Source: Leptolyngbya sp. NIES-3755
GTDB lineage: Bacteria > Cyanobacteriota > Cyanobacteriia > Leptolyngbyales > Leptolyngbyaceae
Direction of reading: 5' to 3'
DNA: 64,000 bases
Assembly: GCA_001548435.1 (NCBI GenBank)
Contig: AP017308.1
Span: forward strand, 5,403,030-5,467,029
Shown: one piece after another, positions 1 to 64,000 of the stretch
How the letters are laid out: the number at the start of each line of letters is the position of its first letter
Position numbering within the stretch: the stretch's first letter is position 1
Made by a program: the position numbers and the translations under genes
The notes under the pieces: model-generated
Told to the model about the DNA's origin: nothing
The model's input: the letters and a program-made list of their open reading frames with translations, nothing else
Databases searched by the model: none

Positions 1-279
1 CAACCTCAGATCATTACCATTCAAACTGCACAAGTTGATCAAAACACGGTAGAGATTCGTATCCGAGATAACGGCAAAGGAATGCCTGATGAAGTAAGGG
101 CGAAAGTCTTCGAGCATTTATTTACGACGAAAGCAGTTGGCAAGGGAACTGGATTAGGATTGTCGATCGCCCGTCAAATTGTGGTCGAGAAACATCAAGG
201 CTCGATCGCGGTCAATTCCACGATTGGCGAGGGTTCTGAGTTCGTAATTTCCTTGCCTATCAATCAAACTCTATCGTGA
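1..279 (+). CDS. Sensor histidine kinase, C-terminal fragment
   Basis: The gene starts before the window; 92 codons and a stop remain. They cover the end of a HATPase_c ATP-binding domain: the G1 box DNGKGMP at fragment residues 23-29, an F-box-like VFEHLFTTK, and the G2 box GTGLGLSIARQI at about 49-60. By family it autophosphorylates a histidine and passes the phosphate to a response regulator. The sensor and dimerisation parts lie upstream and cannot be judged. No receiver domain follows, and about 120 nt separate it from pqqA, so no link to the pqq operon is shown. Confidence 0.9.
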   Translation, partial: QPQIITIQTAQVDQNTVEIRIRDNGKGMPDEVRAKVFEHLFTTKAVGKGTGLGLSIARQIVVEKHQGSIAVNSTIGEGSEFVISLPINQTLS

Positions 280-402
280 CTAGAGCACCAAACCTTGCTA
301 AAGATGCGATGAACAACGTGCTCGAAGTTGTCAATCTTTCGATTTTTGCGATAGAACTCAGGAGTCTATTGATAGACACACTAAGCAGTTAGGAGGATTT
401 TC

Positions 403-561
403 ATGGCTTCACAGAATTCTGCTCAACCTTCACCGCAAACCGAAGATACCCAAACCGATTCACGTCTACCGATTCGGACTTCTAGCGATTGGGAAAAACC
501 GTCGATCGAAGAACTCGATCTGTGTCTAGAAGTCACCGCTTACGTCTATCACTGGCAATAG
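403..561 (+). CDS. pqqA: PQQ precursor peptide PqqA (52 aa)
   Basis: A small ORF preceded by a strong ribosome site, AGGAGG at 391-396, six bases before ATG. The last 23 residues have the PqqA signature: W30-E-K-P33, then E43-V-T-A-Y47. In PqqA the Glu and Tyr of E-x-x-x-Y are cross-linked by the radical SAM enzyme PqqE and become the PQQ skeleton. The first 29 residues are a polar Ser/Gln/Thr/Asp-rich extension; many PqqA peptides are only about 23-29 aa, so this is a long form. It heads a tight operon with pqqB-E, which makes the call secure. It is easy to miss because of its size. Confidence 0.9.
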   Translation: MASQNSAQPSPQTEDTQTDSRLPIRTSSDWEKPSIEELDLCLEVTAYVYHWQ

Positions 562-575
562 GCGGGAAACAAGAC

Positions 576-1781
576 ATGAATTCAATCAAATGGATTGTGC
601 TTGGACTGGGAAGCGCAGCGATCGGGCTATCAATGTCCGCTTGTTCGCTTGCACCTGCAAATACAGCGACGACTTCAACGAATACAACTCCTGCTTCGAC
701 TGAATCTCCCACTCAGGTCGCTTCAGCACCCCAAGGCTATCGAAAAGTTGAGCTTGTTCAAAGAATCGAAAGCCCGTGGGGAATGGCATGGCTCCCGGAT
801 GGAAGATTATTAATTTCAGGCAAATTAGGCAAACTCCAAGTCGTGCAGGATGGCAAACTTCTGCCAACCACGATCGCAGGTGTGCCGCCTGTCATGTCTC
901 AAGGTCAAGGGGGCTTGATGGATGTGTCGATTCATCCTCGGTTTGCTGAAAATCGATTGATCTATCTAACGTATTCGCATGGTACACCCGACGCGAATCG
1001 AACCCGTGTTGCTAGAGCCGTTCTCGACGGGAATACTTTACGCGATTTGAAGGTCATCTTTGAAGTGAATCAAGCCAAATCTGGGACACAACATTTTGGC
1101 TCTCGGATTGCTTGGTTGCCGGATAACACGATGCTGGTGTCGATCGGGGATGGGGGGAATCCTCCGGTGTCGCTGAACGGAGAGTTAATTCGCAAACAAG
1201 CTCAGAATCTCAACAGTCGTTTAGGGAAAGTCGTGCGCCTAAATGATGATGGTTCTGTACCGCGTGACAATCCGTTTGTGAACAAGCCGAATGCTGATCC
1301 AGCCGTTTGGAGCTATGGGCATCGGAACATTCAAGGATTGGCAGTTGATCCGACCAGCAAGCGAGTCTGGGCATCGGAACATGGGTCAAAAGGTGGCGAT
1401 GAATTGAACTTGGTGGCAGCGGGTCAGAACTATGGATGGCCCGTCGTCACGCATAGTAAAGAGTACTGGGGCGATGAGATCACTCAAGAGCGATCGCGTC
1501 CTGGAATGGTTGATCCCAAAATTGTCTGGACTCCCGCAACGGCTCCAGGTGGCTTGTTGTTTTACACCGGCGATCGCTTTCCCGCTTGGAGAGGCAACTT
1601 ATTCTCTTCGGGCATGGTTTCTCGCGATATCAAACGGATTGAATTGGATGCACAAGGCAATGTTCGGAGGCAAGAGGCGATCAAGATTGGACAACGGGTG
1701 CGCGATGTCTCACAAGGTCCGGATGGCTTAATCTACTTCATCACCGATGATGGAATTTTGTGGAGACTGGAGCCAACCTAA
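576..1781 (+). CDS. PQQ-dependent sugar dehydrogenase, lipoprotein
   Basis: 401 aa. The start at 576 is chosen because it gives a clean lipoprotein signal ending in the lipobox M-S-A-C, 14 nt after pqqA. An upstream in-frame ATG at 489 would overlap pqqA. The body is a six-bladed propeller of the soluble glucose/sorbosone dehydrogenase family (COG2133): conserved stretches include GGLMDVSIHP, WSYGHRNIQGL, EHGSKGGDELN and APGGLLFYTG. These enzymes oxidise aldose sugars with PQQ and Ca2+ in the periplasm. Sitting between pqqA and pqqB, it is very probably the main user of the PQQ made by this operon. The exact sugar cannot be read from sequence. Confidence 0.88.
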   Translation: MNSIKWIVLGLGSAAIGLSMSACSLAPANTATTSTNTTPASTESPTQVASAPQGYRKVELVQRIESPWGMAWLPDGRLLISGKLGKLQVVQDGKLLPTTIAGVPPVMSQGQGGLMDVSIHPRFAENRLIYLTYSHGTPDANRTRVARAVLDGNTLRDLKVIFEVNQAKSGTQHFGSRIAWLPDNTMLVSIGDGGNPPVSLNGELIRKQAQNLNSRLGKVVRLNDDGSVPRDNPFVNKPNADPAVWSYGHRNIQGLAVDPTSKRVWASEHGSKGGDELNLVAAGQNYGWPVVTHSKEYWGDEITQERSRPGMVDPKIVWTPATAPGGLLFYTGDRFPAWRGNLFSSGMVSRDIKRIELDAQGNVRRQEAIKIGQRVRDVSQGPDGLIYFITDDGILWRLEPT

Positions 1782-2665
1782 TGATCGTGAGAATTTTGGG
1801 AGCGGCGGCGGGTGGCGGCTTTCCGCAGTGGAATTGTCGCTGTCGAAGCTGTGAAGCGAGTCGATCGAACAATGCAAAGTCATTGACCCAATCCTCGATC
1901 GCCATTCGATCGCACAGTGGAGATTGGTTTTTGATCAATGCGTCGCCAGATGTCCGTCAGCAAATTGAATCGATGCGATCGCAGAATTGTTTTGAGGAGC
2001 AAGATCAGCGATCGATTCCGTTTGCTGGAATTTTTCTCACTGATCCTGAGATTGATCACACGACAGGCTTGATTCTGCTGCGAGAATCTTCGCAACCGTT
2101 GAAAATCTATAGTCCTGTTGCGGTTAAGTCAGCGTTAACGACAGGCTATCCATTGTTCTCAACATTGCAAAATTATTGTGGTGTCGAGTGGTTGCCGATT
2201 GAAGAATTTCATTCACCTGAGTTAGAGATAGAGGCTTTTGCACTTTCGACGAAGCCACCAAAATATATGCAGGCAACCACAGAACAAGTTTGGGGAGTCG
2301 GATTAACGATTCGCGATCGCATCACAGGCGGCGTTCTAACTTATACGCCCGGACTCGCTGCCCTTGATCAAACGATGCAACAACGATTTGAATCGAGTGA
2401 TTGTATTTTGATCGATGGCACATTCTGGACAAACGATGAATTGCCTTCAATGGGTGTAGGAACGCGATCGGCGCTTCAAATGGGACATTTACCTTTGTCT
2501 GGAGAAGATGGCAGTTTGAAAAAGCTCGAACCGTTATCTACTCGCAAAATTCTCGTTCACATCAATAACACTAATCCAATTCACATTCCTGATTCTCCAG
2601 AGCGTCGAACTGTTGAAGCTCAGAATGTTGAGATTGGCTATGACGGCTTAATGTTCACGCTCTAA
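1781..2665 (+). CDS. pqqB: PQQ biosynthesis protein PqqB
   Basis: 294 aa, metallo-beta-lactamase fold. The ATG at 1781 overlaps the TAA of the dehydrogenase by one base, so translation is coupled. The upstream ATG at 1760 would add seven unrelated residues. The N-terminus MIVRILGAAAGGGFPQWNC is the PqqB signature, followed by paired Cys (C-R-C-R-S-C) and the TDPEIDHTTG stretch typical of PqqB. PqqB is an iron-dependent hydroxylase acting on the cross-linked Glu-Tyr intermediate before PqqC. Length is near the usual ~300 aa. Confidence 0.93.
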   Translation: MIVRILGAAAGGGFPQWNCRCRSCEASRSNNAKSLTQSSIAIRSHSGDWFLINASPDVRQQIESMRSQNCFEEQDQRSIPFAGIFLTDPEIDHTTGLILLRESSQPLKIYSPVAVKSALTTGYPLFSTLQNYCGVEWLPIEEFHSPELEIEAFALSTKPPKYMQATTEQVWGVGLTIRDRITGGVLTYTPGLAALDQTMQQRFESSDCILIDGTFWTNDELPSMGVGTRSALQMGHLPLSGEDGSLKKLEPLSTRKILVHINNTNPIHIPDSPERRTVEAQNVEIGYDGLMFTL

Positions 2666-2674
2666 AAATTACTC

Positions 2675-3409
2675 ATGCTCACTTCGCCCCAAGTTATCCC
2701 GGAACGCTGGTCGCCTGAAGCTTTCGAGAATGAGCTTCGTCAGCAACATCGTCGTTATCATCATTTGCATCCGTTTCATCAGCGAATGAATGCAGGAGAA
2801 CTATCACCTGAAGAAGTTCGACGTTGGGTGATCAATCGATTTTACTATCAGCGCAGTATTCCACTAAAAGATGCAGCAATCTTATCGAACTGTCCAGATC
2901 ATGAAGTGCGACGCGAATGGATTCAGCGGATTATTGATCATGATGGTCGCGCAGTTGGAGAAGGCGGAATCGAAGCTTGGTTGCGATTAGGAGAAGCCGT
3001 TGGACTGTCACGCGATCGACTTTTAAATGATCAAGAAGTCCTACCTGGTGTGCGTTACGCGGTCGATGCTTATGTGAATTTCTGCAAAACGAAGCCGTGG
3101 ATTGAAGCGATCGCATCTTCACTCACTGAACTATTCGGACCGGATGCAATTCGCGATCGCTTAGTGTCTCTCGAAAAGTACTATCCCTGGATTGATCCAA
3201 AAGGTTTCGATTATTTCCGTGTTCGACTCCATCAAGCTCCTCAAGATGCTCGATACGCGCTGAATCTAGTCTTACAACATTGTCAAACACTGGAAATGCA
3301 GCAAAAAGCAGTACAAGCATTAACCTTTAAATGCGATTTGCTGTGGAGTCAATTAGAAGCCATCGATCGAGGGGATACTCGTCCAGGAGTACAACATGAA
3401 CGCGAATAG
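2675..3409 (+). CDS. pqqC: Pyrroloquinoline-quinone synthase PqqC
   Basis: 244 aa, matching the usual ~250 aa. It belongs to the all-helical TenA/haem-oxygenase-like fold. Recognisable family stretches are the RRYHHLHPFHQRMNAGEL region, WVINRFYYQRSIPLKDAAIL and RRWIQ-like IIDHDG. PqqC is a cofactor-free oxidase that closes the ring and performs the final eight-electron oxidation to PQQ. It begins 9 nt after pqqB and its 3' end overlaps pqqD by 14 nt, so it is part of the same coupled operon. Confidence 0.94.
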   Translation: MLTSPQVIPERWSPEAFENELRQQHRRYHHLHPFHQRMNAGELSPEEVRRWVINRFYYQRSIPLKDAAILSNCPDHEVRREWIQRIIDHDGRAVGEGGIEAWLRLGEAVGLSRDRLLNDQEVLPGVRYAVDAYVNFCKTKPWIEAIASSLTELFGPDAIRDRLVSLEKYYPWIDPKGFDYFRVRLHQAPQDARYALNLVLQHCQTLEMQQKAVQALTFKCDLLWSQLEAIDRGDTRPGVQHERE

Positions 3410-3656
3410 TTCACCGTATCTTGCTTGTGGTGTGCGCCTCTTTTGGGACGAAGTTCGACAACAGCACTTTTTACTCTTTCCAGAAGGTGCGATCGCGCTG
3501 AATCGAACGGCTTTAGCAATCTTAGAACGCTGCGATCGACAACATACGATCAGTGAAATTATTGCAGAACTCACGGCACAGTTTGATCAAATGGTTGAAT
3601 CAGATGTGTATCAACTTATCGATCGTATTTCACAGCGAGGATTACTAAATGAATGA
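3396..3656 (+). CDS. pqqD: PQQ peptide chaperone PqqD
   Basis: 86 aa. A small RiPP-recognition-element protein: beta-strands with LFWDEVRQQHFLLFPEG and then the LNRTALAILERCD helix, as in PqqD. It binds PqqA and presents it to PqqE. It starts inside the 3' end of pqqC and overlaps pqqE by 8 nt at its own end. The order C-D-E with overlaps is the classical pqq arrangement. Confidence 0.92.
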   Translation: MNANSSPYLACGVRLFWDEVRQQHFLLFPEGAIALNRTALAILERCDRQHTISEIIAELTAQFDQMVESDVYQLIDRISQRGLLNE

Positions 3657-4734
3657 GATCCCCCGCCCATTTACTTTAGTTGCCGAGCTAACTTATCGCT
3701 GCCCGTTGCGTTGTCCGTATTGCTCGAATCCGATGAACTGGAGCGAATATCGGCAAGAACTTTCAACTGAAGATTGGGTACGAGTGATTCGGCAAGCTCG
3801 ACAGGCGGGCGTTTTGCAATTGGGACTAACCGGCGGAGAACCTTTGCTTCGAGATGACGTAGAAATCTTAGTCGAGACTGCGGCAGAACTAGGACTTTAT
3901 ACGACGTTAGTAACTGCTGGAACATTGTTCACTTCAGAACGAGCAACAAAGTTAAAATCTCTAGGATTAGATCATGTTCAAATCAGCATTCAGGATAGTG
4001 ACTTGCAGAACAACGATCGCATTGCTGGAACTCGATCGTTTGAGCAAAAACTCATCGCCGCTCGATTAGCAAAAGAGCTAGGATTTCCGCTGACTTTGAA
4101 CTTTGTATTGCATCGTCAGAACCTCGATCGTATTGAAGAAATGCTGTTACTGGCAGAAGAACTCAATGTCGATCGAGTTGAACTTGCAAATACTCAATAC
4201 TATGGATGGGCATTGCACAATCGAACTGCACTGTTACCGACTCGCGAACAGTTAACTCATGCAGAGCAAGTGGTAAAAGCGGCTCAACAACGCGGCAAAA
4301 TCCCGATGGGAATTCTCTATGTGATTCCAGACTATTACGCTCAGTATCCTAAGCCTTGTATGGGAGGTTGGGGCAATCGAACGCTGATTGTTACTCCCAC
4401 GGGTGAAGGTTTACCCTGTCAAGCTGCAATGGGAATTCCCGGTCTTGAATTTGGTAATGTTCGAGAGCATTCGCTGGATTGGATTTGGTTTGAAGCACCG
4501 GGAATGAATCGATTTCGGGGGGCAGATTGGATGCCGGAACCTTGTCAAAGTTGCGATCGCAAAAACATCGATTGGGGTGGCTGTCGATGTCAGGCATTTC
4601 TGCTCACTCAAAATGCAGAAGCCACTGATCCGGTGTGTTATCTCTCTCCCGATCGCGCTCAGATTCAATCCGCATTAGAGCAAGTGCCTGAGCAAGTAGA
4701 ACCGTTTGCTTACCGCGATCGACAAGCAGTTTAG
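3649..4734 (+). CDS. pqqE: Radical SAM PqqA peptide cyclase PqqE
   Basis: 361 aa. The radical SAM cluster motif C-x3-C-x2-C is visible in YRCPLRCPYCSNPMNW near residues 18-25, followed by the SAM-binding GGEPLLR. A C-terminal SPASM domain carries further Cys residues (PCMGGWG, LPCQAA, CQSCDRKNIDWGGC, PVCYL) for auxiliary Fe-S clusters. PqqE forms the C-C bond between Glu and Tyr of PqqA; the E43/Y47 pair lies in the peptide at 403-561. This is the last gene of the operon; no PqqF-type protease follows directly. Confidence 0.95.
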   Translation: MNEIPRPFTLVAELTYRCPLRCPYCSNPMNWSEYRQELSTEDWVRVIRQARQAGVLQLGLTGGEPLLRDDVEILVETAAELGLYTTLVTAGTLFTSERATKLKSLGLDHVQISIQDSDLQNNDRIAGTRSFEQKLIAARLAKELGFPLTLNFVLHRQNLDRIEEMLLLAEELNVDRVELANTQYYGWALHNRTALLPTREQLTHAEQVVKAAQQRGKIPMGILYVIPDYYAQYPKPCMGGWGNRTLIVTPTGEGLPCQAAMGIPGLEFGNVREHSLDWIWFEAPGMNRFRGADWMPEPCQSCDRKNIDWGGCRCQAFLLTQNAEATDPVCYLSPDRAQIQSALEQVPEQVEPFAYRDRQAV

Positions 4735-4798
4735 AGAATTTTCATCGATCGGTCTTTGATCTCTTAAAATGAAAAGTAATCAATTCTGCTTTGCTGCT

Positions 4799-5572
4799 AT
4801 GGTTCAAGCCGATCCGAATCGAACAAGTTTGCCATCGAGCACTGAGCTTCCTTGTTCAGATGACACTCCTGTGGATAACGAGAACCAGAATCTTATTCCC
4901 AATCTATTACTGTTTTTGCTGGAGTTTATCTGGAGCGATCAACTGGACTGGTTCTTTGGAGTTGATATGGGAATCTATCATACGACAGGCACGAATCCAC
5001 GAGTGCCCGTCATACCAGATGGATTTCTTAGCATCGGGGTAGAGCGTCGCAAGCAAAGCCGCCAGGGAAAAGGACGACTCAGCTATGTATTCTGGGAAGA
5101 GAATTACATTCCGCCCATTCTCACGCTGGAGATTGTGTCTCAAACTTATGGCAGTGAGTACGACGACAAAATGCTGATTTATGCCAAGTTGGGCGTACTT
5201 TACTATGTCATTTACAATCCCGATTACTGGCGACGGGATCAGCACCAACCTTTTGAGGTTTATCAGCTAATTGATGGGTCGTACCAATTACAGATTGGAG
5301 AGCCGTTATGGATGCCAGAAATTGGCTTGGGGATCGGTCGATTTCAGCAGATTTCAGATGGAATCGATCGAGAAATCTTAACCTGGTATGACGCTACGGG
5401 AAGCCGCCATTTATCGCAAGCAGAACAAGAACGACAACGGGCACAGCAGGAACGTCAAGCAAGATTGGAAGCGGTATCGAAGTTGCTGGCAATGGGAATG
5501 AGTGTTGAACAAGTGGCTGAAGTCCTGAGTTTATCCGTTGAGGAAGTGCAGTTTGTCTCTGCTAATCGTTAA
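4799..5572 (+). CDS. Uma2-family (DUF820) putative endonuclease
   Basis: 257 aa if started at 4799 (MVQADPN, the usual Uma2 opening); an in-frame ATG at 4769 would add ten residues. Family features: PDGFLSIGV with the conserved Asp, EIVSQTYGSEYDDKMLIYA, LGVLYYVIYNPDYW, and a C-terminal helical Gln/Glu/Arg-rich segment ending in a short helix-turn-like LSVEEV. Uma2 proteins have a PD-(D/E)XK fold and are very numerous in cyanobacteria; their biological role is not settled. It converges on the next gene with a 4-nt overlap. Confidence 0.8.
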   Translation: MVQADPNRTSLPSSTELPCSDDTPVDNENQNLIPNLLLFLLEFIWSDQLDWFFGVDMGIYHTTGTNPRVPVIPDGFLSIGVERRKQSRQGKGRLSYVFWEENYIPPILTLEIVSQTYGSEYDDKMLIYAKLGVLYYVIYNPDYWRRDQHQPFEVYQLIDGSYQLQIGEPLWMPEIGLGIGRFQQISDGIDREILTWYDATGSRHLSQAEQERQRAQQERQARLEAVSKLLAMGMSVEQVAEVLSLSVEEVQFVSANR

Positions 5573-5754
5573 TCTTCATCTAAGCCATCATTCTCCAATT
5601 GAGATTTGAGCAATCGATTTTCATAGCGACGATTGCGGCGGCGACCTTTGGCGGGAGTCGCACGTTTGTGAGAACGTTTATCGTTCACTAAATGATCAAG
5701 ATCTTGGGCATCATCCCAGTTTTGGAGATCGTTTGGAGAAGTTCGCTTTGTCAT
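5569..5754 (-). CDS. Small basic conserved protein (61 aa)
   Basis: A 61-residue protein with an acidic N-terminal part (NDLQNWDDAQDLDHLVNDK), a strongly basic middle (KRSHKRATPAKGRRRNRRY) and an acidic tail. There is no membrane segment or enzyme motif. The 3' end overlaps the Uma2-like gene by 4 nt, convergently. I do not recognise a function; the basic patch could bind nucleic acid, which is inference only. Confidence 0.6.
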   Translation of the reverse strand: MTKRTSPNDLQNWDDAQDLDHLVNDKRSHKRATPAKGRRRNRRYENRLLKSQLENDGLDED

Positions 5755-5895
5755 CGGTCTGCTTCACATAACTACATTATTTTAATCAAAAAGTAATGAT
5801 TGGTAAATCCTGAAACTTCCTGATCAAAGGTCTTGACTTCTTCTAGATTCCTTTGTTAAGGTTCTGGATATTGAACTTTATCGCCACTTCAGCAA

Positions 5896-5958
5896 ATGCG
5901 TTATAGCGTTTCCTACTTTTACTTTTTTTGGCGATCGGCGGCTCACCCGGCGAGGTAA
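5896..5958 (+). CDS. Aromatic leader peptide 1 (attenuator of aroF)
   Basis: A 20-codon ORF with the core YFYFFW at residues 7-12 plus Tyr3, giving three Tyr, three Phe and one Trp among 20. It lies 228 nt upstream of DAHP synthase. The stop (5956-5958) lies just past one arm of a stem that competes with a terminator. Together this is the logic of ribosome-mediated attenuation: stalling at the aromatic codons (5914-5931) keeps the downstream stem free and transcription continues. The ribosome site is weak. Confidence 0.8.
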   Translation: MRYSVSYFYFFWRSAAHPAR

Positions 5959-6008
5959 ATCCTCATGTGTCCGTCCGGTGAGCCGCAGAGTAACATCTGC
6001 GGTTTTTT
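5938..6008 (+). promoter_or_regulatory. Attenuator 1: antiterminator and terminator
   Basis: GCGGCTCACCCGG (5938-5950) pairs with CCGGTGAGCCGC (5975-5986), with one bulged base. The second arm ends in CCGC, which also begins the terminator stem CCGCAGA/TCTGCGG (5983-5989 with 5996-6002), followed by six T (6003-6008). The two structures share 5983-5986 and so exclude each other. A ribosome finishing leader 1 covers 5938-5950 and favours the terminator; a ribosome stalled on Phe/Tyr codons favours the antiterminator. Confidence 0.8.
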
Positions 6009-6032
6009 AATGTCCTAAATTCTTCTACAGCA

Positions 6033-6095
6033 ATGACTCACCTCACTTCCTGGCTCTACGGTTTTTACTTTTTTACCCACAGACGTTCTGGGTGA
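6033..6095 (+). CDS. Aromatic leader peptide 2 (attenuator of aroF)
   Basis: A second 20-codon ORF, 75 nt after the first. Trp7, Tyr9, Phe11, Tyr12, Phe13 and Phe14 lie close together (core WLYGFYFF), followed by THRRSG. It has the same length as leader 1 and the shared core FYFF. The stop codon overlaps the arm of the following hairpin, as expected for a leader peptide. It is too short for standard gene calling. Confidence 0.8.
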   Translation: MTHLTSWLYGFYFFTHRRSG

Positions 6096-6150
6096 GTTGT
6101 TGCATGTGCGATTTACCAGCCCGGAACCTAAAACAGGCTCCGGGTTTTTT
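6075..6150 (+). promoter_or_regulatory. Attenuator 2: four-segment attenuator with terminator
   Basis: The segments match a classical 1-2-3-4 attenuator. Segment 1 ACCCACAGA (6075-6083) pairs with segment 2 TCTGGGT (6087-6093), with one bulge. GTTCTGGGT (6085-6093) can instead pair with segment 3 GCCCGGAAC (6119-6127), seven Watson-Crick and two G-U pairs. Segment 3 also pairs with segment 4: CCCGGA (6120-6125) with TCCGGG (6139-6144), followed by six T (6145-6150), an intrinsic terminator. It lies 35 nt before aroF. Confidence 0.8.
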
Positions 6151-6185
6151 GTTTGTAGTTCATTCCATTTCTTAGGAGTTTCACC

Positions 6186-7040
6186 ATGAAAGATGCCAAG
6201 TTAGTCCTCAAATCCCATTCTGACCATCAATCGATCGTTTCTTTATCCAAGGAAGTCTCGATCGGCGGTCAAGAGATAGTCATTATCGGCGGTCCGTGTG
6301 CGGTTGAAAGTTTGACGCAGATGGAAACCGTAGCTCGTGAACTCAAATCGGCTCCGATTCAAGCATTAAGGGGAGGTGTGTACAAACCGCGCACTTCCCC
6401 TTACGCTTTTCAGGGCGCAGGGCTGGAAGGATTGGAAATTTTGGCAACGGTGAGCAAGCAGTATGATTTACCTGTGGTTACTGAAGTGATGGCGATTTCG
6501 CAGATTGAAGAGATTTCGGCTTATGCAGATATGCTGCAAGTTGGAAGCCGCAATATGCAGAATTTCGATTTGCTCAAAGCACTGGGACAAGCTGGAAAGC
6601 CGATTTTATTGAAGCGGGGACTGGCGGCAACCATTGAAGAATTCGTCATGGCAGCCGAGTACGTCATGAGTCATGGAAATCCGAATGTGGTTCTCTGTGA
6701 GCGGGGGATTCGGAGCTTCGATAGTTACACTCGGAATGTGCTCGATCTTGGTGCGGTCGCTGCTCTGAAACAGTTGACTCATCTGCCTGTGATTGTTGAT
6801 CCGAGTCATGCAGCGGGACGACGAGAACTGATTGCAGATTTGTCGAGAGCCGCGATCGCATGTGGAGCCGATGGATTGATTATCGAAAGCCATCCTGATC
6901 CTGATCAATCGGTGTCGGATGCACAGCAAGCTTTGTCGATCGAGGCAATGACGCAGTTAGTTCGCAGTATTAAGCCTGTGGCGGAAGCAGTGGGGCGAAA
7001 AATGTACGGGGTGGAATGTCCGCAATTCGCGATCGTATAG
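6186..7040 (+). CDS. aroF: 3-deoxy-7-phosphoheptulonate (DAHP) synthase
   Basis: 284 aa. It condenses phosphoenolpyruvate with erythrose 4-phosphate, the first step of the shikimate pathway to Phe, Tyr and Trp. The protein is the compact type I-beta (KDO8P-synthase-like) barrel: IIGGPCAVES, RGGVYKPRTSPYAFQG, LKRGLAATIEEF, VLCERGIRSFDSYTRN and IVDPSHAAGRRE carry the PEP/metal-binding residues. There is no N-terminal ACT/ferredoxin-like or chorismate-mutase domain, so no obvious feedback domain. A ribosome site TAGGAG (6173-6178) precedes the ATG. Expression is probably controlled by the two upstream attenuators. Confidence 0.93.
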   Translation: MKDAKLVLKSHSDHQSIVSLSKEVSIGGQEIVIIGGPCAVESLTQMETVARELKSAPIQALRGGVYKPRTSPYAFQGAGLEGLEILATVSKQYDLPVVTEVMAISQIEEISAYADMLQVGSRNMQNFDLLKALGQAGKPILLKRGLAATIEEFVMAAEYVMSHGNPNVVLCERGIRSFDSYTRNVLDLGAVAALKQLTHLPVIVDPSHAAGRRELIADLSRAAIACGADGLIIESHPDPDQSVSDAQQALSIEAMTQLVRSIKPVAEAVGRKMYGVECPQFAIV

Positions 7041-7085
7041 TTCAAAAAAAAGAATGCGACAGATCCGAAACAATCTGCCGCATTC
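7041..7085 (-). terminator. Intrinsic terminator of the MFS gene (also after aroF)
   Basis: A 13-bp stem with one mismatch (7052-7064 with 7073-7085, arm GAATGCG...CGCATTC). On the minus strand it is followed by a run of T (the A-run at 7044-7051), so it terminates the minus-strand MFS gene. It may also slow plus-strand readthrough from aroF. Confidence 0.8.
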
Positions 7086-7100
7086 AATGAATGGATGTGA

Positions 7101-8345
7101 TTAAGCGACTGATCGATCTGATACTGTTGCAGCACTCGGACGCTTCAGCATAAAGGTCGCAACAATAATTCCCACGATCGCTAAAATGGCTGTGGGATAA
7201 AAGAACAACGTATAGCTGCCGAATGTATCTTTAATTCGACCTGCCAAGACGGTTCCTAAGACCGCTCCAACTCCATAAGCTGTGAACACGATGCCGTAGT
7301 TCTTGGCATAGTTATTCGCATCAAACAAAGTGGCAGTAGCAGTGGGCGCGATCGCTAACCATCCTCCCAAGCATAACCAGAATAAGCAGAACGCGGCTAA
7401 ATAGGTCCCGACCTGTCCCGCTTGAGCATTGATCATCAAAATCGAGGCGATCAAAATCAGCACATAAGAGACGATCGCCGCCCGTTTTGGAGAAAAGCGA
7501 TCGGACAGCCAACCGAACAACGGACGACCCAATCCATTAAAGACTGCAAACAACGAAACCGTTGCTGCCGCAGTTCCAGCATCAATCTTGATAATTTCTT
7601 GGGCAACTGGGCTAGAAATCCCGATCGCTGCGAGTCCCACAAAAGTTCCGATCGTGTAGCAGATCCACAATCCATTAAAGGCTTGGGTTCCTAGCATTTT
7701 CGTGCCTTGAGAAGCGATCGTTTTAGCACTTGGAGTCCAACCTGCGGGAGTCCAACCTGTGGGCGGCATTTTGAGCATTAATGCGACTAGAACAATGATT
7801 GCTGCAAACACTGTTCCCAAAATCACAAAAGACTGACGAACGCCATACGTTTCAATCAGGTTTTTCGCGATCGGTGCAGTAATCAGCGGCGATAGTCCGA
7901 ATCCGATCACTGTTGTTCCGAGTGCAATTCCTTTTTTATCAGGAAACCATTTTGCGGCAACTGCCAGCGGAACTCCGTAAACAATGCCAATTCCAGCACC
8001 CGTAATGATGCCGTAGGTCAGCACTAGCGTAAACGCATTGGCATCTAATCCAGAAAGGACATAGCCCAATCCTGTAACAATGCCACCGACAGCAGTAACT
8101 AACCGAACTCCGTAACGTTCAATCAGAAAGCCCGCGATCGGCATGAGTATCGCAAAGACTACCAGCAAAATTGTAAAAGGGAGTAAACTTTCGGTGGCGT
8201 TAATCTTCAGCAGCGACTCCAATGGCTTGCGAAAAATACTCCACGAGTAAACGGTTCCGAGACACAGTAAAGCAATGATGCCGAGTGGAACAAAGAACCA
8301 GCGTCCTTTTTCCGCAGGCATACCAAAAAGGGTAACGTTATTCAT
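7101..8345 (-). CDS. MFS transporter, oxalate/formate antiporter-like (OxlT family)
   Basis: 414 aa with about 12 hydrophobic helices. The start at 8345 (MNNVTLFGMPAEKGRW) is preferred because helix 1 (FFVPLGIIALLCLGTVYSWSIF) follows at the usual distance; an in-frame ATG at 8384 would add 13 residues. Neither has a clear ribosome site. The Y-S-W-S-I-F-R-K-P element in helix 1, YGVPLAVAAKWFPDKKG and PLFGWLSDRFSPKRA fit the OxlT-like branch of the major facilitator superfamily. The substrate, probably a small carboxylate, cannot be fixed from sequence. It is divergent from the BASS transporter. Confidence 0.8.
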   Translation of the reverse strand: MNNVTLFGMPAEKGRWFFVPLGIIALLCLGTVYSWSIFRKPLESLLKINATESLLPFTILLVVFAILMPIAGFLIERYGVRLVTAVGGIVTGLGYVLSGLDANAFTLVLTYGIITGAGIGIVYGVPLAVAAKWFPDKKGIALGTTVIGFGLSPLITAPIAKNLIETYGVRQSFVILGTVFAAIIVLVALMLKMPPTGWTPAGWTPSAKTIASQGTKMLGTQAFNGLWICYTIGTFVGLAAIGISSPVAQEIIKIDAGTAAATVSLFAVFNGLGRPLFGWLSDRFSPKRAAIVSYVLILIASILMINAQAGQVGTYLAAFCLFWLCLGGWLAIAPTATATLFDANNYAKNYGIVFTAYGVGAVLGTVLAGRIKDTFGSYTLFFYPTAILAIVGIIVATFMLKRPSAATVSDRSVA

Positions 8346-8573
8346 CAGTTTTAGGAAAAGGGAAATTTCGATGCCAACACCCATGAAGCTATGGAGAGCA
8401 TCGAGTGAGATAGATCTGAACTGTATCAGGCTAGATTGACAAATGTTTAACCGAAATAATCTCAGTTTCTACTGATTTTAATAGATTTAGTTCTATTGAT
8501 ATTTTTCTTCAATGATCAAGTTAGAGTTTTTATCAAAAGTGAGACAATACAGGCTAATTCAATTTTTATCATC

Positions 8574-9443
8574 ATGCAGAGCAATTTATTTACTTCTGTT
8601 TTGCTACCGCTGGCTTTAGCGATCGTGATGTTAGGAATGGGCTTGAGTCTCGTGCCTGATGATTTTCGCCGCATTACCCGCGATCCAAAAGCAGTCGCAG
8701 TCGGAACAGTGTGTCAGGTTTTGCTATTACCGCTGATTGGAGCACTGATCACTTTGATTGTTCCGATGCACCCTGCGATCGCGGTTGGCTTGATTGTACT
8801 TGCAGTCTGTCCAGGCGGTCCGTCCTCAAATTTGATTACTTATCTTGCCAAGGGCGATGTTGCTTTATCGGTGACATTAACCGCTGTCAGTAGCATTATT
8901 ACGGTGTTCACGATTCCCATTTTTACGAATCTTGCCTTGCAACGTTTTTTAGGACAAAGTGCAGCGATCGCGCTTCCGATCGGACAAACGATGCTGCAAA
9001 TCTTTCTAATTACGTTGCTCCCGATTGCGATCGGCATGTTGATTCGTCAACGATTTCCCACAACTGCGAAACGGCTCGAAAAGCAGATGGGAAGAATTGC
9101 ACTTGGGCTACTTGCGCTCATTATTGGATTGATCCTAATTCGCGAGGGTAGTAAGCTTCCAGGATTTATTGTGCAGGTAGGACTTGGCGTACTCTTGCTA
9201 AATTTGGCAGCAACCATTGTTGGATTTTTGGCGGGGAAGGTGTTTCGATTACCATTCACTCAGCAGATTTGTATTGCGATCGAGGTTGGGATTCAAAATG
9301 GAACATTAGCGATCGCCATTACCGCTGGTCTATTAAATAATCCTGATATGGCAGTTCCAGCGGCAGTTTATAGCTTACTCATGTATGTCACTGGGTTTGG
9401 AGCAATTCTCTATGGTCGAAAATCAAATCTTGCGCTGAAATAA
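8574..9443 (+). CDS. Bile acid:sodium symporter family (BASS) transporter
   Basis: 289 aa, inner-membrane protein with about 9-10 helices. The start at 8574 (MQSNLFTSVLLPLALAIVMLGMGL) is typical of the family; the frame stays open to an ATG at 8496 but that adds an unlikely AT-rich tail. The motifs MLGMGLSL, VCPGGPSSNLITYLAKGD and VEVGIQNGTLAIAI are the sodium- and substrate-binding crossovers of BASS proteins. Relatives import organic anions such as pyruvate or pantoate, or bicarbonate-like anions; the substrate is unknown here. Confidence 0.82.
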   Translation: MQSNLFTSVLLPLALAIVMLGMGLSLVPDDFRRITRDPKAVAVGTVCQVLLLPLIGALITLIVPMHPAIAVGLIVLAVCPGGPSSNLITYLAKGDVALSVTLTAVSSIITVFTIPIFTNLALQRFLGQSAAIALPIGQTMLQIFLITLLPIAIGMLIRQRFPTTAKRLEKQMGRIALGLLALIIGLILIREGSKLPGFIVQVGLGVLLLNLAATIVGFLAGKVFRLPFTQQICIAIEVGIQNGTLAIAITAGLLNNPDMAVPAAVYSLLMYVTGFGAILYGRKSNLALK

Positions 9444-9502
9444 CTCAGAGCTTGATCCTTGAGCTACACTCTGTATTCATCCATGTTCTTGAGCCAGTTA
9501 TT

Positions 9503-11548
9503 ATGTCTTCTCTGCACTATCCACGTACTTCGACTGTTGGTCAAAAAGACATCTATCATGGGGTGGAAGTTGCAGATCCATATCGCTGGTTAGAAGATCC
9601 AGATTCCGAGGAAACTCGTGCTTGGGTTGAGGCGCAAAATCAAGTTACATTCAGCTACTTAGAGCAAATTCCGGCACGAGAATCGATTAAACAGCGGCTC
9701 ACACAAATCTGGGATTATGAGAAATACAGCATTCCGTTTCAGCGAGGAGAGCGCTATTTCTACTTCAAAAATGACGGTTTGCAAAATCAAAGCGTTCTCT
9801 ACACTTTGAATACGCTAGACGGTGAGCCGCGAGAATTATTAGACCCGAATAAACTTTCAGAAGATGGCACGATCGCGCTTTCTGGTTTGGCAATTAGCGA
9901 AGACGGAAACTGGATGGCGTATGGATTATCGACGGCTGGATCAGATTGGCAAGAATGGTCTGTGCGAAAGATTGAGACCGGAGAAGATAACAGCGATCGT
10001 ATTCAATGGGTGAAATTTTCTGGCGCTTCTTGGACAACGGATCATCAAGGGTTCTTTTACTCCCGCTATCCAGAGCCAAACGAATCAACCCAGTATGCCG
10101 ATATCAATCATTTCCACAAGCTTTATTATCACCGTTTGGGAACGGATCAATCTGAAGATCGCTTAGTCTTTGAACTTCCAGATCAGAAGGAAGCGTTACT
10201 CGGTGGCAGTGTGACCGAAGACGGAAACTATCTAGTCATCTATGTCCGCTTTGGTTCTGCACCTAAGAATTTAATTTATTACAAAGACCTTACGACTCCC
10301 GATGCTCCGGTTGTTCCATTGATTGATGTTTTAGAAGCAGAATATAGCTTAATTGACAATGAAGGTGGCTTATTCTGGTTTGAGACGAACTTAGATGCAC
10401 CACGCGGGCGAGTGATTGCGATCGACCTTAAAAACCCCGATCTCGCTAACTGGCAAGAAGTCATCCCCGAAGCTGCCGAAACCCTTCAAGGCGTGAGTCT
10501 CTTTGGAAACCAGTTCGTTGCTTCATACCTCAAAGATGCTTACAGCCAAATCAAAGTTCTCAATCTTCAAGGCGAATTGATCCGAGAAGTTGACCTGCCT
10601 GGAATCGGTTCTGTTGGCGGTTTTGGTGGAGAACGAAAAGATACCGAAACCTTCTACAGTTTCACCAGTTTTACAACGCCACCGACCATCTATCGCTACA
10701 ACTTAGAAACCGGAGAAAGCACGTTATTCCGACAACCGCAAGTGGATTTCAACCCCAACGAATACGAGGTAAAGCAAGTTTTCTATCACAGTAAAGATGG
10801 CACTCAGGTTCCGATGTTCATCACCCACAAAAAGGGCTTAGAGCTAAACGGGAACAATCTCACTCGCTTATATGGCTATGGTGGATTCAATGTTTCACTC
10901 ACTCCAAGTTTTTCTGTTGCCAATCTCGTCTGGATGGAGCGCGGCGGCGTGTTCGCGGTTCCCAACCTACGCGGCGGTGGCGAATACGGGGAAGCATGGC
11001 ATCAAGCTGGAACAAAACTAAACAAGCAAAACGTATTCGATGATTTCATTGCGGCAGCAGAATGGCTGATTGAACATAGATATACGTCTTCTCAGAAATT
11101 AGCGATCGCTGGCGGTAGTAATGGCGGGTTGCTCGTTGGAGCCTGTATGACTCAACGCCCCGACTTATTTGGGGCAGCACTTCCCGCAGTAGGCGTACTC
11201 GATATGCTGCGATTTCCGAAATTTACGATCGGGTGGGCATGGACAACCGACTATGGCTCTCCCGATGATCCAGAAGAATTCAAAGCACTATACGCTTACT
11301 CTCCGCTGCATAATTTGAAGCCCGGAACGAGCTATCCCGCCACGATGATTACCACAGCAGATCATGACGATCGAGTGGTTCCTGCTCATAGTTTCAAGTT
11401 TGCGGCAGCACTCCAAGCGGCTCATCAGGGAGAACAACCTGTGCTGATTCGGATTGAGACGAAAGCGGGACATGGAGCCGGAAAACCCACTGCAAAAATC
11501 ATCGAAGAAATTGCGGATCAATGGGCGTTTCTTGAGGCGGTGCTTTGA
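9503..11548 (+). CDS. Prolyl oligopeptidase (S9A serine peptidase)
   Basis: 681 aa, the normal family length. The start at 9503 gives MSSLHYPRTSTVGQKD, directly before the conserved DPYRWLED. The N-terminal half is the seven-bladed propeller, the C-terminal third an alpha/beta hydrolase. The catalytic Ser is S539 in GGSNGG, Asp in HDDRV (about residues 622-623), and His657 in AGHG. It cleaves short proline-containing peptides after Pro. There is no signal peptide, so it is cytoplasmic. It converges on the kinase gene with 5 nt between them. Confidence 0.93.
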   Translation: MSSLHYPRTSTVGQKDIYHGVEVADPYRWLEDPDSEETRAWVEAQNQVTFSYLEQIPARESIKQRLTQIWDYEKYSIPFQRGERYFYFKNDGLQNQSVLYTLNTLDGEPRELLDPNKLSEDGTIALSGLAISEDGNWMAYGLSTAGSDWQEWSVRKIETGEDNSDRIQWVKFSGASWTTDHQGFFYSRYPEPNESTQYADINHFHKLYYHRLGTDQSEDRLVFELPDQKEALLGGSVTEDGNYLVIYVRFGSAPKNLIYYKDLTTPDAPVVPLIDVLEAEYSLIDNEGGLFWFETNLDAPRGRVIAIDLKNPDLANWQEVIPEAAETLQGVSLFGNQFVASYLKDAYSQIKVLNLQGELIREVDLPGIGSVGGFGGERKDTETFYSFTSFTTPPTIYRYNLETGESTLFRQPQVDFNPNEYEVKQVFYHSKDGTQVPMFITHKKGLELNGNNLTRLYGYGGFNVSLTPSFSVANLVWMERGGVFAVPNLRGGGEYGEAWHQAGTKLNKQNVFDDFIAAAEWLIEHRYTSSQKLAIAGGSNGGLLVGACMTQRPDLFGAALPAVGVLDMLRFPKFTIGWAWTTDYGSPDDPEEFKALYAYSPLHNLKPGTSYPATMITTADHDDRVVPAHSFKFAAALQAAHQGEQPVLIRIETKAGHGAGKPTAKIIEEIADQWAFLEAVL

Positions 11549-11553
11549 GCGAT

Positions 11554-12981
11554 TTAAGGAGTTTCTACATTCACTGGAGGATCGCTGGCTGCATTCCCTG
11601 AATTGTTCTTCTTCTTTTTCTCTGGCTTCTGACCATTTCCACGGTCTTTTTTGTCGTCTTGTCCTGATCCAGACTGTCCCGAAGCGGGAGTTGCTTCTGG
11701 TGTCGGAGAGGGGGAAGGCGACGGACTCGGAGAAAGATCAGTATTGATGGGCGGTTCTGGATCTGGAGTCGGCTCTGGTGTAACCGTAGGAGATGGAGTG
11801 GGTTGGGTGGTTGCTCTTGGGGTTGGTTCCGAACGTTCTTGGGGTGTGACCGGAACGGGAGTTTTGAGTGGTTCGGTGTTTTGCTCTGGGCGCGTTGTGG
11901 GTGCTGGAAGCGGTGACGCTGTAGGACTGGGAGAGACGGGAGCGGTTGTTGAAGTCGAAAATTGAGTTGCCCATAGACCCGCAGACATGACCCCGACTCC
12001 GACAATTCCACTCCAGAGCCAAGGTTGCCAGTTTTTTACGGGTTGCGGCGGTAGTGTAGTTTGAACCGTCGATCGAGGCGATCCAAGAGCAACGGTCGCA
12101 ACCTGACTCAGAGGTGCGGATACAGATGGAGTCGAGTTAGCCCCTAAGATTGGACTCTCGATCGCTCCTGGCTTCGGTAGTAAAGCTAACCATTCATTCA
12201 CGCTTGCGGGTCGGTGATCGAGTTCAAGCGCCATTCCATGCAAAATTGCTTGATTCGTCTTCAGGCTTAAACCGGGACGGAATTCGCGGGGTTCTGCAAG
12301 GGGCTGTCGATCGCGCAAAATCGAAGCGATCGGAACTTTCGCCGTCACGAGAGAGTACAGAGTTGCTGCCAATCCATAGACATCGATCGCGGCTGTCCGT
12401 TTGGCTTGTGGTAAATATTGCTCGATCGGGGCATACCCTTCAGAAAACATACTTGTATGAGTCTGAGTCAGTCCAGGAGAAAATTCACGTGCAGTTCCAA
12501 AATCAATCAAAATCACTTGATCAGTTCCTTGGCGCAGAATCAAGTTTTGGGGCTTAACATCCCGATGCAGCAATCCCAAATGATGAACGGCATTTAACGC
12601 TGCTGCGATTTGATGAATATATGCGATCGCGGTTGCTTCTGGTAAGGGTGAATTTGGAAAGACGACCTGCGCCAATGTCGGACCTGGAATATAGTCCATC
12701 ACCATGTAAGGCAACCCATCTTCCACAAAAAAATCATTCACGCGAACGATTCCCGGATGAACACACATTGCGAGTCGTTTCGCTTCATCCTGAAACTGAC
12801 GCTGAAAGTTCGCGAAGTTGTGGTCTTGACGCAGCGAATCATTCATCGTTTTGATCACCATGACTTGATCCAGCCAATGATGAGTGGCACAGTAGGTGAT
12901 ACCAAATCCCCCACGTCCGAGTTCTTGATCCAGCGTGTATTTCCCGTTTTGCAACGTTTTGCCCACAAAAGTAGTCATCAC
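11554..12981 (-). CDS. Membrane-anchored Ser/Thr protein kinase
   Basis: 475 aa. Kinase domain at about residues 15-270: glycine loop GRGGFG (22-27), ATP-binding Lys44, catalytic HRDVKPQN (139-146) and DFG (160-162), then GYAPIEQY. A linker follows, one membrane helix (about 321-338) and a roughly 130-residue Pro/Ser/Thr-rich tail ending in Lys-rich and Asn-rich segments, presumably outside. No PASTA or WD40 sensor domain is seen. It belongs to the Hanks-type kinases common in cyanobacteria. Substrates are unknown. Either Met of the MM start may be used. Confidence 0.9.
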
Positions 12982-13089
12982 GATTGGCGCAGTTTGGCAG
13001 AGTAAACGGTTCTAGTCTAAGCTACCACGGCTCAATCTTTGAGTATCTTTGGGTGAAGATGGATGGAGTTTGCTCGAATTACGGCTTAA

Positions 13090-13812
13090 TTAACCTAGTC
13101 GGCAGACTTTGATCAATCGGCTAACGAATCGATCGAGGCGACGATAACTTCTGCGGATCGTGTTTAGCAGAGCATGGGGCACTCGCAGTCTGAGAGGAAC
13201 CACGATCGGGCGGTAGAACCAGTAGTATGCTCGTTTGAAGTGATCCCACTTGGCACAAGGATCGAGATGCAGAAAGTCCGAAACATCGACGACTAGACCA
13301 GAACCATTCGCCATCATGACATTGCGAGCATGAACATCGTGCGGAAAGAGTCCTTGGCTACGCGCATAGTCGAGTGCTCGATCGATATCTCGAATCACCG
13401 ATGCTGGAATCCGTTTGCCAAAGTGCAGACAATCATACAGTGTGATTCCATGTAACCGTTTTAGAACTAAAACATTTTCGTGGGCGTAGAGACATTCTGA
13501 AAACGCTGGATGTGATCCCAAACGGCGATACACTTCCCGTTCTTCCTCAAACCCAGGACGGTTCGGCGCGTAAATCTTGACCACTTGGTCGGGGTAGTCC
13601 GGGTGCATGAACACCGCCGCATAGTTCCCCATTCCTAAAACTTGCCAAGGATAAGGAAGATCAGAAACCGTTACCGGATCATGAGGATCTACACTTTTGA
13701 GATTGACCAAGCGTAGTAAACCTTGATCGATTTCTTCGAGCAAAGCATCAATCTCGATCGAACGATCGCAGTCATGGTTCCAAACAAATTGACGGTTCGA
13801 GGAATGCGTCAT
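13090..13812 (-). CDS. Atypical protein-kinase-fold protein
   Basis: 240 aa. Divergent kinase landmarks are visible: glycine-loop-like LGMGNYAAVF, VVKIYAP with the likely ATP-binding Lys, HDVHARNVMM as the catalytic loop (HDxxxxN) and VVDVSDF in place of DFG. The C-terminal 50 residues are Arg-rich. The lineage is closer to small RIO/Kdo-kinase-like folds than to the Hanks kinase next door. Target and role are unknown. It is transcribed alone, about 108 nt upstream of the neighbouring kinase on the same strand. Confidence 0.7.
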   Translation of the reverse strand: MTHSSNRQFVWNHDCDRSIEIDALLEEIDQGLLRLVNLKSVDPHDPVTVSDLPYPWQVLGMGNYAAVFMHPDYPDQVVKIYAPNRPGFEEEREVYRRLGSHPAFSECLYAHENVLVLKRLHGITLYDCLHFGKRIPASVIRDIDRALDYARSQGLFPHDVHARNVMMANGSGLVVDVSDFLHLDPCAKWDHFKRAYYWFYRPIVVPLRLRVPHALLNTIRRSYRRLDRFVSRLIKVCRLG

Positions 13813-13882
13813 AAACGGGTGCGTTGAACTATTTTAGGACTACAACTTAGCATTCCAATTTTTCGGGTTTTGCGATCGACCT

Positions 13883-14596
13883 TCACGCCGCTCGATTCTG
13901 CTGCAAAAAGTGAATCACACCTGTTTGCAATAAAGCGATCGTGCCATCTGCGATATATTGCACGGCTAACGCTGCCAGCAACACTCCCAAAATCCGAGTT
14001 ACGACATTGACTCCGGTTTGTCCCAGCACTTGAGCTAAGTACTTTGACAGGATGAGTAAGAGATATGCAATCAACAATACGATCGCGGTATCCGTTAAAA
14101 CAATCACTTCTCCCAGTGCATGGCTATCCGCTTCTTGAATTAAAATCAGCATCGTCGCAAGCGTACCTGGTCCTGCGATTAAGGGAATTGCCAACGGAAA
14201 CACGCTCACATCCTGACGCAATTGTGCTTCTTTTTCCTCTTCTTCAGTTTCCCGTTCGCGTTGAGCAAATACCATATCAATCCCAATTTTGAAGAGCAGA
14301 ATTCCGGCTGTCACCTGAAATGCCTCCATGCTAATGTCGAGATATCGGAGAACAAAAGCTCCAGAAAGCGCGAAGGTCAGAAGAATCCCGGCTGAGACGA
14401 GAATGGCACGTTGAGCGATGCGAGATTGTTCTTCTGGCGATCGACCTTCCACTAATGCAATAAACAGAGGAACTAATCCGATCGGATCAACAATGACAAA
14501 GAGTGTTAGAAAGGCTTTGGCGATGAATGTGATTGGAAGATGTTGCGTTAGGGCTTGCCACTCAGTAGAAAGCGATGCCAATTGAGAATCAAACAT
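13883..14596 (-). CDS. MarC/NAAT family membrane protein
   Basis: 237 aa with six hydrophobic segments. The start at 14596 (MFDSQLASLS) is chosen because the longer frame from 14710 adds 38 charged residues with no family counterpart. Features: LFVIVDPIGLVPLFIAL in the first helix, a charged cytoplasmic loop QRERETEEEEKEAQ, and PLAIPLIAGPGTLATMLIL, the typical MarC second-half motif. MarC proteins were once linked to multiple antibiotic resistance, but that role was withdrawn; the true function is unknown. Confidence 0.85.
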   Translation of the reverse strand: MFDSQLASLSTEWQALTQHLPITFIAKAFLTLFVIVDPIGLVPLFIALVEGRSPEEQSRIAQRAILVSAGILLTFALSGAFVLRYLDISMEAFQVTAGILLFKIGIDMVFAQRERETEEEEKEAQLRQDVSVFPLAIPLIAGPGTLATMLILIQEADSHALGEVIVLTDTAIVLLIAYLLLILSKYLAQVLGQTGVNVVTRILGVLLAALAVQYIADGTIALLQTGVIHFLQQNRAA

Positions 14597-14745
14597 GAGG
14601 ATATCGATCGTAACGGTGTTTCTATTACTGTAGCTAGCTGGGTTGAGACGCAGCTTATCGATCGCGAATCTGATCTTGATCTCTTTCCATCTGGCACAAT
14701 AACAGAACATCGCTGATTCCTGTGCTCATCCTAAGGACAAACATC

Positions 14746-14973
14746 ATGACTGCGAAAGAGAAAATTATCAATGAATTAGCAGAAATGCCAGATGATCTTG
14801 CAGATGAAATACTCCGGTTTTTGCTATCTGTGAAAGCTCGTCAAACTCAATCTACTGAATTAGACCGCCCAACACAAAAGCGAAAAGCAGGTGTAATGAA
14901 AGGTACGTTTGTTCTTCCTTTAACCGATGATTTTGATGAACCTTTAGAGGATTTTAAGGAGTACATGGAATGA
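14746..14973 (+). CDS. Antitoxin of a VapBC-like pair (DUF2281-like)
   Basis: 75 aa. It opens MTAKEKIINELAEMPDDLADEILRFL, the helical pattern of DUF2281 proteins, with an acidic tail that would neutralise a PIN toxin. The start at 14746 has TAAGGAC 8 nt upstream. It is followed immediately by a PIN-domain gene, the usual antitoxin-toxin order. The stop TGA (14971-14973) overlaps an ATG at 14970 that appears to be the original toxin start. Confidence 0.75.
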   Translation: MTAKEKIINELAEMPDDLADEILRFLLSVKARQTQSTELDRPTQKRKAGVMKGTFVLPLTDDFDEPLEDFKEYME

Positions 14974-14977
14974 GTTT

Positions 14978-15352
14978 TTGCTTGATACTCACACTTTCAT
15001 TTGGTACTCAGAAGGTTTGCCCAATCTGCCGAATCCTATTCGGATTGCGATCGAAGATGCAGACCAAGCTTATGTAAGCATTGTCAGCTTATGGGAAATT
15101 GCGATAAAAGTCAGTTTGGGCAAGTTAGCACTTCAAGCTGATTATACGACACTTGAATCAGGGCTGTTGTCTGCTAGATTAACGCTACTACCGATTTCTT
15201 TTGATGACACGGTTGGAGTCATCAGCCTACCCTCTCATCATCGTGATCCATTCGATCGCATTCTTGTCGCACAAGCCATAAACCTAAATTGTCCTCTGGT
15301 GAGTCGGGATAGTATTCTTGATGCTTATCCAGTTCAGCGATCGTGGGTGTAA
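14978..15352 (+). CDS. PIN-domain toxin (VapC-like), start disturbed
   Basis: 124 aa if translation begins at TTG 14978. PIN-fold acidic residues are present: Asp in LDTHTFIW, Glu in SLWEIAIK, Asp in DPFDRILVAQA and in SRDSILDAY; these form a metal-dependent RNase site. The natural start for this family would be M-S-F-L-L-D-T-H. An ATG at 14970 with AAGGAG at 14956-14961 sits there, but the T-run has five T instead of six, which puts that ATG out of frame. So the gene may be frameshifted, start at TTG, or rely on slippage. Confidence 0.75.
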   Translation: MLDTHTFIWYSEGLPNLPNPIRIAIEDADQAYVSIVSLWEIAIKVSLGKLALQADYTTLESGLLSARLTLLPISFDDTVGVISLPSHHRDPFDRILVAQAINLNCPLVSRDSILDAYPVQRSWV

Positions 15353-15374
15353 TTTCAATTATTTAATAAATATC

Positions 15375-15593
15375 TTAAAATTCTAGCTCCGGTTTCAATT
15401 TGGTAACTAGGTTCTGAGCGACTCTAAGACAAATGTAATCTTCGTACTGTTGAATCAGGTGCTTGAGAGTACTGATCGGCGTGTTAGGGTTTGCTGCGAT
15501 CGCATCGTGGGTTTTATCGTCTTCGGCGATCTGCTGAAGTTGCTCTGAAGTTGTGTTTGGGTCTGATGCAATTTCTAGAAGTGAAGTCATCAT
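15375..15593 (-). CDS. Short leucine-rich-repeat-variant (LRV) protein
   Basis: 72 aa, about two to three repeats of the LRV type: IASDPNTTSEQLQQIAEDD, AIAANPNTPISTLKHLIQQ, then a Leu-rich tail. The N-terminus (SLLEIASDPNT) matches that of the larger neighbour (SLEVAANPDT), and a 20-bp upstream segment is shared between the two (15613-15632 and 16872-16891, 18 of 20 identical). It therefore looks like a shortened tandem copy. LRV proteins form alpha-alpha solenoids used for binding; no partner is evident. Confidence 0.65.
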   Translation of the reverse strand: MMTSLLEIASDPNTTSEQLQQIAEDDKTHDAIAANPNTPISTLKHLIQQYEDYICLRVAQNLVTKLKPELEF

Positions 15594-15669
15594 GCTCTTT
15601 TCAAAAAGATTCCGCGTTCAAATTGCCCAGATTCGGCGTGATTACTCAAAATTTTCTTCAATTGCGATT

Positions 15670-16848
15670 TCAACTCAAATTTTCGCCAGCACAGTAGGAA
15701 ACCGTCCGATCTGGATCACGAGTGAGTGCTTGAAGAACATCAACGGGAGTCTTTGAATTTGCTGCGACTTCCATCCGCACCCAACTCGCTTCATGCTGAG
15801 ATAAATGCCTCAATATTTCAGCCGATGCGTTTGAATTACTAGCCAAGGCAGCACAAATGCGGCGATGTTGTCTTTGAACAAGAACATTCAGGATTGATAT
15901 CGGAGTATTCGGATTCTTACCAACGGCGGCGCAAACATGAGGATAGCGATCGCATGATAGTTTCTCTAAGAGTTCACCAGAAAGTGATGGGTGACTTGCT
16001 GCAACTGCACGAACGTCTTCATGATGATCCTGAGCAAGCTGTTCTAAGACATCTCTTGGTAAATCTGCTCTTCGCAATACTTGAATGCGAACTCTTGTTG
16101 CAACATCATCAGCAAGTTTTCTGACACAAAGAATTGGAGTCCGTGGATTGCTGACCACACTTGCACGAACGCTGAAATTCGCATCTTCTGCAAGCTGTTC
16201 TAAACAATGAATGGGTGTGTTGGAATTTCTTGCTACATCCTGACGAACTTGGTAGCTTTTATCCTTTGCTAGTTTGATAAGAATATCAGGTAGGAGCCTT
16301 TGTTGAGAAATAGCTCGACGGACTTGCACAGCTTGATCTTGAGAAAGTGTTTCTAGACAATGAACTGGCGTATTTGAGTTTGCTGCGATCGCACAACGCA
16401 CGAGGACAGAACGATCGCGACTCAGACGTTCAAGCAGCGATCGGGAAGTATACGGACTATTCGCAAGACTGGCTCGAAGCGCTGTATCGTGATGATTCGC
16501 AGCCCAGTTTAGAAGAAAATCAGGAAGTTGTTCTAGACGAAGAACATCAGGATAGTGCTGGTATAACTGATATAAAAAATCTTCCTCTCCTAATAACAAT
16601 AAGGGCATCACAGGACTGTTCAGAACTTGTAGCGGAAATATCTGAGCTAACTTCAGCAGTGTTTCTGGCGGAGTATTAGCATTTTGTGCGATCACGATAC
16701 AGATTTGACTTTCCAGTAAGTCTCCCGTGATTTGAGACCAGTTACCCTGACAACGATTCGCAAGTAAAGCGATCGCGGTTTTTGCCATCTTCTGAAGTTG
16801 GTCTGGTGGCGTGTCAGGGTTAGCTGCGACTTCTAATGACAAATCCAT
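15670..16848 (-). CDS. LRV alpha-solenoid repeat protein
   Basis: 392 aa built almost entirely of ~24-residue repeats with the pattern VR..VA.NPNTP...L..LA.D. Clear copies are IAANSNTPVHCLETLSQD, VARNSNTPIHCLEQLAED, VVSNPRTPILCVRKLADD, VGKNPNTPISILNVLVQ and VAANSKTPVDVLQALTRD. There is no signal peptide or catalytic domain. Such solenoids usually act as scaffolds. It is followed on the same strand by the short paralogue after 76 nt. Function unknown. Confidence 0.8.
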   Translation of the reverse strand: MDLSLEVAANPDTPPDQLQKMAKTAIALLANRCQGNWSQITGDLLESQICIVIAQNANTPPETLLKLAQIFPLQVLNSPVMPLLLLGEEDFLYQLYQHYPDVLRLEQLPDFLLNWAANHHDTALRASLANSPYTSRSLLERLSRDRSVLVRCAIAANSNTPVHCLETLSQDQAVQVRRAISQQRLLPDILIKLAKDKSYQVRQDVARNSNTPIHCLEQLAEDANFSVRASVVSNPRTPILCVRKLADDVATRVRIQVLRRADLPRDVLEQLAQDHHEDVRAVAASHPSLSGELLEKLSCDRYPHVCAAVGKNPNTPISILNVLVQRQHRRICAALASNSNASAEILRHLSQHEASWVRMEVAANSKTPVDVLQALTRDPDRTVSYCAGENLS

Positions 16849-16897
16849 ATTGTGCGATCGAGTTTAATCTTCGCGTTCAGATTGCCCAAATCCCATC

Positions 16898-16924
16898 AAA
16901 AAAGGAGCCTCGATCGAGACTCCC
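16898..16924 (-). terminator. Intrinsic terminator after rplL
   Basis: A near-perfect palindrome, GGAGTCTCGATCGAGGCTCC on the minus strand (16904-16923), is followed by six T (A-run 16898-16903). It lies 26 nt after the rplL stop and ends the ribosomal-protein operon. Confidence 0.9.
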
Positions 16925-16949
16925 AACATCATCAGAATCAAGCAAATGA

Positions 16950-17345
16950 CTACTTAACGGTGACTTTACCGCCAGCTTCTTCGATTTGTTTCTTGATATC
17001 TTCAGCTTCAGCCTTCGCGACACCTTCTTTCACCGCTTTTGGTGCAGCTTCTACGAGGTCTTTCGCTTCTTTCAGACCCAGACCCGTGATGCCCCGAACG
17101 ACCTTCAGAACTGCGATCTTCTTATCAGCCGGAACTTCTTCCAAGACTGCATCGAATTCGGTCTTCTCTTCGACTTCTTCAGCCGCAGCAGCACCGCCAC
17201 CACCTGGAGCCATCATCATCATGCCGCCAGCCGGAGCCGCAGCACTGACACCAAACGCTTCTTCGATTTGCTTGACCAGTTCAGAGGCTTCGAGCAGGGT
17301 CAAGCCTTTCAACTTCTCTACAATTTCATCAGTTACAGCAGACAT
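16950..17345 (-). CDS. rplL: Ribosomal protein bL12 (L7/L12)
   Basis: 131 aa. N-terminal dimerisation/L10-binding helices ([12 protein letters not shown]), a flexible Ala/Gly/Met hinge ([19 protein letters not shown]), and the globular C-terminal domain with [20 protein letters not shown], which recruits translation GTPases to the stalk. It is the last gene of the nusG-L11-L1-L10-L12 cluster, 39 nt after rplJ, and is followed by an intrinsic terminator. Confidence 0.97.
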
Positions 17346-17384
17346 GGACTAACTCCTAATCAGTTCAAATTGGTAAAGACGCAA

Positions 17385-17915
17385 CTAAGCCGCATCTTCT
17401 TTTTCGGACAGTTGTTTGAGCGCTCTTGCCAATCCAGACGGTACTTCGTTGATACCGACTGCCAATTGGGTCGCGACTCCGTTGATTGCGCCTGCAATTT
17501 GCGCGATCAGTTGTTCCTTGGACGGTAGATCTGCGATCGCCTTTAAATCGGCTTCTTTCAGAACTCTGCCATCCATCACACCGCCACGCATCTCGGTCTT
17601 TTTCGATGCCTTTTGGAACTCTTGATAAGCCTTGATTGCACCACCGAGATCGTCTTTGACCATGACAAACGCGGAATCACCTTTCAGCAATTCGCCCACC
17701 GCTTGCCAACGATCGTCACCCTCGGTTGCTTTTGCCATAAAGGTGTTTTTCGCCACCTGACAAACCGCACCTTTCGGACGCAAGCGATTCCGTAAATCTG
17801 AGATCTCCGCCACGGTCAAACCACTGTAGCCAATGATAAACATCAACTGTGTTTCGTTTAGCGTTTCTTTCAGATCAGCAACAATCTCTTTCTTGTTTGC
17901 TAACGTTCTTCCCAC
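17385..17915 (-). CDS. rplJ: Ribosomal protein uL10
   Basis: 176 aa, normal length. It anchors L12 dimers to the ribosome stalk: the N-terminal domain has KKEIVADLKETLNETQ and VAKNTFMAKA, and the C-terminal helices (GLARALKQLSEKE) bind L12. It has a good ribosome site (GGAGGTGAG on the minus strand just upstream). The 190-nt leader upstream contains an L10-binding motif and an attenuator hairpin, so autoregulation is expected. Confidence 0.97.
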   Translation of the reverse strand: MGRTLANKKEIVADLKETLNETQLMFIIGYSGLTVAEISDLRNRLRPKGAVCQVAKNTFMAKATEGDDRWQAVGELLKGDSAFVMVKDDLGGAIKAYQEFQKASKKTEMRGGVMDGRVLKEADLKAIADLPSKEQLIAQIAGAINGVATQLAVGINEVPSGLARALKQLSEKEDAA

Positions 17916-17953
17916 TCTTTCTCACCTCCTGATTTGGGATGTAGAGAATATCC

Positions 17954-18075
17954 AAAAACAAAACACTCGACCTAGTTAAAAGCCGAGTGTGAATGATTTC
18001 TTTAGAACACAATGAATGTGTCTGGAAAAATCAAACCTCGGCAGGACATTAAGGGGTAAACCACCTGCTGTCTTT
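17954..18075 (-). promoter_or_regulatory. L10 leader with attenuator hairpin
   Basis: Between rplA and rplJ the minus-strand RNA has CCTGCCGAGG (18036-18045) after GACAGCAGGTGGTTTACCCC, the conserved L10(L12)-binding region of ribosomal-protein leaders. Nearer rplJ lies a hairpin, ACACTCGGC/GTCGAGTGT in sense orientation (17963-17971 with 17982-17990), followed by a T-rich stretch (17954-17962). By known L10 leader behaviour, excess L10-L12 would favour repression or termination. Confidence 0.7.
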
Positions 18076-18105
18076 GGTTTGGATATTCAGTTGAAAAACT
18101 TTTGT

Positions 18106-18822
18106 CTAAGCGGCATCTCCAACTTTGAGGTCGCGCAAGCTGTTGATATCGACCTCGATCGAAGGTCCCATCGTTGACGACACATACATTGTACGCCAAT
18201 AGCGTCCTTTTGCACCGGAGGGTCTGTTTCTATCGATCGTTTCTTGCAGCGCTTTCAAGTTGGTGAGCAAGTCTTCAGCCGAGAAGGTTGATTTGCCAAA
18301 CAGAACGTGAACAATCCCGGTACGATCTGCCCGGAATTCGAGTTTCCCTGCTTTGAATTCTGCGATCGCTTGCGCCAAATCGAACGTGACAGTTCCACCT
18401 TTCGGTGACGGCATCAAACCACGCGGACCCAATACTCGACCCAACTTCGCGACTTGCGGCATCACATCGGGAGTCGCAATCAACAGATCAAAATCCATCC
18501 GTCCTTTTTGGATTTCATCGATCAATTCTTCCGATCCTGCAATGTCAGCGCCCGCGTTAGTTGCTGCGGTCACATTCTCGCCTCGTGCAATCACCGCAAC
18601 TCGGACTTCTTGCCCGGTTCCCTTCGGTAGTGCAACCGTGGTTCTTAACTGTTGATCGCTGTACTTCGGATCGATACCGAGACGGATGTGAGCCTCTGCG
18701 GATTCGGCAAATTTCGCTGTTGCAGTCTCTTTCAGCAGTTCTAAGGCTTCTAAAGGGGTGTAAGCCTTGTCTTGAACTTTGGCACGTAACTCTCTCGTGC
18801 GCTTTGATAGTTTCTTTACCAT
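18106..18822 (-). CDS. rplA: Ribosomal protein uL1
   Basis: 238 aa, normal length. Recognisable by [53 protein letters not shown] and the C-terminal [14 protein letters not shown]. It binds 23S rRNA at the mobile L1 stalk that handles E-site tRNA. It follows rplK by 46 nt with the conserved gene order. Confidence 0.97.
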
Positions 18823-18868
18823 GTGTCTCCTGGGGTAATCGCGAGAAAGTCTCTCCCCCGAATAAAGG

Positions 18869-19294
18869 TTAATCGGTGACGGTTACGCCCATGTTACGAG
18901 CGGTTCCTTCGATGATTTTCATTGCTGCTTCAATGTCGTTTGCATTGAGGTCAGGCAATTTGGTTTTGGCGATGTCTTCCAATTGAGAGCGGGAGATTTT
19001 GCCCACTTTCTTTTTGTTCGGCTCACCAGAACCTGTTTCAATTCCAGCCGCTTTTGCAATCAGTTTTGATGCAGGCGGGGTTTTGAGAATAAACGTAAAA
19101 CTGCGATCTTCGTAAACTGAGATTTCTACAGGAACGACCATGCCCGCTTGATCGGCGGTTCTGGCGTTGTATTCCTTGCAGAACATCATGATATTGACCC
19201 CGTGCTGACCGAGCGCAGGTCCGATCGGCGGCGCAGGGTTCGCCTTGCCAGCATTAATCGCCAGCTTGATCACTGCGGTAACTTTTTTAGCCAT
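18869..19294 (-). CDS. rplK: Ribosomal protein uL11
   Basis: 141 aa. The N-terminal domain carries the Pro-rich segment [18 protein letters not shown] that contacts the GTPase-associated centre and is the thiostrepton-binding site; the C-terminal domain [22 protein letters not shown] binds 23S rRNA. It follows nusG by 24 nt in the conserved order. Confidence 0.97.
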
Positions 19295-19318
19295 CGATTC
19301 TGACTTTCTTTAAGTCGA

Positions 19319-19945
19319 TTAAATTTTCTCTACTTGGTTTACTTCTAGTTCCACTGGGGTTTCTCGCCCAAAGATAGATAGAAGTGCTTTGAGCTTGTTC
19401 CGCTCCGGACTAACTTCGATCACTTCCCCTTCAAAGTCCTTAAACGGACCCGAAAGCACCGTAATCTTGTCGCCCGTTGCCATGTCGATTTTCCTGACTG
19501 GCTCCTGCTCTTGGGACTGTTTGAAGATGCGTTCGACTTCTCCATGTCCCAATGGCATTGGTTTCACGTGACCGCGCCCGCGTCCATAACGACGCTTCTG
19601 TTCGGCTCCGACGAAGTTGATCACGTTGGGAGTATTCTTAATCACCTGCCACGTCTCATCATCCATCACCATCTTTACGAGAACGTAACCAGGAAAAACT
19701 TTCTCAGCCGATTCCTTGGCTCGTCCGTCTTTTTGGTGCTTCAAAATTGGCGTTTCGGGGATCTGAACTTCCAAAATTCGATTTGCCACATCGAGCGTTT
19801 CGATGCGCTGTTCTAAATTCATTTTCACGCGCTTTTCGCAACCCGATGCCACTTGTACGGCATACCAGCGGGCACTTTTTGACAACACTTCATCCTGGTT
19901 GTCGTCCGCACGATCGTTCTGAGTTTCGTCTGAAGTGTATGTCAT
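19319..19945 (-). CDS. nusG: Transcription antitermination factor NusG
   Basis: 208 aa from the ATG at 19945, which overlaps the secE stop as ATGA; an in-frame ATG at 19969 lies inside secE and is less likely. The NGN domain shows SARWYAVQVASGCEKRV and FPGYVLVKMVMDD; the C-terminal KOW domain shows GDKITVLSGPFKDFEGEV. It binds RNA polymerase and tunes pausing, termination and coupling to ribosomes. The acidic N-terminal extension of about 25 residues is common in cyanobacteria. Confidence 0.96.
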   Translation of the reverse strand: MTYTSDETQNDRADDNQDEVLSKSARWYAVQVASGCEKRVKMNLEQRIETLDVANRILEVQIPETPILKHQKDGRAKESAEKVFPGYVLVKMVMDDETWQVIKNTPNVINFVGAEQKRRYGRGRGHVKPMPLGHGEVERIFKQSQEQEPVRKIDMATGDKITVLSGPFKDFEGEVIEVSPERNKLKALLSIFGRETPVELEVNQVEKI

Positions 19946-20154
19946 CCGAATACCTTCACTTGTGCCCAATGAAAGAGTTGATCGACGAGGTAAATCGTGG
20001 TTGCGGAGAGCGTCACCATCAAAATTACCGAAATGGATTCACCGATTAATTGTTGTCGGCTGGGCCAAACGACCTTATCGAGTTCTTCCTTGGTTTCCTT
20101 TGCAAACTCGTTGGGGTTGAATCCTGATTTTTTGACCTCTTCTGTCTTTGCCAC
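19942..20154 (-). CDS. secE: Preprotein translocase subunit SecE
   Basis: 70 aa with an N-terminal amphipathic helix (FAKETKEELDKVVWPSRQQL) and one transmembrane helix (ESISVILMVTLSATTIYLVDQLF). This is the short single-span form. It is part of the SecYEG protein-conducting channel. Its stop overlaps the nusG start, the classical secE-nusG pair. Confidence 0.93.
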   Translation of the reverse strand: MAKTEEVKKSGFNPNEFAKETKEELDKVVWPSRQQLIGESISVILMVTLSATTIYLVDQLFHWAQVKVFG

Positions 20155-20265
20155 CGCTCTTGCTCCAAATTAGCGCTCGACCGAATTCCTATCATAGAGA
20201 CTTTTCTCGATCGCGGCACACGATTCGATCAAAATCCCTAAACATGCAAAATCAGAGTAATTCAG

Positions 20266-20338
20266 CGCGCCCTGGAGGACTTGAACCCCCGACATCAGGT
20301 TTTGGAGACCTGCGTTCTACCAACTGAACTAAGAGCGC
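20266..20338 (-). tRNA. trnW: tRNA-Trp (CCA)
   Basis: A 73-nt cloverleaf on the minus strand: acceptor GCGCTCT/AGGGCGC with discriminator G, D arm GTTC/GAAC, anticodon stem CAGGT/ACCTG with loop CTCCAAA (anticodon CCA), T arm GGGGG-TTCAAGT-CCTCC. There is no encoded CCA tail. The place just before secE-nusG is the usual one for tRNA-Trp in many bacteria. Confidence 0.95.
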
Positions 20339-20414
20339 ATACGCTGAACGACTCTGATTGCGTTCTGTATCTAGTTTATCAGGAGTTGTGCACTTGCGTG
20401 TAAAACCTGAAAAA

Positions 20415-20780
20415 CTAAGTCAAGGGGCGATCGAAACGCTGCTTCAAGCGAGTTGCTTTACCCACACGATCGCGGAGGTAATACAATTTCGCCCGACGTA
20501 CTTTTGCCCGACGAATCACTTTGATGCTTTCAATGCGCGGAGAGTGAATGAGGAAAACTCGCTCAACTCCAACACCTTGAAACACACGCCGCACGGTGAT
20601 GTTTTGCGTGATGCCAGCACTACCTTTTGCAATCACAACACCTTCATAGGGCTGGGTCCGTTCCTTGTCACCCTCTTGAATGATCACGCCGACGCGAACC
20701 GTATCCCCGATATAGATCGTGGGGATATTGTCTTTTAGTTGTTCCGCTTCGATCGAGCGGATGATTTCTTGCGCTTTCAT
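20415..20780 (-). CDS. rplS: Ribosomal protein bL19
   Basis: 121 aa, normal length. Key stretches are [25 protein letters not shown]-like, [21 protein letters not shown] and [21 protein letters not shown]. It sits at the interface of the 30S and 50S subunits. It is first in the minus-strand cluster and is separated from secE by tRNA-Trp. Confidence 0.96.
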
Positions 20781-21014
20781 AAAGGGCGTTAAAACTCACA
20801 ATCGCGTATCTTAGCGCATGAATGAGTATTTCGTCTATAGAAATTCTCAAGATTCTTTTGCAAAAACGCTCGAATCTTAAGTCAGGCTTAAATTCCGACA
20901 GTTATGCCCCTACCTGGGATTGAATTCTGAGAGAGCGATCGACTCTACTGAACGTTTAGAACTCACTACAGCTTTCGGTCTTTCTCACAAAAATGTCTCA
21001 TTGGAGATAGGTTC

Positions 21015-21713
21015 ATGACATTATTTTTCGCAATGCACGTTCCGGATGGATTTTTAAATCTACCCGTGACGTTAATTACTTGGGTGTTTGCGATCGCACT
21101 CATCGCCATTAGTCTCAATCGCGTTCAAGCCGAATATCAAGAGCGCACAGTGCCGCTGATGGGTGTTTGTGCGGCGTTTATCTTCGCGGCTCAGATGATT
21201 AATTTCCCGATTCCAGGTGGAACTTCAGGACACCTATTGGGTGGAACTCTGGCAGGAGTGTTATTGGGTCCTTGGGCGGGATCACTCGTGATGACCGTTG
21301 TATTTATTGTTCAGGGCTTTCTATTCCAGGATGGCGGTCTGACTGCACTGGGAGCCAATATTTTTAATATGGGATTGATCGGAACGTTTGGGGGCTACTA
21401 CTTGTACCGCACGATTCGGAATGTGATCGGACGAGATTCGTTCAAAGGAATTGCAACTGGAGCCGCGATCGCAGCTTGGACGAGTGTATTCGTGGCTTCG
21501 ATTGTCTGTGCGTTTGAACTTGCGCTCTCTGGAACAGTGCCGCTTCCCGTTGCTCTCGGTGCAATGGCAACATGGCACGTCATGATTGGAATTGGTGAAG
21601 CAGTGATCACGGTGGTTGCTTTGAGCTATATCTACAAGACTCGTCCCGACATGCTTTACCGGGCATCGCGTTCAGCAGTGACAGAATTTCCTCGATCGTA
21701 CTCTTCGCACTAA
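21015..21713 (+). CDS. cbiM: ECF transporter substrate-binding subunit CbiM-like (Co/Ni)
   Basis: 232 aa, about six helices. The metal-binding signature MHVPDGFLN begins at residue 7. In CbiM/NikM this Met-His lies at the mature N-terminus and ligates Co2+ or Ni2+. The ribosome site GGAG (21003-21006) points to the ATG at 21015, leaving a six-residue MTLFFA extension that would have to be removed; an ATG at 21033 lacks a ribosome site. FPIPGGTSGHLLGG is a second family motif. Downstream genes complete an ECF transporter. The UreG gene elsewhere in the window makes nickel plausible; cobalt cannot be excluded. Confidence 0.85.
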   Translation: MTLFFAMHVPDGFLNLPVTLITWVFAIALIAISLNRVQAEYQERTVPLMGVCAAFIFAAQMINFPIPGGTSGHLLGGTLAGVLLGPWAGSLVMTVVFIVQGFLFQDGGLTALGANIFNMGLIGTFGGYYLYRTIRNVIGRDSFKGIATGAAIAAWTSVFVASIVCAFELALSGTVPLPVALGAMATWHVMIGIGEAVITVVALSYIYKTRPDMLYRASRSAVTEFPRSYSSH

Positions 21714-21725
21714 GGATAATGGGTC

Positions 21726-22064
21726 ATGACACAAGCACAACAAACTCGAAATCGTGCCTTTGTGATTTCTGGGCTAGGGATTGCATTGTTAATTGCAGTG
21801 TTTCTTTCTCCGTTTGCGAGTCAGAATCCAGATGGACTCGATCGAGCGGCTCAAGATCACGGCTTTGAAAAGAACGCAGCAGAAGAACCGATCGCACATA
21901 AGTTACCGTTCTACCAAGTCTTTGAAGAGTATCAGTTGCGGGGTGTTCCAGAGCAGATTGCGACTCCCGCAGCAGGATTAATTGGAACTTTAGTGACCTT
22001 TGGTTTAGCTTGGGGCGCTGGAAAAGCTCTGGTACGCAATCGTGAACATCATGTGGATGAATAG
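21726..22064 (+). CDS. PDGLE-domain protein, CbiN/NikL-like component
   Basis: 112 aa with two membrane helices (FVISGLGIALLIAVFLSPFA and ATPAAGLIGTLVTFGLAWGAG) flanking a periplasmic loop that begins NPDGLDRAAQDHGF, the PDGLE motif. Such proteins act as the small accessory subunit of Co/Ni ECF transporters beside the M subunit. It starts 13 nt after cbiM. Confidence 0.82.
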   Translation: MTQAQQTRNRAFVISGLGIALLIAVFLSPFASQNPDGLDRAAQDHGFEKNAAEEPIAHKLPFYQVFEEYQLRGVPEQIATPAAGLIGTLVTFGLAWGAGKALVRNREHHVDE

Positions 22065-22167
22065 ATTCGCTTAATCCGAATGTGTCCCCTCTGAATTCCT
22101 CAAAATGGGGGACTTGAAGGGCGAGTTTACCAGTCTATCTTGATCAAACTTATTCAAGTTACTCTTA

Positions 22168-22953
22168 ATGATTCTGTTGCATATTGGCGCACTTCATCTC
22201 GCTGAAGCTGAGGAGAATAAAACGGCTTGGCATCGATTGACTCCTCGATCGAGAGTTTTGTGCGCCTTACTACTGGTTTTTGCGATCGCACTGACTCCGA
22301 ATGGTCGGTGGTGGACTTGGGCAATTTATGGAAGCGCGATCGCGCTGATTATTCTCACCAGTCGCGTTCGATTAACGGTTCTTCTAAAGCGAGTTGCAGT
22401 TGAATTTGTTTTTATTGGTGTGGTCATTCTTGGTACGCTGTTTCGAGGAGGCGGACATGTACTGTTTCAATGGGGTTGGATACAAATTACAACTGAAGGT
22501 TTAACCGTTCTTGGTAGTGTTGCACTAAAAGCATTTTTATCGTTACTGATTCTAAATACTTTAGTTCTAACGACTTCGATTCCTGCATTGCTTCATGCGT
22601 TGGCAGCTTTGAAAATGCCGCCGTTACTTGTGGCGATTCTTTCGTCGATGTATCGGTATATTTCTGTGCTGAGTGATGAATTTCATTCGATGCAAAAAGC
22701 GGCTCGATCGAGAAACCTGATGAGCAATCCTAAACGTCAGAGAATCATCATTGGTAATATGTTCGGTTCATTGTTCATTCGCACTTATGAGCGGGGTGAA
22801 CGAGTGCATCAAGCAATGTTAGCAAGAGGTTATCAAGGTTTACCTCCGATGGCAGAAGTTCAGAAAGGTGGACGACGCGATATTTTAGCGTTGACTTTCA
22901 CCATCGCAGTTTTATTGTTCGGTCAGGCACTGTATTTGTTTCATGCACCATAA
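22168..22953 (+). CDS. cbiQ: ECF transporter transmembrane subunit CbiQ
   Basis: 261 aa. Hydrophobic helices, with the cytoplasmic coupling region containing the A-R-G type motifs AARSRNLMSN and MLARGYQG, which contact the ATPase. This is the T (scaffold) component linking the metal-binding subunit to the CbiO ATPase. It overlaps cbiO by 11 nt. Confidence 0.9.
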   Translation: MILLHIGALHLAEAEENKTAWHRLTPRSRVLCALLLVFAIALTPNGRWWTWAIYGSAIALIILTSRVRLTVLLKRVAVEFVFIGVVILGTLFRGGGHVLFQWGWIQITTEGLTVLGSVALKAFLSLLILNTLVLTTSIPALLHALAALKMPPLLVAILSSMYRYISVLSDEFHSMQKAARSRNLMSNPKRQRIIIGNMFGSLFIRTYERGERVHQAMLARGYQGLPPMAEVQKGGRRDILALTFTIAVLLFGQALYLFHAP

Positions 22954-23713
22954 TCCGATCGAGATTTACAATCTCTCTTATGCTTACCCAGACGGTACTC
23001 AAGCACTGAATGGGGTAACTGTTTCAATCCGTGCGGCGGAGCGAGTCGCTTTAGTGGGCGCGAATGGTTCTGGTAAATCCACTTTACTGATGCACTTTAA
23101 TGGCTTGATCACGCCGCAAGTGGGTCAAGTGATTGCAGGCGAACTTCCAGTCGAAACTCAAAATCTCAAACAGATTCGTAACTTTGTCGGGTTAGTGTTT
23201 CAAAATCCGGATGATCAATTGTTCATGCCGACCGTCTGGGAAGATATTACCTTCGGTCCCCTAAATCAAGGCGTGACTGGACAAGCCTTAACCCATCGAG
23301 CCATTCATGCGATGCGCTGTGTTGGGCTTGATCCTGATGCGTATGGATCTCGAAGTGCGAATGGTCTGTCTGGTGGAGAGAAAAAAAGAGTCGCGATCGC
23401 GGGAGTTCTCGCCATGCAGCCTCAAGTTCTCGTACTCGATGAACCTTCAGCGCAGTTAGATCCGCGATCGCGTCGTCAGTTGATTGAATTACTCGATACG
23501 TTGCCGCTGACACAATTGATTGCAACGCATGATTTGGATTTAGCTCTGGAATTATGCGATCGAACGATCGTTCTGAGTAAAGGGCGAATTGTGTTTGATG
23601 GCGCGACTGAGAGAATCATGAGCGATCCAGAGCTATTAACTCAACACGCATTAGAGCCGCCCTTGAGTTACAGTCGCCCTTACTGTCAGATTGAAGATTA
23701 CAACAAGGCTTGA
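22943..23713 (+). CDS. cbiO: ECF transporter ATPase CbiO
   Basis: 256 aa ABC ATPase: Walker A GANGSGKST, Q-loop VFQNPDDQLFMPTV (typical of ECF ATPases), signature LSGGEKKRVAIAG, Walker B VLVLDEPSAQLD, and switch His in IATHDLD. Energises Co2+/Ni2+ uptake with CbiMQ. The 3' end overlaps the convergent glutathione peroxidase gene by 16 nt. Confidence 0.95.
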   Translation: MHHNPIEIYNLSYAYPDGTQALNGVTVSIRAAERVALVGANGSGKSTLLMHFNGLITPQVGQVIAGELPVETQNLKQIRNFVGLVFQNPDDQLFMPTVWEDITFGPLNQGVTGQALTHRAIHAMRCVGLDPDAYGSRSANGLSGGEKKRVAIAGVLAMQPQVLVLDEPSAQLDPRSRRQLIELLDTLPLTQLIATHDLDLALELCDRTIVLSKGRIVFDGATERIMSDPELLTQHALEPPLSYSRPYCQIEDYNKA

Positions 23714-24192
23714 ATATCTTTTTCGATATCTTCAGGCTTGGTTGTAGAAGGATAGCGTTTGACCACTTTTCCAGAGCGATCGACTAAGAACTTCGTAAAG
23801 TTCCATTTGATGCCTTCTGTCCCAAAAATTCCAGGTGCAGATTTCGTCAAATACTTGAACAATGGATGTGCATTCGCTCCATTCACATCGATTTTTTCAA
23901 ACAATGGAAAGGTCACACCAAAGCGCATCTCACAGAATGATTGGATCTCATTCGCGCTGCCGGGTTCTTGTTGTCCGAATTGATTACAAGGAAATCCTAA
24001 AACTTCAAAGCCTTGATTCTGATACTTGGTATAAATCGACTGTAGACCTTGATACTGAGGTGTAAACCCACATTGACTTGCAGTATTCACAATCAACAGC
24101 ACTTTATCTTTGAATGTGCTCAATGAAACAGGCTGACCTTCGAGACTATTTGCCGCAAAGTCATAGATAGATGGCGATTGTGTTGTAGTCAT
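23698..24192 (-). CDS. Glutathione peroxidase-family peroxidase
   Basis: 164 aa. The peroxidatic Cys is in NTASQCGFTPQY, with the Gln of FPCNQFGQQEPG and Trp of KWNFTKFL completing the catalytic tetrad. The second Cys in FPCNQF is typical, and the protein is Cys- not Sec-type. Such enzymes reduce lipid or hydrogen peroxides, often with thioredoxin. No signal peptide is seen. Confidence 0.92.
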   Translation of the reverse strand: MTTTQSPSIYDFAANSLEGQPVSLSTFKDKVLLIVNTASQCGFTPQYQGLQSIYTKYQNQGFEVLGFPCNQFGQQEPGSANEIQSFCEMRFGVTFPLFEKIDVNGANAHPLFKYLTKSAPGIFGTEGIKWNFTKFLVDRSGKVVKRYPSTTKPEDIEKDIQALL

Positions 24193-24284
24193 AATTTTTA
24201 ATGTGAAGCTATACCTCTTAGTTTACTACTGCTTTACGTTTCTTCACAGGATTGCGCTAAACGTTCGATAGAATCTGTTGTATA

Positions 24285-24693
24285 GCAAAAGATCGATTTC
24301 ATACTGTGGTCAAAACTGCTCTAGAAAAGGAGGGCTGGATCATCACCGCTGATCCTTATGAGATTAGTATTGATGATGTAGATTTTGAGATCGATTTAGC
24401 CGCAGAGCAACTGTTAGCCGCAGAACGAGAAGGGAGATCGATCGCAGTAGAAATCAAAAGTTTCACAAGTCCCTCAAATGTGTCAGACTTTCACACTGCT
24501 TTGGGACAATTCTTGAACTATCGAGACGCACTGGGACTGATTGACCCCGATCGACAACTTTACTTGGCCAGTGCGAACATCCGTTTACGAGAGCTTCTTT
24601 CAACGTCGATTTATTCAGTCTTCGGTCAAACGCTATCAATTGCGGTTGCTGATTTATGATGTCGAACAGGAGGTGATTCAACAATGGCTGTAG
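24285..24693 (+). pseudogene. xisH, start lost and frameshifted
   Basis: XisH-like sequence in two frames. Codons 24285-24305 encode AKDRFHT, the usual N-terminal stretch, but no ATG precedes them; the first usable start is GTG 24306. The frame continues through AVEIKSFTSPSNVSDFHTALGQFLNYRDAL to LYLA (about 24569), then goes wrong. The expected C-terminus (VYESFFQRRFIQSSVKRYQL, then LLIYDVEQEVIQQWL) continues in the +1 frame from 24571 to a stop at 24691-24693. One extra A at 24570 would explain this. XisH has a PD-(D/E)XK-like core (D..EIK) and usually pairs with XisI. Confidence 0.8.
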
Positions 24694-25034
24694 AACAATA
24701 CCGCCAATACATTCGACAGCTTCTCACTGAACGCGCTCAACGTGCCTCTTATCCACGATCGGCACAAGAGTACGAGGTACAAACCCTTTTCGATGACGAG
24801 CAGGATCACTACCAATTGCTTCATGTCGGTTGGCGGGGAACTCGTCGGCACTTTGGGTGTGTGCTGCATTTAGATATCAAAGACGGAAAAATTTGGATTC
24901 AGCATGATGGTACAGAAGAAGGCATCGCAAATCGATTAGTTGAGTTAGGCGTACCAAAACAAGACATTGTTCTTGCCTTTCATGAGCCAGCCGTTCGCCA
25001 GTACACAGATTTTGGTGTGGGAATCAATCTGTAA
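24684..25034 (+). CDS. XisI-like protein
   Basis: 116 aa, complete. Family landmarks: MAVEQYRQYIRQLL, TLFDDEQDHYQLLHVGW, HLDIKDGKIWIQHDGTEEGIANRLVE, LGVPKQDIVLAFHEP and DFGVG. The ATG overlaps the end of xisH by 10 nt, the normal arrangement. XisH/XisI were named as factors controlling excision of the fdxN element in heterocyst-forming Nostoc, yet homologues are abundant in strains without it, so the wider role is open. A second copy lies at 62474-62815. Confidence 0.85.
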   Translation: MAVEQYRQYIRQLLTERAQRASYPRSAQEYEVQTLFDDEQDHYQLLHVGWRGTRRHFGCVLHLDIKDGKIWIQHDGTEEGIANRLVELGVPKQDIVLAFHEPAVRQYTDFGVGINL

Positions 25035-25143
25035 TTTATGTGCGATCGCAAATCGAAACGTTAGAGTGGAACTTGCCTGAAATTTTGGGGTCAACACTCC
25101 ACAGACCGAATATTTTCTTCCATAGGTGCTTTCCATTATTCCT

Positions 25144-27912
25144 ATGTTTTTTCTGAAATTTCTTCGGCAACATCGCTTTGCCAGCTTTTTGTTCGTGCTC
25201 TGTCTAGGCGCGGTTCTGCTCTCGAACTCTGTTCCTTTCCTGCAATCCGCGTCTGCTGCTACTGCTTCAATGGCTTCGATGACGACGACTGACAGTGTTC
25301 GTAAGACCGTGTTGGAGAATGGGTTAACGGTTTTGACGAAAGAAGTTCCAACGGCTCCTGTCGTGACTGTGCAAGTTTGGTATCGAATTGGATCGCGAGA
25401 TGAAGCTCAAGGTGTGAATGGTATCGCGCACCAGCTAGAACATCTGATGTTTAAAGGAACGAGCGATCGACCGATTCAGTTCGGTCGCTTATTTAATGCG
25501 CTCGGTAGTCAATCCAATGCGTTCACGAGCTATGACCAGACCGCTTATTTTGGCACAGTCGCTAAAGAGAAATTAACGGCTCTACTCGCACTCGAAGCCG
25601 ATCGAATGCAAAATGCGCTGATCAATCCTGATTCATTGACGAGCGAAAAGCGGGTCGTGATTTCAGAACTGCAAGGATATGAGAATAGTCCCGATTATCG
25701 GCTCGATCGAGCAGTGATGCGGGCGGCTTTTCCGAATTCGCCTTATGGATTGCCTGTGGGTGGAACTAAAGCAGATGTTGAAAAGTTTGAAGTTGAGCAA
25801 GTTCGGGACTACTACAGCAACTATTACAGCCCAGATAACGCGACTTTAATCTTGGTGGGCGACTTTAAGACGGAACCAACGCTGCAAACCGTAAAAGAAG
25901 TGTTTGGTAAAGTGCCGAAGCGGGAAAAAGCAAAACCGACTGCTCAGAAGACTCCAACTACGATCGCGAATCCTGCAAAACCGAGTCAGCCGATCGTTCT
26001 TCGCGAACCAGGTAGCGCTCCATTGCTGAATATGGTTTATCCGCTACCGAAGGCGGCTGAGCCAGATGTCCCAGCTTTACACGTTTTGGATTTGGTGCTG
26101 ACCCAAGGACGCAGTTCTCGACTGTATCAAGCCTTGGTTGAAACGGGATTAGTCAGCGGTTTTAGTGGCTATCCTGCGAATATGATTTCGGGTGGCTGGT
26201 ATGACCTTTCTGCGACTGCTGCTGCGAACCAGGACTTGAATAAAGTGAATGAAGCAGTTCAGGCAGTCTTGGCGGATATTCGATCGAAAGGTGTCACGAC
26301 AGAAGAACTGACCCGCGCAAAAACTCAGCTTAAATCCTCAGTTCTTCTACAAAATCGGGACATTACGAGCCAAGCGCAGCAATTGGGATTCGATCAGACG
26401 GTCACGGGCGATTACAAATATACCGATCGCTTTTTGGCACAGGTCGATCGAGTGACTTCCGCTGATTTACAACGAGTCGCCAAAACGTATTTCACACCAG
26501 AGAAAGCGACGATCGGATTTTTCCAACCGACCTCGATCGACGGAAAAGCGGGGAGTGGAGTCAATGCAGGTCAAACCGCTGAGAAATTCAATGCAGGTCC
26601 GCCTGTTGATCCGGCTCAAGTGGCAAAATATCTGCCTGCGGTGCAAAAGAGCGATCGAACCACTCAATCTTTACCAGAAAGACTCGTGCTGCCGAATGGC
26701 TTGAAAGTGCTCCTGATTCGCGATACTAGCACTCCGACTGTTTCTCTAAATGCGGCAATGCAAGCGGGTTCAGAATTCGATTCGGATGCAAAAGCGGGAA
26801 TTGCAAAACTCACCGCTGACAACTTAACGAACGGGACGAAAACAAAAGATGCCCTAACTCTGGCAAAAACGCTTGAGGATCGAGGCATTGACTTCGGCAT
26901 TGATACGAATCGCGAAAGTGTTTTGGTGAGTGCGAATGCACTGTCTGAAGACATCCCAATTTTGGTGCAAACCTTGGCGGATGTGGCTCAGAACGCGACT
27001 TTCCCCGATCGAGAATTGGAACTATCCCGTGCTCGATCGCTAACCGCGCTGAAAGTTCAATTAGACAATCCAGCCGTTCTCGCTCGTCGCGTCTTCCAGC
27101 AAACGGTTTATCCCGAAAATCATCCATTCCACAGTTTTCCAACTGAAGCCAGCTTAAAGGCGATTCAGCGTCAGGATTTAGTCAATTTCTACCAGACCCA
27201 TTACCGACCGGATACCACGATCGTTTCCTTAGTCGGTGATTTCGATCCTACTCAAGTCAAATCGCTGATCGAGAAAGAACTTGGCGGATGGAAAGCGACT
27301 GGAAAAGCTCCAAGTTTAACTTTCCCACCTGTTTCCACGCCAACTTCTACCGTTCGCCGTTACGCTCCGATTCCTGGAAAAACGCAATCGGTGACGTTAA
27401 TTGGCTCAGCGGGTATCGATCGACGAGATTCACGATTCTATGATGCTTCGGTGATGAATCAAATCCTTGGAGGCGATACATTATCGAGCCGCTTGGGGTC
27501 AGAAGTCCGCGATCGACAAGGCTTGACTTACGGGATCTACAGCTTCTTCCAAGCAGGAAATCGTCCGGGTCCATTTGTGATTTCGATGCAAACCGCGCCC
27601 GAAGATGCCGATAAAGCGATCGCAAGTACGGTCAAACTTCTGGATCAAATTCGCGCCAAAGGGGTGAGTACAACCGAAGTGACGACAGCACAGCGATCGA
27701 TTACCAGCGGCTACCCAGTCGATTTGGCAAACCCAGATCAGCTGTCTTCAGTCGTACTGATGAACGAGTTGTATGGGTTGAATCCTCAAGAACTGCGACA
27801 GTATCCGACTCAAATCAACGCTGTGACACCCGCACAAGTGAACGAAGCAGCGCAAGAATTGATTCGTCCTGAACAGTTGATCATTGTGACGGCAGGACCG
27901 CCTAAAGCGTAA
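25144..27912 (+). CDS. M16 metallopeptidase, duplicated, exported
   Basis: 922 aa from ATG 25144. There is an N-terminal signal sequence (FASFLFVLCLGAVLLSNSVPF, cleavage near SASA). The first M16 domain carries the zinc site HQLEH (about residues 96-100) with a downstream Glu in SELQGYE; the second half (from about residue 510, LPNGLKVLLIRD) has the M16 fold without HxxEH and is the inactive partner. Such enzymes degrade peptides in a clamshell. Export to the periplasm argues against a role in trimming PqqA in the cytoplasm, although PqqF belongs to the same family. Confidence 0.9.
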   Translation: MFFLKFLRQHRFASFLFVLCLGAVLLSNSVPFLQSASAATASMASMTTTDSVRKTVLENGLTVLTKEVPTAPVVTVQVWYRIGSRDEAQGVNGIAHQLEHLMFKGTSDRPIQFGRLFNALGSQSNAFTSYDQTAYFGTVAKEKLTALLALEADRMQNALINPDSLTSEKRVVISELQGYENSPDYRLDRAVMRAAFPNSPYGLPVGGTKADVEKFEVEQVRDYYSNYYSPDNATLILVGDFKTEPTLQTVKEVFGKVPKREKAKPTAQKTPTTIANPAKPSQPIVLREPGSAPLLNMVYPLPKAAEPDVPALHVLDLVLTQGRSSRLYQALVETGLVSGFSGYPANMISGGWYDLSATAAANQDLNKVNEAVQAVLADIRSKGVTTEELTRAKTQLKSSVLLQNRDITSQAQQLGFDQTVTGDYKYTDRFLAQVDRVTSADLQRVAKTYFTPEKATIGFFQPTSIDGKAGSGVNAGQTAEKFNAGPPVDPAQVAKYLPAVQKSDRTTQSLPERLVLPNGLKVLLIRDTSTPTVSLNAAMQAGSEFDSDAKAGIAKLTADNLTNGTKTKDALTLAKTLEDRGIDFGIDTNRESVLVSANALSEDIPILVQTLADVAQNATFPDRELELSRARSLTALKVQLDNPAVLARRVFQQTVYPENHPFHSFPTEASLKAIQRQDLVNFYQTHYRPDTTIVSLVGDFDPTQVKSLIEKELGGWKATGKAPSLTFPPVSTPTSTVRRYAPIPGKTQSVTLIGSAGIDRRDSRFYDASVMNQILGGDTLSSRLGSEVRDRQGLTYGIYSFFQAGNRPGPFVISMQTAPEDADKAIASTVKLLDQIRAKGVSTTEVTTAQRSITSGYPVDLANPDQLSSVVLMNELYGLNPQELRQYPTQINAVTPAQVNEAAQELIRPEQLIIVTAGPPKA

Positions 27913-27940
27913 AACCTCGTCGTAAAAATTAAGATTTCTT

Positions 27941-27975
27941 AAAGGGTGTGGCAAAACCGTCACATCCTTTTATTT
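27941..27975 (+). terminator. Intrinsic terminator after the M16 gene
   Basis: AAAGGGTGTG (27941-27950) pairs imperfectly with CACATCCTTT (27961-27970) and is followed by a T-rich stretch. It is 29 nt after the stop codon. Confidence 0.7.
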
Positions 27976-28463
27976 TGTTGATAGGAACGCGCAGAAGATC
28001 GAAATATAGTAACAATGTTCTATTCAAACGGTGATGGGTTCGCTAAAATAAGAGTAGAATTGAATACCCAATGGGAGGATTGCCTCTGGAGAAAGTTCGC
28101 ATCCCGAATTCGCCCCCAATCCCCCGTGTTCTCTACCCCCTTGAATCGGAAATCACCCTCTATTCAAGCGTTGCGCTCAGTCCCTTTACTGCCTCAACAA
28201 TGAATTTAAAAGTGTCTCCTCAGTCCCGACTCCCAAGCTGCGACCGTGTTGCGCTTCAAATCCCGTCCTTGGTGAGAGAGCTTTTGCCTGATTCAAAGCT
28301 AGCCTTAACGTGATGAATCACCTCCCTTTGGATCAGACCTACTGTTTGTCGATCGCGCTCCTGCGTGAAATTGCGATCGATTCTGTTTGATGGAAGACTG
28401 TGGCAGATGCCAAGCTGCGGTCTAATTTAGTGATATTCGAGTAATTCGCTCAGGAGAAGCATA
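27976..28463. other. Intergenic stretch without a convincing gene
   Basis: About 490 nt between the M16 gene and the next conserved gene. Two overlapping short plus-strand ORFs exist (from 28015 and 28071), but neither has a ribosome site or a motif I know, and codon use is not gene-like. There is no tRNA, riboswitch or clear repeat. A pyrimidine-rich tract (28110-28150) stands out on the plus strand. A non-coding RNA is possible but unsupported. Confidence 0.5.
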
Positions 28464-28772
28464 ATGCTACACCGCAAGATCTATCAACTCTGTTGTGATG
28501 GTCGCGAAGTCTGGATCTTCTTGCGGGATCAACAGCGCTGGATCGAACGTGCCAAAATTCTGGATATCGAAGGAGATTTGGTGACGCTGCGCTATGAGAC
28601 CGATGAAGAAGACGAAAATTGCTCTTGGGAAGAAATGGTTCGCCTCGAAAGCATTGGGGCTGTGACTCAAAAATTGTCCTCTGTCCCAAAAGGTTGTGTC
28701 GATCCGCTGGTCTCGGATGATTGCCCCGAAGCGGAACAGATTTCTAATCCGTTTGACAAACGCGAAGACTAA
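28464..28772 (+). CDS. Conserved cyanobacterial protein (102 aa, DUF6679-like)
   Basis: A small acidic protein: MLHRKIYQLCCDGREVWIF, LRDQQRWIERAKILDIEGD, LVTLRYETDEEDENCSWEE. The N-terminal half reads as a small beta-barrel. I recognise it as widely conserved in cyanobacteria; the family number is from memory. A ribosome site AGGAGAAG (28451-28458) and a downstream intrinsic terminator support a single-gene unit. Function unknown. Confidence 0.75.
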   Translation: MLHRKIYQLCCDGREVWIFLRDQQRWIERAKILDIEGDLVTLRYETDEEDENCSWEEMVRLESIGAVTQKLSSVPKGCVDPLVSDDCPEAEQISNPFDKRED

Positions 28773-28796
28773 TCAGAATTGATTCAGAAACTGAGA

Positions 28797-28821
28797 GAAG
28801 GGCATTACACCCTTCTTTTTT
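28797..28821 (+). terminator. Intrinsic terminator
   Basis: GAAGGG (28797-28802) pairs with CCCTTC (28810-28815), followed by six T. It ends the 102-aa gene. Confidence 0.85.
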
Positions 28822-28850
28822 GTTGCGGTTTTTTAGAATTTGTCGATCGC

Positions 28851-29234
28851 TCAAAATTTCAACACTTCATCCAACAAATCTCTTGCCGCTTGAGCTTTCA
28901 CCAGTGCAGCTTGATGATCGCTATGAGCGCGAACTAGCTTGGTCAATCCACCGACACCCATTTTGAGTTGTTCTAAATCTTCGCCGCTCATCAACTCGCC
29001 ATCGAGCATTCTCAACATCAGCGACTTAATATCGCCCACTTCTTGCCGAACTTTCTGCAATTTCTCCACAGTGCTCAGCAAAGTTTTGAGCGAGTTCAAA
29101 ATTTCGTCAATATCTTGAGGATCTTTGACTGCCTCAGAGGGGGTTTCAGAACTTCCATTTCCAGAATCTACGGCTTCCAACTCTTCATCAGGAGTTGTTT
29201 CAGAATCATCAATTTGCGCTTTGGTACGTGCCAT
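28851..29234 (-). CDS. Conserved helical/coiled-coil protein (127 aa)
   Basis: The N-terminal 40 residues are acidic and Ser-rich (probably disordered). The rest is helical with heptad-like Leu spacing: ILNSLKTLLSTVEKLQKVRQ, DIKSLMLRMLDGELM and AAL-rich C-terminus KAQAARDLLDEVLKF. There is no signal or enzyme motif. It is probably a small structural or adaptor protein; I do not recognise its role. Confidence 0.65.
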   Translation of the reverse strand: MARTKAQIDDSETTPDEELEAVDSGNGSSETPSEAVKDPQDIDEILNSLKTLLSTVEKLQKVRQEVGDIKSLMLRMLDGELMSGEDLEQLKMGVGGLTKLVRAHSDHQAALVKAQAARDLLDEVLKF

Positions 29235-29421
29235 TTCTGTGATCTCAAAGATTATCTAGATGCGATCGACATTTCATTCTCGATCCAACCCATTAAAACA
29301 TTAGACCCGCTTTGAGAATATATTTTCCAACGGATTCCACGAATTTGATCCACTTTGCGATAGATGCTAAGGGAGGGGCGATCGCGCTAAATCTTCCCAG
29401 AGTTCTAGTGAGGAGTTCCCC

Positions 29422-30309
29422 ATGCGTCGATCGCTAAAGTTTCTAAGTATTCTCGCTGCGCTCACGGTTGTTGCAGCCCCGATTCCAAAAATTCACGCTC
29501 AAGAAGCTGGAAAGCCTGGACTGGGTAATCCCTCTGTTCCTTATGTTCCAACCCCTGAAGAAGTTGTGATGGGCATGTTGGAGCTTGCCAATGTGGGACG
29601 CGAAGATGTGGTTTACGATTTAGGATCGGGAGATGGCAGATTAGTGATTACAGCGGCTCAGAAGTTTGGAGCCAGAAGGGGAGTTGGGATTGAGATTAAT
29701 TCGGGATTGGTGAACAAAAGTCGCGAGAATGCAAAAGAAGCAGGAGTTGGCGATCGCGTTCAATTTCTCAATCAAGATCTGTTCAAATCTGATTTTCGAG
29801 AAGCAACGGTCGTGACGCTCTATCTTTTACCTCGGATTAATCTTGAACTGCGTCCGAAGTTGTTAAGCGAACTGAGACCGGGAAGCCGAGTCGTTTCTCA
29901 TGCGTTCTCAATGGGAGATTGGCAACCGGATAAGCGAGTCACCGTGGATAATCGCACTGCATATCTCTGGATTATTCCGGCACGAGTCGAAGGCACTTGG
30001 ACAGGAACACTTTCGACACAATCAGGACAGTCGATTCCTTACAAAATGCAAGTGACACAATCGTTCCAGAATGCTCGCGCAATGGCAGAAATCGCTGGAA
30101 CGACCGTGAGTTTACCTCAGATTAAATTGGTGGGCGATCGCTTAACCTTCGAGCATCGTCAGAAAATCAATGGTCAAGATATGCGAGTTCGCGTAAATGC
30201 TCAAGTCGTCAACAATTCATTGCAAGGAACGGCTGAAGTGTTGAGTGCCAATTCAACCGAAACCTTCGCAATGACTGGGACACGAGCTTCAACCAATCAA
30301 GGCGGATAA
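29422..30309 (+). CDS. Exported SAM-dependent methyltransferase-like protein
   Basis: 295 aa. The N-terminus looks like a Sec signal (RRSLKFLSILAALTVVAAP, cleavage near IHAQ). A Rossmann methyltransferase core follows: motif I VVYDLGSGDGRLVI at about residues 63-76, GVGIEINSGLV, and LYLLPRINLELRPKL. A C-terminal beta-rich domain of about 100 residues (from WTGTLSTQSGQ) is extra. A methyltransferase with a secretion signal is odd because SAM is cytoplasmic; either the segment is a membrane anchor or the enzyme has been adapted. The 3' end overlaps the convergent repeat protein by 21 nt. Confidence 0.75.
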   Translation: MRRSLKFLSILAALTVVAAPIPKIHAQEAGKPGLGNPSVPYVPTPEEVVMGMLELANVGREDVVYDLGSGDGRLVITAAQKFGARRGVGIEINSGLVNKSRENAKEAGVGDRVQFLNQDLFKSDFREATVVTLYLLPRINLELRPKLLSELRPGSRVVSHAFSMGDWQPDKRVTVDNRTAYLWIIPARVEGTWTGTLSTQSGQSIPYKMQVTQSFQNARAMAEIAGTTVSLPQIKLVGDRLTFEHRQKINGQDMRVRVNAQVVNNSLQGTAEVLSANSTETFAMTGTRASTNQGG

Positions 30310-31269
30310 ATCGATCGTGCCTGCAAGGTTGCCCTCTGGGGTGACTAAATTGCTGGTGACAATTCCGCGATCGAAGCTAATCGTGCCTTGAGAATTGACT
30401 AACAGCGTTCCAAAGTCTTGAGCCAATTGCGGGAGGTTTAAGGTCGTTCTGACTGTACCTAAACCTCCTGAGACATCGATCGCGGCAATTCCATTCGTAA
30501 AGGTCACGGTTCCAGAACCATTTAGCGCATCCGTAACGGTTTCAGCAACCAACGTAGACAAATCAAAGTTCGTCGAAAATGAGCCAAGTGGAGTCGGAAT
30601 ACTTAATGTTGCTTGCCCGTTGTTGAATGCGATATTACCGCTGAGTGCATTGATCGGTACTGCGATTTCTTCCCCTTGCGTTTGAGGAACGAGATCGAGA
30701 ATGACCAAGCCATCATTGAAGTTCACAACGCCTGGAAGTCCGCTGAATGTGAACGGGAATTGATCTTGTTCACGAAAGTCGATCGATGAAAAATAGCTTC
30801 CCAACGGCGTATCAAGATTGGAAACCAACGCGCCATTACCGAACTCGATCGTGCCTGCAATTTGACCGAACGGTGTTGGGATATCAATATTTAGCTTGCC
30901 GTCTGAAAACGGAACATTGCCTGAAAAGCTTCTAACAATGTCATCAACAAAGCTACTGACCGATTGAGCAAACGGAACCGTTCCCGTTAAAGTTCCTGAT
31001 GGTGTGGTCAGGTCGCTTGTAACACTGCCTCGATCGAAGGTTAATGTCCCTTGAAGCTGTTGAAGTGCAGTCGAAACATCGGTCGTGAGTTGTGAAATTG
31101 AAACGGTACTATTCGTTTCTCCACTGGGCGTATTAAAACGGCTTGTCAGTTGACCATTATTAAACGTTAATGTGCCGCTGGACTGTCTCAGGGTTGAAAG
31201 ACTTGGCAATAAAGGAGCCGCGATCGACAACACTTGAGGATCTAGCGTAAGAGTAGATGATTCAAACAT
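30289..31269 (-). CDS. Beta-repeat protein of unknown function (326 aa)
   Basis: At least six degenerate repeats of about 45 residues with the pattern F.NG....(D/N)(I/L).TP.G...GT. Examples: LTFNNGQLTSRFNTPSGE, LTFDRGSVTSDLTTPSGT, VPFSDGKLNIDIPTPFGQ, IAFNNGQATLSIPTPLGS and ISFDRGIVTSNLVTPEGN. The alternating hydrophobic pattern predicts a beta-solenoid or sheet array. There is no Sec signal peptide, no RTX GGxGxD nonapeptide and only one Cys-free, acidic chain. I do not recognise a family. Confidence 0.7.
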   Translation of the reverse strand: MFESSTLTLDPQVLSIAAPLLPSLSTLRQSSGTLTFNNGQLTSRFNTPSGETNSTVSISQLTTDVSTALQQLQGTLTFDRGSVTSDLTTPSGTLTGTVPFAQSVSSFVDDIVRSFSGNVPFSDGKLNIDIPTPFGQIAGTIEFGNGALVSNLDTPLGSYFSSIDFREQDQFPFTFSGLPGVVNFNDGLVILDLVPQTQGEEIAVPINALSGNIAFNNGQATLSIPTPLGSFSTNFDLSTLVAETVTDALNGSGTVTFTNGIAAIDVSGGLGTVRTTLNLPQLAQDFGTLLVNSQGTISFDRGIVTSNLVTPEGNLAGTIDLSALIG

Positions 31270-31354
31270 ACGGAGAATTTAAAGCCTGCGTCTGTAACCC
31301 TATCAAGCCGATCCCCGTTAAATCTACCCCTCCGGATGTAAATCTAGAGAGGGA

Positions 31355-32812
31355 TTATTTTGATTCTGGCAATGCTCCTTCTGTCGATCGACGAGTCACA
31401 ATCCATTCTGTGTTGCCGACGATGTGATCATAGATTGCCGTAATGGCAATCACACTTTTGAACACGCAGTAGAACGGAATAAACAAGCAATAGACCCAGT
31501 AATCTTTGGCAGGTTGTTGAACTGCATCGGTTCTTACAATCCAAGCTGCCAAGGTTTGCAATGGACCACTCGCTAACGTGAGAATCGTCATTGTCCAAAT
31601 ATATTCAGGTGCGATATTGGGTGCATTAGAACCCGTTAGCGCCAGACTGAACGTAATTGGAAATGCTTGTAATGCGATGAAGTGGAAGCCCGCGCTATAG
31701 ACCAAAAGTAATGTCCAATAGAACTTTTGCCACCCGTCTAGGCGCATCGTTTTCAAAATCGTGCCTTGATATTTCAGCGTCACTTCGAGCCAACCCTGTG
31801 CCCATCGTTTCCGTTGAAACCAGAACGATCGAACATCGACCGGAGCAAGCTCAGTTACCACGATCGTGGGATCATGCACAATGTTATGCCCGCTCAGCAA
31901 CGTTCTAAAACTGGCATCAATGTCTTCTGTCAACATGCGCGACGAAAACCCGATGCGTTTTAGAACCGAAGTTCTCCAGTAGCCATTCGCTCCACAAAAT
32001 ACGCCCGTGTCAACTAACAAAGATTTGGCTGGATGGCTCACACCGTAGATACATTCAAACTCCACCGCAATCATCCGCGTCATGAAGTTCACATCTTGGT
32101 TGCGAATCACATTCCGTCCTTGCACCGCGCTATATCGATAATTCGACAACCAGCGCCAGGAACGAGTAAAACAATCCGAATTTGGATGATGATCCGCATC
32201 TAAAATTCCGGTTATTTCTCCGGTCACAATTTCTAGAGCCGCATTGATGTTTTGTGCCTTCGATCGACTTCCCTCAACACACAGCAATTTCAACTCTGGA
32301 TACTGCTCTGCCATTCGCTCCAGTCGATCTTCCACAGGCAAGCGTTCCGGTCGGTTGTACGCCAAAATCACTTCTAAACCGTCTTCAGGACGCTCCACGG
32401 TTTTCAGAATGTGTTCGAGCGTTTCGAGAATAATCTGCTGCTCATTCGGCAAATAGGCTGCCACAATCAGCGAACTTCTTGGAATGTCTCCACTCGATCG
32501 CAGTAACGGGTAAAGCGGCTGAGTTCTAGGAGAGCGCATAAACCGCTGCACTATCCCGAATTTTGGCATCTTGGCGACGTGACCGCGACGATACGTAATC
32601 GCCGTTGACACTGCTTCCCCAATCACCACGATCGATGTCACCAGATACAAAACCGGAATCAAAACATGGAGAAACGACAGATCCCAGCCGTTTTCCAGAA
32701 TGAAGTAATACAGTACCGTCGGTAAACCGATGACGACAAGATGCGTTAAAACGATTTTGTCAAGAATCGGACCGAAGACCGAAACGGGCTTGTGCAGCAG
32801 TCCCTTACGCAT
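31355..32812 (-). CDS. Family 2 glycosyltransferase, membrane-bound
   Basis: 485 aa with two N-terminal helices, a GT-A catalytic domain and three C-terminal helices, as in cellulose/hyaluronan synthase-like enzymes. Catalytic marks: ILDADHHPN (DxD), TEDIDASFR (TED) and QRKRWAQGW (Q-x-x-R-W). It therefore probably makes an extracellular beta-linked polysaccharide. No PilZ domain and no partner genes (BcsB/C) are adjacent. Confidence 0.88.
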   Translation of the reverse strand: MRKGLLHKPVSVFGPILDKIVLTHLVVIGLPTVLYYFILENGWDLSFLHVLIPVLYLVTSIVVIGEAVSTAITYRRGHVAKMPKFGIVQRFMRSPRTQPLYPLLRSSGDIPRSSLIVAAYLPNEQQIILETLEHILKTVERPEDGLEVILAYNRPERLPVEDRLERMAEQYPELKLLCVEGSRSKAQNINAALEIVTGEITGILDADHHPNSDCFTRSWRWLSNYRYSAVQGRNVIRNQDVNFMTRMIAVEFECIYGVSHPAKSLLVDTGVFCGANGYWRTSVLKRIGFSSRMLTEDIDASFRTLLSGHNIVHDPTIVVTELAPVDVRSFWFQRKRWAQGWLEVTLKYQGTILKTMRLDGWQKFYWTLLLVYSAGFHFIALQAFPITFSLALTGSNAPNIAPEYIWTMTILTLASGPLQTLAAWIVRTDAVQQPAKDYWVYCLFIPFYCVFKSVIAITAIYDHIVGNTEWIVTRRSTEGALPESK

Positions 32813-33129
32813 AACAGTTTTTTAACAACCAAAAAGGGTTCTTCATAGATAGAAACCATGTGTTACAGAAGTTGTCAAATCCAGGGAGGAATAAAATCGT
32901 TGATTGAATTCACTCAAAGCCTTACTGTTTCTACGGTTGGGTGTCTGAGTAAGATTGCTTAGGATATAGAGCCGTTCTGATAATAGATTTCTCTCGTCAA
33001 CGGACAAATCCGGATCACGATGAAACTTCACATGGTCATCGATAGATTACGGAATTTTGACAAACAAAACGGCTTTGCGAACAAAAACTTTTGCCACAAA
33101 GCCGTATTTTTTTCGATTGATCAGTTTTT
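32813..33129. other. Intergenic region, no gene seen
   Basis: 317 nt between the GT2 gene and the FKBP gene. A 62-codon ORF on the minus strand (32843-33031) has no recognisable features and I do not call it. The left part is AT-rich and could hold the GT2 promoter. The FKBP terminator at 33062-33105 is the only clear element. Confidence 0.5.
33062..33105 (-). terminator. Intrinsic terminator after the FKBP gene
   Basis: A perfect 9-bp stem ACGGCTTTG/CAAAGCCGT (33069-33077 with 33097-33105) with T-rich flanks on both strands (TTTTGTTTG on the minus side). Its place 25 nt after the minus-strand FKBP stop indicates that it ends that gene. Confidence 0.75.
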
Positions 33130-33558
33130 CTAACCAATTTCAACCAGTTGAATATCAAAAACTAAATCTTCGCCCGCCAAAGGATGATTTGCATCTAAAG
33201 TAATATCCGCCTCAGAAATGTCCGTCACGACCACCGGAATTGTTCCGCCATCAGGCTGCCGAATTTCTAACTGTTGTCCAACTTCGGGCTGCATTTCAGG
33301 AGGCATCTGAGCACGATCGACCACCACAACCATTTCTTCTCGATGCTCTCCATACGCTTGCTCTGCGGGAATCACTTCTGTTTTTGCATCTCCCGGACTC
33401 ATTCCCACGACGGCTTTCTCGAATCCTGGAATGATATTGCCATCTCCGATCGTAAATTCTAAGGGGTCTCCATTAGCGGATGAATCGAATACAGTACCGT
33501 CATCGAGCTTGCCTGTGTAGTGTACGCGGACGGTATCACCTAATTTTGCCTGTGCCAT
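33130..33558 (-). CDS. FKBP-type peptidyl-prolyl isomerase (SlyD-like)
   Basis: 142 aa. GDTVRVHYTGKLDDGTVFDSS and GFEKAVVGMSPGDAKTEVIP are the FKBP motifs, interrupted by an insert-in-flap domain (AYGEHREEMVVVVDRAQMP to LEIRQPDGGTIPVVV), as in SlyD. ANHPLAGEDLVFDIQLV ends the FKBP core. It catalyses cis-trans isomerisation of prolyl bonds and acts as a folding chaperone. It lacks the His-rich metal-binding tail of E. coli SlyD. Confidence 0.92.
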   Translation of the reverse strand: MAQAKLGDTVRVHYTGKLDDGTVFDSSANGDPLEFTIGDGNIIPGFEKAVVGMSPGDAKTEVIPAEQAYGEHREEMVVVVDRAQMPPEMQPEVGQQLEIRQPDGGTIPVVVTDISEADITLDANHPLAGEDLVFDIQLVEIG

Positions 33559-33628
33559 AGTAAATTGTTTCGCATCGACAATTCACTTTAACAATAATGC
33601 TTAAAAATGAAAGAACTCTAGGGTAGAA

Positions 33629-35110
33629 ATGATGCAAAATGCGGACGTGCTCGTAATCGGCAGCGGAATCGGTGGACTGGTTGCAGGAGCATTATTGGCA
33701 AGATATGGCAAATCAGTGATTGTGTGTGAAAGTCATACGATCGCAGGTGGAGCCGTTCATAGTTTTTCCCGGCAAGGATTCCATTTTGATTCGGGAGCTT
33801 CGTTTTACTGTGGATTGAGCGATCCAAATTCTGTAAATCCGCTGCGTCAAGTGTTGGATGCTTTGGACGAATCAGTTGAAGCAGTTCCTTATGATCCGTT
33901 TGGACATTATCATTTTCCTGATGCGACGCTTCCGGTGTATGGGAACTTGGAAAAGTATCGATCGACGATTTCCCAAATTTCTCCCCAAGGTGCGATCGAG
34001 CTAGTCGAACTCGAAAAACGCTTCCTCGCTCTTTATGAAGGCTTACGAGGAATTCCAACGATATCGCTCCGAGCCGATTGGAAGTTAGCCCCGATCTTAA
34101 TTTCTCGCTACCTTCCCTCGCTTCTCAAATTGCTACCCAATCTTGGAATGATTCAAGCTTCAGTGGGCGATTTGATGGATCAAACAGTTCGTGATCCTTG
34201 GGTACGGCGATTAATTGATTTGGAATGTTTTCTGCTCTCTGGACTCAAGGCACATGGCACGATCGCGCCTGAAGTGGCGTTTATGTTTGGGGAACGAACG
34301 CGATCGATCATCGATTACCCAATTGGTGGGAGTGGTGCGATCGTAGATGCTCTGATTCGCGGCTTAGAGAAATGGGGCGGGACACTTAGACTAGGAACGC
34401 ACGTTGAAAAGATTTTAGTCGAATCCAATAAAGTTCGAGGCGTTCGATTGCGGAATGGGGAGGAATTGTTGGCATCGATCGTCATTTCTAATGCAACCAT
34501 CTGGGACACTTATTCTCAACTTTTAGAACCAAATGATCTTCCCAAGTCTTACCGACAGAATGCCTTAAAAACTCCTGCGATCGATAGCTTTATGCACCTG
34601 CATTTAGGCATTCGAGCAGACGGATTGGACAATCTCACAGGTCATCATGTCGTGGTACATGACGATCGAGATATTACCGTCCCTGGAAATACTTGCATGA
34701 TCTCGATTCCTTCTGTTTGGGATGCGAATCTGGCTCCTGCGGGTCATCATGTGGTTCATGCGTACACTTTAGAACCGTTTGAGGGTTGGGTACGAGATGC
34801 GGGATACGAAGAGAAAAAGAAAGCTCGATCGCAGTCTCTGTTCAAAGCGGTTCAGAAAGTCATTCCGGATTTGAGCGATCGTATTGTTCTAGAACTGATC
34901 GGAACCCCGCTAACTCATGCTCGATACTTGCGAAGACACCAAGGAACTTACGGCGCAGGAATTCCAGCCGGACAGGGTTTATTTCCCAGTTGTCACACTC
35001 CGATTCGCAATCTGTATCGAGTTGGAGATAGTACGATGCCGGGGATTGGAGTGCCTGCGGTGGCAGCTTCGGGGATTTTGTGTGCGAATACGATCGCTGA
35101 TGTAACCTAA
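33629..35110 (+). CDS. FAD-dependent oxidoreductase of the CrtI/CrtISO family
   Basis: 493 aa. The N-terminal FAD-binding motif is ADVLVIGSGIGGLVAGALLA, then ESHTIAGGAVHSF. A C-terminal second FAD segment is NLYRVGDSTMPGIGVPAVAASGI, typical of carotenoid desaturases and isomerases. No partner carotenoid gene is adjacent, so the exact carotenoid reaction is not determined; a non-carotenoid substrate cannot be ruled out. Either Met of MMQ may be the start. Confidence 0.82.
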   Translation: MMQNADVLVIGSGIGGLVAGALLARYGKSVIVCESHTIAGGAVHSFSRQGFHFDSGASFYCGLSDPNSVNPLRQVLDALDESVEAVPYDPFGHYHFPDATLPVYGNLEKYRSTISQISPQGAIELVELEKRFLALYEGLRGIPTISLRADWKLAPILISRYLPSLLKLLPNLGMIQASVGDLMDQTVRDPWVRRLIDLECFLLSGLKAHGTIAPEVAFMFGERTRSIIDYPIGGSGAIVDALIRGLEKWGGTLRLGTHVEKILVESNKVRGVRLRNGEELLASIVISNATIWDTYSQLLEPNDLPKSYRQNALKTPAIDSFMHLHLGIRADGLDNLTGHHVVVHDDRDITVPGNTCMISIPSVWDANLAPAGHHVVHAYTLEPFEGWVRDAGYEEKKKARSQSLFKAVQKVIPDLSDRIVLELIGTPLTHARYLRRHQGTYGAGIPAGQGLFPSCHTPIRNLYRVGDSTMPGIGVPAVAASGILCANTIADVT

Positions 35111-35131
35111 CTTATGGTTTAGGCATTCGTT

Positions 35132-35422
35132 CTAATGGTTCACGAATTCTCGCAGTTCGTTAATATCAATGTCGATTCCTTGACGCTTCAGATATTGACT
35201 CAGATTGATCTGGATAAATAAATCTTTGAGTTCTTCAGCAATCTCTACAGGTGGATTGCCAGATAGTGCGGTTGCGATCAGACGTTCTGCGGCTTGAGTT
35301 TCTTGCTCAAAAGCTTGGCGGGTGAACTGTGTAGCCTCTTCTAAAGCACCTCTTAAACGGGCAACTGCCGCTGCTTCAGCTAAATCCATTGCTTGTTGAT
35401 GGAGCGATTGAATCTGGCTCAT
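35132..35422 (-). CDS. Conserved helical protein, partner of the split gene
   Basis: 96 aa, mostly helical: MSQIQSLHQQAMDLAEAAAVA, RLRGALEEATQFTRQAFEQE, then LIATALSGNPPVEIAEELKD. Its ATG overlaps the stop of the upstream ORF (35419-35422, ATGA), so it is translationally coupled to the gene interrupted by the insertion. No function is recognised. Confidence 0.7.
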   Translation of the reverse strand: MSQIQSLHQQAMDLAEAAAVARLRGALEEATQFTRQAFEQETQAAERLIATALSGNPPVEIAEELKDLFIQINLSQYLKRQGIDIDINELREFVNH

Positions 35423-36462
35423 TGAAGTATGGTTCCTTCAGGATTTTGCTTTGTACTGATCATGGAAATCGGGCGGCTGAACTCTACCACAATGATATAT
35501 GCTGGCAAGCCCTGTGCGTCTGATGTGCGGGTTTGTTCAATTTTCTGCTTTACTCTGGTATTCACCTGACCTCGATTGCCTCTACGAATTCCAGACACTT
35601 CTAGACGTGCCATTCGCTCAAACGGCAGTGTAGTGGCAGAATCTTGACTTCCTAACCAATAGTCAAATCCAGTCCCTTTACGAGAACGCTCAATCACTGT
35701 GAGATCGGTCAGTTGCAGAATTAACAGGAATGCAACTCCTTGACACTCCCACGCTTGAAAGACGTGGGATTCTTGGTTCATCGAGACCACTTAAACTAGA
35801 TTCCTTGCGTTGTCTAGCCCAGAGGTGGGACTCTCCCCAAGCGTTAATTCGGGTATGCCCTACCCTATTTGCATTGCTGCAAGTTCTGTTTAGATTTGAA
35901 GCAAATCTGCTCCAAAATGCTGTTCGTCTAGCTCCTCCGAATCTTTTACCTACTGCGAGGTGGAGTCTAGAAAAATGCAGTAGAACCGCATAGATTCAGT
36001 TTTCAAGGTTCAGCGTTGTACCTTTCGGCAACTGGGTTTTTTAAGTGGTTGATTACCCTTTCCACTGATTCAAATGTACGACAAAACTGAAGGGGATTTT
36101 GTGAAGATTTCTGAAAGTGTCGGACTCTGCCGACTACCATCGGCGCGGGAACCGTTCTGTATCCAACGGAGGTCAGCATATTGGTTTTATCCGGTTCCCG
36201 AACCCTCCAGCCTATAAGCAGCTTGTTCCGTTGTGTATTCTTCGTCATTCCAACATCGTCGGGCTTGATCAGTGACAGGTTGCCAATCGAGTCGGAATTG
36301 AGTCGAAAATTCCCCTTCAACGTCGAGTGTTACTCCAGGTTGGTGATCTTCATCGGTGAGACAAATCGCACCTGCTTCCGCGATCGCTGCTCCAAAAGCG
36401 GGTGTAATCGCGGGAAGTCCTTGGTTAAGATTTTGTAAGTTTAGAACTCGTGTCTGGCTCAA
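35419..36462 (-). pseudogene. Conserved cyanobacterial gene split by an insertion
   Basis: The N-terminal half is 36462-36214 (83 codons: MSQTRVLNLQNLNQGLPAIT to EEYTTEQAAY). The C-terminal half is 35739-35419 (106 codons: GVAFLLILQLTDLTVIERSR to FSRPISMISTKQNPEGTILQ). I recognise the two as consecutive parts of one ~189-aa cyanobacterial protein of unknown function. Between them lie 474 bp of insertion. The halves are in the same frame, but the insertion brings a stop (TAA, 36187-36189). A downstream start in the insertion end (35790) would make a chimeric ORF in which MVSMNQESHVFQAWECQ is transposon sequence. Confidence 0.78.
35740..36213 (-). mobile_element. IS200/IS605-type remnant (474 bp)
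   Basis: One end has the hairpin TCCCACG/CGTGGGA (35747-35753 with 35763-35769) followed on the minus strand by GAGTGTCAAG, the usual right end of cyanobacterial IS605/TnpB elements. The minus strand just upstream reads GHTRINAWGE...LDEPRIPRL, like the extreme C-terminus of TnpB. The zinc-finger and RuvC parts are missing, so it is internally deleted. Near the other end is the inverted repeat CGGGAACCG/CGGTTCCCG (36146-36154 with 36192-36200). There is no transposase. The flank on the left-end side is GCTTAT. There is no target duplication, as expected for this family. Confidence 0.72.
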
Positions 36463-36566
36463 AGTATTATTGCCTCACATTGCTACAATCTGAGTGTACG
36501 ACTTGCCTCCGTTCACCTCAGTCGATGAGTGATCAAATAGAACCATCAAGCAGCGATGGAGAATAT

Positions 36567-37349
36567 ATGCCTTCCCCGTTTCCTGGCATGGACCCTTATC
36601 TTGAATATCCTGCGTTCTGGTCTTCGTTTCATACCCGATTCATTGTCGCCATTGCCGACGCGATCGAGCCTCAACTGAGTTCAAACTATTACGTTGAAGT
36701 CGAATCACGAACTTATCAAAGCGAGGCGGATGAAGAGATCTTGATTGGAATTCCTGATGCGATCGTCTTTGCTGAAAAATCCAATCGACCTGCTCGTTCA
36801 ACTTCTGAAACTGCGGTTGCAACTCAGCCTGAAACGGTTCTCGTTCCGCTTCCCATTGAAGTCAAAGAGCGCTACCTAGAAGTACGCGAGATGGATACGG
36901 ATGATGTAATTGCTGTGATTGAATTGCTATCACCGACGAACAAACGTGCAAAAGATGGACGTGCCGAGTATGAAAAGAAGCGACGGCAGATTTTGAGTAG
37001 CCAAACTCATTTAGTAGTAATCGATCTGCTCCGAGCCGCGAAACCAATGGCAATGCAGGGAGTTCAAACCCCTTCACCTTATCGAATTCTCATCAGTCGA
37101 AGTTCTGAACGTCCACGAGCAAATCTCTATCCAGTGATGCTCGATCGAGCTTTGCCGAGTCTTCCAATCCCGCTCAAAGGTGGAGAAACTGAACCGATCG
37201 TAGAACTCCAAACTGTGTTTACTCAAGTCTACGATCGTGCTCGATATGCGAGTCGGATTGATTACACTCAACCCTTACCACCTCCAATGCTCTCTAAAGC
37301 TGATCAAGATTGGGTTGAGACTCTCTTGGCATCAATGCGCGAACAATAA
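36567..37349 (+). CDS. DUF4058 family protein
   Basis: 260 aa from ATG 36567 (MPSPFPGMDPYLE, the normal DUF4058 opening, with TGGAGA upstream); in-frame ATGs at 36525 and 36450 would lengthen it. Features: FWSSFHTRFIVAIADAI, VEVESRTYQ, VIELLSPTNKRAKDGRAEYEKKRRQIL and HLVVIDLLRA. The ELLSP and D-L-R pattern resembles a PD-(D/E)XK-like core. The family is frequent in cyanobacteria and its role is unknown. It is divergent from the split gene. Confidence 0.82.
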   Translation: MPSPFPGMDPYLEYPAFWSSFHTRFIVAIADAIEPQLSSNYYVEVESRTYQSEADEEILIGIPDAIVFAEKSNRPARSTSETAVATQPETVLVPLPIEVKERYLEVREMDTDDVIAVIELLSPTNKRAKDGRAEYEKKRRQILSSQTHLVVIDLLRAAKPMAMQGVQTPSPYRILISRSSERPRANLYPVMLDRALPSLPIPLKGGETEPIVELQTVFTQVYDRARYASRIDYTQPLPPPMLSKADQDWVETLLASMREQ

Positions 37350-37387
37350 ATCGGGACCGTAAGAGAGTTTCCTACAGTCCCAATACT

Positions 37388-38617
<1,230 letters not shown>

Positions 38618-38715
38618 GTTACATAATTCCTGGTTGTTGTAAGGGTGTACCGGGAGTCTATTGCCACAGCAAAACGAGAGGTATGACACCTCAACGTTTT
38701 TTCTTCAATTCACAG

Positions 38716-38786
38716 TGGTCACTGGTAGGACTCGAACCTACTTCATCTGCACGAAACAGATGCTTTCCCAATGAAGCAACAGACCT
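38716..38786 (-). tRNA. Degenerate tRNA-like element (anticodon position TCG)
   Basis: On the minus strand there is a good T arm (GTAGG-TTCGAGT-CCTAC), a good anticodon arm (ATCTG-TTTCGTG-CAGAT) and a D arm (GCTT-CATTGGGA-AAGC). The acceptor stem pairs badly: best alignment about 4 of 7, with missing bases between acceptor and D stem. The base after the anticodon is T, not a purine. It is probably a decayed tRNA or a tRNA-like structure. It lies about 100 nt upstream of tuf in the same direction. Confidence 0.5.
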
Positions 38787-39000
38787 AGACTTGCCAATGA
38801 AATATAATGACGATTTCAACTGACTCTTTAACTGTAGTACGCATACTACAAGTCGTCAAGGTTTTTGAAAAGATTTATTCAAGGAGTTCCCAAATTGGTA
38901 CAGAAATACTATTATTTGAATTGAGGAAAAACACGGATGGCAATCGCGCCCCGTGACGAGTATCAGGAAGAACGATTCCCAAACGTCTTTTGGAGTACCT

Positions 39001-40299
39001 ATGCCGTGGACATCTGAACAAGTGTTGGCTCTTGCCCCAGATGCGTCATCGGCAAAGAATGGGCGAGGATTGGCAACCTTAAGTAAATGGGCTACTTTAG
39101 GCAGTCATGAAACGTTCGTTTGGGGGGAATGTCAGGGGAGCGGCAAGAACCCTTATCGAACTCAGATTGATCTCAGCGAACCTGCCTTTCGATGTAGCTG
39201 TCCGAGTCGGAAATTTCCTTGTAAGCATGGATTGGGATTGTTTTTGATTTTGGCGGAACAATCGAATCAAATTGCTGAAAGTGAACCGCCTGATTGGGTA
39301 ACGGACTGGATAGAGAGTCGATCGCAAAAAGCAGAAAAGCAAGCTCAAAAGAAGGAACAAGACGCTGATCCAATTGCTCAAGCAAAGAGAGCCGCAGCCC
39401 GTCAAGAAAAAGTTAGTGCTGGAATTCAAGAACTTAGACTGTGGCTAGAAGATCGAATTCGACAAGGATTGATCGCAGTTCAGCAAGAGTCTTATCAAGT
39501 GTGGGATAGTATTGCAGCCCGAATGGTTGATGCTCAAGCGCCCGGACTCGCTCGAAGATTGAGAGAATTAGCAGGCATTGTTCATTTAGGTTCAAGTGGG
39601 CATCAACGATTACTCGAACAATTAGGACAGCTTTATTTAATTACAGAAGGCTATCAGCGAATTGAAAGCTTACCTTCCGAAGTTCAAGCCGATTTAAGAA
39701 CTCAAATTGGTTGGACAATGAGCCAAGAAGAAGTTTTCAAAGAGCCTTCGCACACTGATCTTTGGCTTGTCGTTGGACAGAGATCGGAAGTTGAAGAACG
39801 CTTGAAAGTTCGACGCACTTGGCTCTTTGGAATTCAATCAAATCGGTTTGCATTGTTACTAGACTTTGCTCATGGAAATCAACCGTTTGCCGATCATTGG
39901 ATGAGTGGAACTTGTTTAGAAGCAGAGATGGTATTTTATCCAAGTGCTTATCCATTGAGAGCATTGATTAAAACTCGACAGGAAGCAGCTCGACTGACGA
40001 AAGCACCTCCGGGAGTGAGTGTTTCAGAAGCGATCGGAAAGTATGGAAATGCGATCGCACAATGCCCTTGGATTGAACAAATGCCCATAATTTTAGAATC
40101 GGTAAATTTGGTGAGAAATAGCGATCGCTGGCTGTTGCAAGATTCAGCAGGACACAACTTGCCCTATCAGCTAGAAACTGACAACTGGGCACTGTTAGCC
40201 CTAAGTGGCGGACATCCCATGACTGTATTTGGAGAATGGGACGGTAAAAGATTTCGATTGATCAGTAGCTGGATAGGAGACGAACTTTATGGACTCTAG
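39001..40299 (+). CDS. SWIM zinc-finger protein, first gene of a five-gene system
   Basis: 432 aa from ATG 39001 (MPWTSEQVLALAPDASSAK); an ATG at 38953 is upstream in frame. The SWIM finger C-x-C-x(n)-C-x-H is FRCSCPSRKFPCKHGLGL near residues 61-78. The rest is a charged helical segment (SRSQKAEKQAQKKEQDADP) and a C-terminal beta-rich part. SWIM domains bind nucleic acid or protein. Its 3' end overlaps the DUF5691 gene by 11 nt, the first of several tight junctions in the block. Confidence 0.85.
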   Translation: MPWTSEQVLALAPDASSAKNGRGLATLSKWATLGSHETFVWGECQGSGKNPYRTQIDLSEPAFRCSCPSRKFPCKHGLGLFLILAEQSNQIAESEPPDWVTDWIESRSQKAEKQAQKKEQDADPIAQAKRAAARQEKVSAGIQELRLWLEDRIRQGLIAVQQESYQVWDSIAARMVDAQAPGLARRLRELAGIVHLGSSGHQRLLEQLGQLYLITEGYQRIESLPSEVQADLRTQIGWTMSQEEVFKEPSHTDLWLVVGQRSEVEERLKVRRTWLFGIQSNRFALLLDFAHGNQPFADHWMSGTCLEAEMVFYPSAYPLRALIKTRQEAARLTKAPPGVSVSEAIGKYGNAIAQCPWIEQMPIILESVNLVRNSDRWLLQDSAGHNLPYQLETDNWALLALSGGHPMTVFGEWDGKRFRLISSWIGDELYGL

Positions 40300-41803
40300 C
40301 TTGTGGAAAGACATCACTTCAGCCGCGCTGCTCGGTACAGAACGACAGCCCTTTAAGTTGATCGTGACATCGGGCAAACTTGGACAAATTTTACAAATGG
40401 ATAAAACGAGACCGCCTGAATCCGCTTTACTTCTATCTGCCGCAGTTCTTTCACTCTATCAACAAGCTGGACAACAACCTCAGAAAGATTTGACCGTTCC
40501 ATTTACTCCTTGCGATCTGAATGATCAACCGCGTTGTTCTTCTCGTGCTGCTAGTTTTTTACAGCAAATCCTTGAATCTAACCATTCTGAGCATTTATCC
40601 GAATGGTTAGAGCTTGCAGCACAAAAAAGACAAAGGGTTCCAGAACAGTGTTTACCGCGACTTTTAGCACTAGCAGCAAATCAACCGCAGAAAATTTTAC
40701 CTGTTTTAGGAGAGCGAGGACGCTGGTTATCGACTCAAAATCCAGCTTGGAACACAGTGATCGACAAACTAACCGAGATTGATTGGGACACCAGCACTGA
40801 GAAGGTTCGACTGGTTTATCTCATGCAATTGCGACAAGTTCAGCCAGATCAAGCCAGAGAACTCGTACAGTCTACCTGGAAAGAAGAATCGGCAGAGATG
40901 CGAACTCAGTTCCTTGAAGTTCTACAAACCGGATTGAGTATGGCGGATGAACCGTTTTTAGAAGAGCAGTTAAACGAGCGTAGCAAAACAGTTCGACGCA
41001 AAGCCGCTGATTTGCTGGTTCGTTTACCAGATTCTCGATATTGCGATCGCATGATTCAGCGTTTAGCTCCATTGATTCAATTAAAAGTCAAAACGCTTGA
41101 AATCACGCTCCCATCAGCTTGTGATAGTTCAATGCAGCGAGATGGAATTGAGCTAAAACCTCCAAATAATAGCCGTCATGGTGAGAAAGCTTGGTGGTTA
41201 TTCCAGTTAGTTGCTGCAACTCCGTTAGGCTTTTGGCAAACTCATCTAGGTTTAGCTAATATTGCAACCATCATTGATCGAGGGAGAACAAGTGGATGGT
41301 ACGCCGTTTTGCAAGAGGGCTGGCAACAAGCCGCAAAAGTTCAAAAGAACTCAGAATGGGCACAGGTGTTACTGGTTTCCCCTCAGTTTGTTGGATTAGC
41401 TGATTGGCGACCACTCGTAGGATTATTGCAACCTGAGCACCGTGATCAATGGCTCTGTCAACTCTTTCAAAAGACACCACGTGGTATCAAAGACCACTAT
41501 GTGCTCGCCGCCCTTGAAGAACTAGGAAAATTCGACCCGTATTGGAGCGAGGAGCTAGTTCAGCACATTCTAGAGAGTGTCTTTACTCATATTGCTGAGT
41601 TCAAAGACTACTGGGACTGGAAATTTGCGGATCTTCTAAAGGTTTGCGCTTTGCGGATTCCAAGTGGCATGATTTTTAGAGCCATCGAGTATTTGGAAAG
41701 CATTGTCAAAGATGACTTACCTTCATTCACACAAGAAGCCTTGAAATTCACGATCGCGCTCCTGAAATTCCGTCAAGATATGATCCAATCCTTCGAGAAC
41801 TAA
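40289..41803 (+). CDS. DUF5691 family protein
   Basis: 504 aa, helical, beginning MDSSLWKDITSAALLGTERQ, a hallmark opening for DUF5691. The middle contains HEAT-like helical repeats (for example LNERSKTVRRKAADLLVRLPDS). No catalytic motif is visible. It lies between the SWIM protein and the MoxR ATPase (2 nt spacing) in an order I know from several bacterial phyla. Role unknown; a scaffold is plausible. Confidence 0.82.
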   Translation: MDSSLWKDITSAALLGTERQPFKLIVTSGKLGQILQMDKTRPPESALLLSAAVLSLYQQAGQQPQKDLTVPFTPCDLNDQPRCSSRAASFLQQILESNHSEHLSEWLELAAQKRQRVPEQCLPRLLALAANQPQKILPVLGERGRWLSTQNPAWNTVIDKLTEIDWDTSTEKVRLVYLMQLRQVQPDQARELVQSTWKEESAEMRTQFLEVLQTGLSMADEPFLEEQLNERSKTVRRKAADLLVRLPDSRYCDRMIQRLAPLIQLKVKTLEITLPSACDSSMQRDGIELKPPNNSRHGEKAWWLFQLVAATPLGFWQTHLGLANIATIIDRGRTSGWYAVLQEGWQQAAKVQKNSEWAQVLLVSPQFVGLADWRPLVGLLQPEHRDQWLCQLFQKTPRGIKDHYVLAALEELGKFDPYWSEELVQHILESVFTHIAEFKDYWDWKFADLLKVCALRIPSGMIFRAIEYLESIVKDDLPSFTQEALKFTIALLKFRQDMIQSFEN

Positions 41804-41805
41804 CG

Positions 41806-42900
41806 ATGGCAAAAACAAAAGTGACTACTTTACTCCGTCAACACGTCGAACAGCAATTTGCTCAAGAACTGGCTGAACTCTCAAAATCAGATTCTCGTCA
41901 ACGTCCGCCGAATTGGAAGCTTTCACCTTGGGCAGTTTCTCTCTATCTCCTGGGTGGAAAGTTAGACAATGGCTTTGAAGTGATTCCGAAATATATTGGT
42001 AATCGGCGACTGATGGAAGTTGCGATCGCAACCCTCGCGACTGATCGCGCTCTTCTACTTTACGGGGTTCCGGGTACTGCAAAATCCTGGGTTTCTGAAC
42101 ATTTAGCCGCTGCTATCTCTGGTGATTCAACGCTGTTAATTCAAGGTACTGCTGGCACGAGCGAAGAAGCGATTCGATATGGATGGAACTATGCGCGATT
42201 GCTTGCAGAAGGACCTTCAATGGATGCTTTGGTTGCGAGTCCGATGATGCGATCGATGACCGATGGAAAGATTGCTCGAATCGAAGAATTAACGCGAATT
42301 CCGTCTGATGTACAAGATACACTGATCACGATTCTGTCTGAGAAAATCTTGCCGATTCCAGAACTGAATGGAGAAATTCAGGCGAACAAGGGCTTTAATG
42401 TGATTGCGACAGCGAATAATCGCGATCGAGGTGTGAACGAACTATCAAGCGCTCTAAAACGGCGATTCAACACAGTCGTTTTACCTGTTCCCGATAGTAT
42501 TGAATCAGAAGTTAAGATTGTTCGACAACGAGTTGAAAGTTTAGGTCGGGCACTAGAATTACCTGCGGAAGTGCCTGCGCTTGAAGAAATTCAGCGAGTT
42601 GTGACTATCTTTCGAGAGCTTCGGAATGGGATGACGAGTGATGGTAAAACGAGGCTAAAATCACCATCGGGAACATTGAGTACCGCAGAAGCGATTTCGG
42701 TTGTGAACAGTGGAATGGCGCTCTCGGCTCACTTTGGTGATGGTTCTTTGAAAGCAAGCGATCTGGTTTCTGGATTAGTTGGTGCAGTAGTGAAAGATCC
42801 CGTTCAAGATCAAGTGGTTTGGAAGGAATATCTTGAGACCGTTGTGAAAGAGCGCGATGGCTGGAAAGATCTGTATCGTGCAAGTCGGGAAATGCTCTAG
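41806..42900 (+). CDS. MoxR-type AAA+ ATPase
   Basis: 364 aa. Walker A is GVPGTAKSW, followed by a MoxR-like core; Walker B region KIARIEELTRIP, sensor 1 VIATANNRDRG, arginine-finger region ALKRRFNTVVLPVP. It ends with a helical lid. MoxR ATPases act with VWA proteins to insert metals or remodel complexes, and a VWA gene lies two genes downstream. No DNA-binding domain. It is probably the ATP-driven core of this block. Confidence 0.92.
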   Translation: MAKTKVTTLLRQHVEQQFAQELAELSKSDSRQRPPNWKLSPWAVSLYLLGGKLDNGFEVIPKYIGNRRLMEVAIATLATDRALLLYGVPGTAKSWVSEHLAAAISGDSTLLIQGTAGTSEEAIRYGWNYARLLAEGPSMDALVASPMMRSMTDGKIARIEELTRIPSDVQDTLITILSEKILPIPELNGEIQANKGFNVIATANNRDRGVNELSSALKRRFNTVVLPVPDSIESEVKIVRQRVESLGRALELPAEVPALEEIQRVVTIFRELRNGMTSDGKTRLKSPSGTLSTAEAISVVNSGMALSAHFGDGSLKASDLVSGLVGAVVKDPVQDQVVWKEYLETVVKERDGWKDLYRASREML

Positions 42901-42909
42901 GAACAAGCT

Positions 42910-45132
42910 ATGTCAATCCATGTTTTTGGAATTCGCCATCACGGTCCTGGTTCTGCTCGAAGTTTGCATCAAGCCTTGGAAACATTGCAGCCAGACATTG
43001 TTTTAGTTGAAGGTCCACCGGATGCAGAATCGCGGCTCCCATTGTTGATTCATCCTGAGATGCGTCCTCCGGTTGCGTTATTGCTTTATGTTGTAGATCA
43101 TCCAGAGCAAGCCGTTTACTATCCGTTTGCGGTCTTTTCTCCTGAGTGGCAAGCGATTCAATATGGACTTCAACATCAGATTCCGGTGCGGTTTATGGAT
43201 TTGCCGCAGTCGCACCAGTTTGCACTCACGCAAACTCAGCCAGAATTACCGCGATCGATAAAAATTGATCCCCTAAATCTACTAGCCGAAGCCGCAGGCT
43301 ATCAAGATGGCGAACGCTGGTGGGAACACTTGGTCGAACAACGTCAAGATAGCACCCAGCTATTTGCTGCAATTTTAGAAGCAATGACGGTTTTGCGGAA
43401 TGAAGTTGAGACGGATGATTGCTCGATCGAGAATTATCGAGAAGCTTACATGCGGAAAACCATTCGCGAAGCTGAAAAACAAGGATTCCAAAATATTGCG
43501 GTGGTCTGTGGAGCTTGGCACAGTCCTGCTTTAGTCAAAATGCCACCTGCAAAAGAAGATGCAGCACTGCTCAAAGGATTGCCCAAACTGAAAGTCGAAA
43601 CAACTTGGGTTCCTTGGACTTATGGGCGCTTATCGATGAGTAGCGGTTATGGTGCAGGCATTCATTCTCCAGGCTGGTATCACCATCTCTGGAAACAAGG
43701 AGAGAAAAAGAATACTTCGACGTTGAATAGTTCAATCCGATGGATGACGCAGGTTGCAAGATTGCTGCGGAAACAAGATTTAGATGCTTCTTCTGCCAGT
43801 GTGATCGAAGCAGTTCGACTCGCAGAAAGTTTGGCAGCATTACGCGATCGCGCTCTCCCTGGATTAGAAGAACTCAATGAAGCGACTCAAACCGTTCTCT
43901 GCTTCGGTGATTCACTTCCGATGCAATTAATCCATCAACAGTTAATTGTAGGAGAACGACTGGGCAAGGTTCCTGATGAAACTCCGATGGTTCCACTGCA
44001 ACAGGATCTTCAGAAGCAACAGAAGCGATTAAGACTCAAGCCTGAAGCGACCGAAACGAATTTAGAATTGGATTTACGCAAAGTAACGGATTTAGATCGA
44101 TCGCAGTTTCTCCATCGATTGCTGCTTCTTGGTCTTCCCTGGGGCAAAACTCAATCGGTGAGCAATGCGAAAGGAACATTTCGAGAATCTTGGAGATTGC
44201 ACTGGAAGCCTGAATTTACGCTGAAACTAATCGAGGCAGGCATTTGGGGAAATACGATCGAAGATGCTTCAAGTGCTGTGACGTGCGATCGAGCAAATCG
44301 GGCAAATCTTCCAGAGCTAACCAAACTGATTGATCAAACCTTACTCGCAAACTTACCGATCGCGATTTCGTATTTGATGACGCGGTTGGAATCCGAAGCC
44401 GCGATCGCATCAGATATGACGCATCTCATGGAAGCGTTACCGCCATTGGTAAACATTATTCGCTATGGCAATGTGCGACAGTTTGATGCTCAAATCGTTC
44501 AGCACGTCGTTGATGGATTGATTGCTCGGATTTGTATTGGTTTACCGATCGCAGTGAGTAGCCTAGATGATGATGCCGCTGCTAAGTTCTATGAGTTCAT
44601 TGTTTTAGTGAATAGCGCGATCGCATTACTACAGAACAATGAAGCTTTAGAGACATGGCGGCAAGTATTAGCAACGCTCTCAGATCAGAAAGGCTTACAT
44701 GGCTTGCTTGCAGGTCGATGCTGTCGATTGTTATTTGAAGCCAATTTCTTTGATACTGAAGAAACATCAAGACGATTAGGACTGGCACTATCAACAGCAA
44801 CTGAACCTGCTCAAGCTGCTGCTTGGATTGAAGGATTTCTTTCAGGCAGTGGACTCTTGCTACTGCACAATCTTGAACTTTGGAATGTTGTCGATCGATG
44901 GATCGTTCAATTGCCATCCGAAACATTCATCGCAATTCTGCCTTTGTTACGCCGAACTTTTTCCACCTTTGCAGCCCCGGAACGGCGACAAATGGGCGAA
45001 CGAGTCCGACAGGGAGAAGTAACTGTTCCAACGCAGACCAGTGAATTGAATGTCGATGCTTGCACCGCGCTCCGCGTTCGAGCCGATGCAATCCTGCCTT
45101 TACTCGCTCAGTTATTAGGAGTTTCATCATGA
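42910..45132 (+). CDS. DUF5682 family protein
   Basis: 740 aa, opening MSIHVFGIRHHGPGSARSLHQ, the DUF5682 signature. The first ~230 residues contain LVEGPPDAESRLPLLI and a later VVCGAWHSPAL, reminiscent of TraB/ChaN-like folds with conserved His and Glu. The remaining two thirds are helical. The stop overlaps the VWA start as ATGA. Function unknown; the conserved His/Glu pattern would fit a hydrolase, which is inference. Confidence 0.82.
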   Translation: MSIHVFGIRHHGPGSARSLHQALETLQPDIVLVEGPPDAESRLPLLIHPEMRPPVALLLYVVDHPEQAVYYPFAVFSPEWQAIQYGLQHQIPVRFMDLPQSHQFALTQTQPELPRSIKIDPLNLLAEAAGYQDGERWWEHLVEQRQDSTQLFAAILEAMTVLRNEVETDDCSIENYREAYMRKTIREAEKQGFQNIAVVCGAWHSPALVKMPPAKEDAALLKGLPKLKVETTWVPWTYGRLSMSSGYGAGIHSPGWYHHLWKQGEKKNTSTLNSSIRWMTQVARLLRKQDLDASSASVIEAVRLAESLAALRDRALPGLEELNEATQTVLCFGDSLPMQLIHQQLIVGERLGKVPDETPMVPLQQDLQKQQKRLRLKPEATETNLELDLRKVTDLDRSQFLHRLLLLGLPWGKTQSVSNAKGTFRESWRLHWKPEFTLKLIEAGIWGNTIEDASSAVTCDRANRANLPELTKLIDQTLLANLPIAISYLMTRLESEAAIASDMTHLMEALPPLVNIIRYGNVRQFDAQIVQHVVDGLIARICIGLPIAVSSLDDDAAAKFYEFIVLVNSAIALLQNNEALETWRQVLATLSDQKGLHGLLAGRCCRLLFEANFFDTEETSRRLGLALSTATEPAQAAAWIEGFLSGSGLLLLHNLELWNVVDRWIVQLPSETFIAILPLLRRTFSTFAAPERRQMGERVRQGEVTVPTQTSELNVDACTALRVRADAILPLLAQLLGVSS

Positions 45133-46277
45133 CGACTGAATCAGAACGGTTACGACGCTGGCGTTTGCTCTTAGGGGGAGGATCGGCAGATGGTATTGGA
45201 ATTCCAGGCGGATTAAGTGCTGGAGATCAAGCGATCGACCAAACACTTGAAGCACTCTATGACAGCGATCGATCAGGTGGATTAGGCGCATCTTCTCCCA
45301 AAGTGGCACGATGGCTCGGAGACATTCGCACCTATTTCCCTACCTCAGTCGTTAAAGTGATGCAGCAAGACGCTTTAGAGCGATTGAATTTGCGCCAAAT
45401 GTTACTTGAACCCGAACTATTAGAAGCGGTTGAGCCTGATGTTCACTTAGTCTCGAATCTACTATCTCTGAGCAATGTAATGCCCGGAAAGACTAAAGAG
45501 ACTGCACGAATTGTCGTTCGTCGAGTCGTGGAAGAATTGATCCGAAAGCTCGAAAATCCAACTCGTCAAGCTGTTCTCGGCAGTCTCAATCGTGCTATTC
45601 GGAACAATCGCCCGCGTCATTCTGAAATCGACTGGCATCGAACGATTCGAGCAAATTTGAAGCACTATCAACCAGAGTACAAAACGATTATTCCTGAGCG
45701 TCGAATTGGGTTTGGGCGCAAACGTTCATCGCTACGAAACATTATTCTCTGTGTTGATCAAAGCGGCTCAATGGCAACTTCTGTCGTTTATGCTGGAATT
45801 TTTAGTGCCGTTCTCGCTTCACTCCCTGCGGTCAAAACGAATCTCGTTGTATTCGATACGGCTGTGGTTGATTTAACTGAAATGCTCCAAGATCCAGTCG
45901 AAGTTCTGTTTGGAACACAGTTAGGTGGCGGAACAGATATCAATCTAGCTCTATCTTACTGTCAAGGATTGGTCAGACAACCCCAGGAAACAATCTTAGT
46001 GTTGATTAGTGATTTGTATGAAGGTGGCAATCAAACTGAAATGAGAAAACGCATGAGTGCGATCGTGTCATCCGGTATCCAATTCATTACGCTGTTGGCA
46101 CTCAATGACGATGGCGCACCTTACTATGATCATAGCAATGCAAAGTTTCTGAGTTCTTTAGGCGTTCCTGCATTTGCTTGTACTCCCGATCTGTTTCCTG
46201 ATCTGATGGCAGCCGCGATCAATCGTCAGGATTTGACTCAATGGGCAGCTACACAAGACATTGCGATCGCATCTTAA
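45129..46277 (+). CDS. VWA-domain protein, last gene of the five-gene system
   Basis: 382 aa from ATG 45129, which overlaps the DUF5682 stop (ATGA); the frame is open to 45060 but those residues lie in DUF5682. The C-terminal half is a von Willebrand A domain with an intact metal-ion-dependent adhesion site: DQSGSMATS (DxSxS), GGGTDIN (Thr) and ISDLYEGG (Asp). The N-terminal half is helical. VWA proteins are standard partners of MoxR ATPases. It converges with the amidase-like gene with a 4-nt overlap. Confidence 0.9.
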   Translation: MTTESERLRRWRLLLGGGSADGIGIPGGLSAGDQAIDQTLEALYDSDRSGGLGASSPKVARWLGDIRTYFPTSVVKVMQQDALERLNLRQMLLEPELLEAVEPDVHLVSNLLSLSNVMPGKTKETARIVVRRVVEELIRKLENPTRQAVLGSLNRAIRNNRPRHSEIDWHRTIRANLKHYQPEYKTIIPERRIGFGRKRSSLRNIILCVDQSGSMATSVVYAGIFSAVLASLPAVKTNLVVFDTAVVDLTEMLQDPVEVLFGTQLGGGTDINLALSYCQGLVRQPQETILVLISDLYEGGNQTEMRKRMSAIVSSGIQFITLLALNDDGAPYYDHSNAKFLSSLGVPAFACTPDLFPDLMAAAINRQDLTQWAATQDIAIAS

Positions 46278-47731
46278 CTGAGTCGATCGAATTGATATTG
46301 ATAAAGCTGTTTCAAAGTCAAAACGATCTTTCGAGAGTAAAGCGGATCAGCAGAATAGAACGCTCCTAACTGTTCGATTTGGGGAGCAATGCCTCGTGCA
46401 ATAAAGCGAAATCTTGGAGTCACCAATTCTTGTGTGAATGGCTCTGTGCTGGCATATGTTTTCAACATCTGAATATGAGCACGAACTCCCGTTCTCGCAT
46501 TCGGAAAAGTTGCGGTATCAGAAGCTCCAACTTCTCTCAAAGCAGCAAAATTATTTTGAGTCGGTTGTACCGTCCTACCAAATCGAAAAAAATCGGTTTC
46601 TAACAACGCTTGAGTGACTGCAATATCCGGATTCACACCTTCGATCGAGGCTTCTTGCAAATACAAATCAATGATTTCAGGAAAGGTTTTCAGCGCTTGT
46701 GGATTGTTCTGCTGTAAAAAGGCTTGTATGGTTGCTCTTGATAAATATCCCCGTCCCATCACGCGCCCAATTCGAGTCGGAGTCTTTGTTTGCAGCACGA
46801 GTGTTCGTTCTGGCTGATTCCAACCCACGACGACTCCTGCATTGCGTAAATCGATCGCCCTGACATAAGTTGTATTGCGATAAGTGAGTAATTGCGCTGT
46901 TCTGGGACGCTTAAAATTAATCGCTCCATTGAGTAATGCGATCGGTAAATAAGCATTGCCTCCCAGAACAAAGCCTTGATTCTCAGAAAGCTCTCCATTC
47001 AAGCGAATCCGAATCGGAACTTGAGCGGTTGTCGATCGCGCTTGAGCAGGTCTAGGTGCAAATCCATTCGCGATTCCTTGTGCGATCGCAGTAGATCGAT
47101 TCAACAAAATCGTGCGATCCTGCGGACTGGTCGAAAACCCGATCGACAATACGATCGCTGGAATCCGAAGCTGACGGACAAAAGGAAGACGACCAAATGC
47201 AGTTTCGGTATCCGGTCGCGCTCCTCGATTCACCAAATTTGGAACTGTGAGCACAATCCGCTGAACCAGGTCTTGAGCTTGCTGTTGCCGCTTTAGATCT
47301 CCTGCCCGATAAAATGCTGCTGTCCCTCTCGCATCCGGGTTCAGAAACGCATCTGTTTGCAGCGATAACGCCAAAGTACCAGGAGTTGCACGTCGATTAA
47401 TCCACCCGATCGCACTCGCTGAATCCAATCCAGGCGGCACAATTTGAACCGTTAACCCTTTCGATCGAAGTTCTGCTGCCACTTGATTTTGCAGTTTGAC
47501 CAATGCCGCCTGAACCTGTGGATTACTCGTTCTAGACGGCGTGAATAGAATGATTTGCCGAATCTCTTCCGGGTCTCGCACTGCTGGATTTGGGCGCGTT
47601 GAATCGGGCGATACCGGCATCGATCGCTCTGGTGTGACTGCTCGATCGAGATTCGCTTGAGCAATTAGGTTTTGACAAAATTGGGTTTCGGCACGACTAT
47701 CCTCCGGGCAGTAACTCGACTCGAAAATCAT
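46274..47731 (-). CDS. Cell-wall amidase/glucosaminidase-like protein
   Basis: 485 aa from ATG 47731 (MIFESSYCPEDSR); the frame extends to 47794. Residues about 55-225 resemble an N-acetylmuramoyl-L-alanine amidase (Amidase_3) fold: IILFTPSRTSNPQ, ALSLQTDAFLNP and IPAIVLSIGFSTSPQDR. However, the usual zinc-binding His/Glu are not obvious (TPS in place of H-G), so that domain may be inactive. A copper-amine-oxidase-N-like stretch (GGNAYLPIALLNGAINFK) and a C-terminal glucosaminidase-like domain (VTQALLETDFFRFG, NNFAAL) follow. No signal peptide is evident at this start. Confidence 0.75.
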   Translation of the reverse strand: MIFESSYCPEDSRAETQFCQNLIAQANLDRAVTPERSMPVSPDSTRPNPAVRDPEEIRQIILFTPSRTSNPQVQAALVKLQNQVAAELRSKGLTVQIVPPGLDSASAIGWINRRATPGTLALSLQTDAFLNPDARGTAAFYRAGDLKRQQQAQDLVQRIVLTVPNLVNRGARPDTETAFGRLPFVRQLRIPAIVLSIGFSTSPQDRTILLNRSTAIAQGIANGFAPRPAQARSTTAQVPIRIRLNGELSENQGFVLGGNAYLPIALLNGAINFKRPRTAQLLTYRNTTYVRAIDLRNAGVVVGWNQPERTLVLQTKTPTRIGRVMGRGYLSRATIQAFLQQNNPQALKTFPEIIDLYLQEASIEGVNPDIAVTQALLETDFFRFGRTVQPTQNNFAALREVGASDTATFPNARTGVRAHIQMLKTYASTEPFTQELVTPRFRFIARGIAPQIEQLGAFYSADPLYSRKIVLTLKQLYQYQFDRLS

Positions 47732-47794
47732 GTGACACTTTTGCAATGTTGACAGTCTTTCTCGTCTTGGTAGAGAGACAAAAAAGACGACCAA

Positions 47795-48093
47795 CCGAAA
47801 CGAAATTAACGATTACAGCCTGATTAACTAATCGAAAACGATCGGACTTACAATCATCCGATTTCCCTTATTCCATCTACGGGGCGAGTCGGCTTCGACG
47901 GGAAAAATACGGACAAAAATAGCATTAAAATCTCTCATGTCATGACCTTTACAGACTTAAATTGTTCCAAAGCTCTAGAACGGCTTTGATTCTACCGTTT
48001 TAGCAATAACATTCTGAAGTTAGACCTAAGACTTTCAGAGAATTCCTTTGCTTTTAGCGATATGATACTTTCCGCAGACTTGAGAAACGCGCC
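47795..48093. other. Region upstream of leuB, no gene seen
   Basis: About 300 nt between the divergent amidase-like and leuB genes. It contains GGGGCGAGTCGGCTTCGACGGG at 47880-47901, a GC-rich hairpin-like island in AT-rich DNA. I find no leucine-rich leader peptide and no T-box. It probably holds both promoters. Confidence 0.5.
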
Positions 48094-49179
48094 ATGACAC
48101 AGCAGTATCGAATCACACTTCTCCCCGGTGACGGCATTGGACCTGAAATTATGTCGATCGCCGTTCGTGTCCTCAAAACCATCGGTGAGAAGTTTGATCT
48201 GAACTTCGAGTTTCAAGAAGCGCTGATCGGAGGTGCTGCGATCGATGCCACAGGTGAGCCGCTCCCCGCTGCCACACTTGAAACTTGCAAAAATAGTGAT
48301 GCGGTCTTACTCGCTGCGATCGGGGGGTACAAATGGGATTCTCTCCCGCGTCATTTGCGCCCTGAAACTGGATTGTTAGGACTGCGATCGGGCTTACAGT
48401 TATTTGCGAATCTTCGACCTGCAACGATTCTGCCGCAATTAATTGATGCCTCTACTCTAAAGCGCGAAGTCGTAGAAGGAGTCGATATCATGGTCGTGCG
48501 GGAATTAACGGGCGGCATTTATTTCGGACAGCCACGCGGCGTATTCACCACTGAAACGGGGGAAAAACGCGGCGTGAACACAATGGCTTACACCGAATCG
48601 GAAATCGATCGCATTGGTCGAGTCGCATTTGAAACGGCTCAGAAACGATCGAAGCGACTTTGCTCGGTTGATAAAGCGAATGTTTTGGAAGTCTCACAAT
48701 TTTGGCGCGATCGCATGATTGCTCTGTCTGCTGAGTATCCCGATGTTGAACTGACGCATCTCTATGTGGATAATGCAGCGATGCAACTGGTTCGTGCTCC
48801 CAAACAGTTTGATACGATCGTCACCAGCAATCTATTCGGAGACATTCTCTCAGATGCGGCTGCCATGTTGACGGGCAGTATTGGAATGCTACCTTCTGCG
48901 AGTTTAGGCGCGTCGAATCCGGGTGTGTATGAGCCTGTTCATGGTTCGGCTCCCGACATTGCTGGACAAGATAAAGCGAATCCGTTGGCACAAGTTCTCA
49001 GTGCTGCAATGATGCTTCGATATAGTTTTGATCAAGCGGAAGCTGCCACTCGTATCGAGCAAGCCGTTTTGAAAGTATTGGATCAGGGATATCGGACTGG
49101 AGACATTCTGTCTGAAGGTAAAACGCTCGTCGGGTGTCAAGCGATCGGAGATGCGATCGTATCTGCACTTCAAGCGTGA
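48094..49179 (+). CDS. leuB: 3-isopropylmalate dehydrogenase
   Basis: 361 aa, normal length. [12 protein letters not shown] at the N-terminus, [28 protein letters not shown], and [26 protein letters not shown] are the substrate- and NAD-binding motifs of the beta-decarboxylating dehydrogenases; the [12 protein letters not shown] segment is specific to LeuB. It converts 3-isopropylmalate to 2-oxoisocaproate in leucine synthesis. No other leu genes are adjacent. Confidence 0.95.
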
Positions 49180-49190
49180 CTTTCGGGAGA

Positions 49191-49553
49191 CTAGCTCTCC
49201 TCGTTGCGATTTTCTTGAGGACGCTGGAAGAATTTTGTGAAGGTTTTCACGGTCACAGGTTCGCGCTCTCGACGACGTTTGCGGTGCTGTAGGGCAGAAT
49301 GCGATCGACGTTTGCGCGATCGCGTTCTTTCTTCCACGCCTTCTTCATGAGCGGGTTTGCGAGTCGGCTCAATGCTGTCTTCTTTGGAGAGCCACCAATC
49401 CACAATAAAGCCACTCGCAATTCCGCCGATCGCACCGAGCGCGATGCTGTAGAGGGCAGGATAGCCCAATCCATAGAGACTAATCAGGAACAAGAGCCAA
49501 ATTTGCAGCCCGACTCCAAAGCCTTTAGAAACTGGTTGTCCTTTCGTCGCCAC
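49191..49553 (-). CDS. Conserved membrane protein with a basic tail (120 aa)
   Basis: Two membrane helices (GLQIWLLFLISLYGLGYPALY and SIALGAIGGIASGFIVDWW) and then a cytoplasmic tail of about 60 residues rich in Arg/Lys (TRSRKRRSHSALQHRKRRRERE). It resembles a small conserved cyanobacterial membrane protein; no function is known to me. It is convergent with leuB and lies upstream of ndhH on the minus strand with 93 nt between. Confidence 0.65.
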   Translation of the reverse strand: MATKGQPVSKGFGVGLQIWLLFLISLYGLGYPALYSIALGAIGGIASGFIVDWWLSKEDSIEPTRKPAHEEGVEERTRSRKRRSHSALQHRKRRREREPVTVKTFTKFFQRPQENRNEES

Positions 49554-49646
49554 GATCGTTGATCCCTAAAAGTCTTTTTGAGGATACAGCGAAATTCGGG
49601 TCGATGTCGATCGATTTCGCTGATTGGTCTCATTATGGCGGGTTTT

Positions 49647-50831
49647 TCAGCGATCGACTGACCCCATGACTAAATCAATACTTGCCAAAATCACAAAAAT
49701 ATCTGCAACTTTGGTTCCCTGAATCAATTGGGGAAGTAATTGCAGATTGTTGTAATCTCCAGGGCGAATTTTCCAGCGCCACGGAAATACGTTGTCATCG
49801 CCAATGATAAAGATTCCAAGTTCACCACGACCAGATTCGACTCTGACATAGTGTTCACCTTTCGGAATCTTGAAGGTGGGCGCGATTTTTTTAGCAATGA
49901 ATTGATAGTCAAAGGCATTCCATTCAGATTTTGGACCGGATTCAATTCGCTTGGCTTCTAAATTCTCGTAAGCTCCACCTGGAAGCGCTTTTAGAGCTTG
50001 CTGAATGATTTTAACGGACTCTCGCATTTCTCGAATTCGGACAATATAACGGGCATAACAATCGCCCCTCGTTTCCCACTGAATGTCCCAATCGAGTTCG
50101 TCATAGCATTCGTAGTGATCGACCTTGCGTAAGTCCCATTTCACGCCTGATGCACGAAGCATGGGTCCGGTCACACCCCAATTGATCGCAGTTTCTCGAT
50201 CGAGAATTCCAATTCCTTCCGTCCGACGACGAAAGATCGGATTATCGCTCATTAATCGCTCGTATTCATCAAATGTTGGCGGTAGATAGTTGCACAAGTC
50301 TGCACATTTATCGACCCAGCCATACGGTAAATCCGCTGCGACTCCTCCCACGCGAAAATAGTTGTGATTGATCATGCGGTAGCCAGAAACAGCTTCAAAG
50401 AGATCAAGAATGAGTTCTCGATCGCGCAATGTTGGAAAAAATAATGCCTGTGTTCCCACATCTCCGACAAACGGACCTAACCACAGCAAGTGATTCACAA
50501 TCCGGGTGAGTTCTAACATAATCATCCGAATGTATTTAGCGCGTTTTGGAACTTCAATTTGAGCTAATTTTTCAACTGCATTGACTGTGACTGCTTCGTT
50601 AAACATTCCGCCGTAGTAGTCCCATCGACTTGTATAGGGAGTAAACATCGTCGTAGTACGGTTTTCAGCAATCTTTTCCATGCCACGATGCAAGTAGCCG
50701 ATTACAGGTTCACAGTCAATCACGTCTTCCCCATCTAAAGTTACAATAATGCGAAAACAGCCGTGCATTGCAGGATGGTGAGGTCCCATATTGATCACCA
50801 TCGGTTCTGTTTTAGTTTCGATCCAACCCAT
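49647..50831 (-). CDS. ndhH: NAD(P)H-quinone oxidoreductase subunit H
   Basis: 394 aa, normal length. It is the 49-kDa-like subunit of NDH-1: [36 protein letters not shown]-like [14 protein letters not shown], and the C-terminal [11 protein letters not shown]. It lies at the plastoquinone site at the junction of the peripheral and membrane arms and serves respiration and cyclic electron flow. It is not next to other ndh genes in this window, as is common in cyanobacteria. Confidence 0.96.
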
Positions 50832-50943
50832 CAGTGCGCTCCTTTTCTCGCTACTTCTAGGATTGCGATCGCACCCCTGAATCGTCTTGTAGATTCGTCC
50901 GATTTTTTTGGATATTCTTCTGAATTGCTGGAAGATTGGCAGA

Positions 50944-51408
50944 TCAAAAGTCCGTTGGCTCTTGACTGAGCAGTGCCAAAGCCTTAATCTCTCGACACAC
51001 TCGCACTAAAAGTCGATTTCGCTCTCCTGGATTCAGTAGATCAAGCGTTTGAGTTGGATCATTGATTGCCTGATATTTTTCAATCTCTGTCTCGTCATAA
51101 AGGCTGTGACTGATATGCAAGCTAACCACAACTAAACCTCCCTGTTCAGCCGCTTTTAGCAAGGGAGGCAATTCATGTTCTGCAATGAAATCAGATGCCA
51201 AAAAATCAGGGCTAACTAGCAAAATTGCAACACAGGCTCGATCTAAAGCTTGAGCAATTTCAGATCGCCATTGCTGACCCGTTCTGATTCTAGTATCATC
51301 CCAGACTTCAACGGGTAATTTCTTCTCAAGCGGCTTGAGCATTGTCCGAAGCGCAGTTAGCCACTTCTTGTCTTTGTGACTGTAGCTAATAAAAATCAGA
51401 TCTCGCAT
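50944..51408 (-). CDS. Stand-alone TIR-domain protein B
   Basis: 154 aa consisting of one TIR domain: box 1 [30 protein letters not shown] and [23 protein letters not shown], with the Glu expected at the NADase position. There is no other domain. It begins 4 nt after the upstream TIR gene (same strand), so the two are probably co-expressed. TIR proteins of this type are often immune effectors that cleave NAD+ or make nucleotide signals; here that is inference. Confidence 0.85.
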
Positions 51409-51412
51409 GATG

Positions 51413-51886
51413 TTACGGATCGCTAACTGCGGCTTGCGCTTTTAACTGTTCTGCAACTTTCTGAATGGATCTTGCGACGCTCAGAAAAGCAGCATCCCTA
51501 TCTTCCCAGAGCGTAATTGGCTTCCCATTATCTGGAAGACTTTGCAAATGAGAAAATGGCGAGTCAGACCAGTCTACAGGTCGCAGCATCACCGGAATGA
51601 CATAAGCTTGTCCTGTGTTGTGACGTTTCAGAACTTCCCTTACCTCTACTGAAGAATAATCTGAGGCTAGGAAATCTGCACTTAGTGCTAGAAGAATAAT
51701 ATCGGCTGAATCAAGATACGAGACGATCGCTTTATCCCATTCTGTCCCAGCCTCAATCGACTGATCTGTCCAGACTTGAATCACACCTCGCCGTCTCAAA
51801 GCAGCGACATAAGCGGTTAGCTGATCAATCAGTGCCTGGTCTTTGTGAGAATAAGACAAGAACACCCTTACTCCTTCTCTGTTCAT
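51413..51886 (-). CDS. Stand-alone TIR-domain protein A
   Basis: 157 aa, one TIR domain: VRVFLSYSHKDQALIDQL, WTDQSIEAGTEWDKAIVSYL, ILLALSADFLASDYSSVEVREVL with the candidate catalytic Glu, and AYVIPVMLRPVDW. It resembles the downstream TIR protein in layout but with low identity, so it is not a recent duplicate. The pair has no adjacent sensor, STAND or Argonaute gene. Confidence 0.87.
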   Translation of the reverse strand: MNREGVRVFLSYSHKDQALIDQLTAYVAALRRRGVIQVWTDQSIEAGTEWDKAIVSYLDSADIILLALSADFLASDYSSVEVREVLKRHNTGQAYVIPVMLRPVDWSDSPFSHLQSLPDNGKPITLWEDRDAAFLSVARSIQKVAEQLKAQAAVSDP

Positions 51887-51971
51887 GATGCAATCTTGCC
51901 TTGGGTTAAAGCGTGAAGAGTGACCTGAAATCTATGATACTTCTCTGAATTCATGACAGCGAAAAATTGCT

Positions 51972-52853
51972 TCATTTTGCCCAGTTTTGTAACGTTCTAG
52001 GTGTGACTCCCAAAAGCTTTTTGCAATGTCGATGCAAGTGACTTTGATCGGCAAATCCAACTTGTTTCGCGACTTCTGCGATCGACATTTCTCTTTGCAT
52101 TAACAATCCCTTTGCCCGTTCCACTCGCGATCGAATCACAAACTGATGCGGTGTCACTCCAGTCGCTTGTTTGAACAATTGAGAAAAATAGTGTGGACTC
52201 ATTTTCGCGATCGCTGCTAATTCACTCAATCCCAAATCTTGGTCTAAGTGAGCTTCAATGTAATCGATCACGCAGCGTAATCGCGATCGAGAGAGTCCAT
52301 TCGTATATTCTTGAATCAGAATTCTTCGGTTTGAGTAGTGCTCTGCTAAATGAACGATTAATGTGTTTGCTAATGATTCACCGTAAAGCCGACTTGCAAA
52401 TCCATCCCGTTCTAGAACCAGTTTGAGAGAGAGTCCGATTTGATACACTAGCGGATCATGGAGTGCAAATTGGGGAATCAGATCGATATGGGACTGTTCG
52501 ATCGCTTCACTCAGCTTCAGAGGATCGAAGCTAAAGAATATCACACCACCCCACTCAAACCAGCGACTCTGACAGCCTACTCGTGACGGGACTAGCACCA
52601 TATTGCCGTTCGCAACTTGTTCGCGGTGGAACTTGCCATCAATCGATCGCTCTGCTCGTTGAGATTTGCTCGTATGCGTAAAGATAGCAAGCGTATGTTG
52701 CACAGAGACGACCTCAGAAGTTTCTCCAGGTGGCATGTAATCATATCCAAATCCCAGTCCATCCCAACCTGTTGCCACACTGGTGATCTGAGGCGATCGA
52801 TCAAACACTCGTTGATATCCGCTGATTCCTTCTTTGGCAAAGTCAATCAACAT
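51972..52853 (-). CDS. AraC-family transcriptional regulator
   Basis: 293 aa from ATG 52853 (MLIDFAKEGISGYQRVF); an ATG at 52880 is also possible. The N-terminal ~180 residues form a sensor domain of unknown ligand. The C-terminal ~100 residues are two helix-turn-helix units: LGLSELAAIAKMSPHYFSQL, FKQATGVTPHQFVIRSRVERA and MSIAEVAKQVGFADQSHLHR. It is divergent from ureG with an 85-nt gap, so it could control ureG; this is inference. Confidence 0.9.
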   Translation of the reverse strand: MLIDFAKEGISGYQRVFDRSPQITSVATGWDGLGFGYDYMPPGETSEVVSVQHTLAIFTHTSKSQRAERSIDGKFHREQVANGNMVLVPSRVGCQSRWFEWGGVIFFSFDPLKLSEAIEQSHIDLIPQFALHDPLVYQIGLSLKLVLERDGFASRLYGESLANTLIVHLAEHYSNRRILIQEYTNGLSRSRLRCVIDYIEAHLDQDLGLSELAAIAKMSPHYFSQLFKQATGVTPHQFVIRSRVERAKGLLMQREMSIAEVAKQVGFADQSHLHRHCKKLLGVTPRTLQNWAK

Positions 52854-52938
52854 AATTCTAAAGTGATAATTTTCTTTCACGGTAAACGATCAATCCCGTG
52901 ATATCTCATTAAGATCAGCGAAATTTTGATAACCTCTC

Positions 52939-53571
52939 ATGACGCAAACTCTGGTTTCTACTGCTTTTCGAGTCGGGATCGCAGGTCCAGTTGGCTCTGG
53001 TAAAACTGCTTTAGTCGATGCACTCTGTAAAGCAATGCGCGATCGCGCTTCAATCGCGGTTGTGACCAATGATATTTACACTCAGGAAGACGCGAAATTC
53101 TTAGTGCGATCGCAAGCACTGTCACCCGATCGCATTCTCGGTGTGGAAACGGGCGGCTGTCCGCATACTGCGATTCGCGAAGATGCTTCGATGAACTTAG
53201 CCGCGATCGACCAACTTGAACATCGATTTCAGAATCTAGAGTTAATTTTTGTTGAGAGCGGTGGGGATAACTTAGCTGCAACTTTTAGCCCGGAATTAGT
53301 GGATCTCAATGTTTATGTGATTGATGTTGCAGGTGGCGATAAGATTCCGCGTAAAGGGGGTCCAGGGATTACAAAATCCGATCTTTTAGTGATCAACAAA
53401 ATCGATTTAGCTCCTTACGTTGGCGCAGATCTGCAAGGGATGGAACGGGATGCAAAACTGATGAGAGGAGAAAAACCCTTTGTGTTTACAAACCTCAAAA
53501 CTCGCCACGGATTAGACAAAATTATTGATTTCGTGTCAACTTACGCAGGGCTGAATCTGAAGCAAAAATAA
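52939..53571 (+). CDS. ureG: Urease accessory protein UreG
   Basis: 210 aa, normal length. P-loop [10 protein letters not shown] (about residues 16-25), [12 protein letters not shown], then the signature [17 protein letters not shown] with the Cys-Pro-His nickel site, [13 protein letters not shown] and [13 protein letters not shown]. UreG is the GTPase that drives nickel insertion into urease. The other ure genes are not in this window. It is directly followed by the urea transporter operon. Confidence 0.95.
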
Positions 53572-53589
53572 CAAAACAATCCTAAAAAT

Positions 53590-53631
53590 GTAGTTCACTA
53601 TACAATTCGCTGAAAACCCAAGCCCTAGTAT
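53590..53631 (+). promoter_or_regulatory. NtcA-activated promoter of urtA
   Basis: GTA-N8-TAC (53590-53603, GTAGTTCACTATAC) is followed, after 22 bases, by the -10 box TAGTAT (53626-53631, TAN3T). This spacing is the canonical NtcA class II promoter, used when combined nitrogen is scarce. A leader of about 120 nt follows before urtA. Confidence 0.85.
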
Positions 53632-53758
53632 TTCAGAGTTATTACTGAAGCTTGAAATTGCGATAGTTCTGCGAACCGCTCCTCCGCAGAGATGATCTCT
53701 AGTTCAGGGATCGTCGATCGCTTTGGCTTGGTTCTCCACGTCACTACACCTTTTGGAC

Positions 53759-55081
53759 ATGACAAAATCATTTGGACGGCGCGAATTTATCATCCTTGGC
53801 TCCACTGCTGCGGGGAGTATTCTCTTAAAATCCTGTTCGACTCCAACCGGAACAACCGGATCGACCAGTAGCGCCCCGGCTGCTTCTCCCGCAACAAATA
53901 CCACTGCTGCATCTGGCAACACGATTAAAGTCGGCATTCTGCATTCGCTATCCGGCACGATGGCAATCTCTGAAAAGAGCGTCGTCGATGCAGAACAATT
54001 AGCGATCGAGGAAATTAACAAAGCAGGCGGCGTATTAGGTAAGCAGATCGAAGCGGTTGTCGAAGATGGCAACTCCGATTGGCCCACTTTTGCTGAAAAA
54101 GCGAAGAAATTGATCGACCAAGACAAGGTTGCGACGGTGTTTGGTTGTTGGACTTCTGCCAGCCGTAAAGCTGTTCTTCCTGTGTTTGAGTCGAAGAAGC
54201 ATCTGCTCTGGTATCCGGTGCAGTACGAAGGACAAGAATGCTCGAACAATGTCTTTTACACAGGTGCGGCTCCCAACCAGCAGATTGAACCCTCTGTCGA
54301 ATGGTTGCTGAAGAACAAAGGCAAAGATTTCTACTTGGTTGGATCTGACTACGTTTTCCCGCGTACTGCAAACACCATCATCAAAGCGCAACTCGCGGCA
54401 CAAGGTGGAACGACGAAAGGTGAAGACTACATTCCTTTGGGCAACACCGAAGTCAAGCCTGTCGTAGACAAGATCAAACAAGCGATGCCGAATGGTGGCG
54501 TGATCTACAACAGCTTGAACGGTGACACCAACGTGGCATTCTTCAAGGAATTGCAAGCATCGGGCTTATCTCCTGACAAGTATCCATCCATGTCGGTGAG
54601 TATTGCAGAAGAAGAAGTCAAAGCGATCGGGGTTGACTATCTCAAAGGTCACTTTGCTGCATGGAACTACTTCCAAACCGTGGATACGCCTGCAAGTAAG
54701 AAGTTCGTTGAAGCATTCAAAGCGAAATACGGCAGCGATCGGGTCGTGAATGACCCGATGGAAGCGGCTTACATCATGGTGTACTTGTGGAAGCAATCGG
54801 TTGAAAAAGCGGGCACTGCGGATGATCTCGACAAAGTGAAAACAGCGGCTTACGGTCAGACCTTCGATGCACCGGAAGGCAAAGTCACGCTGAACTCGAA
54901 CCATCACTTGTCGAAGTATGTTCGCATCGGTGAAGTGGCAGCAGACGGTCTATTCAAGATCGTGTCCGAATCCAAGGAAGCCGTGAAGCCAATTCCGTGG
55001 AATCAATTCGTAGCAGAAACAAAGGGTTACTCTTGCGACTGGTCTGATCCCGCGAAGGGCGGTAGATTCAAGACGACCTAG
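53759..55081 (+). CDS. urtA: Urea ABC transporter substrate-binding protein UrtA
   Basis: 440 aa from ATG 53759 ([20 protein letters not shown]). The N-terminus combines a Tat-like GRREFI motif with a lipobox L-K-S-C, so it is an exported lipoprotein. A Ser/Thr/Ala linker (residues 25-60) precedes the mature domain: [34 protein letters not shown], and [13 protein letters not shown]. It binds urea in the periplasm. It is transcribed from the NtcA promoter, with a stem-loop between it and urtB. Confidence 0.94.
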
Positions 55082-55103
55082 ACTCCACTCTGTTCTTACA
55101 CGG

Positions 55104-55145
55104 TCTCGTAGGGCTTTCTTCCGGTGTGAAACTAGCTCTACGAGA
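55104..55145 (+). promoter_or_regulatory. Intercistronic stem-loop between urtA and urtB
   Basis: TCTCGTAGGGCT (55104-55115) pairs with AGCTCTACGAGA (55134-55145), 12 pairs including one G-U. There is no T-run, so it is not a plain terminator. In ABC operons such hairpins stabilise the binding-protein mRNA and reduce downstream expression. Confidence 0.65.
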
Positions 55146-55180
55146 TCAGTTTATTCAGCGACTTGACAACGGAGAAAGCT

Positions 55181-56341
55181 TTGCTATCAGGACTCTTAAA
55201 CGGGATTTTTAGCGGTGTTAGCGTCGGCTCGGTGTTGTTGTTGGCAGCGTTAGGACTCGCGATCGTCTTCGGACTCATGGGCGTGATCAACATGGCGCAC
55301 GGTGAGTTGATGATGCTCGGCGCTTACACGACTTTCGTAGTGCAAAATGTCATGAGACCGATGGGCGGTTTCTGGTTTGACATTTACATATTCGTGGCGT
55401 TGATTGCTGCTTTTATTGTCACGGCTATTTTTGGCATTGTGCTAGAACGCGGCGTGATTCGATATTTATATGGGCGACCGCTCGAAACATTGCTGGCAAC
55501 TTGGGGCGTAAGCTTGATTCTGCAACAGTTGGTTCGCAGTATCAGTTGGCAATTAGTCATTCTGATCGCGGTGTTCTGTGCTCTGTTCTTTGGTGCGATG
55601 TGGATTTTGGCGCGTCGTCCGAACTATGAGCAAATTCGAGGGTGGTCGATCGCAATTCTTCTACCCCTGTCTGCTGCGGTTGCGCTCACGGTGAGTCATA
55701 CCGTTGGGCAGCTTTACGGATTGGTGGCGACAAAGCCTTGGTTCGGAGCGCAAAACGTAGATGTGACGGCTCCAAGATGGTTGCGAGGCGGATTGTCGAT
55801 CGCTGGAACACAGTTCTCGTATGCTCGGATTTTCATCATCTTTTTAACGATCGCTGCGGTGTGCGGTGTGTTCTGGTTCTTGAATAAAACACCTTGGGGC
55901 TTACGGATTCGAGCGGTGACACAGAACCGGAATATGAGCGCTTGTTTAGGAATTCCGACTCAGAAAGTCGATGCGTTGGCATTTGCGATCGGGTCTGGAC
56001 TGGCGGGAATTGCTGGCTGTGCGGTGAGTTTACTCGGATCAGTTGGACCGAATACGGGACAAAACTACATTGTTGATACGTTCATGATTGTCGTGGTGGG
56101 TGGCGTTGGAAAACTGGTTGGTAGCATCATTGCAGCACTCGCGATCGGGACTGCCAGCTACATTATTGGATCGAATGTGTTAGTCGATGCGTTTAGCTTC
56201 TTTCCGCCATTGTCTGAATTCTTCAGATTTTTCTCGACGATCAGCATGGCAAAAGTGATGGTGTTTGCGTTGATTATTGTCTTTCTGCAATTCCGTCCGG
56301 CTGGACTCTTCCCGCAGAAAGGACGAACTGTGGATGCTTAG
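55181..56341 (+). CDS. urtB: Urea ABC transporter permease UrtB
   Basis: 386 aa. No ATG is available near the N-terminus; I choose TTG 55181, six bases after GGAG (55171-55174), giving MLSGLLNGIFSGVSVG, which matches the usual UrtB start. A TTG at 55163 is the alternative. It is a LivH-type permease: LGLAIVFGLMGVINMAHGE near the start, GGVGKLVGSIIAALAIGTA near the end, about 8-9 helices. It forms the channel with UrtC. Confidence 0.93.
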   Translation: MLSGLLNGIFSGVSVGSVLLLAALGLAIVFGLMGVINMAHGELMMLGAYTTFVVQNVMRPMGGFWFDIYIFVALIAAFIVTAIFGIVLERGVIRYLYGRPLETLLATWGVSLILQQLVRSISWQLVILIAVFCALFFGAMWILARRPNYEQIRGWSIAILLPLSAAVALTVSHTVGQLYGLVATKPWFGAQNVDVTAPRWLRGGLSIAGTQFSYARIFIIFLTIAAVCGVFWFLNKTPWGLRIRAVTQNRNMSACLGIPTQKVDALAFAIGSGLAGIAGCAVSLLGSVGPNTGQNYIVDTFMIVVVGGVGKLVGSIIAALAIGTASYIIGSNVLVDAFSFFPPLSEFFRFFSTISMAKVMVFALIIVFLQFRPAGLFPQKGRTVDA

Positions 56342-56353
56342 GGAGAAGTTATC

Positions 56354-57529
56354 GTGAACAAAGAAGCGCCTTGGTATAAGCAGAAATCGATCCTGATCGA
56401 AGCTGCTATCGTGGTCGCGATCGCGCTTGCTCTAATTTTAATTGTGCCGAATGTGTTGATCGCAATGGGTCAGGCGTTTCGCGTCAATTTGCTGGGGCGT
56501 TTTCTAGCATTGGCGATCGTGGCTTTGGGAATTGATTTGATCTGGGGCTACACCGGGATTTTGAGCTTAGGACATGGATTGTTCTTTGCATTGGGTGGAT
56601 ACGCGATCGCAATGTTCCTTCAGTTGCAAATTCCCGATGGACAGTTGCCAGATTTCTTTACGCTGTATGGCGTGGATCAGCTTCCAGCATTTTGGATTCC
56701 GTTCTATTCGTTTCCGTTTACGCTGTTTGCGGTCGTATTTTTGCCCGCGATCGTGGCAGCCGTTCTCGGTTACTTAGTCTTTCGGAACCGGATTCGAGGT
56801 GTTTATTTCTCGATCCTGACGCAAGCTGCACTGATTGTATTTTTCAACTTCTTCAATGGTCAGCAAAAACTGATCAATGGAACCAATGGATTGAAAACCG
56901 ATACGGCGACCTTTTTTGGTCAAACCGTGGGTGATGCTCAGATGCAATGGATGGTTTACATCACCACGATTTGGTTGTTGGTTGGAGCGTATGCGCTATG
57001 TCGATGGCTCACGAGCGGTAAACTTGGAAAGCTTTTAGTCGCAGTGCGGGATGATGAACCTCGACTGAGATTTTCGGGATATAACCCCACTGGCTTCAAA
57101 GTACTTGTCTTTGCAGTATCAGCGGCGCTTGCAGGTGTGGCAGGAGCGTTGTACACGGTTCAATCTGGGATCATTTCACCGAAAGCGATGGACATTGCTT
57201 CTTCGATCGAGATGGTGATCTGGGTTGCGGTTGGAGGAAGAGCAAGCTTAGTGGGTGCGGTTCTTGGAGCGTTGCTGGTTAACTTTGCAAGAAGCATTCT
57301 GAGTGAACAGTATCCAGAGATTTGGTACTTTTTCCAAGGTGCATTGTTCTTAACGGTCGTAACGGTGCTACCGGGTGGAATTGTCGGCTGGATTCGCAAT
57401 GAAGGACTGGACTTTGTGCGATCGCGGTTCCTCGGTAAGCGTCAGTTAGCCACTTATCCAAGCTTAGAGGAAGATCCGGAAGTGCAATATGAGCGGGAAA
57501 ATCTTGCAAATCGAAAATCTGACGGTTAG
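56354..57529 (+). CDS. urtC: Urea ABC transporter permease UrtC
   Basis: 391 aa with a GTG start at 56354. It is a LivM-type permease: LGIDLIWGYTGILSLGHGLFF, RDDEPRLRFSGYNPTGFK, and GGRASLVGAVLGALLVN. It pairs with UrtB and overlaps urtD by 41 nt. Confidence 0.94.
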   Translation: MNKEAPWYKQKSILIEAAIVVAIALALILIVPNVLIAMGQAFRVNLLGRFLALAIVALGIDLIWGYTGILSLGHGLFFALGGYAIAMFLQLQIPDGQLPDFFTLYGVDQLPAFWIPFYSFPFTLFAVVFLPAIVAAVLGYLVFRNRIRGVYFSILTQAALIVFFNFFNGQQKLINGTNGLKTDTATFFGQTVGDAQMQWMVYITTIWLLVGAYALCRWLTSGKLGKLLVAVRDDEPRLRFSGYNPTGFKVLVFAVSAALAGVAGALYTVQSGIISPKAMDIASSIEMVIWVAVGGRASLVGAVLGALLVNFARSILSEQYPEIWYFFQGALFLTVVTVLPGGIVGWIRNEGLDFVRSRFLGKRQLATYPSLEEDPEVQYERENLANRKSDG

Positions 57530-58244
57530 TTTTGATGGCTTCAAGGCGATTAATCATCTCAATTTTGACCTGAATGAAGGTGAACTACGGGTGATTATTG
57601 GTCCGAATGGAGCCGGAAAAACGACCTTTCTCGATACGATTACTGGAAAAACACAACCGACGATCGGCAGTGTTCATTTCAAAGGTCGCAATACGAAAGG
57701 TTTGAAAGAGCATCAAATTGCTCGGTTAGGCGTGGGGCGGAAGTTCCAAACGCCACGAGTGTATCTCAACCTTACGCCACGGGAGAACTTAGAACTTTCT
57801 TGCAATCGGCATAAGAATGTTTGGAATGCGATCGTCGGTAAACGTCCTGCTGCCGAACAGCGAACAGTCGCGGGATTACTCGAAACGATCGGGCTAGATC
57901 TCAAAGCGGACATTAAAGCGGCGTTGCTTTCTCATGGTGAAAAACAACGGTTAGAAATTGGCATGTTAGTGGCTCAATCTCCTGATTTACTCTTAGTCGA
58001 TGAGCCTGTCGCGGGACTGACCGATGAAGAAACTGAGAAAGTCGGAGATTTACTTTTAGCATTGGCGGAAAGTCATTCGATTATCGTGATCGAACATGAC
58101 ATGGAATTCGTTCGGCAAATCGCAAGACAAGTCACTGTACTTCACCAAGGAAGTGTCTTGTGTGAAGGCACAATGGACGAAGTGCAAAACGATCCGCGAG
58201 TCATTGAAGTATATCTAGGACAACAAGAAGAACACGCAGCGTAA
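57489..58244 (+). CDS. urtD: Urea ABC transporter ATPase UrtD
   Basis: 251 aa. Walker A GPNGAGKTTFLDT, Q-loop RKFQTPRVYLNLTP, signature LSHGEKQRLEIG, Walker B LLLVDEPVAGLTDEE and His-switch VIEHDMEF. It is a LivG-like ATPase energising urea uptake; it starts within the end of urtC. Confidence 0.95.
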   Translation: MSGKILQIENLTVSFDGFKAINHLNFDLNEGELRVIIGPNGAGKTTFLDTITGKTQPTIGSVHFKGRNTKGLKEHQIARLGVGRKFQTPRVYLNLTPRENLELSCNRHKNVWNAIVGKRPAAEQRTVAGLLETIGLDLKADIKAALLSHGEKQRLEIGMLVAQSPDLLLVDEPVAGLTDEETEKVGDLLLALAESHSIIVIEHDMEFVRQIARQVTVLHQGSVLCEGTMDEVQNDPRVIEVYLGQQEEHAA

Positions 58245-58250
58245 AATACT

Positions 58251-59003
58251 ATGAGTTATACCAACACCACGTTAGAACCAATGGGATCGAGTACCTCAGA
58301 TCCAATGCTAGAAGTCTCCGGTCTGAATGTGTATTACGGAGAAAGTCATATTCTTCGCGGCGTTGACATGACGGTTCACCCTGGCAAAATGGTCTGTTTG
58401 ATTGGGCGAAATGGTGTCGGTAAAACAACCTTGCTCAAAACGATCATGGGCTTGTTGAAACCTCGATCGGGTTCTATTTCTCTTGCAGGCGAACCGATCA
58501 CGGTGAAATCCCCAGATCAACGTGCCCGTCTTGGTATCGGTTACGTGCCTCAAGGACGCGAAGTGATTCCACGGTTAACCGTCAAGGAGAATTTGATTCT
58601 CGGACTCGAAGCACTTCCGAAGCGGAATAAGAGCGCTGAAATTCCAGAGGAAATCTTTGAGCTATTTCCGGTTCTCAAAACGATGCTCTGGCGCATGGGC
58701 GGAGACTTGAGCGGTGGACAACAGCAACAATTAGCGATCGCTCGTGCGCTCATGGGTCAGCCTCGATTATTAGTCCTCGATGAACCGACTGAAGGAATTC
58801 AACCCTCGATTATTCTCGAAATCGAAGCTGCTGTTCGTCGCATCATTGAAACCACTGGGATCTCAGTCTTGTTGGTGGAGCAACACTTACATTTCGTGCG
58901 TCAAGCAGATTGGTACTATGCCATGCAAAAAGGTGGGATTGTCGCATCTGGCTCGACGCAGGAATTGAGCAATGAAGTCGTTCAGCGATTCTTAGCGGTT
59001 TAG
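58251..59003 (+). CDS. urtE: Urea ABC transporter ATPase UrtE
   Basis: 250 aa. LivF-like ATPase: LNVYYGESHILRGVDM, Walker A GRNGVGKTTLLKTI, PQGREVIPRLTVKENL, signature LSGGQQQQLAIARAL, Walker B LLVLDEPTEGIQP, and VEQHLHFV. The first ~18 residues are an unusual Ser/Thr-rich extension; the Met at residue 19 could be an internal start. It completes UrtABCDE and ends one base before the convergent rhodopsin gene. Confidence 0.95.
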   Translation: MSYTNTTLEPMGSSTSDPMLEVSGLNVYYGESHILRGVDMTVHPGKMVCLIGRNGVGKTTLLKTIMGLLKPRSGSISLAGEPITVKSPDQRARLGIGYVPQGREVIPRLTVKENLILGLEALPKRNKSAEIPEEIFELFPVLKTMLWRMGGDLSGGQQQQLAIARALMGQPRLLVLDEPTEGIQPSIILEIEAAVRRIIETTGISVLLVEQHLHFVRQADWYYAMQKGGIVASGSTQELSNEVVQRFLAV

Positions 59004-59004
59004 A

Positions 59005-59715
59005 TTATTGCGAAACGGGAATGCGATCGAATCCAACTTCTGTGCTTTCCGCTTTCTCTAATTTTTGCAGCGAACTTAGTGCTAAAAATCCAAATCCCAC
59101 TTTCGCAGCGACATCCAAAATCGTGTAGAACGCTGTCTCTGTCGTGCTATTGATCACATTGATTCCAGTTCGAGCCAGAATCCAAACGACTGGATACAAC
59201 GTCCAAATCACGAGATGTACAGTGAGCAACCGATTGAACACCGATTTAGAGCGAGGAAAAGCATTGATCGCTTGCTCACGATAATGTTTCAATAACAAAT
59301 ACGCCAATCCCAAATAGAAACCGCAGCTTACGATGTACCAAAGATTCGTAGTTGGCTTAGGAGAAATCGCAGCGACAAACCCTGTCGCAATCATCAGAAC
59401 ATCCGCGCCAATCATACTTCCGAGAATGGCAGGTTTCGTTTTGCCCAAATAGCTCAGTAATACGATCGTTAACGGTGTTGAGAATGTCCAAGTTACATAG
59501 CGTACCCAAAACGTAGGACGATCGAAGATCACATTAAAGCCTTGTTTCTGCGTCATTGCTAGATAGAGAACAGCCGCGATCGCACAAATAAAGAAGTTCA
59601 GGACATATACAACTTGCCAACGATCGTTCTTTGCGCGTTCTGCTCCAAATCCAAAAAAGATCGCTCCCGCTGTCATACTCAGACAACCCAACCAGAGCCA
59701 TGTTTCCTGTGTCAT
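59005..59715 (-). CDS. Microbial rhodopsin with T-S-L motif
   Basis: 236 aa, seven helices. The retinal Schiff-base Lys is K205 in LDVAAKVGFG, with the counter-ion-type Asp201. Helix C reads WVRYVTWTFSTPLTIVLL. At the bacteriorhodopsin positions 82, 85, 89 and 96 it has Arg72, Thr75, Ser79 and Leu86. Helix F is WTLYPVVWIL. Thr at 85 and Ser at 89 resemble halorhodopsins (Thr-Ser-Ala) and rule out the usual proton-acceptor Asp, so a proton pump is unlikely. A light-driven chloride pump or a sensor is the likely role. No transducer gene is adjacent. Retinal must come from elsewhere. Confidence 0.9.
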   Translation of the reverse strand: MTQETWLWLGCLSMTAGAIFFGFGAERAKNDRWQVVYVLNFFICAIAAVLYLAMTQKQGFNVIFDRPTFWVRYVTWTFSTPLTIVLLSYLGKTKPAILGSMIGADVLMIATGFVAAISPKPTTNLWYIVSCGFYLGLAYLLLKHYREQAINAFPRSKSVFNRLLTVHLVIWTLYPVVWILARTGINVINSTTETAFYTILDVAAKVGFGFLALSSLQKLEKAESTEVGFDRIPVSQ

Positions 59716-59869
59716 CTCGTCTATCCTTGTGTTTTACACTCAATGTAAGACGATCGACATTAGAATGCCTCTGACTGAAGGATGAAGGAGAATCACATCC
59801 CTCACCTTTCCAAACATGCTTTTTGGGAAATATAGCGCGATCGTATAAAGTTTTTTGTCTCTATAAGAT

Positions 59870-60100
59870 TTATCTCGCTCGATCAATGCTCAGTTGCCAG
59901 AGGCGTTCGAGTAGGGCGATCTGTCGTTTCAGCAAACGGCGCTTCTGAGTTTTACGGGTGAGAACGCCAAGAAAAAGCCCCAGTGGAAGCGCGATCGCAA
60001 CCAGTCCTTCGGAAATTAGAGCAGTATCATTGTCGATCGGAGTGATCGCGATCGGAGTCGAAATTTGAATCGATTGAATCGTTTGAATGTTGGGTCGCAT
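59870..60100 (-). CDS. Small single-helix membrane protein (76 aa)
   Basis: One membrane segment (LISEGLVAIALPLGLFLGVL), followed by a basic cytoplasmic tail (TRKTQKRRLLKRQ). The N-terminus is Ile/Thr/Gln-rich. I do not recognise it. It is alone between the rhodopsin and ktrB. Confidence 0.5.
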   Translation of the reverse strand: MRPNIQTIQSIQISTPIAITPIDNDTALISEGLVAIALPLGLFLGVLTRKTQKRRLLKRQIALLERLWQLSIDRAR

Positions 60101-60383
60101 GGGTAGATTTTCAATAGAAAAAAGCGCTTTTGTGATATTAGATTCCTCATTTTGCCACCGGGATCTCGATCGCTTGTCTGATGTTAGGTTTATTTAACGA
60201 TGGCTTTGTAGAAGCGTTTCAGCCATTAGGTTGAGACACCAATGCCCCAAACAATGTCAATATGAATCGCGATCGAGAAATAAATGTTGATTGCTCGGAG
60301 CTTTTAGATCAATCCACTGGGCTGTTTTAGCGCACAATGGGTTAAATCATTAGCCCGATCGTCCCTTTTCTGTCCCAGATTCT

Positions 60384-61724
60384 ATGACTGTCTCCCGCAC
60401 CATTTGTCTCGGCTTTCTTGCCGTTATTTTTGTTGGAACTTGCCTTCTAATGTTGCCCTTTTCCACTGCAACCGGAGATTGGAATAGTCCTGTTACTGCT
60501 TTGTTTACGGCGACTTCTGCTGTATGCGTAACCGGGTTATCTGTGGTTGATGTCGGCAAGTTCTATTCATTTTGGGGGCAGCTTTTTATTATGCTGCTGG
60601 TGCAAGTCGGTGGACTGGGTTATATGACCGCGACGACGGTTCTCTTATTGCTGCTCGGTAAGCGTTTGGGACTGAGAGATAAAGTTGCAGTTCAACAGTC
60701 GCTCGATGTTCAGGAGTTATCTGGGCTAACGGGTTTATTGCAATCGATTATCGCGACAACGCTTGTCTTTGAACTCACAGGCGTAATTCTGCTGATGACG
60801 GTTTTCGTTCCACAATTCCGAGATCAGCCGCTTGTTGCACTCTGGCAATCAGTTTTCCACAGCGTGAATGCTTTTAATAATGCGGGTTTCGGCTTGTTTT
60901 CAGATAACCTGGTGCAGTATGTCACAAATCCGATCGTCAATTTCACGGTTACGGGTTTAATCATCTTCGGTGGCATTGGCTATCAGGTGATCATGGAGAT
61001 GTATTTCTGGGGACGCGATCGCATGAGTGGAAACCCCAGAAAGCATACGTTCTCACTGAATTTTCGAGTTGCAACCAGTACGACGATCGTGCTGTTAATG
61101 GTCGGAACGATCGCATTTTTCGCCACCGAATTTCACAATCCTGCAACGTTAGGACCGTTGAATTTCCCTCAGAAATTAATGGCAGCTTGGTTCCAATCGG
61201 TCACGCCTCGAACCGCTGGATTTAATACGATCGACATTACCAAAATGACCACAGCGGGATTGTTTATTACGATCGCGTTTATGTTCATCGGAGCAAGTCC
61301 GGGCAGTACAGGCGGCGGTATCAAAACCACAACTTTAAGAGTTCTACTCGACTGTACAAAAGCTGTATTGCAAGGAAAAGAAGTCGTTCTAGCCTCAAAG
61401 CGCCAAATTCCGATGGCATTAATTTTGAAAGCGGTTAGTGTTTTGATTGGCTCGATCGCGACCGTCATTGTTGCGACAGTCTTGATCGCATTAACCGATC
61501 CTGAACTGAATTTTATTAATATCCTGTTTGAGGTCGTATCTGCGTTTGCAACCGTCGGTTTAACCGCATTCGGTACAGGAAACCTATCTGTTTCAGGTCA
61601 ACTCTTAATCGTCTGCGTCATGTACATCGGACGGGTCGGGATTCTGATGTTAATGAGTGCACTTTTAGGCGACCCGAAACCGAGTTTTGTAAATTATCCT
61701 GAAGAAAATTTACTCGTAGGATAA
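60384..61724 (+). CDS. ktrB: Trk/Ktr potassium uptake membrane subunit (KtrB-like)
   Basis: 446 aa, about 8-10 helices with four pore-like repeats: ATSAVCVTGLSVVD, NNAGFGLFSDN, TPRTAGFNTID and FATVGLTAFGTG, whose Gly residues form the selectivity filter. It imports K+, probably Na+-coupled, with the RCK protein encoded 51 nt downstream. Confidence 0.93.
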   Translation: MTVSRTICLGFLAVIFVGTCLLMLPFSTATGDWNSPVTALFTATSAVCVTGLSVVDVGKFYSFWGQLFIMLLVQVGGLGYMTATTVLLLLLGKRLGLRDKVAVQQSLDVQELSGLTGLLQSIIATTLVFELTGVILLMTVFVPQFRDQPLVALWQSVFHSVNAFNNAGFGLFSDNLVQYVTNPIVNFTVTGLIIFGGIGYQVIMEMYFWGRDRMSGNPRKHTFSLNFRVATSTTIVLLMVGTIAFFATEFHNPATLGPLNFPQKLMAAWFQSVTPRTAGFNTIDITKMTTAGLFITIAFMFIGASPGSTGGGIKTTTLRVLLDCTKAVLQGKEVVLASKRQIPMALILKAVSVLIGSIATVIVATVLIALTDPELNFINILFEVVSAFATVGLTAFGTGNLSVSGQLLIVCVMYIGRVGILMLMSALLGDPKPSFVNYPEENLLVG

Positions 61725-61775
61725 CATTTTCAAACTATCATGAACGATCGAGACATTTAAGAGGCACAACAGATC

Positions 61776-62477
61776 GTGAATTTATCTTCTTTGGGATTCT
61801 TTCACAGTTTACGATCAGACAACAGAAATCGGCAGTTTGCGGTGATCGGCTTAGGTCGATTCGGTCGCGCAGTCTGCTCTAGTATGCACAACTCTGGTTA
61901 CGAGGTTCTAGCCGTCGATTCGGATAAGAACAAGGTCGATCAAGCCTTGAACGATCGTATCGCGACTCATGCCCGTCAGATCGATTCAACCCAGCCTGCC
62001 GCCCTTCGAGAAGCGGGAATATTCGAGCAAGATACGGTGATTGTCGCGATCGGGAATTACGTTCAAGAAAGCATCATCACCACCATGAACGTAAAAGAAG
62101 GCGGTGTACGGCACGTGGTCGCAAAAGCATCGTCAGAGATTCATGAAAAACTGCTCAAAAAAGTCGGTGCAGATCATGTTGTTTTCCCAGAACACGAAAT
62201 GGGCTGCACATTAGCTCGATCGCTGACGAAACCTGGAATTCTAGAACGCTTCGAGCTTGATCCAGAGAACAGCATTGTCGAGCTAATCGCACCCGAAAGT
62301 TTCCACGGAAAAACGATCGCAGAATTGAGATTGCGATCGCACTTTGGATTAAACCTACTTGCCTTCAGCCACAAGGGTAAGTTTGTGATCAATCCTGATC
62401 CAAATACACATCTCACAAAAGGAACCGCGATCGTAGTGATTGGCGCAAATCGAGATATCGATCGATTACCGATCTAA
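61776..62477 (+). CDS. ktrA: Potassium channel regulatory RCK protein (KtrA-like)
   Basis: 233 aa with a GTG start. The RCK_N Rossmann domain has the nucleotide motif FAVIGLGRFGRAVCSSM and VDSDKNKVDQAL; the RCK_C domain follows (ESFHGKTIAELRLRSHFG). It gates KtrB with ATP/ADP or NAD(H). Its last 4 nt overlap the convergent xisI gene. Confidence 0.93.
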   Translation: MNLSSLGFFHSLRSDNRNRQFAVIGLGRFGRAVCSSMHNSGYEVLAVDSDKNKVDQALNDRIATHARQIDSTQPAALREAGIFEQDTVIVAIGNYVQESIITTMNVKEGGVRHVVAKASSEIHEKLLKKVGADHVVFPEHEMGCTLARSLTKPGILERFELDPENSIVELIAPESFHGKTIAELRLRSHFGLNLLAFSHKGKFVINPDPNTHLTKGTAIVVIGANRDIDRLPI

Positions 62478-62815
62478 CCCACTGCAAATTCTGTCAGTTT
62501 ACGAACAGAAGGCGGATGAAATCCCAAGACGATATCTTCTTTCGGAACACCCTGTTCCACAAGCTCTTGAGCAATTCCACCTTCTGTTCCATCGTATTGA
62601 ATCCAGATTTTTCCATCTCTTAAATCAAGATGAATGAGGCAACCATAGTCCCGATCGCCGTTCCGCTTCCACCCCACATAAACAAGTTGGTAATGATCAC
62701 GTTCGGTATCAAAGATCGTTTGTGCTTCGACTTGAGAATTAGAACGCTGCGATCGTTCTGCTCGATCGCTCAATAACTTCTGAATGATTTGCCGATAGTG
62801 TTCTACAGATTCCAC
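62474..62815 (-). CDS. XisI-like protein, second copy
   Basis: 113 aa with a GTG start. Landmarks: VEHYRQIIQKLLSDRAERS, TIFDTERDHYQLVYVGW, HLDLRDGKIWIQYDGTEGGI and QGVPKEDIVLGFHPP. It resembles the copy at 24684-25034 throughout. The GTG start overlaps the end of an xisH remnant by 13 nt. Both xisI genes of this window are intact while both xisH partners are damaged. Confidence 0.85.
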   Translation of the reverse strand: MESVEHYRQIIQKLLSDRAERSQRSNSQVEAQTIFDTERDHYQLVYVGWKRNGDRDYGCLIHLDLRDGKIWIQYDGTEGGIAQELVEQGVPKEDIVLGFHPPSVRKLTEFAVG

Positions 62816-62916
62816 TGAACAATCACTTCCTGATTTGGATCATAGATCAAGAGATCGATTTGACTTCGTTGAATCACAGTTTGAATAAAATTAGAGCGAT
62901 CGTACTCCACAGCACG
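62803..62916 (-). pseudogene. xisH remnant (C-terminal fragment)
   Basis: In the frame ending at 62803 the minus strand reads AVEYDRSNFIQTVIQRSQID then LLIYDPNQEVIVQWNL and a stop, i.e. the last ~37 residues of XisH. The N-terminal two thirds are gone; dcd ends 12 nt upstream. No start codon with ribosome site is seen. Confidence 0.72.
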
Positions 62917-62927
62917 ATCGCATTTCT

Positions 62928-63509
62928 CTAAACCCGTGCCAATGTCACCCGCTCAGTTTGATCCTGATACTTACCGCGTCGATCGTCGTAACTCACCGCA
63001 CAAGGCGCACCTTCGAGGAACAACAACTGCACAATCCCTTCATTGGCATAAATCCGACAGTCAGCACTTGATGAATTCGAGAATTCAAGCGTCAAATGTC
63101 CTCGCCATCCTGCTTCCGCTGGAGTCAGATTTGCAATCAATCCAATCCGTGCATAAGTCGATTTTCCGATACAAATCACGGTCACATTGTCTGGCACTTC
63201 CAACCGCTCTAATGCAACACCCAAACCATACGAATGAGCAGGCAGGATGAAGAAGCTGCCATTGTCATCTTGATGTAACGGCGCAGGCTCTAGGTTTGCG
63301 TCGCTAAAATTCTTCGGATCAACGACTGTTCCAGGGATGTGTTTGAAGATGCGAAACTCAGACGGAGACAGACGCAAATCATAACCGTAGCTGCTCAACC
63401 CATACGAGATCACAGGCAAACCATGAATCCGGCGTACAAGCTGAGGCTCAAATGGCGCAATCATTCCCTGCTGTGCCATTTGCGTAATCCAGGTATCATT
63501 CTTGATCAT
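62928..63509 (-). CDS. dcd: dCTP deaminase
   Basis: 193 aa, normal length. Trimeric dUTPase fold: SYGLSSYGYDLRLSP, GKSTYARIGLIANLTPAEAGWRGHLTLEFSN with the catalytic Glu, and a C-terminal lid YDDRRGKYQDQTERVTLARV. Deaminates dCTP to dUTP for thymidylate synthesis (the standard Dcd; a bifunctional form cannot be excluded). Confidence 0.95.
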   Translation of the reverse strand: MIKNDTWITQMAQQGMIAPFEPQLVRRIHGLPVISYGLSSYGYDLRLSPSEFRIFKHIPGTVVDPKNFSDANLEPAPLHQDDNGSFFILPAHSYGLGVALERLEVPDNVTVICIGKSTYARIGLIANLTPAEAGWRGHLTLEFSNSSSADCRIYANEGIVQLLFLEGAPCAVSYDDRRGKYQDQTERVTLARV

Positions 63510-63524
63510 GATGTTTCGCGTGTT

Positions 63525-64000
63525 TTAGGGTTGGTGAGTGCGACGAAGTTCCGTAATTTGATCCGCTACATCTAAGATCGCTTCAGGCATATCGGGACCT
63601 GTAAAAATCACATCCACATGACGCGGACGCGATCGCAGAAATTCCAAGACTTCCGCTTCAGGAATCAGTCCAAAGTGAATTGCCAAACTCAACTCGTCCA
63701 GCACGACTAGATCGTATCGATTCTGCTCGACCACACGGCGCGTATGTTGCCAGAGATCCAACAACGATCGAGCTTCTTCTTCACTAATCTGAGGACTATC
63801 AATACAGCGATCGATCCTGCACCGAATCCAATCGAGATTTTGGCTCAATTGCATCGGTCGATCGTATCCTTGACCAATCCCGCCTTTGAGAAACTGCACC
63901 ACTAAAACGGGCGTTCCTTGTGCTGCAATCCGCATCGCCTGAGCCATCACACCCGTGAAAAAGCTGCGGTGAAACGAGGTAAACACCTGCACTAATCCTT
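63525..64000 (-). CDS. CobO/BtuR-like P-loop protein, partial
   Basis: The 5' end lies beyond the window; the frame is open to the edge. It resembles cob(I)alamin adenosyltransferase of the BtuR/CobO family: VLVVQFLKGGIGQG, YDLVVLDELSLAIHFG, and PRHVDVIFTGPDMPEAILDVADQITELR. The Walker A usual in this family (GNGKGKTTA) is replaced by TSFHRSFFTGVMAQA, so ATP binding may be lost or altered. It might be a moonlighting paralogue; the real adenosyltransferase could be elsewhere. Confidence 0.8.
   Translation of the reverse strand, partial: GLVQVFTSFHRSFFTGVMAQAMRIAAQGTPVLVVQFLKGGIGQGYDRPMQLSQNLDWIRCRIDRCIDSPQISEEEARSLLDLWQHTRRVVEQNRYDLVVLDELSLAIHFGLIPEAEVLEFLRSRPRHVDVIFTGPDMPEAILDVADQITELRRTHQP

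Follow-up and report, generated by a model that had tools for sequence, protein, structure and literature searches.

Two aromatic leader-peptide attenuators predicted in series upstream of aroF in cyanobacteria

Why would a gene for the first step of aromatic synthesis be preceded by two short open reading frames (ORFs) dense in phenylalanine, tyrosine and tryptophan codons? The locus that raises this question lies in a 64,000-nucleotide stretch of the Leptolyngbya sp. NIES-3755 genome, which we analyzed as a whole and refer to as the window. Between positions 5833 and 6185, a promoter-like site, leader ORF 1, terminator 1, leader ORF 2 and terminator 2 follow one another, and then comes aroF (6186-7040; plus strand, as are all features of the leader). 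The aroF product, a DAHP synthase (3-deoxy-7-phosphoheptulonate synthase) of 284 amino acids, was identified by the NCBIfam models PRK08673 (E = 1.6e-120) and TIGR01361 (E = 4.4e-109), both above cut-off, and aroF is the gene that we propose to be regulated. Other DAHP synthase relatives in the 6.76-Mb source genome are one at 51% identity and a distant one at 28%. The nearest named relatives are filamentous cyanobacteria, for example Phormidium tanganyikae and strain FACHB-63. The pyrroloquinoline quinone synthesis genes pqqC, pqqD and pqqE, assigned by NCBIfam equivalogs above cut-off, occupy 2675-4734 (plus strand), about 1.2 kb ahead of the aroF leader. A preliminary description of the locus had proposed tandem aromatic-amino-acid attenuators before aroF, and the comparative evidence fits this proposal. 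From sequence comparison and folding models, we consider it very likely that the leader contains two ribosome-mediated transcription attenuators, independent of each other and placed in series, served by one promoter and both reading the charging of Phe-, Tyr- and Trp-tRNA.

Leader ORF 1 (5896-5958; MRYSVSYFYFFWRSAAHPAR) and leader ORF 2 (6033-6095; MTHLTSWLYGFYFFTHRRSG), identified by ORF scanning and conservation, each have 20 codons and share the residues FYFF, as first described; at the nucleotide level the shared block is a 12-nt identity, TTTTACTTTTTT. We scanned both strands of the 64-kb window for ATG-initiated ORFs of 12-40 amino acids with at least five F, Y or W in any 10 residues, and these two were the only ones found. 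We then applied the same threshold of 5 of 10 to the 600 nt upstream of aroF in relatives chosen by their AroF protein alone. Of the 75 cyanobacterial relatives whose available upstream sequence was long enough, 72 had at least two aromatic-dense short ORFs there; such pairs occurred in 0 of 72-75 cases on the antisense strand or in either of two equally long control stretches. The chance level was gauged on the window and on the control stretches of the loci.

Across relatives, leader 1 takes the family form M....SYFYFWF..VHR[EG] and leader 2 the form MTYFSSWFYGFYFWPR.SSG, and the conserved tails, VHR and SSG, respectively, coincide with the antiterminator arm that each leader encodes. The preliminary description had suggested that the two leaders might sense different aromatic tRNAs. 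Codon content led us to reject separate amino acids for each leader, as F, Y and W codons were all present in each leader in 80 of 81 loci; the mean number of Trp codons was 1.78 in leader 2 vs 1.07 in leader 1. Recent duplication of one module was likewise rejected, given that the alignment of the two covers the 12-nt aromatic run only and similarity between modules 1 and 2 was not detectable beyond it. In alignments of relatives, insertions and deletions within the aromatic blocks were almost all multiples of three. The synonymous share of codon changes in the aromatic block was 0.51 for leader 2, with 0.15 expected, and 0.26 for leader 1, with 0.17 expected, the latter a weak bias; both values are to be read with the caveat that the codon patterns used to choose alignment rows partly presuppose aromatic residues.

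These peptides could in principle act in another way, as ribosome-stalling sensors of a general slow-down of translation, of an inhibitor or of nascent-peptide arrest, and not of aromatic aminoacyl-tRNA. Nascent peptides of hydrophobic and aromatic character are able to arrest ribosomes, and drug-induced stalling at leader ORFs controls terminators elsewhere (MsrDL, PMC10314930). We nevertheless find such a role quite improbable here: the aromatic codons specify the amino acids with which the regulated pathway ends, the peptides differ between the modules, and F and Y exchange for one another within the aromatic block among relatives, as expected if the codons of a shared pathway are sensed but not for an arrest peptide of fixed sequence.

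Sensing of aromatic aminoacyl-tRNAs by attenuation would require alternative RNA structures after each leader, which the preliminary description had also reported, and in both modules we identified a terminator together with competing helices that carry compensatory changes. In module 1, the antiterminator pairs a 5′ arm within leader ORF 1, past its aromatic codons (region 2, 5939-5950), with a 3′ arm (region 3, 5975-5985) whose 3′ end overlaps the 5′ arm of terminator 1; both arms are supported by an inverted repeat and by covariation. Intrinsic terminator 1 (5980-6008), supported by scan, fold and covariation, has the form GAGCCGCAGA-gtaaca-TCTGCGGTTT with a hairpin at 5980-6005 and a U-run at 6003-6008. 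Thus the antiterminator GGTTCACCGGG/CCCGGTGAACC overlaps the terminator GAACCGCAGAG/CTCTGCGGTTT. Across the family, 6 of the 13 antiterminator 1 pairs had changed on both sides, and 88% of cells were paired vs at most 47% when the pairing was slid. The core cells of terminator 1 were 100% paired, with compensatory changes in 4 of 8 core pairs. At alignment columns 106 and 107, which belong to both module 1 helices, A has changed to G with both partners still pairable (UA/UG; AU/GC).

Module 2 has an additional element, a stem that joins the start-codon region to bases past the stop codon. Its 5′ arm (region 1, 6030-6042) comprises the start and first codons of leader 2 and its 3′ arm (6091-6103) the stop codon and the bases after it, as indicated for both arms by an inverted repeat, minimum free energy (MFE) folding and covariation. 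In this start-codon stem 8 of 11 pairs had changed on both sides, and 75% of cells were paired vs at most 62% when slid; a comparable stem was predicted in 0 of 34 module 1 sequences. The antiterminator 2 5′ arm (region 2, 6085-6092), formed by the last codons of leader 2, was read from the sequence and is supported by helix conservation and the stalled-ribosome model described below; its 3′ arm (region 3, 6120-6127), supported by helix conservation, doubles as the 5′ arm of terminator 2. Intrinsic terminator 2 (6119-6150; GCCCGGAACCT-aaaac-AGGCTCCGGGT, hairpin 6119-6145, U-run 6145-6150) was assigned by fold, inverted repeat and conservation. Here the antiterminator AGTTCCGGG/CCCGGAACT competes with the terminator GCCCGGAAC/GTTCCGGGC. 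Antiterminator 2 was paired in 93% of cells with fewer double changes (2 of 9 pairs), and terminator 2 was paired in 95% of cells across the family, with compensatory changes present. The mutually exclusive pairing is therefore strongly maintained by compensatory change in module 1, and conserved with fewer double changes in module 2. The antiterminators of the window itself are weaker than those of the family, with one bulge in antiterminator 1 and a G-U pair in antiterminator 2. Fold z-scores were -4.0 for module 2 and -1.9 for module 1; conservation and covariation, more than these scores, are the main evidence for the modules. The preliminary description had made its reading depend on conservation of leader codons and stems in related species, and both were found, the stems with covariation.

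Where transcription starts bears directly on whether both modules lie in the aroF transcript. A promoter-like site at 5833-5862, read from the sequence, has a -35 element TTGACT (5833-5838), an 18-nt spacer and a -10 element TAAGGT (5857-5862). We searched for the consensus TTGAC-N16-19-TANNNT, which yields consensus matches only. A match preceded leader 1 in 79 of 81 loci, usually 45-50 nt ahead of the ATG, relative to a background rate of 12 in 2071 windows. The same consensus occurred between the leader 1 stop codon and aroF in 0 of 81 loci, and we rejected a promoter between the modules or just before aroF. Transcript starts downstream of 6150, which the preliminary description had named as evidence against its reading, are thus not indicated by the sequence. 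We propose from these placements that one promoter drives the whole leader and aroF.

This placement also bears on the simplest alternative, that the aromatic ORFs arose by chance in ordinary T-rich intergenic DNA with the true promoter downstream of 6150. The aromatic blocks are indeed T-rich, and terminator 2, seen in the fold, was missed by the simple pattern scan, which caught terminator 1 alone. The chance reading is already contradicted by conservation of the modules across Cyanobacteriia with covarying helices, by control stretches without such ORF pairs and by the fact that no promoter-like site separates leader 1 from aroF in any of the 81 loci, and we assign it next to no probability.

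The spacing of codons and helices is consistent with control by the position of the ribosome. The stop codon lies 3 nt past the antiterminator arm in 32 of 34 module 1 sequences and 1 nt past it in 42 of 43 module 2 sequences, and the distance from the start of the last aromatic codon to the arm is 8 or 11 nt in 31 of 34 leader 1 sequences and 13 nt in 38 of 43 leader 2 sequences. A bacterial ribosome covers about 12 nt, counted from the first base of the A-site codon. With this cover, a stall at nearly any aromatic codon would leave the arm mostly or fully free, and a ribosome that has finished the leader would, from its position at the stop codon, mask the arm.

We modeled this co-transcriptionally by ending the transcript before the 3′ arm of the terminator (region 4) and placing the ribosome either at a stall or at the stop codon. 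With a stalled ribosome, the antiterminator was predicted to form with a median of 1.00 in leader 2 and, for a stall at the first aromatic codon, 0.92 in leader 1; with the ribosome at the stop codon, the value was 0. With no ribosome on the window sequence, antiterminator 1 formed (0.83) and antiterminator 2 had a probability of 0.007, the latter because the start-codon stem (16.7 expected pairs) forms instead. This suggests, at the level of the model, that the untranslated defaults differ in the source genome, module 1 being open and module 2 closed. The antiterminator still formed on ribosome-free RNA in 31 of 43 module 2 relatives, so the closed default may not be general. Co-transcriptional modeling separated the ribosome states, unlike equilibrium folding of finished transcripts: with complete hairpins, the terminators usually won even with a stalled ribosome, and the states were poorly separated. 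Since equilibrium favors the finished terminators, the attenuation model requires the order of transcription, as do the enteric trp leader and classic attenuators generally.

Taken together, these features suggest the following mechanism. In each module, a ribosome would translate a short ORF in which Phe, Tyr and Trp codons are clustered. If charged tRNA is ample, the ribosome would reach the stop codon, 1-3 nt past the antiterminator 5′ arm, and cover that arm, so that the terminator hairpin could form and transcription would end. If charged Phe-, Tyr- or Trp-tRNA is scarce, the ribosome would stall within this cluster, at least about 8-13 nt short of the arm, and the free arm would pair with the 5′ portion of the terminator, allowing the polymerase to read on. 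The ORFs, the terminators, the competing helices, their order, the single promoter-like site and the linkage to aroF are established by sequence comparison; from them we infer translation of the leaders, ribosome stalling, termination in the cell, a response to starvation and a gain from having two modules.

As for that gain, the polymerase would have to clear both terminators before reaching aroF, so that the pair would act as an AND gate with a single input. Compared with a lone terminator, this arrangement would be expected to reduce basal expression and make the response steeper: a per-terminator leak p with charged tRNAs would become about p squared through two in series. Two modules may also multiply the dynamic range, as suggested in the preliminary description. 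In the window sequence, the antiterminator of an untranslated module 1 is expected to form (default open), and in an untranslated module 2 the start-codon stem is predicted to block the antiterminator (default closed). We raise, as a doubtful possibility, the extension that such opposite-default attenuators read the same three aminoacyl-tRNAs across the class, with aroF switched on only when leader initiation is combined with aromatic stalls and not upon general translation failure. If true, the opposite-default tandem would be a filter that tells aromatic starvation from general translation arrest.

To determine how widely the modules occur, as the preliminary description had recommended, we ran one covariance model per module, R1 for attenuator 1 and R2 for attenuator 2, on 390 Cyanobacteriia genomes; E-values from these models are rough. 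R1 was found in 144 genomes, R2 in 140 and both in 133. In all 133 double carriers R1 was 5′ of R2 on the same strand, and the two starts were separated by 133-316 nt (median 165). Each of the 60 loci that we kept adjoins aroF, with the modules just upstream, and a close aroF ortholog was missing in the non-carriers examined, the sole exception being a gene cut by a contig end. A separate phylum sample overlapped this class sample in 26 genomes that have a close AroF (E ≤ 1e-90); comparison by hand showed both modules in 24 of them and one module in 2. None of the plasmid records carried the leader region.

A few genomes have a single module. Module 1 stands alone in G051, G084 and G097 of family f11 and in G318 (loci L176-L179), and module 2 stands alone in G005 and G349 (L172, L174). 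Three further genomes, G281, G333 and G317, at first counted as R1 only, proved to have a divergent leader 2, so the model-based single-module counts are upper limits. Each module seems able to stand alone, two in series being the usual state; as some genomes have a single attenuator, the tandem is not indispensable. These natural single- and double-module versions make the benefit of a second serial terminator directly testable. R2 matches away from aroF (G041, G060, G008) and second matches in G291 and G378 had no such leader and no aroF behind them and were judged to be chance.

The single-module genomes might suggest that only one module attenuates on aromatics, the other being a leader whose terminator is constitutive or vestigial, and the slightly weaker helices of the window compared with the family average point the same way. 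Against this, aromatic codons, antiterminator, terminator and spacing are kept in both modules in all 133 double carriers, and both antiterminators covary, whereas a vestigial element would decay. One working module is thus quite unlikely, and we retain two functional attenuators as the preferred reading.

In G148, at C48:72500-74900 (L206), attenuator 1 is intact and aroF is cut to a fragment (residues ~45-89) fused into another open frame; this locus is a remnant of a lost aroF at which the leader persists. Its persistence could favor a main role in trans, with terminated leader RNAs or peptides as regulators (as with peTrpL) and aroF control secondary, and attenuator leader peptides can work in trans (PMC7298713). 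The strict linkage of the modules to aroF in all 60 kept loci and their lack in genomes without a close aroF ortholog make a primarily trans-acting role very unlikely, and favor control of aroF itself. Similar attenuation of the second, ~50%-identical DAHP synthase was rejected, with no aromatic-dense ORF pair upstream of the paralogs examined (L183-L200, L002). At L180, in G060, the ORF MKNSQFWYSFTFRSATGVRHRSG lies ~400 nt upstream of a 53%-identical DAHP synthase paralog, which hints at a related leader in another DAHP synthase subfamily.

To determine if the leader belongs to a known family, we searched Rfam. Nothing was found in the leader region at gathering thresholds, and the leader families (Trp, Phe, His, Leu, Thr) and the T-box gave no match in 5780-6200 at E ≤ 1, in agreement with the preliminary description, which knew of no matching named family in cyanobacteria; identity as a known Rfam leader, riboswitch or T-box was therefore rejected. 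Elsewhere in the window are a ribosomal protein L10 leader (RF00557, 17949-18095, minus strand, 71 bits), an ordinary cis-regulatory RNA, and a borderline tRNA match (38722-38782, minus strand, 29.8 bits vs a gathering score of 29) that is possibly a tRNA remnant. A 2010 survey placed amino-acid-specific leader peptides in Proteobacteria and Actinobacteria only, plus its own Firmicutes cases (PMC2965389), and a 2016 survey stated that there were no reliable data on the attenuation mechanism in cyanobacteria (PMC4833913). We found no prior report of tandem attenuators at cyanobacterial aroF in the literature searched, which left out most subscription journals, and leader-peptide control of the aromatic-sensing kind is apparently undescribed for cyanobacteria. 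On sequence grounds the aroF locus is a strongly supported candidate for such a system, placed where aromatic synthesis begins, a step that is also a metabolic engineering target, and it would signal transcription-translation coupling in cyanobacteria close enough for ribosome-controlled termination.

Finally, we compared the aroF leader with known systems. It has the sequence-level features of a ribosome-mediated attenuator: aromatic leader ORFs, terminators, exclusive antiterminators, the expected geometry and an upstream promoter consensus. Like the enteric trp, pheA and his attenuators, which consist of a leader peptide, a 1:2 pairing, a 2:3 antiterminator and a 3:4 terminator, it places an ORF with codons for the product before a biosynthetic gene, opposes an antiterminator to an intrinsic terminator and has a stop codon that lets a finishing ribosome mask the antiterminator arm. 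Unlike them, it is cyanobacterial, precedes the first shikimate enzyme, would read all three aromatics and stacks two sequence-unrelated modules, of which module 1 shows no protective stem like 1:2. The uORFC-13-1 motif (PMC8632094), reported by that paper from Acholeplasma only, plus unassigned environmental sequences, likewise has a Phe-codon uORF and terminator upstream of aroF; its published description, with a single uORF, a different structure and no tandem, sets it apart from the cyanobacterial leader.

Among serial arrangements, the Salmonella mgtCBR leader (mgtM, mgtP; PMC3641672) likewise contains a pair of short ORFs, one after the other and each linked to alternative stems, that control transcription of the same genes. 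It reads two signals, ATP and proline, and its authors called this two-signal leader a singular example (PMC3641672), whereas F, Y and W codons occur in both leaders of aroF; serial ORFs with alternative stems are thus common to both, and different signals, judging by the codons, are not. The aroF leader further differs from mgtCBR in having its own intrinsic terminator for each ORF, in preceding a biosynthetic gene and in occurring across much of a bacterial class. The mefA/msrD operon (PMC10314930) is similar in having two attenuators of the leader-peptide type, with terminators, within a single operon, but its second attenuator affects msrD only and its signal is macrolide-stalled ribosomes. 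In the tandem riboswitches of Bacillus clausii metE, as summarized in PMC3641672, two terminators are also in series in one leader, but these are metabolite-binding RNAs for two ligands and not translated leaders for one signal class. Stacking two attenuators on the same signal is unusual. The kind of mechanism, trp/phe-type attenuation, is known; what appears to be new is the family, together with its design of two modules in tandem on one signal.

Follow-up and report, generated by a model that had tools for sequence, protein, structure and literature searches.

A protein-free IS200/IS605-type element with a long conserved, guide-like RNA interrupts a gene in the cyanobacterium Leptolyngbya sp. 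NIES-3755

Introduction

What is the 474-bp stretch of DNA that splits a gene in Leptolyngbya sp. NIES-3755, and could it be removed again precisely? The gene lies in the window, by which we mean the whole stretch of 64,000 nucleotides that was analysed (contig AP017308.1, positions 5,403,030 to 5,467,029); coordinates below are window positions, and the features of the gene and the element are all on the minus strand. An earlier note on this DNA had described the insertion as an IS605-type, possibly MITE-like element that might be removable at the DNA or the RNA level. Non-autonomous IS200/IS605 derivatives, for which the term PATEs is in use (PMC3119063, PMC7290912), are already known, as are TnpB guide RNAs. 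The main point of this locus, which the earlier note overlooked, is that most of the element is taken up by a long, conserved and structured RNA, apparently its only product.

Results

The interrupted gene and its empty site

Deletion of 35740-36213 joins the first half of the gene (36214-36462; 83 codons from a TTG start, ending in ...EQAAY) to the second half (35419-35739; 106 codons plus stop, beginning with GVAFLLILQ) in a single open frame of 189 codons, or 570 nt with the stop, exactly as had been proposed, while retaining the 474-bp insert places stops in all three frames of the disrupted gene. Full-length relatives of the restored protein, uninterrupted and 83% identical to it, are encoded in the genomes G027 and G002, of which G002 belongs to the same genus, and their DNA (L050 and L051, respectively) can be aligned across the junction for 700 bp with no gap, at 84% and 80% identity. 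Uninterrupted homologues, to which the earlier note had looked for a check, thus carry the predicted junction, which reads GCTTAT^GGAGT in L050 and GCTTAT^GGCAT in L051 (the caret marks the insertion point). On the lineage leading to the window, 18 nonsynonymous and 32 synonymous substitutions have occurred in the gene, close to the values of its relatives, and this undecayed state of the halves fits a recent insertion. Neither Pfam nor NCBIfam searches gave the protein a name or a function. The stop of the disrupted gene is overlapped by the ATG of a small conserved gene at 35132-35422; the two genes are neighbours in the relatives too and probably form an operon.

Ends, target and guides

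The element (35740-36213) encodes no protein and is inserted 3' of a short target, TTAT (C_L, 36214-36217), which lies to its left and is also the predicted TAM; the assignment of the target draws on the empty sites, on a relative described below (L007) and on co-variation. The target is not duplicated, either here or in the phage copy considered below, which sets the element apart from classical MITEs, and the combination of an unduplicated short target with a precise empty site is that of the IS200/IS605 family. Also in keeping with that family, both ends have sub-terminal hairpins with guide tetranucleotides that match the cleavage sites, as judged from co-variation at the left end and from the sequence (GAAT and TCAA) at the right. 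The left hairpin (36163-36184) has AAAA (G_L, 36185-36188) at its foot, and the right end (35740-35772) consists of GAAT at 35769-35772, a hairpin at 35748-35768, AGTG, and TCAA at 35740-35743. The earlier note had recognised the hairpin and right end as of the TnpB-element type but misplaced the exact end, which is GTGTCAA, the next G being the gene's.

Where a left end can be recognised, the usual reading is TTAC^CGAAAAATTGGGTTTAAAG-CCCC... or TTAT^...AAAA-CCCC..., and the fourth base of the target goes with that of the left guide, C with G or T with A, in 35 of the 37 cases counted (TTAC/AAAG, TTAT/AAAA; Fisher p 6e-9, which is only indicative given that the cases are related copies, six of them added by hand). 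The window element combines the target TTAT with the left guide AAAA. At the right end, the order GAAT, variable hairpin, AGTG, TCAA is the same in most copies, and the strict pattern AAGAATC-hairpin-...TGTCAA is found in 62 of 79. In IS608, the left guide is AAAG, the right guide GAAT and the right cleavage site TCAA, and we take the TTAC/AAAG, GAAT and TCAA layout of this family to be the IS608 arrangement. The IS608 target, TTAC (PMC8612924), is likewise that of most copies of the family, of which the window element is a TTAT/AAAA variant without tnpA or tnpB.

Relatives of the element

A full-length relative with 83% identity, L007, occupies a different, apparently intergenic site in a sister species (G003), and its borders, TTAT^AGGCT...GTGTCAA^, are identical to those of the window element. 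Other copies with the same ends, which the earlier note had suggested looking for, therefore do exist, and its IS605-type, MITE-like assignment is upheld by the IS608-type ends and target, by the empty sites in relatives and by this full-length relative at another site. The intergenic locus of L007 has no orthologue in the genus, and its empty site is uninformative.

The Leptolyngbya genome itself has most of the element in two further copies (L002, L003), along with one lone left-end fragment (L004), many tnpB genes, and only three Y1 transposase genes, one of which has a stop. Both ends of the element recur on tnpB-bearing elements: left ends resembling its own precede tnpB in L013, the tnpB elements L005 and L006 contain a 30-bp piece of its left end within theirs, and tnpB elements of other genomes (L014-L016) have ends that match its right end.

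A conserved RNA with a pseudoknotted 5' domain

Between the right end and the left ends, which differ among copies, about 340 nt are conserved. For the first 150 nt of this RNA (domain R1, 35918-36067; hairpins plus a pseudoknot), a covariance model scores 170 bits at the element (E 1.7e-33), whose own sequence is included in the model. Of 292 cyanobacterial genomes, sampled from the phylum and searched with this model, 45 have the domain, with three copies in the genome studied here and up to 20 in a single genome. Across 80 copies, 95.8% of cells are paired and 326 compensatory double changes are seen, where shuffles give 105 on average and slid partners no more than 47. Of the six helices counted, four were used in fitting the alignment, which leans toward them. 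The pseudoknot helix E (35927-35971), which stands outside the model, would pair the loop TCTAG (from 35971 downward) with CTAGA at 35927-35931; it is paired in 93% of cells; for the most part it does not vary, but L007 and L114 show compensatory changes.

Just upstream of the RNA lies a -10-like box, TACATT (36073-36078), and in 78 copies a TANNNT box clusters at -13 to -10 relative to the RNA start. The R1 domain has no match in Rfam and is absent from the tnpB genes examined, and on these alignments the predicted pseudoknotted domain constitutes a new conserved RNA family. Three R1 copies (L120, L121, L129) end in ...TATGTCAA in place of GTGTCAA, an end type known on the tnpB elements L038 and L040, and the 5' domain thus occurs on more than one type of right end.

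Upstream of the RNA, four copies (L008, L082, L095, L115) have a divergent small ribbon-helix-helix-like ORF, which also occurs in the left ends of L005 and L006 and thus on RNA-only and tnpB elements alike; one such ORF exceeds the Pfam RHH_1 cut-off, and the product is possibly a repressor of the element's promoter. In L011, L025 and L033, short hairpin repeats (GCGCTCA...GGGTTTCCC...) are inserted within loops of the RNA, indicating that other repeats nest in the element.

A 3' domain related to tnpB 3' ends

The 3' domain of the RNA (R2, 35740-35869) was modelled solely from copies without tnpB, and this model nonetheless matches the 3' ends of tnpB genes, with E values of 1e-26 to 1e-16 for the best. 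Scores are 105-106 bits at L014 and L015, 86-91 bits at L016, L029 and L023, and 67.8 bits at L044 of the same genome as the window, the last suggesting a clear but distant relation; tnpB loci of a Nodularia host and phage are also matched. The GGGCA-loop hairpin of the RNA corresponds to the VGHT codon run in TnpB. Positions 35770-35841 match RAGATH-18 (RF03064) at 26.5 bits, below the gathering threshold of 44.9, and in five copies such sub-threshold matches cover one and the same stretch of the model; the guide RNAs of IS607 TnpB have RAGATH-18 as their scaffold (PMC11061315). Together, the tnpB-end and RAGATH-18 matches argue that the last 130 nt are a scaffold of omegaRNA type, homologous to tnpB 3' ends and abutting, at the right end of the element, the would-be guide in the flank. 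From TnpB reRNA biology (PMC8612924), the predicted guide would be about the first 20 nt of the second half of the gene, GGAGTTGCATTCCTGTTAAT (35720-35739).

The TnpB-like C-terminal reading frame described in the earlier note coincides with the RNA segment which, in relatives that bear tnpB, overlaps the 3' end of that gene, and is better read as an omegaRNA scaffold than as a coding remnant. A remnant of TnpB coding sequence was considered and rejected, as indels between copies disrupt the frame, no TnpB frame lies farther upstream and the upstream part has no tnpB match.

The product of L044 is a full TnpB (NF040570, E 7.6e-83). Its element adjoins TGAC and not TTAT, so that its TAM may not suit the window element. 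Further proteinless elements of the same genome (L165-L168) combine R2-type ends with other 5' parts. L165, L166 and L167 form a second family with target TGAC, a right-end scaffold of the L044 tnpB kind and a conserved 5' RNA part that differs from R1; L168 has a TTAT target and an AAAA left guide and is interrupted by another short palindromic repeat.

Recent movement in Nodularia phages

BLAST searches with the RNA gave matches in Nodularia phages and in two cyanobacterial plasmids. The copy in phage kac65v151 (437 bp; L177 2365-2801, phage 119557-119993) is 100% identical to the chromosomal copy L088 in G336, and the sister phages kac68v161 and 2AV2 are exactly 437 bp shorter at the same site, the precise empty site in kac68v161 being GAATTAT^TATAAGG. 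A phage copy identical to a chromosomal one, facing an empty site in a sister phage, shows that the element family has recently been mobile. Genes for TnpB with R2-type ends are present in both host and phage. Phage kac65v151 has five TnpB-domain matches, three of them with RNA of the same type at the 3' end.

Discussion

We suggest that the window element is probably a non-autonomous IS200/IS605 element that depends on TnpA in trans and carries a guide-like RNA for TnpB, also in trans. The supply of TnpA, the transcription of the RNA, its use as a guide by a TnpB encoded elsewhere and the resulting homing are what we infer for its life cycle. A Y1 transposase TnpA encoded elsewhere would peel the element out and paste it, and precise excision of the DNA would restore the gene. 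A transcript extending into the flank would carry a guide copied from the disrupted gene, with which a TnpB from elsewhere, e.g., that of L044, could cut alleles that lack the element or have lost it again (TTAT + GGAGTTGCATTCCTG...), and with a filled copy as template for repair the element would then be put back in place. For ISDra2, the cutting of donor joints by TnpB, guided from the right end, is established (PMC8612924). The 5' pseudoknotted domain may stabilise the RNA or aid TnpB loading without a tnpB mRNA in cis, which is the least certain step of the scheme.

Much of the evidence given above also bears on how else the RNA might be explained. The element could be an ordinary decayed MITE, derived from a tnpB element by internal deletion, with an RNA that is a relic without function and a structure that persists only because TnpA needs the ends; it has no protein, and a right and a left end alone suffice for recognition by TnpA. 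Yet the 5' domain consists of sequence other than tnpB, is remote from either end and covaries strongly over 80 copies, the -10 box clusters in position, and the domain is retained on more than one right-end type, all of which make decay an unlikely account. The signals for expression on its own and the added 5' domain, absent from the examined tnpB-bearing elements, could suit a regulator or decoy that titrates or inhibits TnpB, or that represses targets with a nuclease-dead relative of TnpB (TldR-like), but the retained scaffold, with a 3' end that abuts a different flank in each copy, fits a guide, and we consider such a role less probable still.

Precise removal at the DNA level is well supported by the empty sites, including the empty and filled phage pair, and is plausible for this insert; removal at the RNA level, the other route named in the earlier note, is unsupported. 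An IStron-like RNA that excises itself from the transcript and leaves the gene working would be consistent with the shared orientation of element and gene and with halves that, by the substitution counts above, still read as coding. However, the intact halves are accounted for by recent insertion, the group I and group II intron models of Rfam give no match at E ≤ 5, and the left regions vary widely among copies, unlike the fixed 5' splice region of an intron. We therefore give self-splicing hardly any credence and retain the reading of a transposed element with a guide-like RNA.

This element shares with PATEs its sub-terminal hairpins, lack of protein, short unduplicated target and presumed mobilisation in trans, and differs in being filled by a conserved 340-nt RNA with a promoter-like box and a pseudoknotted 5' domain. 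Its RNA resembles TnpB omegaRNAs or reRNAs, such as those of ISDra2 and the IS607 RAGATH-18 RNAs (PMC11061315), in a 3' domain homologous to tnpB 3' ends, and departs from them in standing apart from tnpB and in having an extra upstream part of about 200 nt; at about 26 bits, it also scores well under the RAGATH-18 family cut-off of 44.9. Our search of the literature, which covered papers readable without subscription and whose silence is weak evidence, found nothing on the window RNA or on cyanobacterial stand-alone omegaRNA elements. Neither Rfam nor the literature searched contains a proteinless element dominated by a long, promoter-equipped RNA with an extra pseudoknotted domain. Standalone omegaRNAs have been reported for IscB, as guide RNA genes without an adjacent nuclease; these serve another nuclease family, and the IscB guide is at the 5' end.

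More broadly, and with somewhat less than even confidence, we propose that cyanobacteria and their phages harbor widespread protein-free, 'guide-RNA-only' transposons, each with a stand-alone, promoter-driven TnpB guide RNA bearing a dedicated pseudoknotted 5' domain that the examined tnpB genes lack. Such transposons would jump with borrowed TnpA and home with borrowed TnpB, and would spread in this way between co-infecting phages as well. TnpB is the ancestor of Cas12, and if the RNA works as proposed, a guide RNA of TnpB can leave its nuclease behind and travel as a gene in its own right, driven by its own promoter. Such a step would be comparable to that by which guide RNAs and Cas12 became separate in CRISPR systems. 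The pseudoknotted domain at the 5' end may also be relevant to the loading of TnpB with RNA in trans. As the empty site of kac68v161 presents TTAT and a perfect match to the guide, the phage pair, with filled and empty sites, an identical copy in the host, and TnpB in both host and phage, would make RNA-guided homing between phages directly testable.

Follow-up and report, generated by a model that had tools for sequence, protein, structure and literature searches.

The window, as we call the whole 64,000-nucleotide stretch of cyanobacterial DNA that was analysed, carries five open reading frames on the + strand between positions 39001 and 46277. The first one (39001..40299, 432 aa) codes for a SWIM zinc-finger protein (Pfam SWIM 7e-5; 22.7 bits, cut-off 19.6); its ATG at 39001 has a GGAG upstream and agrees with the N-termini of the homologues. 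Then follow a DUF5691 protein, a HEAT-like helical scaffold (40289..41803, 504 aa; Pfam DUF5691 4e-127, weak HEAT_2), a YehL-type MoxR AAA+ ATPase (41806..42900, 364 aa; Pfam AAA_5 1e-37), a DUF5682 protein which is the orthologue of YehM (42910..45132, 740 aa; Pfam DUF5682 3e-287), and a VWA_CoxE protein, the orthologue of YehP, with an intact MIDAS (45129..46277, 382 aa; Pfam VWA_CoxE 2.5e-49). The junctions are, in this order, an 11-nt overlap, a 2-nt gap, a 9-nt gap and a 4-nt overlap (ATGA). An earlier note on this DNA had described five components in a tight operon, and all five reading frames exist, with all four junctions exactly as it gave them. The chaperone-type MoxR/VWA pair which it recognised is also right. 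By its appearance the set looks like an ATP-driven protein-remodelling machine.

In the alignments of homologues the Walker A (GVPGTAKS) and Walker B (IARxEEL) motifs of MoxR are intact and near-invariant, and the MIDAS motifs DQSGS, GGGTDI and SDLYEGG of the VWA protein are conserved, DxSxS being invariant in 40 sequences. The SWIM motif, CSCPSRKFPCKH with the pattern CxCx6CxH, is also intact and conserved. Judged by alignment entropy MoxR is the slowest evolving of the five (0.94 bits), followed by VWA (1.15), DUF5682 (1.64) and SWIM (1.93), and DUF5691 is the fastest (2.55), where it should be noted that the five alignments were neither equally deep nor selected alike. The pattern fits a constant motor combined with a divergent adaptor. 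A profile search of solved structures led from MoxR to Midasin and gave no significant match for the SWIM, DUF5691, DUF5682 and VWA proteins. That DUF5691 is a helical scaffold, as previously suggested, is supported by its weak similarity to HEAT_2 (Pfam) and by the HEAT_2 proteins which replace it in planctomycetes.

E. coli K-12 holds the genes yehI, yehK, yehL, yehM, yehP and yehQ. The window MoxR is 42% identical to YehL over 354 aa (E 4e-82), the DUF5682 protein 29% identical to YehM and the VWA protein 36% identical to YehP. BLAST gave no alignment of the SWIM protein with YehQ; a comparison with the YehQ profile gave an hhalign probability of 91 over 294 columns, and on this basis we take the SWIM protein to be a distant YehQ homologue. 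MoxR proteins have been divided in print into seven subfamilies, YehL among them, on the basis of sequence and local gene structure (PMC3893208), and the order MoxR-DUF5682-VWA in the window is the order of yehLMP. Judged from sequence, the window system thus belongs to a subfamily of MoxR/VWA systems that already has a name, YehL, and is its cyanobacterial form. The two sister systems share MoxR, DUF5682 and VWA in the same order and the presence of a SWIM protein, but in E. coli the SWIM protein (YehQ) is larger and comes last, and a DUF4132 protein (YehI) is encoded upstream, whereas the window has SWIM-DUF5691 upstream. The earlier note, in describing a system of unknown function, overlooked both the named subfamily and the E. 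coli system; its statement that no experimental role was known stands, as a full-text search of openly readable papers turned up no tested role for any member, and neither biochemical work nor a phenotype. No paper in this search mentioned DUF5682 or DUF5691 by name, and YehL appeared there just as an entry among the subfamilies. Strain DGF-298, whose genome has been reduced, lacks the yehI-yehQ block, which is therefore dispensable there. Since the yeh operon is joined to the window set, deletions made in laboratory E. coli can serve to uncover what both systems do.

In a first scan 544 relatives yielded 80 loci, whose titles name Cyanobacteria, Acidobacteria, Abditibacteria, Chloroflexi, Planctomycetes, Verrucomicrobia, Bacteroidetes and Proteobacteria, i.e., at least eight phyla. 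Together with loci drawn from whole genomes the comparison comprises 168 distinct loci. All five genes are present in 92 of these, every time in the order SWIM-DUF5691-MoxR-DUF5682-VWA (L061 and L071 print DUF5691 first simply because the open frame taken there was too long), and three of the 92 add a DUF4132 gene at the end. With these five genes recurring in a single order in many phyla chance is ruled out, and this gene-neighbourhood survey thus disposes of the doubt, raised in the earlier note, that the genes might not be conserved together elsewhere. The distribution of the family across phyla is patchy: it exceeded the cut-off in 15 of 386 cyanobacteria, 7 of 296 Bacteroidota, 27 of 246 Planctomycetota, 33 of 251 Chloroflexota and 14 of 398 Pseudomonadota. 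Among the genomes of the genus to which the window belongs, the window type is found in two, the E. coli type in another two and neither of them in four. Synteny around a TftA-like gene in six congeners revealed no shared neighbours, and hence no empty site that could be read cleanly. DUF5691 was over the cut-off in 17 of 71 cyanobacteria; all 17 have a window-type DUF5682, against none of the 54 others, a co-occurrence for which the Fisher value of 1e-16 overstates the independence because the genomes are related. The two co-occur even where the genes are scattered far apart (L255-L257, L264).

The loci can be sorted into four types. Type I is the window form, SWIM, DUF5691, MoxR, DUF5682 and VWA. 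Type II consists of DUF4132 (often WGR-DUF4132), MoxR, DUF5682, VWA and YehQ, and is found in E. coli and at L218, L219, L171 and L213. Type III, found in planctomycetes (L159, L160, L162), has SWIM, a HEAT_2 protein, MoxR, DUF5682 and VWA, and type IV (L197, L198, L201, L202, L221, L222) has VWA, MoxR and a divergent DUF5682. Comparison of the types shows that MoxR-DUF5682-VWA is constant and that the other genes are exchanged. DUF5691 and DUF4132 gave no significant hhalign match to each other, and we therefore call the latter a positional rather than a homologous replacement. In split operons SWIM and DUF5691 stay adjacent (L258, L260), and so do MoxR, DUF5682 and VWA (L228, L154); moreover, fusions join SWIM to DUF5691 (L033, L077) and to HEAT repeats (L165). 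Split operons and fusions support two physical modules, a SWIM-HEAT pair and a MoxR-DUF5682-VWA core. The five cyanobacterial genes and the yeh operon of E. coli, itself uncharacterised, are hereby joined into one superfamily with two modules, and this structure together with the link to the yeh genes makes the system directly testable.

The occurrence of WGR-DUF4132 (MolR) with the core in type II loci could be taken to mark the handling of damaged DNA, and the whole system would then be a machine for DNA damage or general stress. In Deinococcus WGR and DUF4132 genes indeed rise upon depletion of the DdrO repressor (PMC8533742), but these genes have no demonstrated link to the MoxR-DUF5682-VWA core, and type I loci such as the window lack WGR. 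We regard this explanation as improbable.

The model which we favour, and which we hold to be somewhat better than an even guess, is an accessory YehL-type MoxR/VWA remodelling machine built from a core and a targeting module. In the core MoxR would be the ATP-driven ring, the VWA protein a MIDAS co-chaperone capturing peptide, and DUF5682 would contribute a helical-repeat arm bearing a putative TIKI/TraB-like hydrolase domain. The SWIM protein and a HEAT-like scaffold, as the targeting module, would bring in the substrate; the scaffold would be DUF5691 here, and in the sister forms a HEAT_2 protein or probably WGR-DUF4132. When the VWA protein has engaged the substrate MoxR would pull or twist it, and cutting or modification by DUF5682 may follow. 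Ring, capture and remodelling are modelled on the studied MoxR/VWA pairs, in which peptide capture falls to the VWA protein and remodelling of the client to the MoxR ring (as summarised in PMC7159879). The model gives DUF5682 and DUF5691 concrete roles that can be tested. To our knowledge MoxR/VWA pairs are widespread and few of their clients are known.

NorQ/NorD, CoxD/CoxE and RavA/ViaA resemble the window system in combining an AAA+ MoxR ATPase with a VWA partner carrying a MIDAS, but they have no SWIM, DUF5691 or DUF5682 partners, and their known clients are not seen near the window-type system. The likeness to the first two suggests another model, a chaperone for insertion of a cofactor or metal, in which the MoxR/VWA core opens one client enzyme and the other genes code for client-specific adaptors. 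The window VWA protein belongs to the CoxE family, NorQD drives metal insertion (PMC13036017, PMC9976466), and yehM mutations were found in copper-evolved E. coli (PMC12409786). Such a dedicated client would be expected nearby; however, no recurring metalloenzyme gene adjoins the loci, and the link to copper is a single mutation list. We find this model rather unlikely, though a little less so than the one based on DNA damage.

The predicted structure of the DUF5682 protein (AF2 pLDDT 92.2) has an alpha/beta domain at about 1-250 followed by a long helical-repeat arm. The N-terminal motifs GxRHH (7-11), EGPPD (E34), DLP (97-99) and GAWH (201-204) stand in the same order as those of ChaN and TraB, and H10/H11, E34 and H204 are conserved. 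Of the structural matches to residues 1-216 the best is to 7w5z_E, a chain of the Tetrahymena complex IV (Z 9.6, 189 aligned, rmsd 4.7); this complex contains a TraB-family subunit (PMC10060162), which chain E may or may not be. The catalytic motif of the TIKI/TraB/ChaN/Ere superfamily is 2His/2Glu (PMC6254334). DUF5682 shares the order His, Glu, His in its N-terminal alpha/beta domain, but differs from the superfamily in lacking the first Glu of the motif, as the residue two positions ahead of the first His is not a Glu, and in its 500-residue helical-repeat arm. Nor is there a significant profile match in hhalign (E 0.09 to ChaN and 0.12 to TraB), a test with little power because ChaN and TraB are themselves not clearly matched to each other (E 0.014). 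A Foldseek search with the models of DUF5682 and the SWIM protein gave no match at E <= 0.001, the DUF5682 search being swamped by helical repeats. The former designation TraB/ChaN-like is thus plausible for residues 1-216 from motif order and best fold match, and is not backed by the profile comparison. From the model DUF5682 may hold a TIKI/TraB-like hydrolase domain, and an activity is a guess.

A DUF5682 effector is also central to a third explanation, an anti-phage or conflict system in which the accessory genes sense infection and activate it. The window-type system and the MoxR-vWA ternary conflict systems (Kaur et al., 2020, PMC7159879) have in common a MoxR and VWA core with further proteins, a patchy distribution, here including replacement between type I, type II and none within one genus, and the GXXXTAKS variant of the MoxR P-loop, which occurs in some of the ternary systems. 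In Niastella a bpX1 ternary-system protein is encoded directly upstream of the locus, and the window has two TIR genes at a distance of about 5 kb. On the other hand, no VMAP, iSTAND or FtsH component was found in the window-type system, and it has no swapped effector domains; the window VWA protein (382 aa) has no beta-propeller, and the window MoxR scores 22.8 bits with bpMoxR, below the cut-off of 27. None of the five proteins has a PADLOC match at E up to 0.001, and the 110 nearest flanking proteins gave no clear defence-island signal with PADLOC and Pfam, read with no random-genome baseline. MoxR and VWA are the most conserved of the five proteins rather than diversifying, and no variable effector domain was seen. 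The conflict role, which the earlier note mentioned for related sets, is therefore not supported here, and we hold it to be improbable. The PADLOC matches among the flanking proteins were scattered and came from models which fit common families as well (e.g., PD-T4-6 kinase, AriA ATPase, SspA, DndA); among five neighbours in the window the sole match was an irrelevant desaturase.

Returning to the remodelling machine, its substrate might be looked for among RNA-protein or translation-related complexes, a guess prompted by the SWIM domain, an OB-like fold and RtcB neighbours. The model of the SWIM protein (AF2 pLDDT 92.5) has an N-terminal SWIM domain, a helical middle and a possible tandem OB-like domain at the C-terminal end. 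Structure comparison matched residues 1-94 to ZSWIM8 (Z 9.4) and residues 245-428 to the OB folds of RPA, SSB and LysRS (Z 6-8). A tandem OB module is thus possible, and as OB folds are common we only infer that the protein binds nucleic acid. Z values of 6-8 are within the range of common arrangements.

RtcB RNA ligase is the only single-copy gene outside large superfamilies that recurs across unrelated phyla near the 168 loci. It is found at seven of them, in four phyla, 0.7-6.2 kb away and in mixed orientations, and is absent from the neighbourhood in the window; about 0.19 loci would be expected within 7 kb if, as we assumed, 60% of 5.5-Mb genomes have one copy, the test having been chosen after the data were seen. 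A bolder version of the model is ATP-driven surveillance of RNPs, in which a SWIM/OB-HEAT receptor would pick damaged or stalled RNPs and the MoxR/VWA motor would feed them to a TIKI-type hydrolase, alongside RNA repair by RtcB and with several interchangeable receptor modules across bacteria. We consider this version a long shot. An RtcR-like regulator gave a strong match at L070 and a cut match at L086; the weaker matches to the RtcR profile are probably generic sigma-54 activators.

A second EF-Tu gene closely precedes the five-gene operon on its upstream side (window 37388-38689, minus strand). Its identity to another EF-Tu copy in this genome (G000:C1:2651308-2652546), which is probably the housekeeping one, is 74%, and a comparable second copy was not found in the seven congeners searched. 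The operon and this extra EF-Tu gene flank a degenerate tRNA-like sequence (window 38722-38782, minus strand), which matches the Rfam tRNA model with 29.8 bits at a cut-off of 29; ARAGORN makes no tRNA call for this segment.

At the other end of the operon the VWA gene forms a convergent pair with a gene for a TftA-like amidase/glucosaminidase (window 46274-47794, minus strand). The NCBIfam match scores 432 bits, which is below the cut-off of 500. The TftA-like gene likewise adjoins the five genes in the congener G003. Two small adjacent genes with TIR domains (window 50944-51886, minus strand) lie downstream of the operon at a distance of about 5 kb, and elsewhere in the window a ribosomal protein L10 leader (Rfam RF00557) is found at 17949-18095 (minus strand).

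The related loci have neighbours of their own. In the Niastella loci L055, L066 and L081 the direct neighbour of the five genes, immediately upstream of SWIM, is a gene for a bpX1 protein, which belongs to the MoxR-vWA-beta-propeller ternary systems. In six Chloroflexota loci (L051, L174, L181, L182, L184, L186) the five-gene set has a divergent gene for Hsp20 on its upstream side. The type IV form, consisting of VWA, MoxR and a divergent DUF5682, has in L197, L198, L201 and L202 an ADP-ribosylglycohydrolase gene close by and an unassigned protein of 450-490 aa encoded just upstream.
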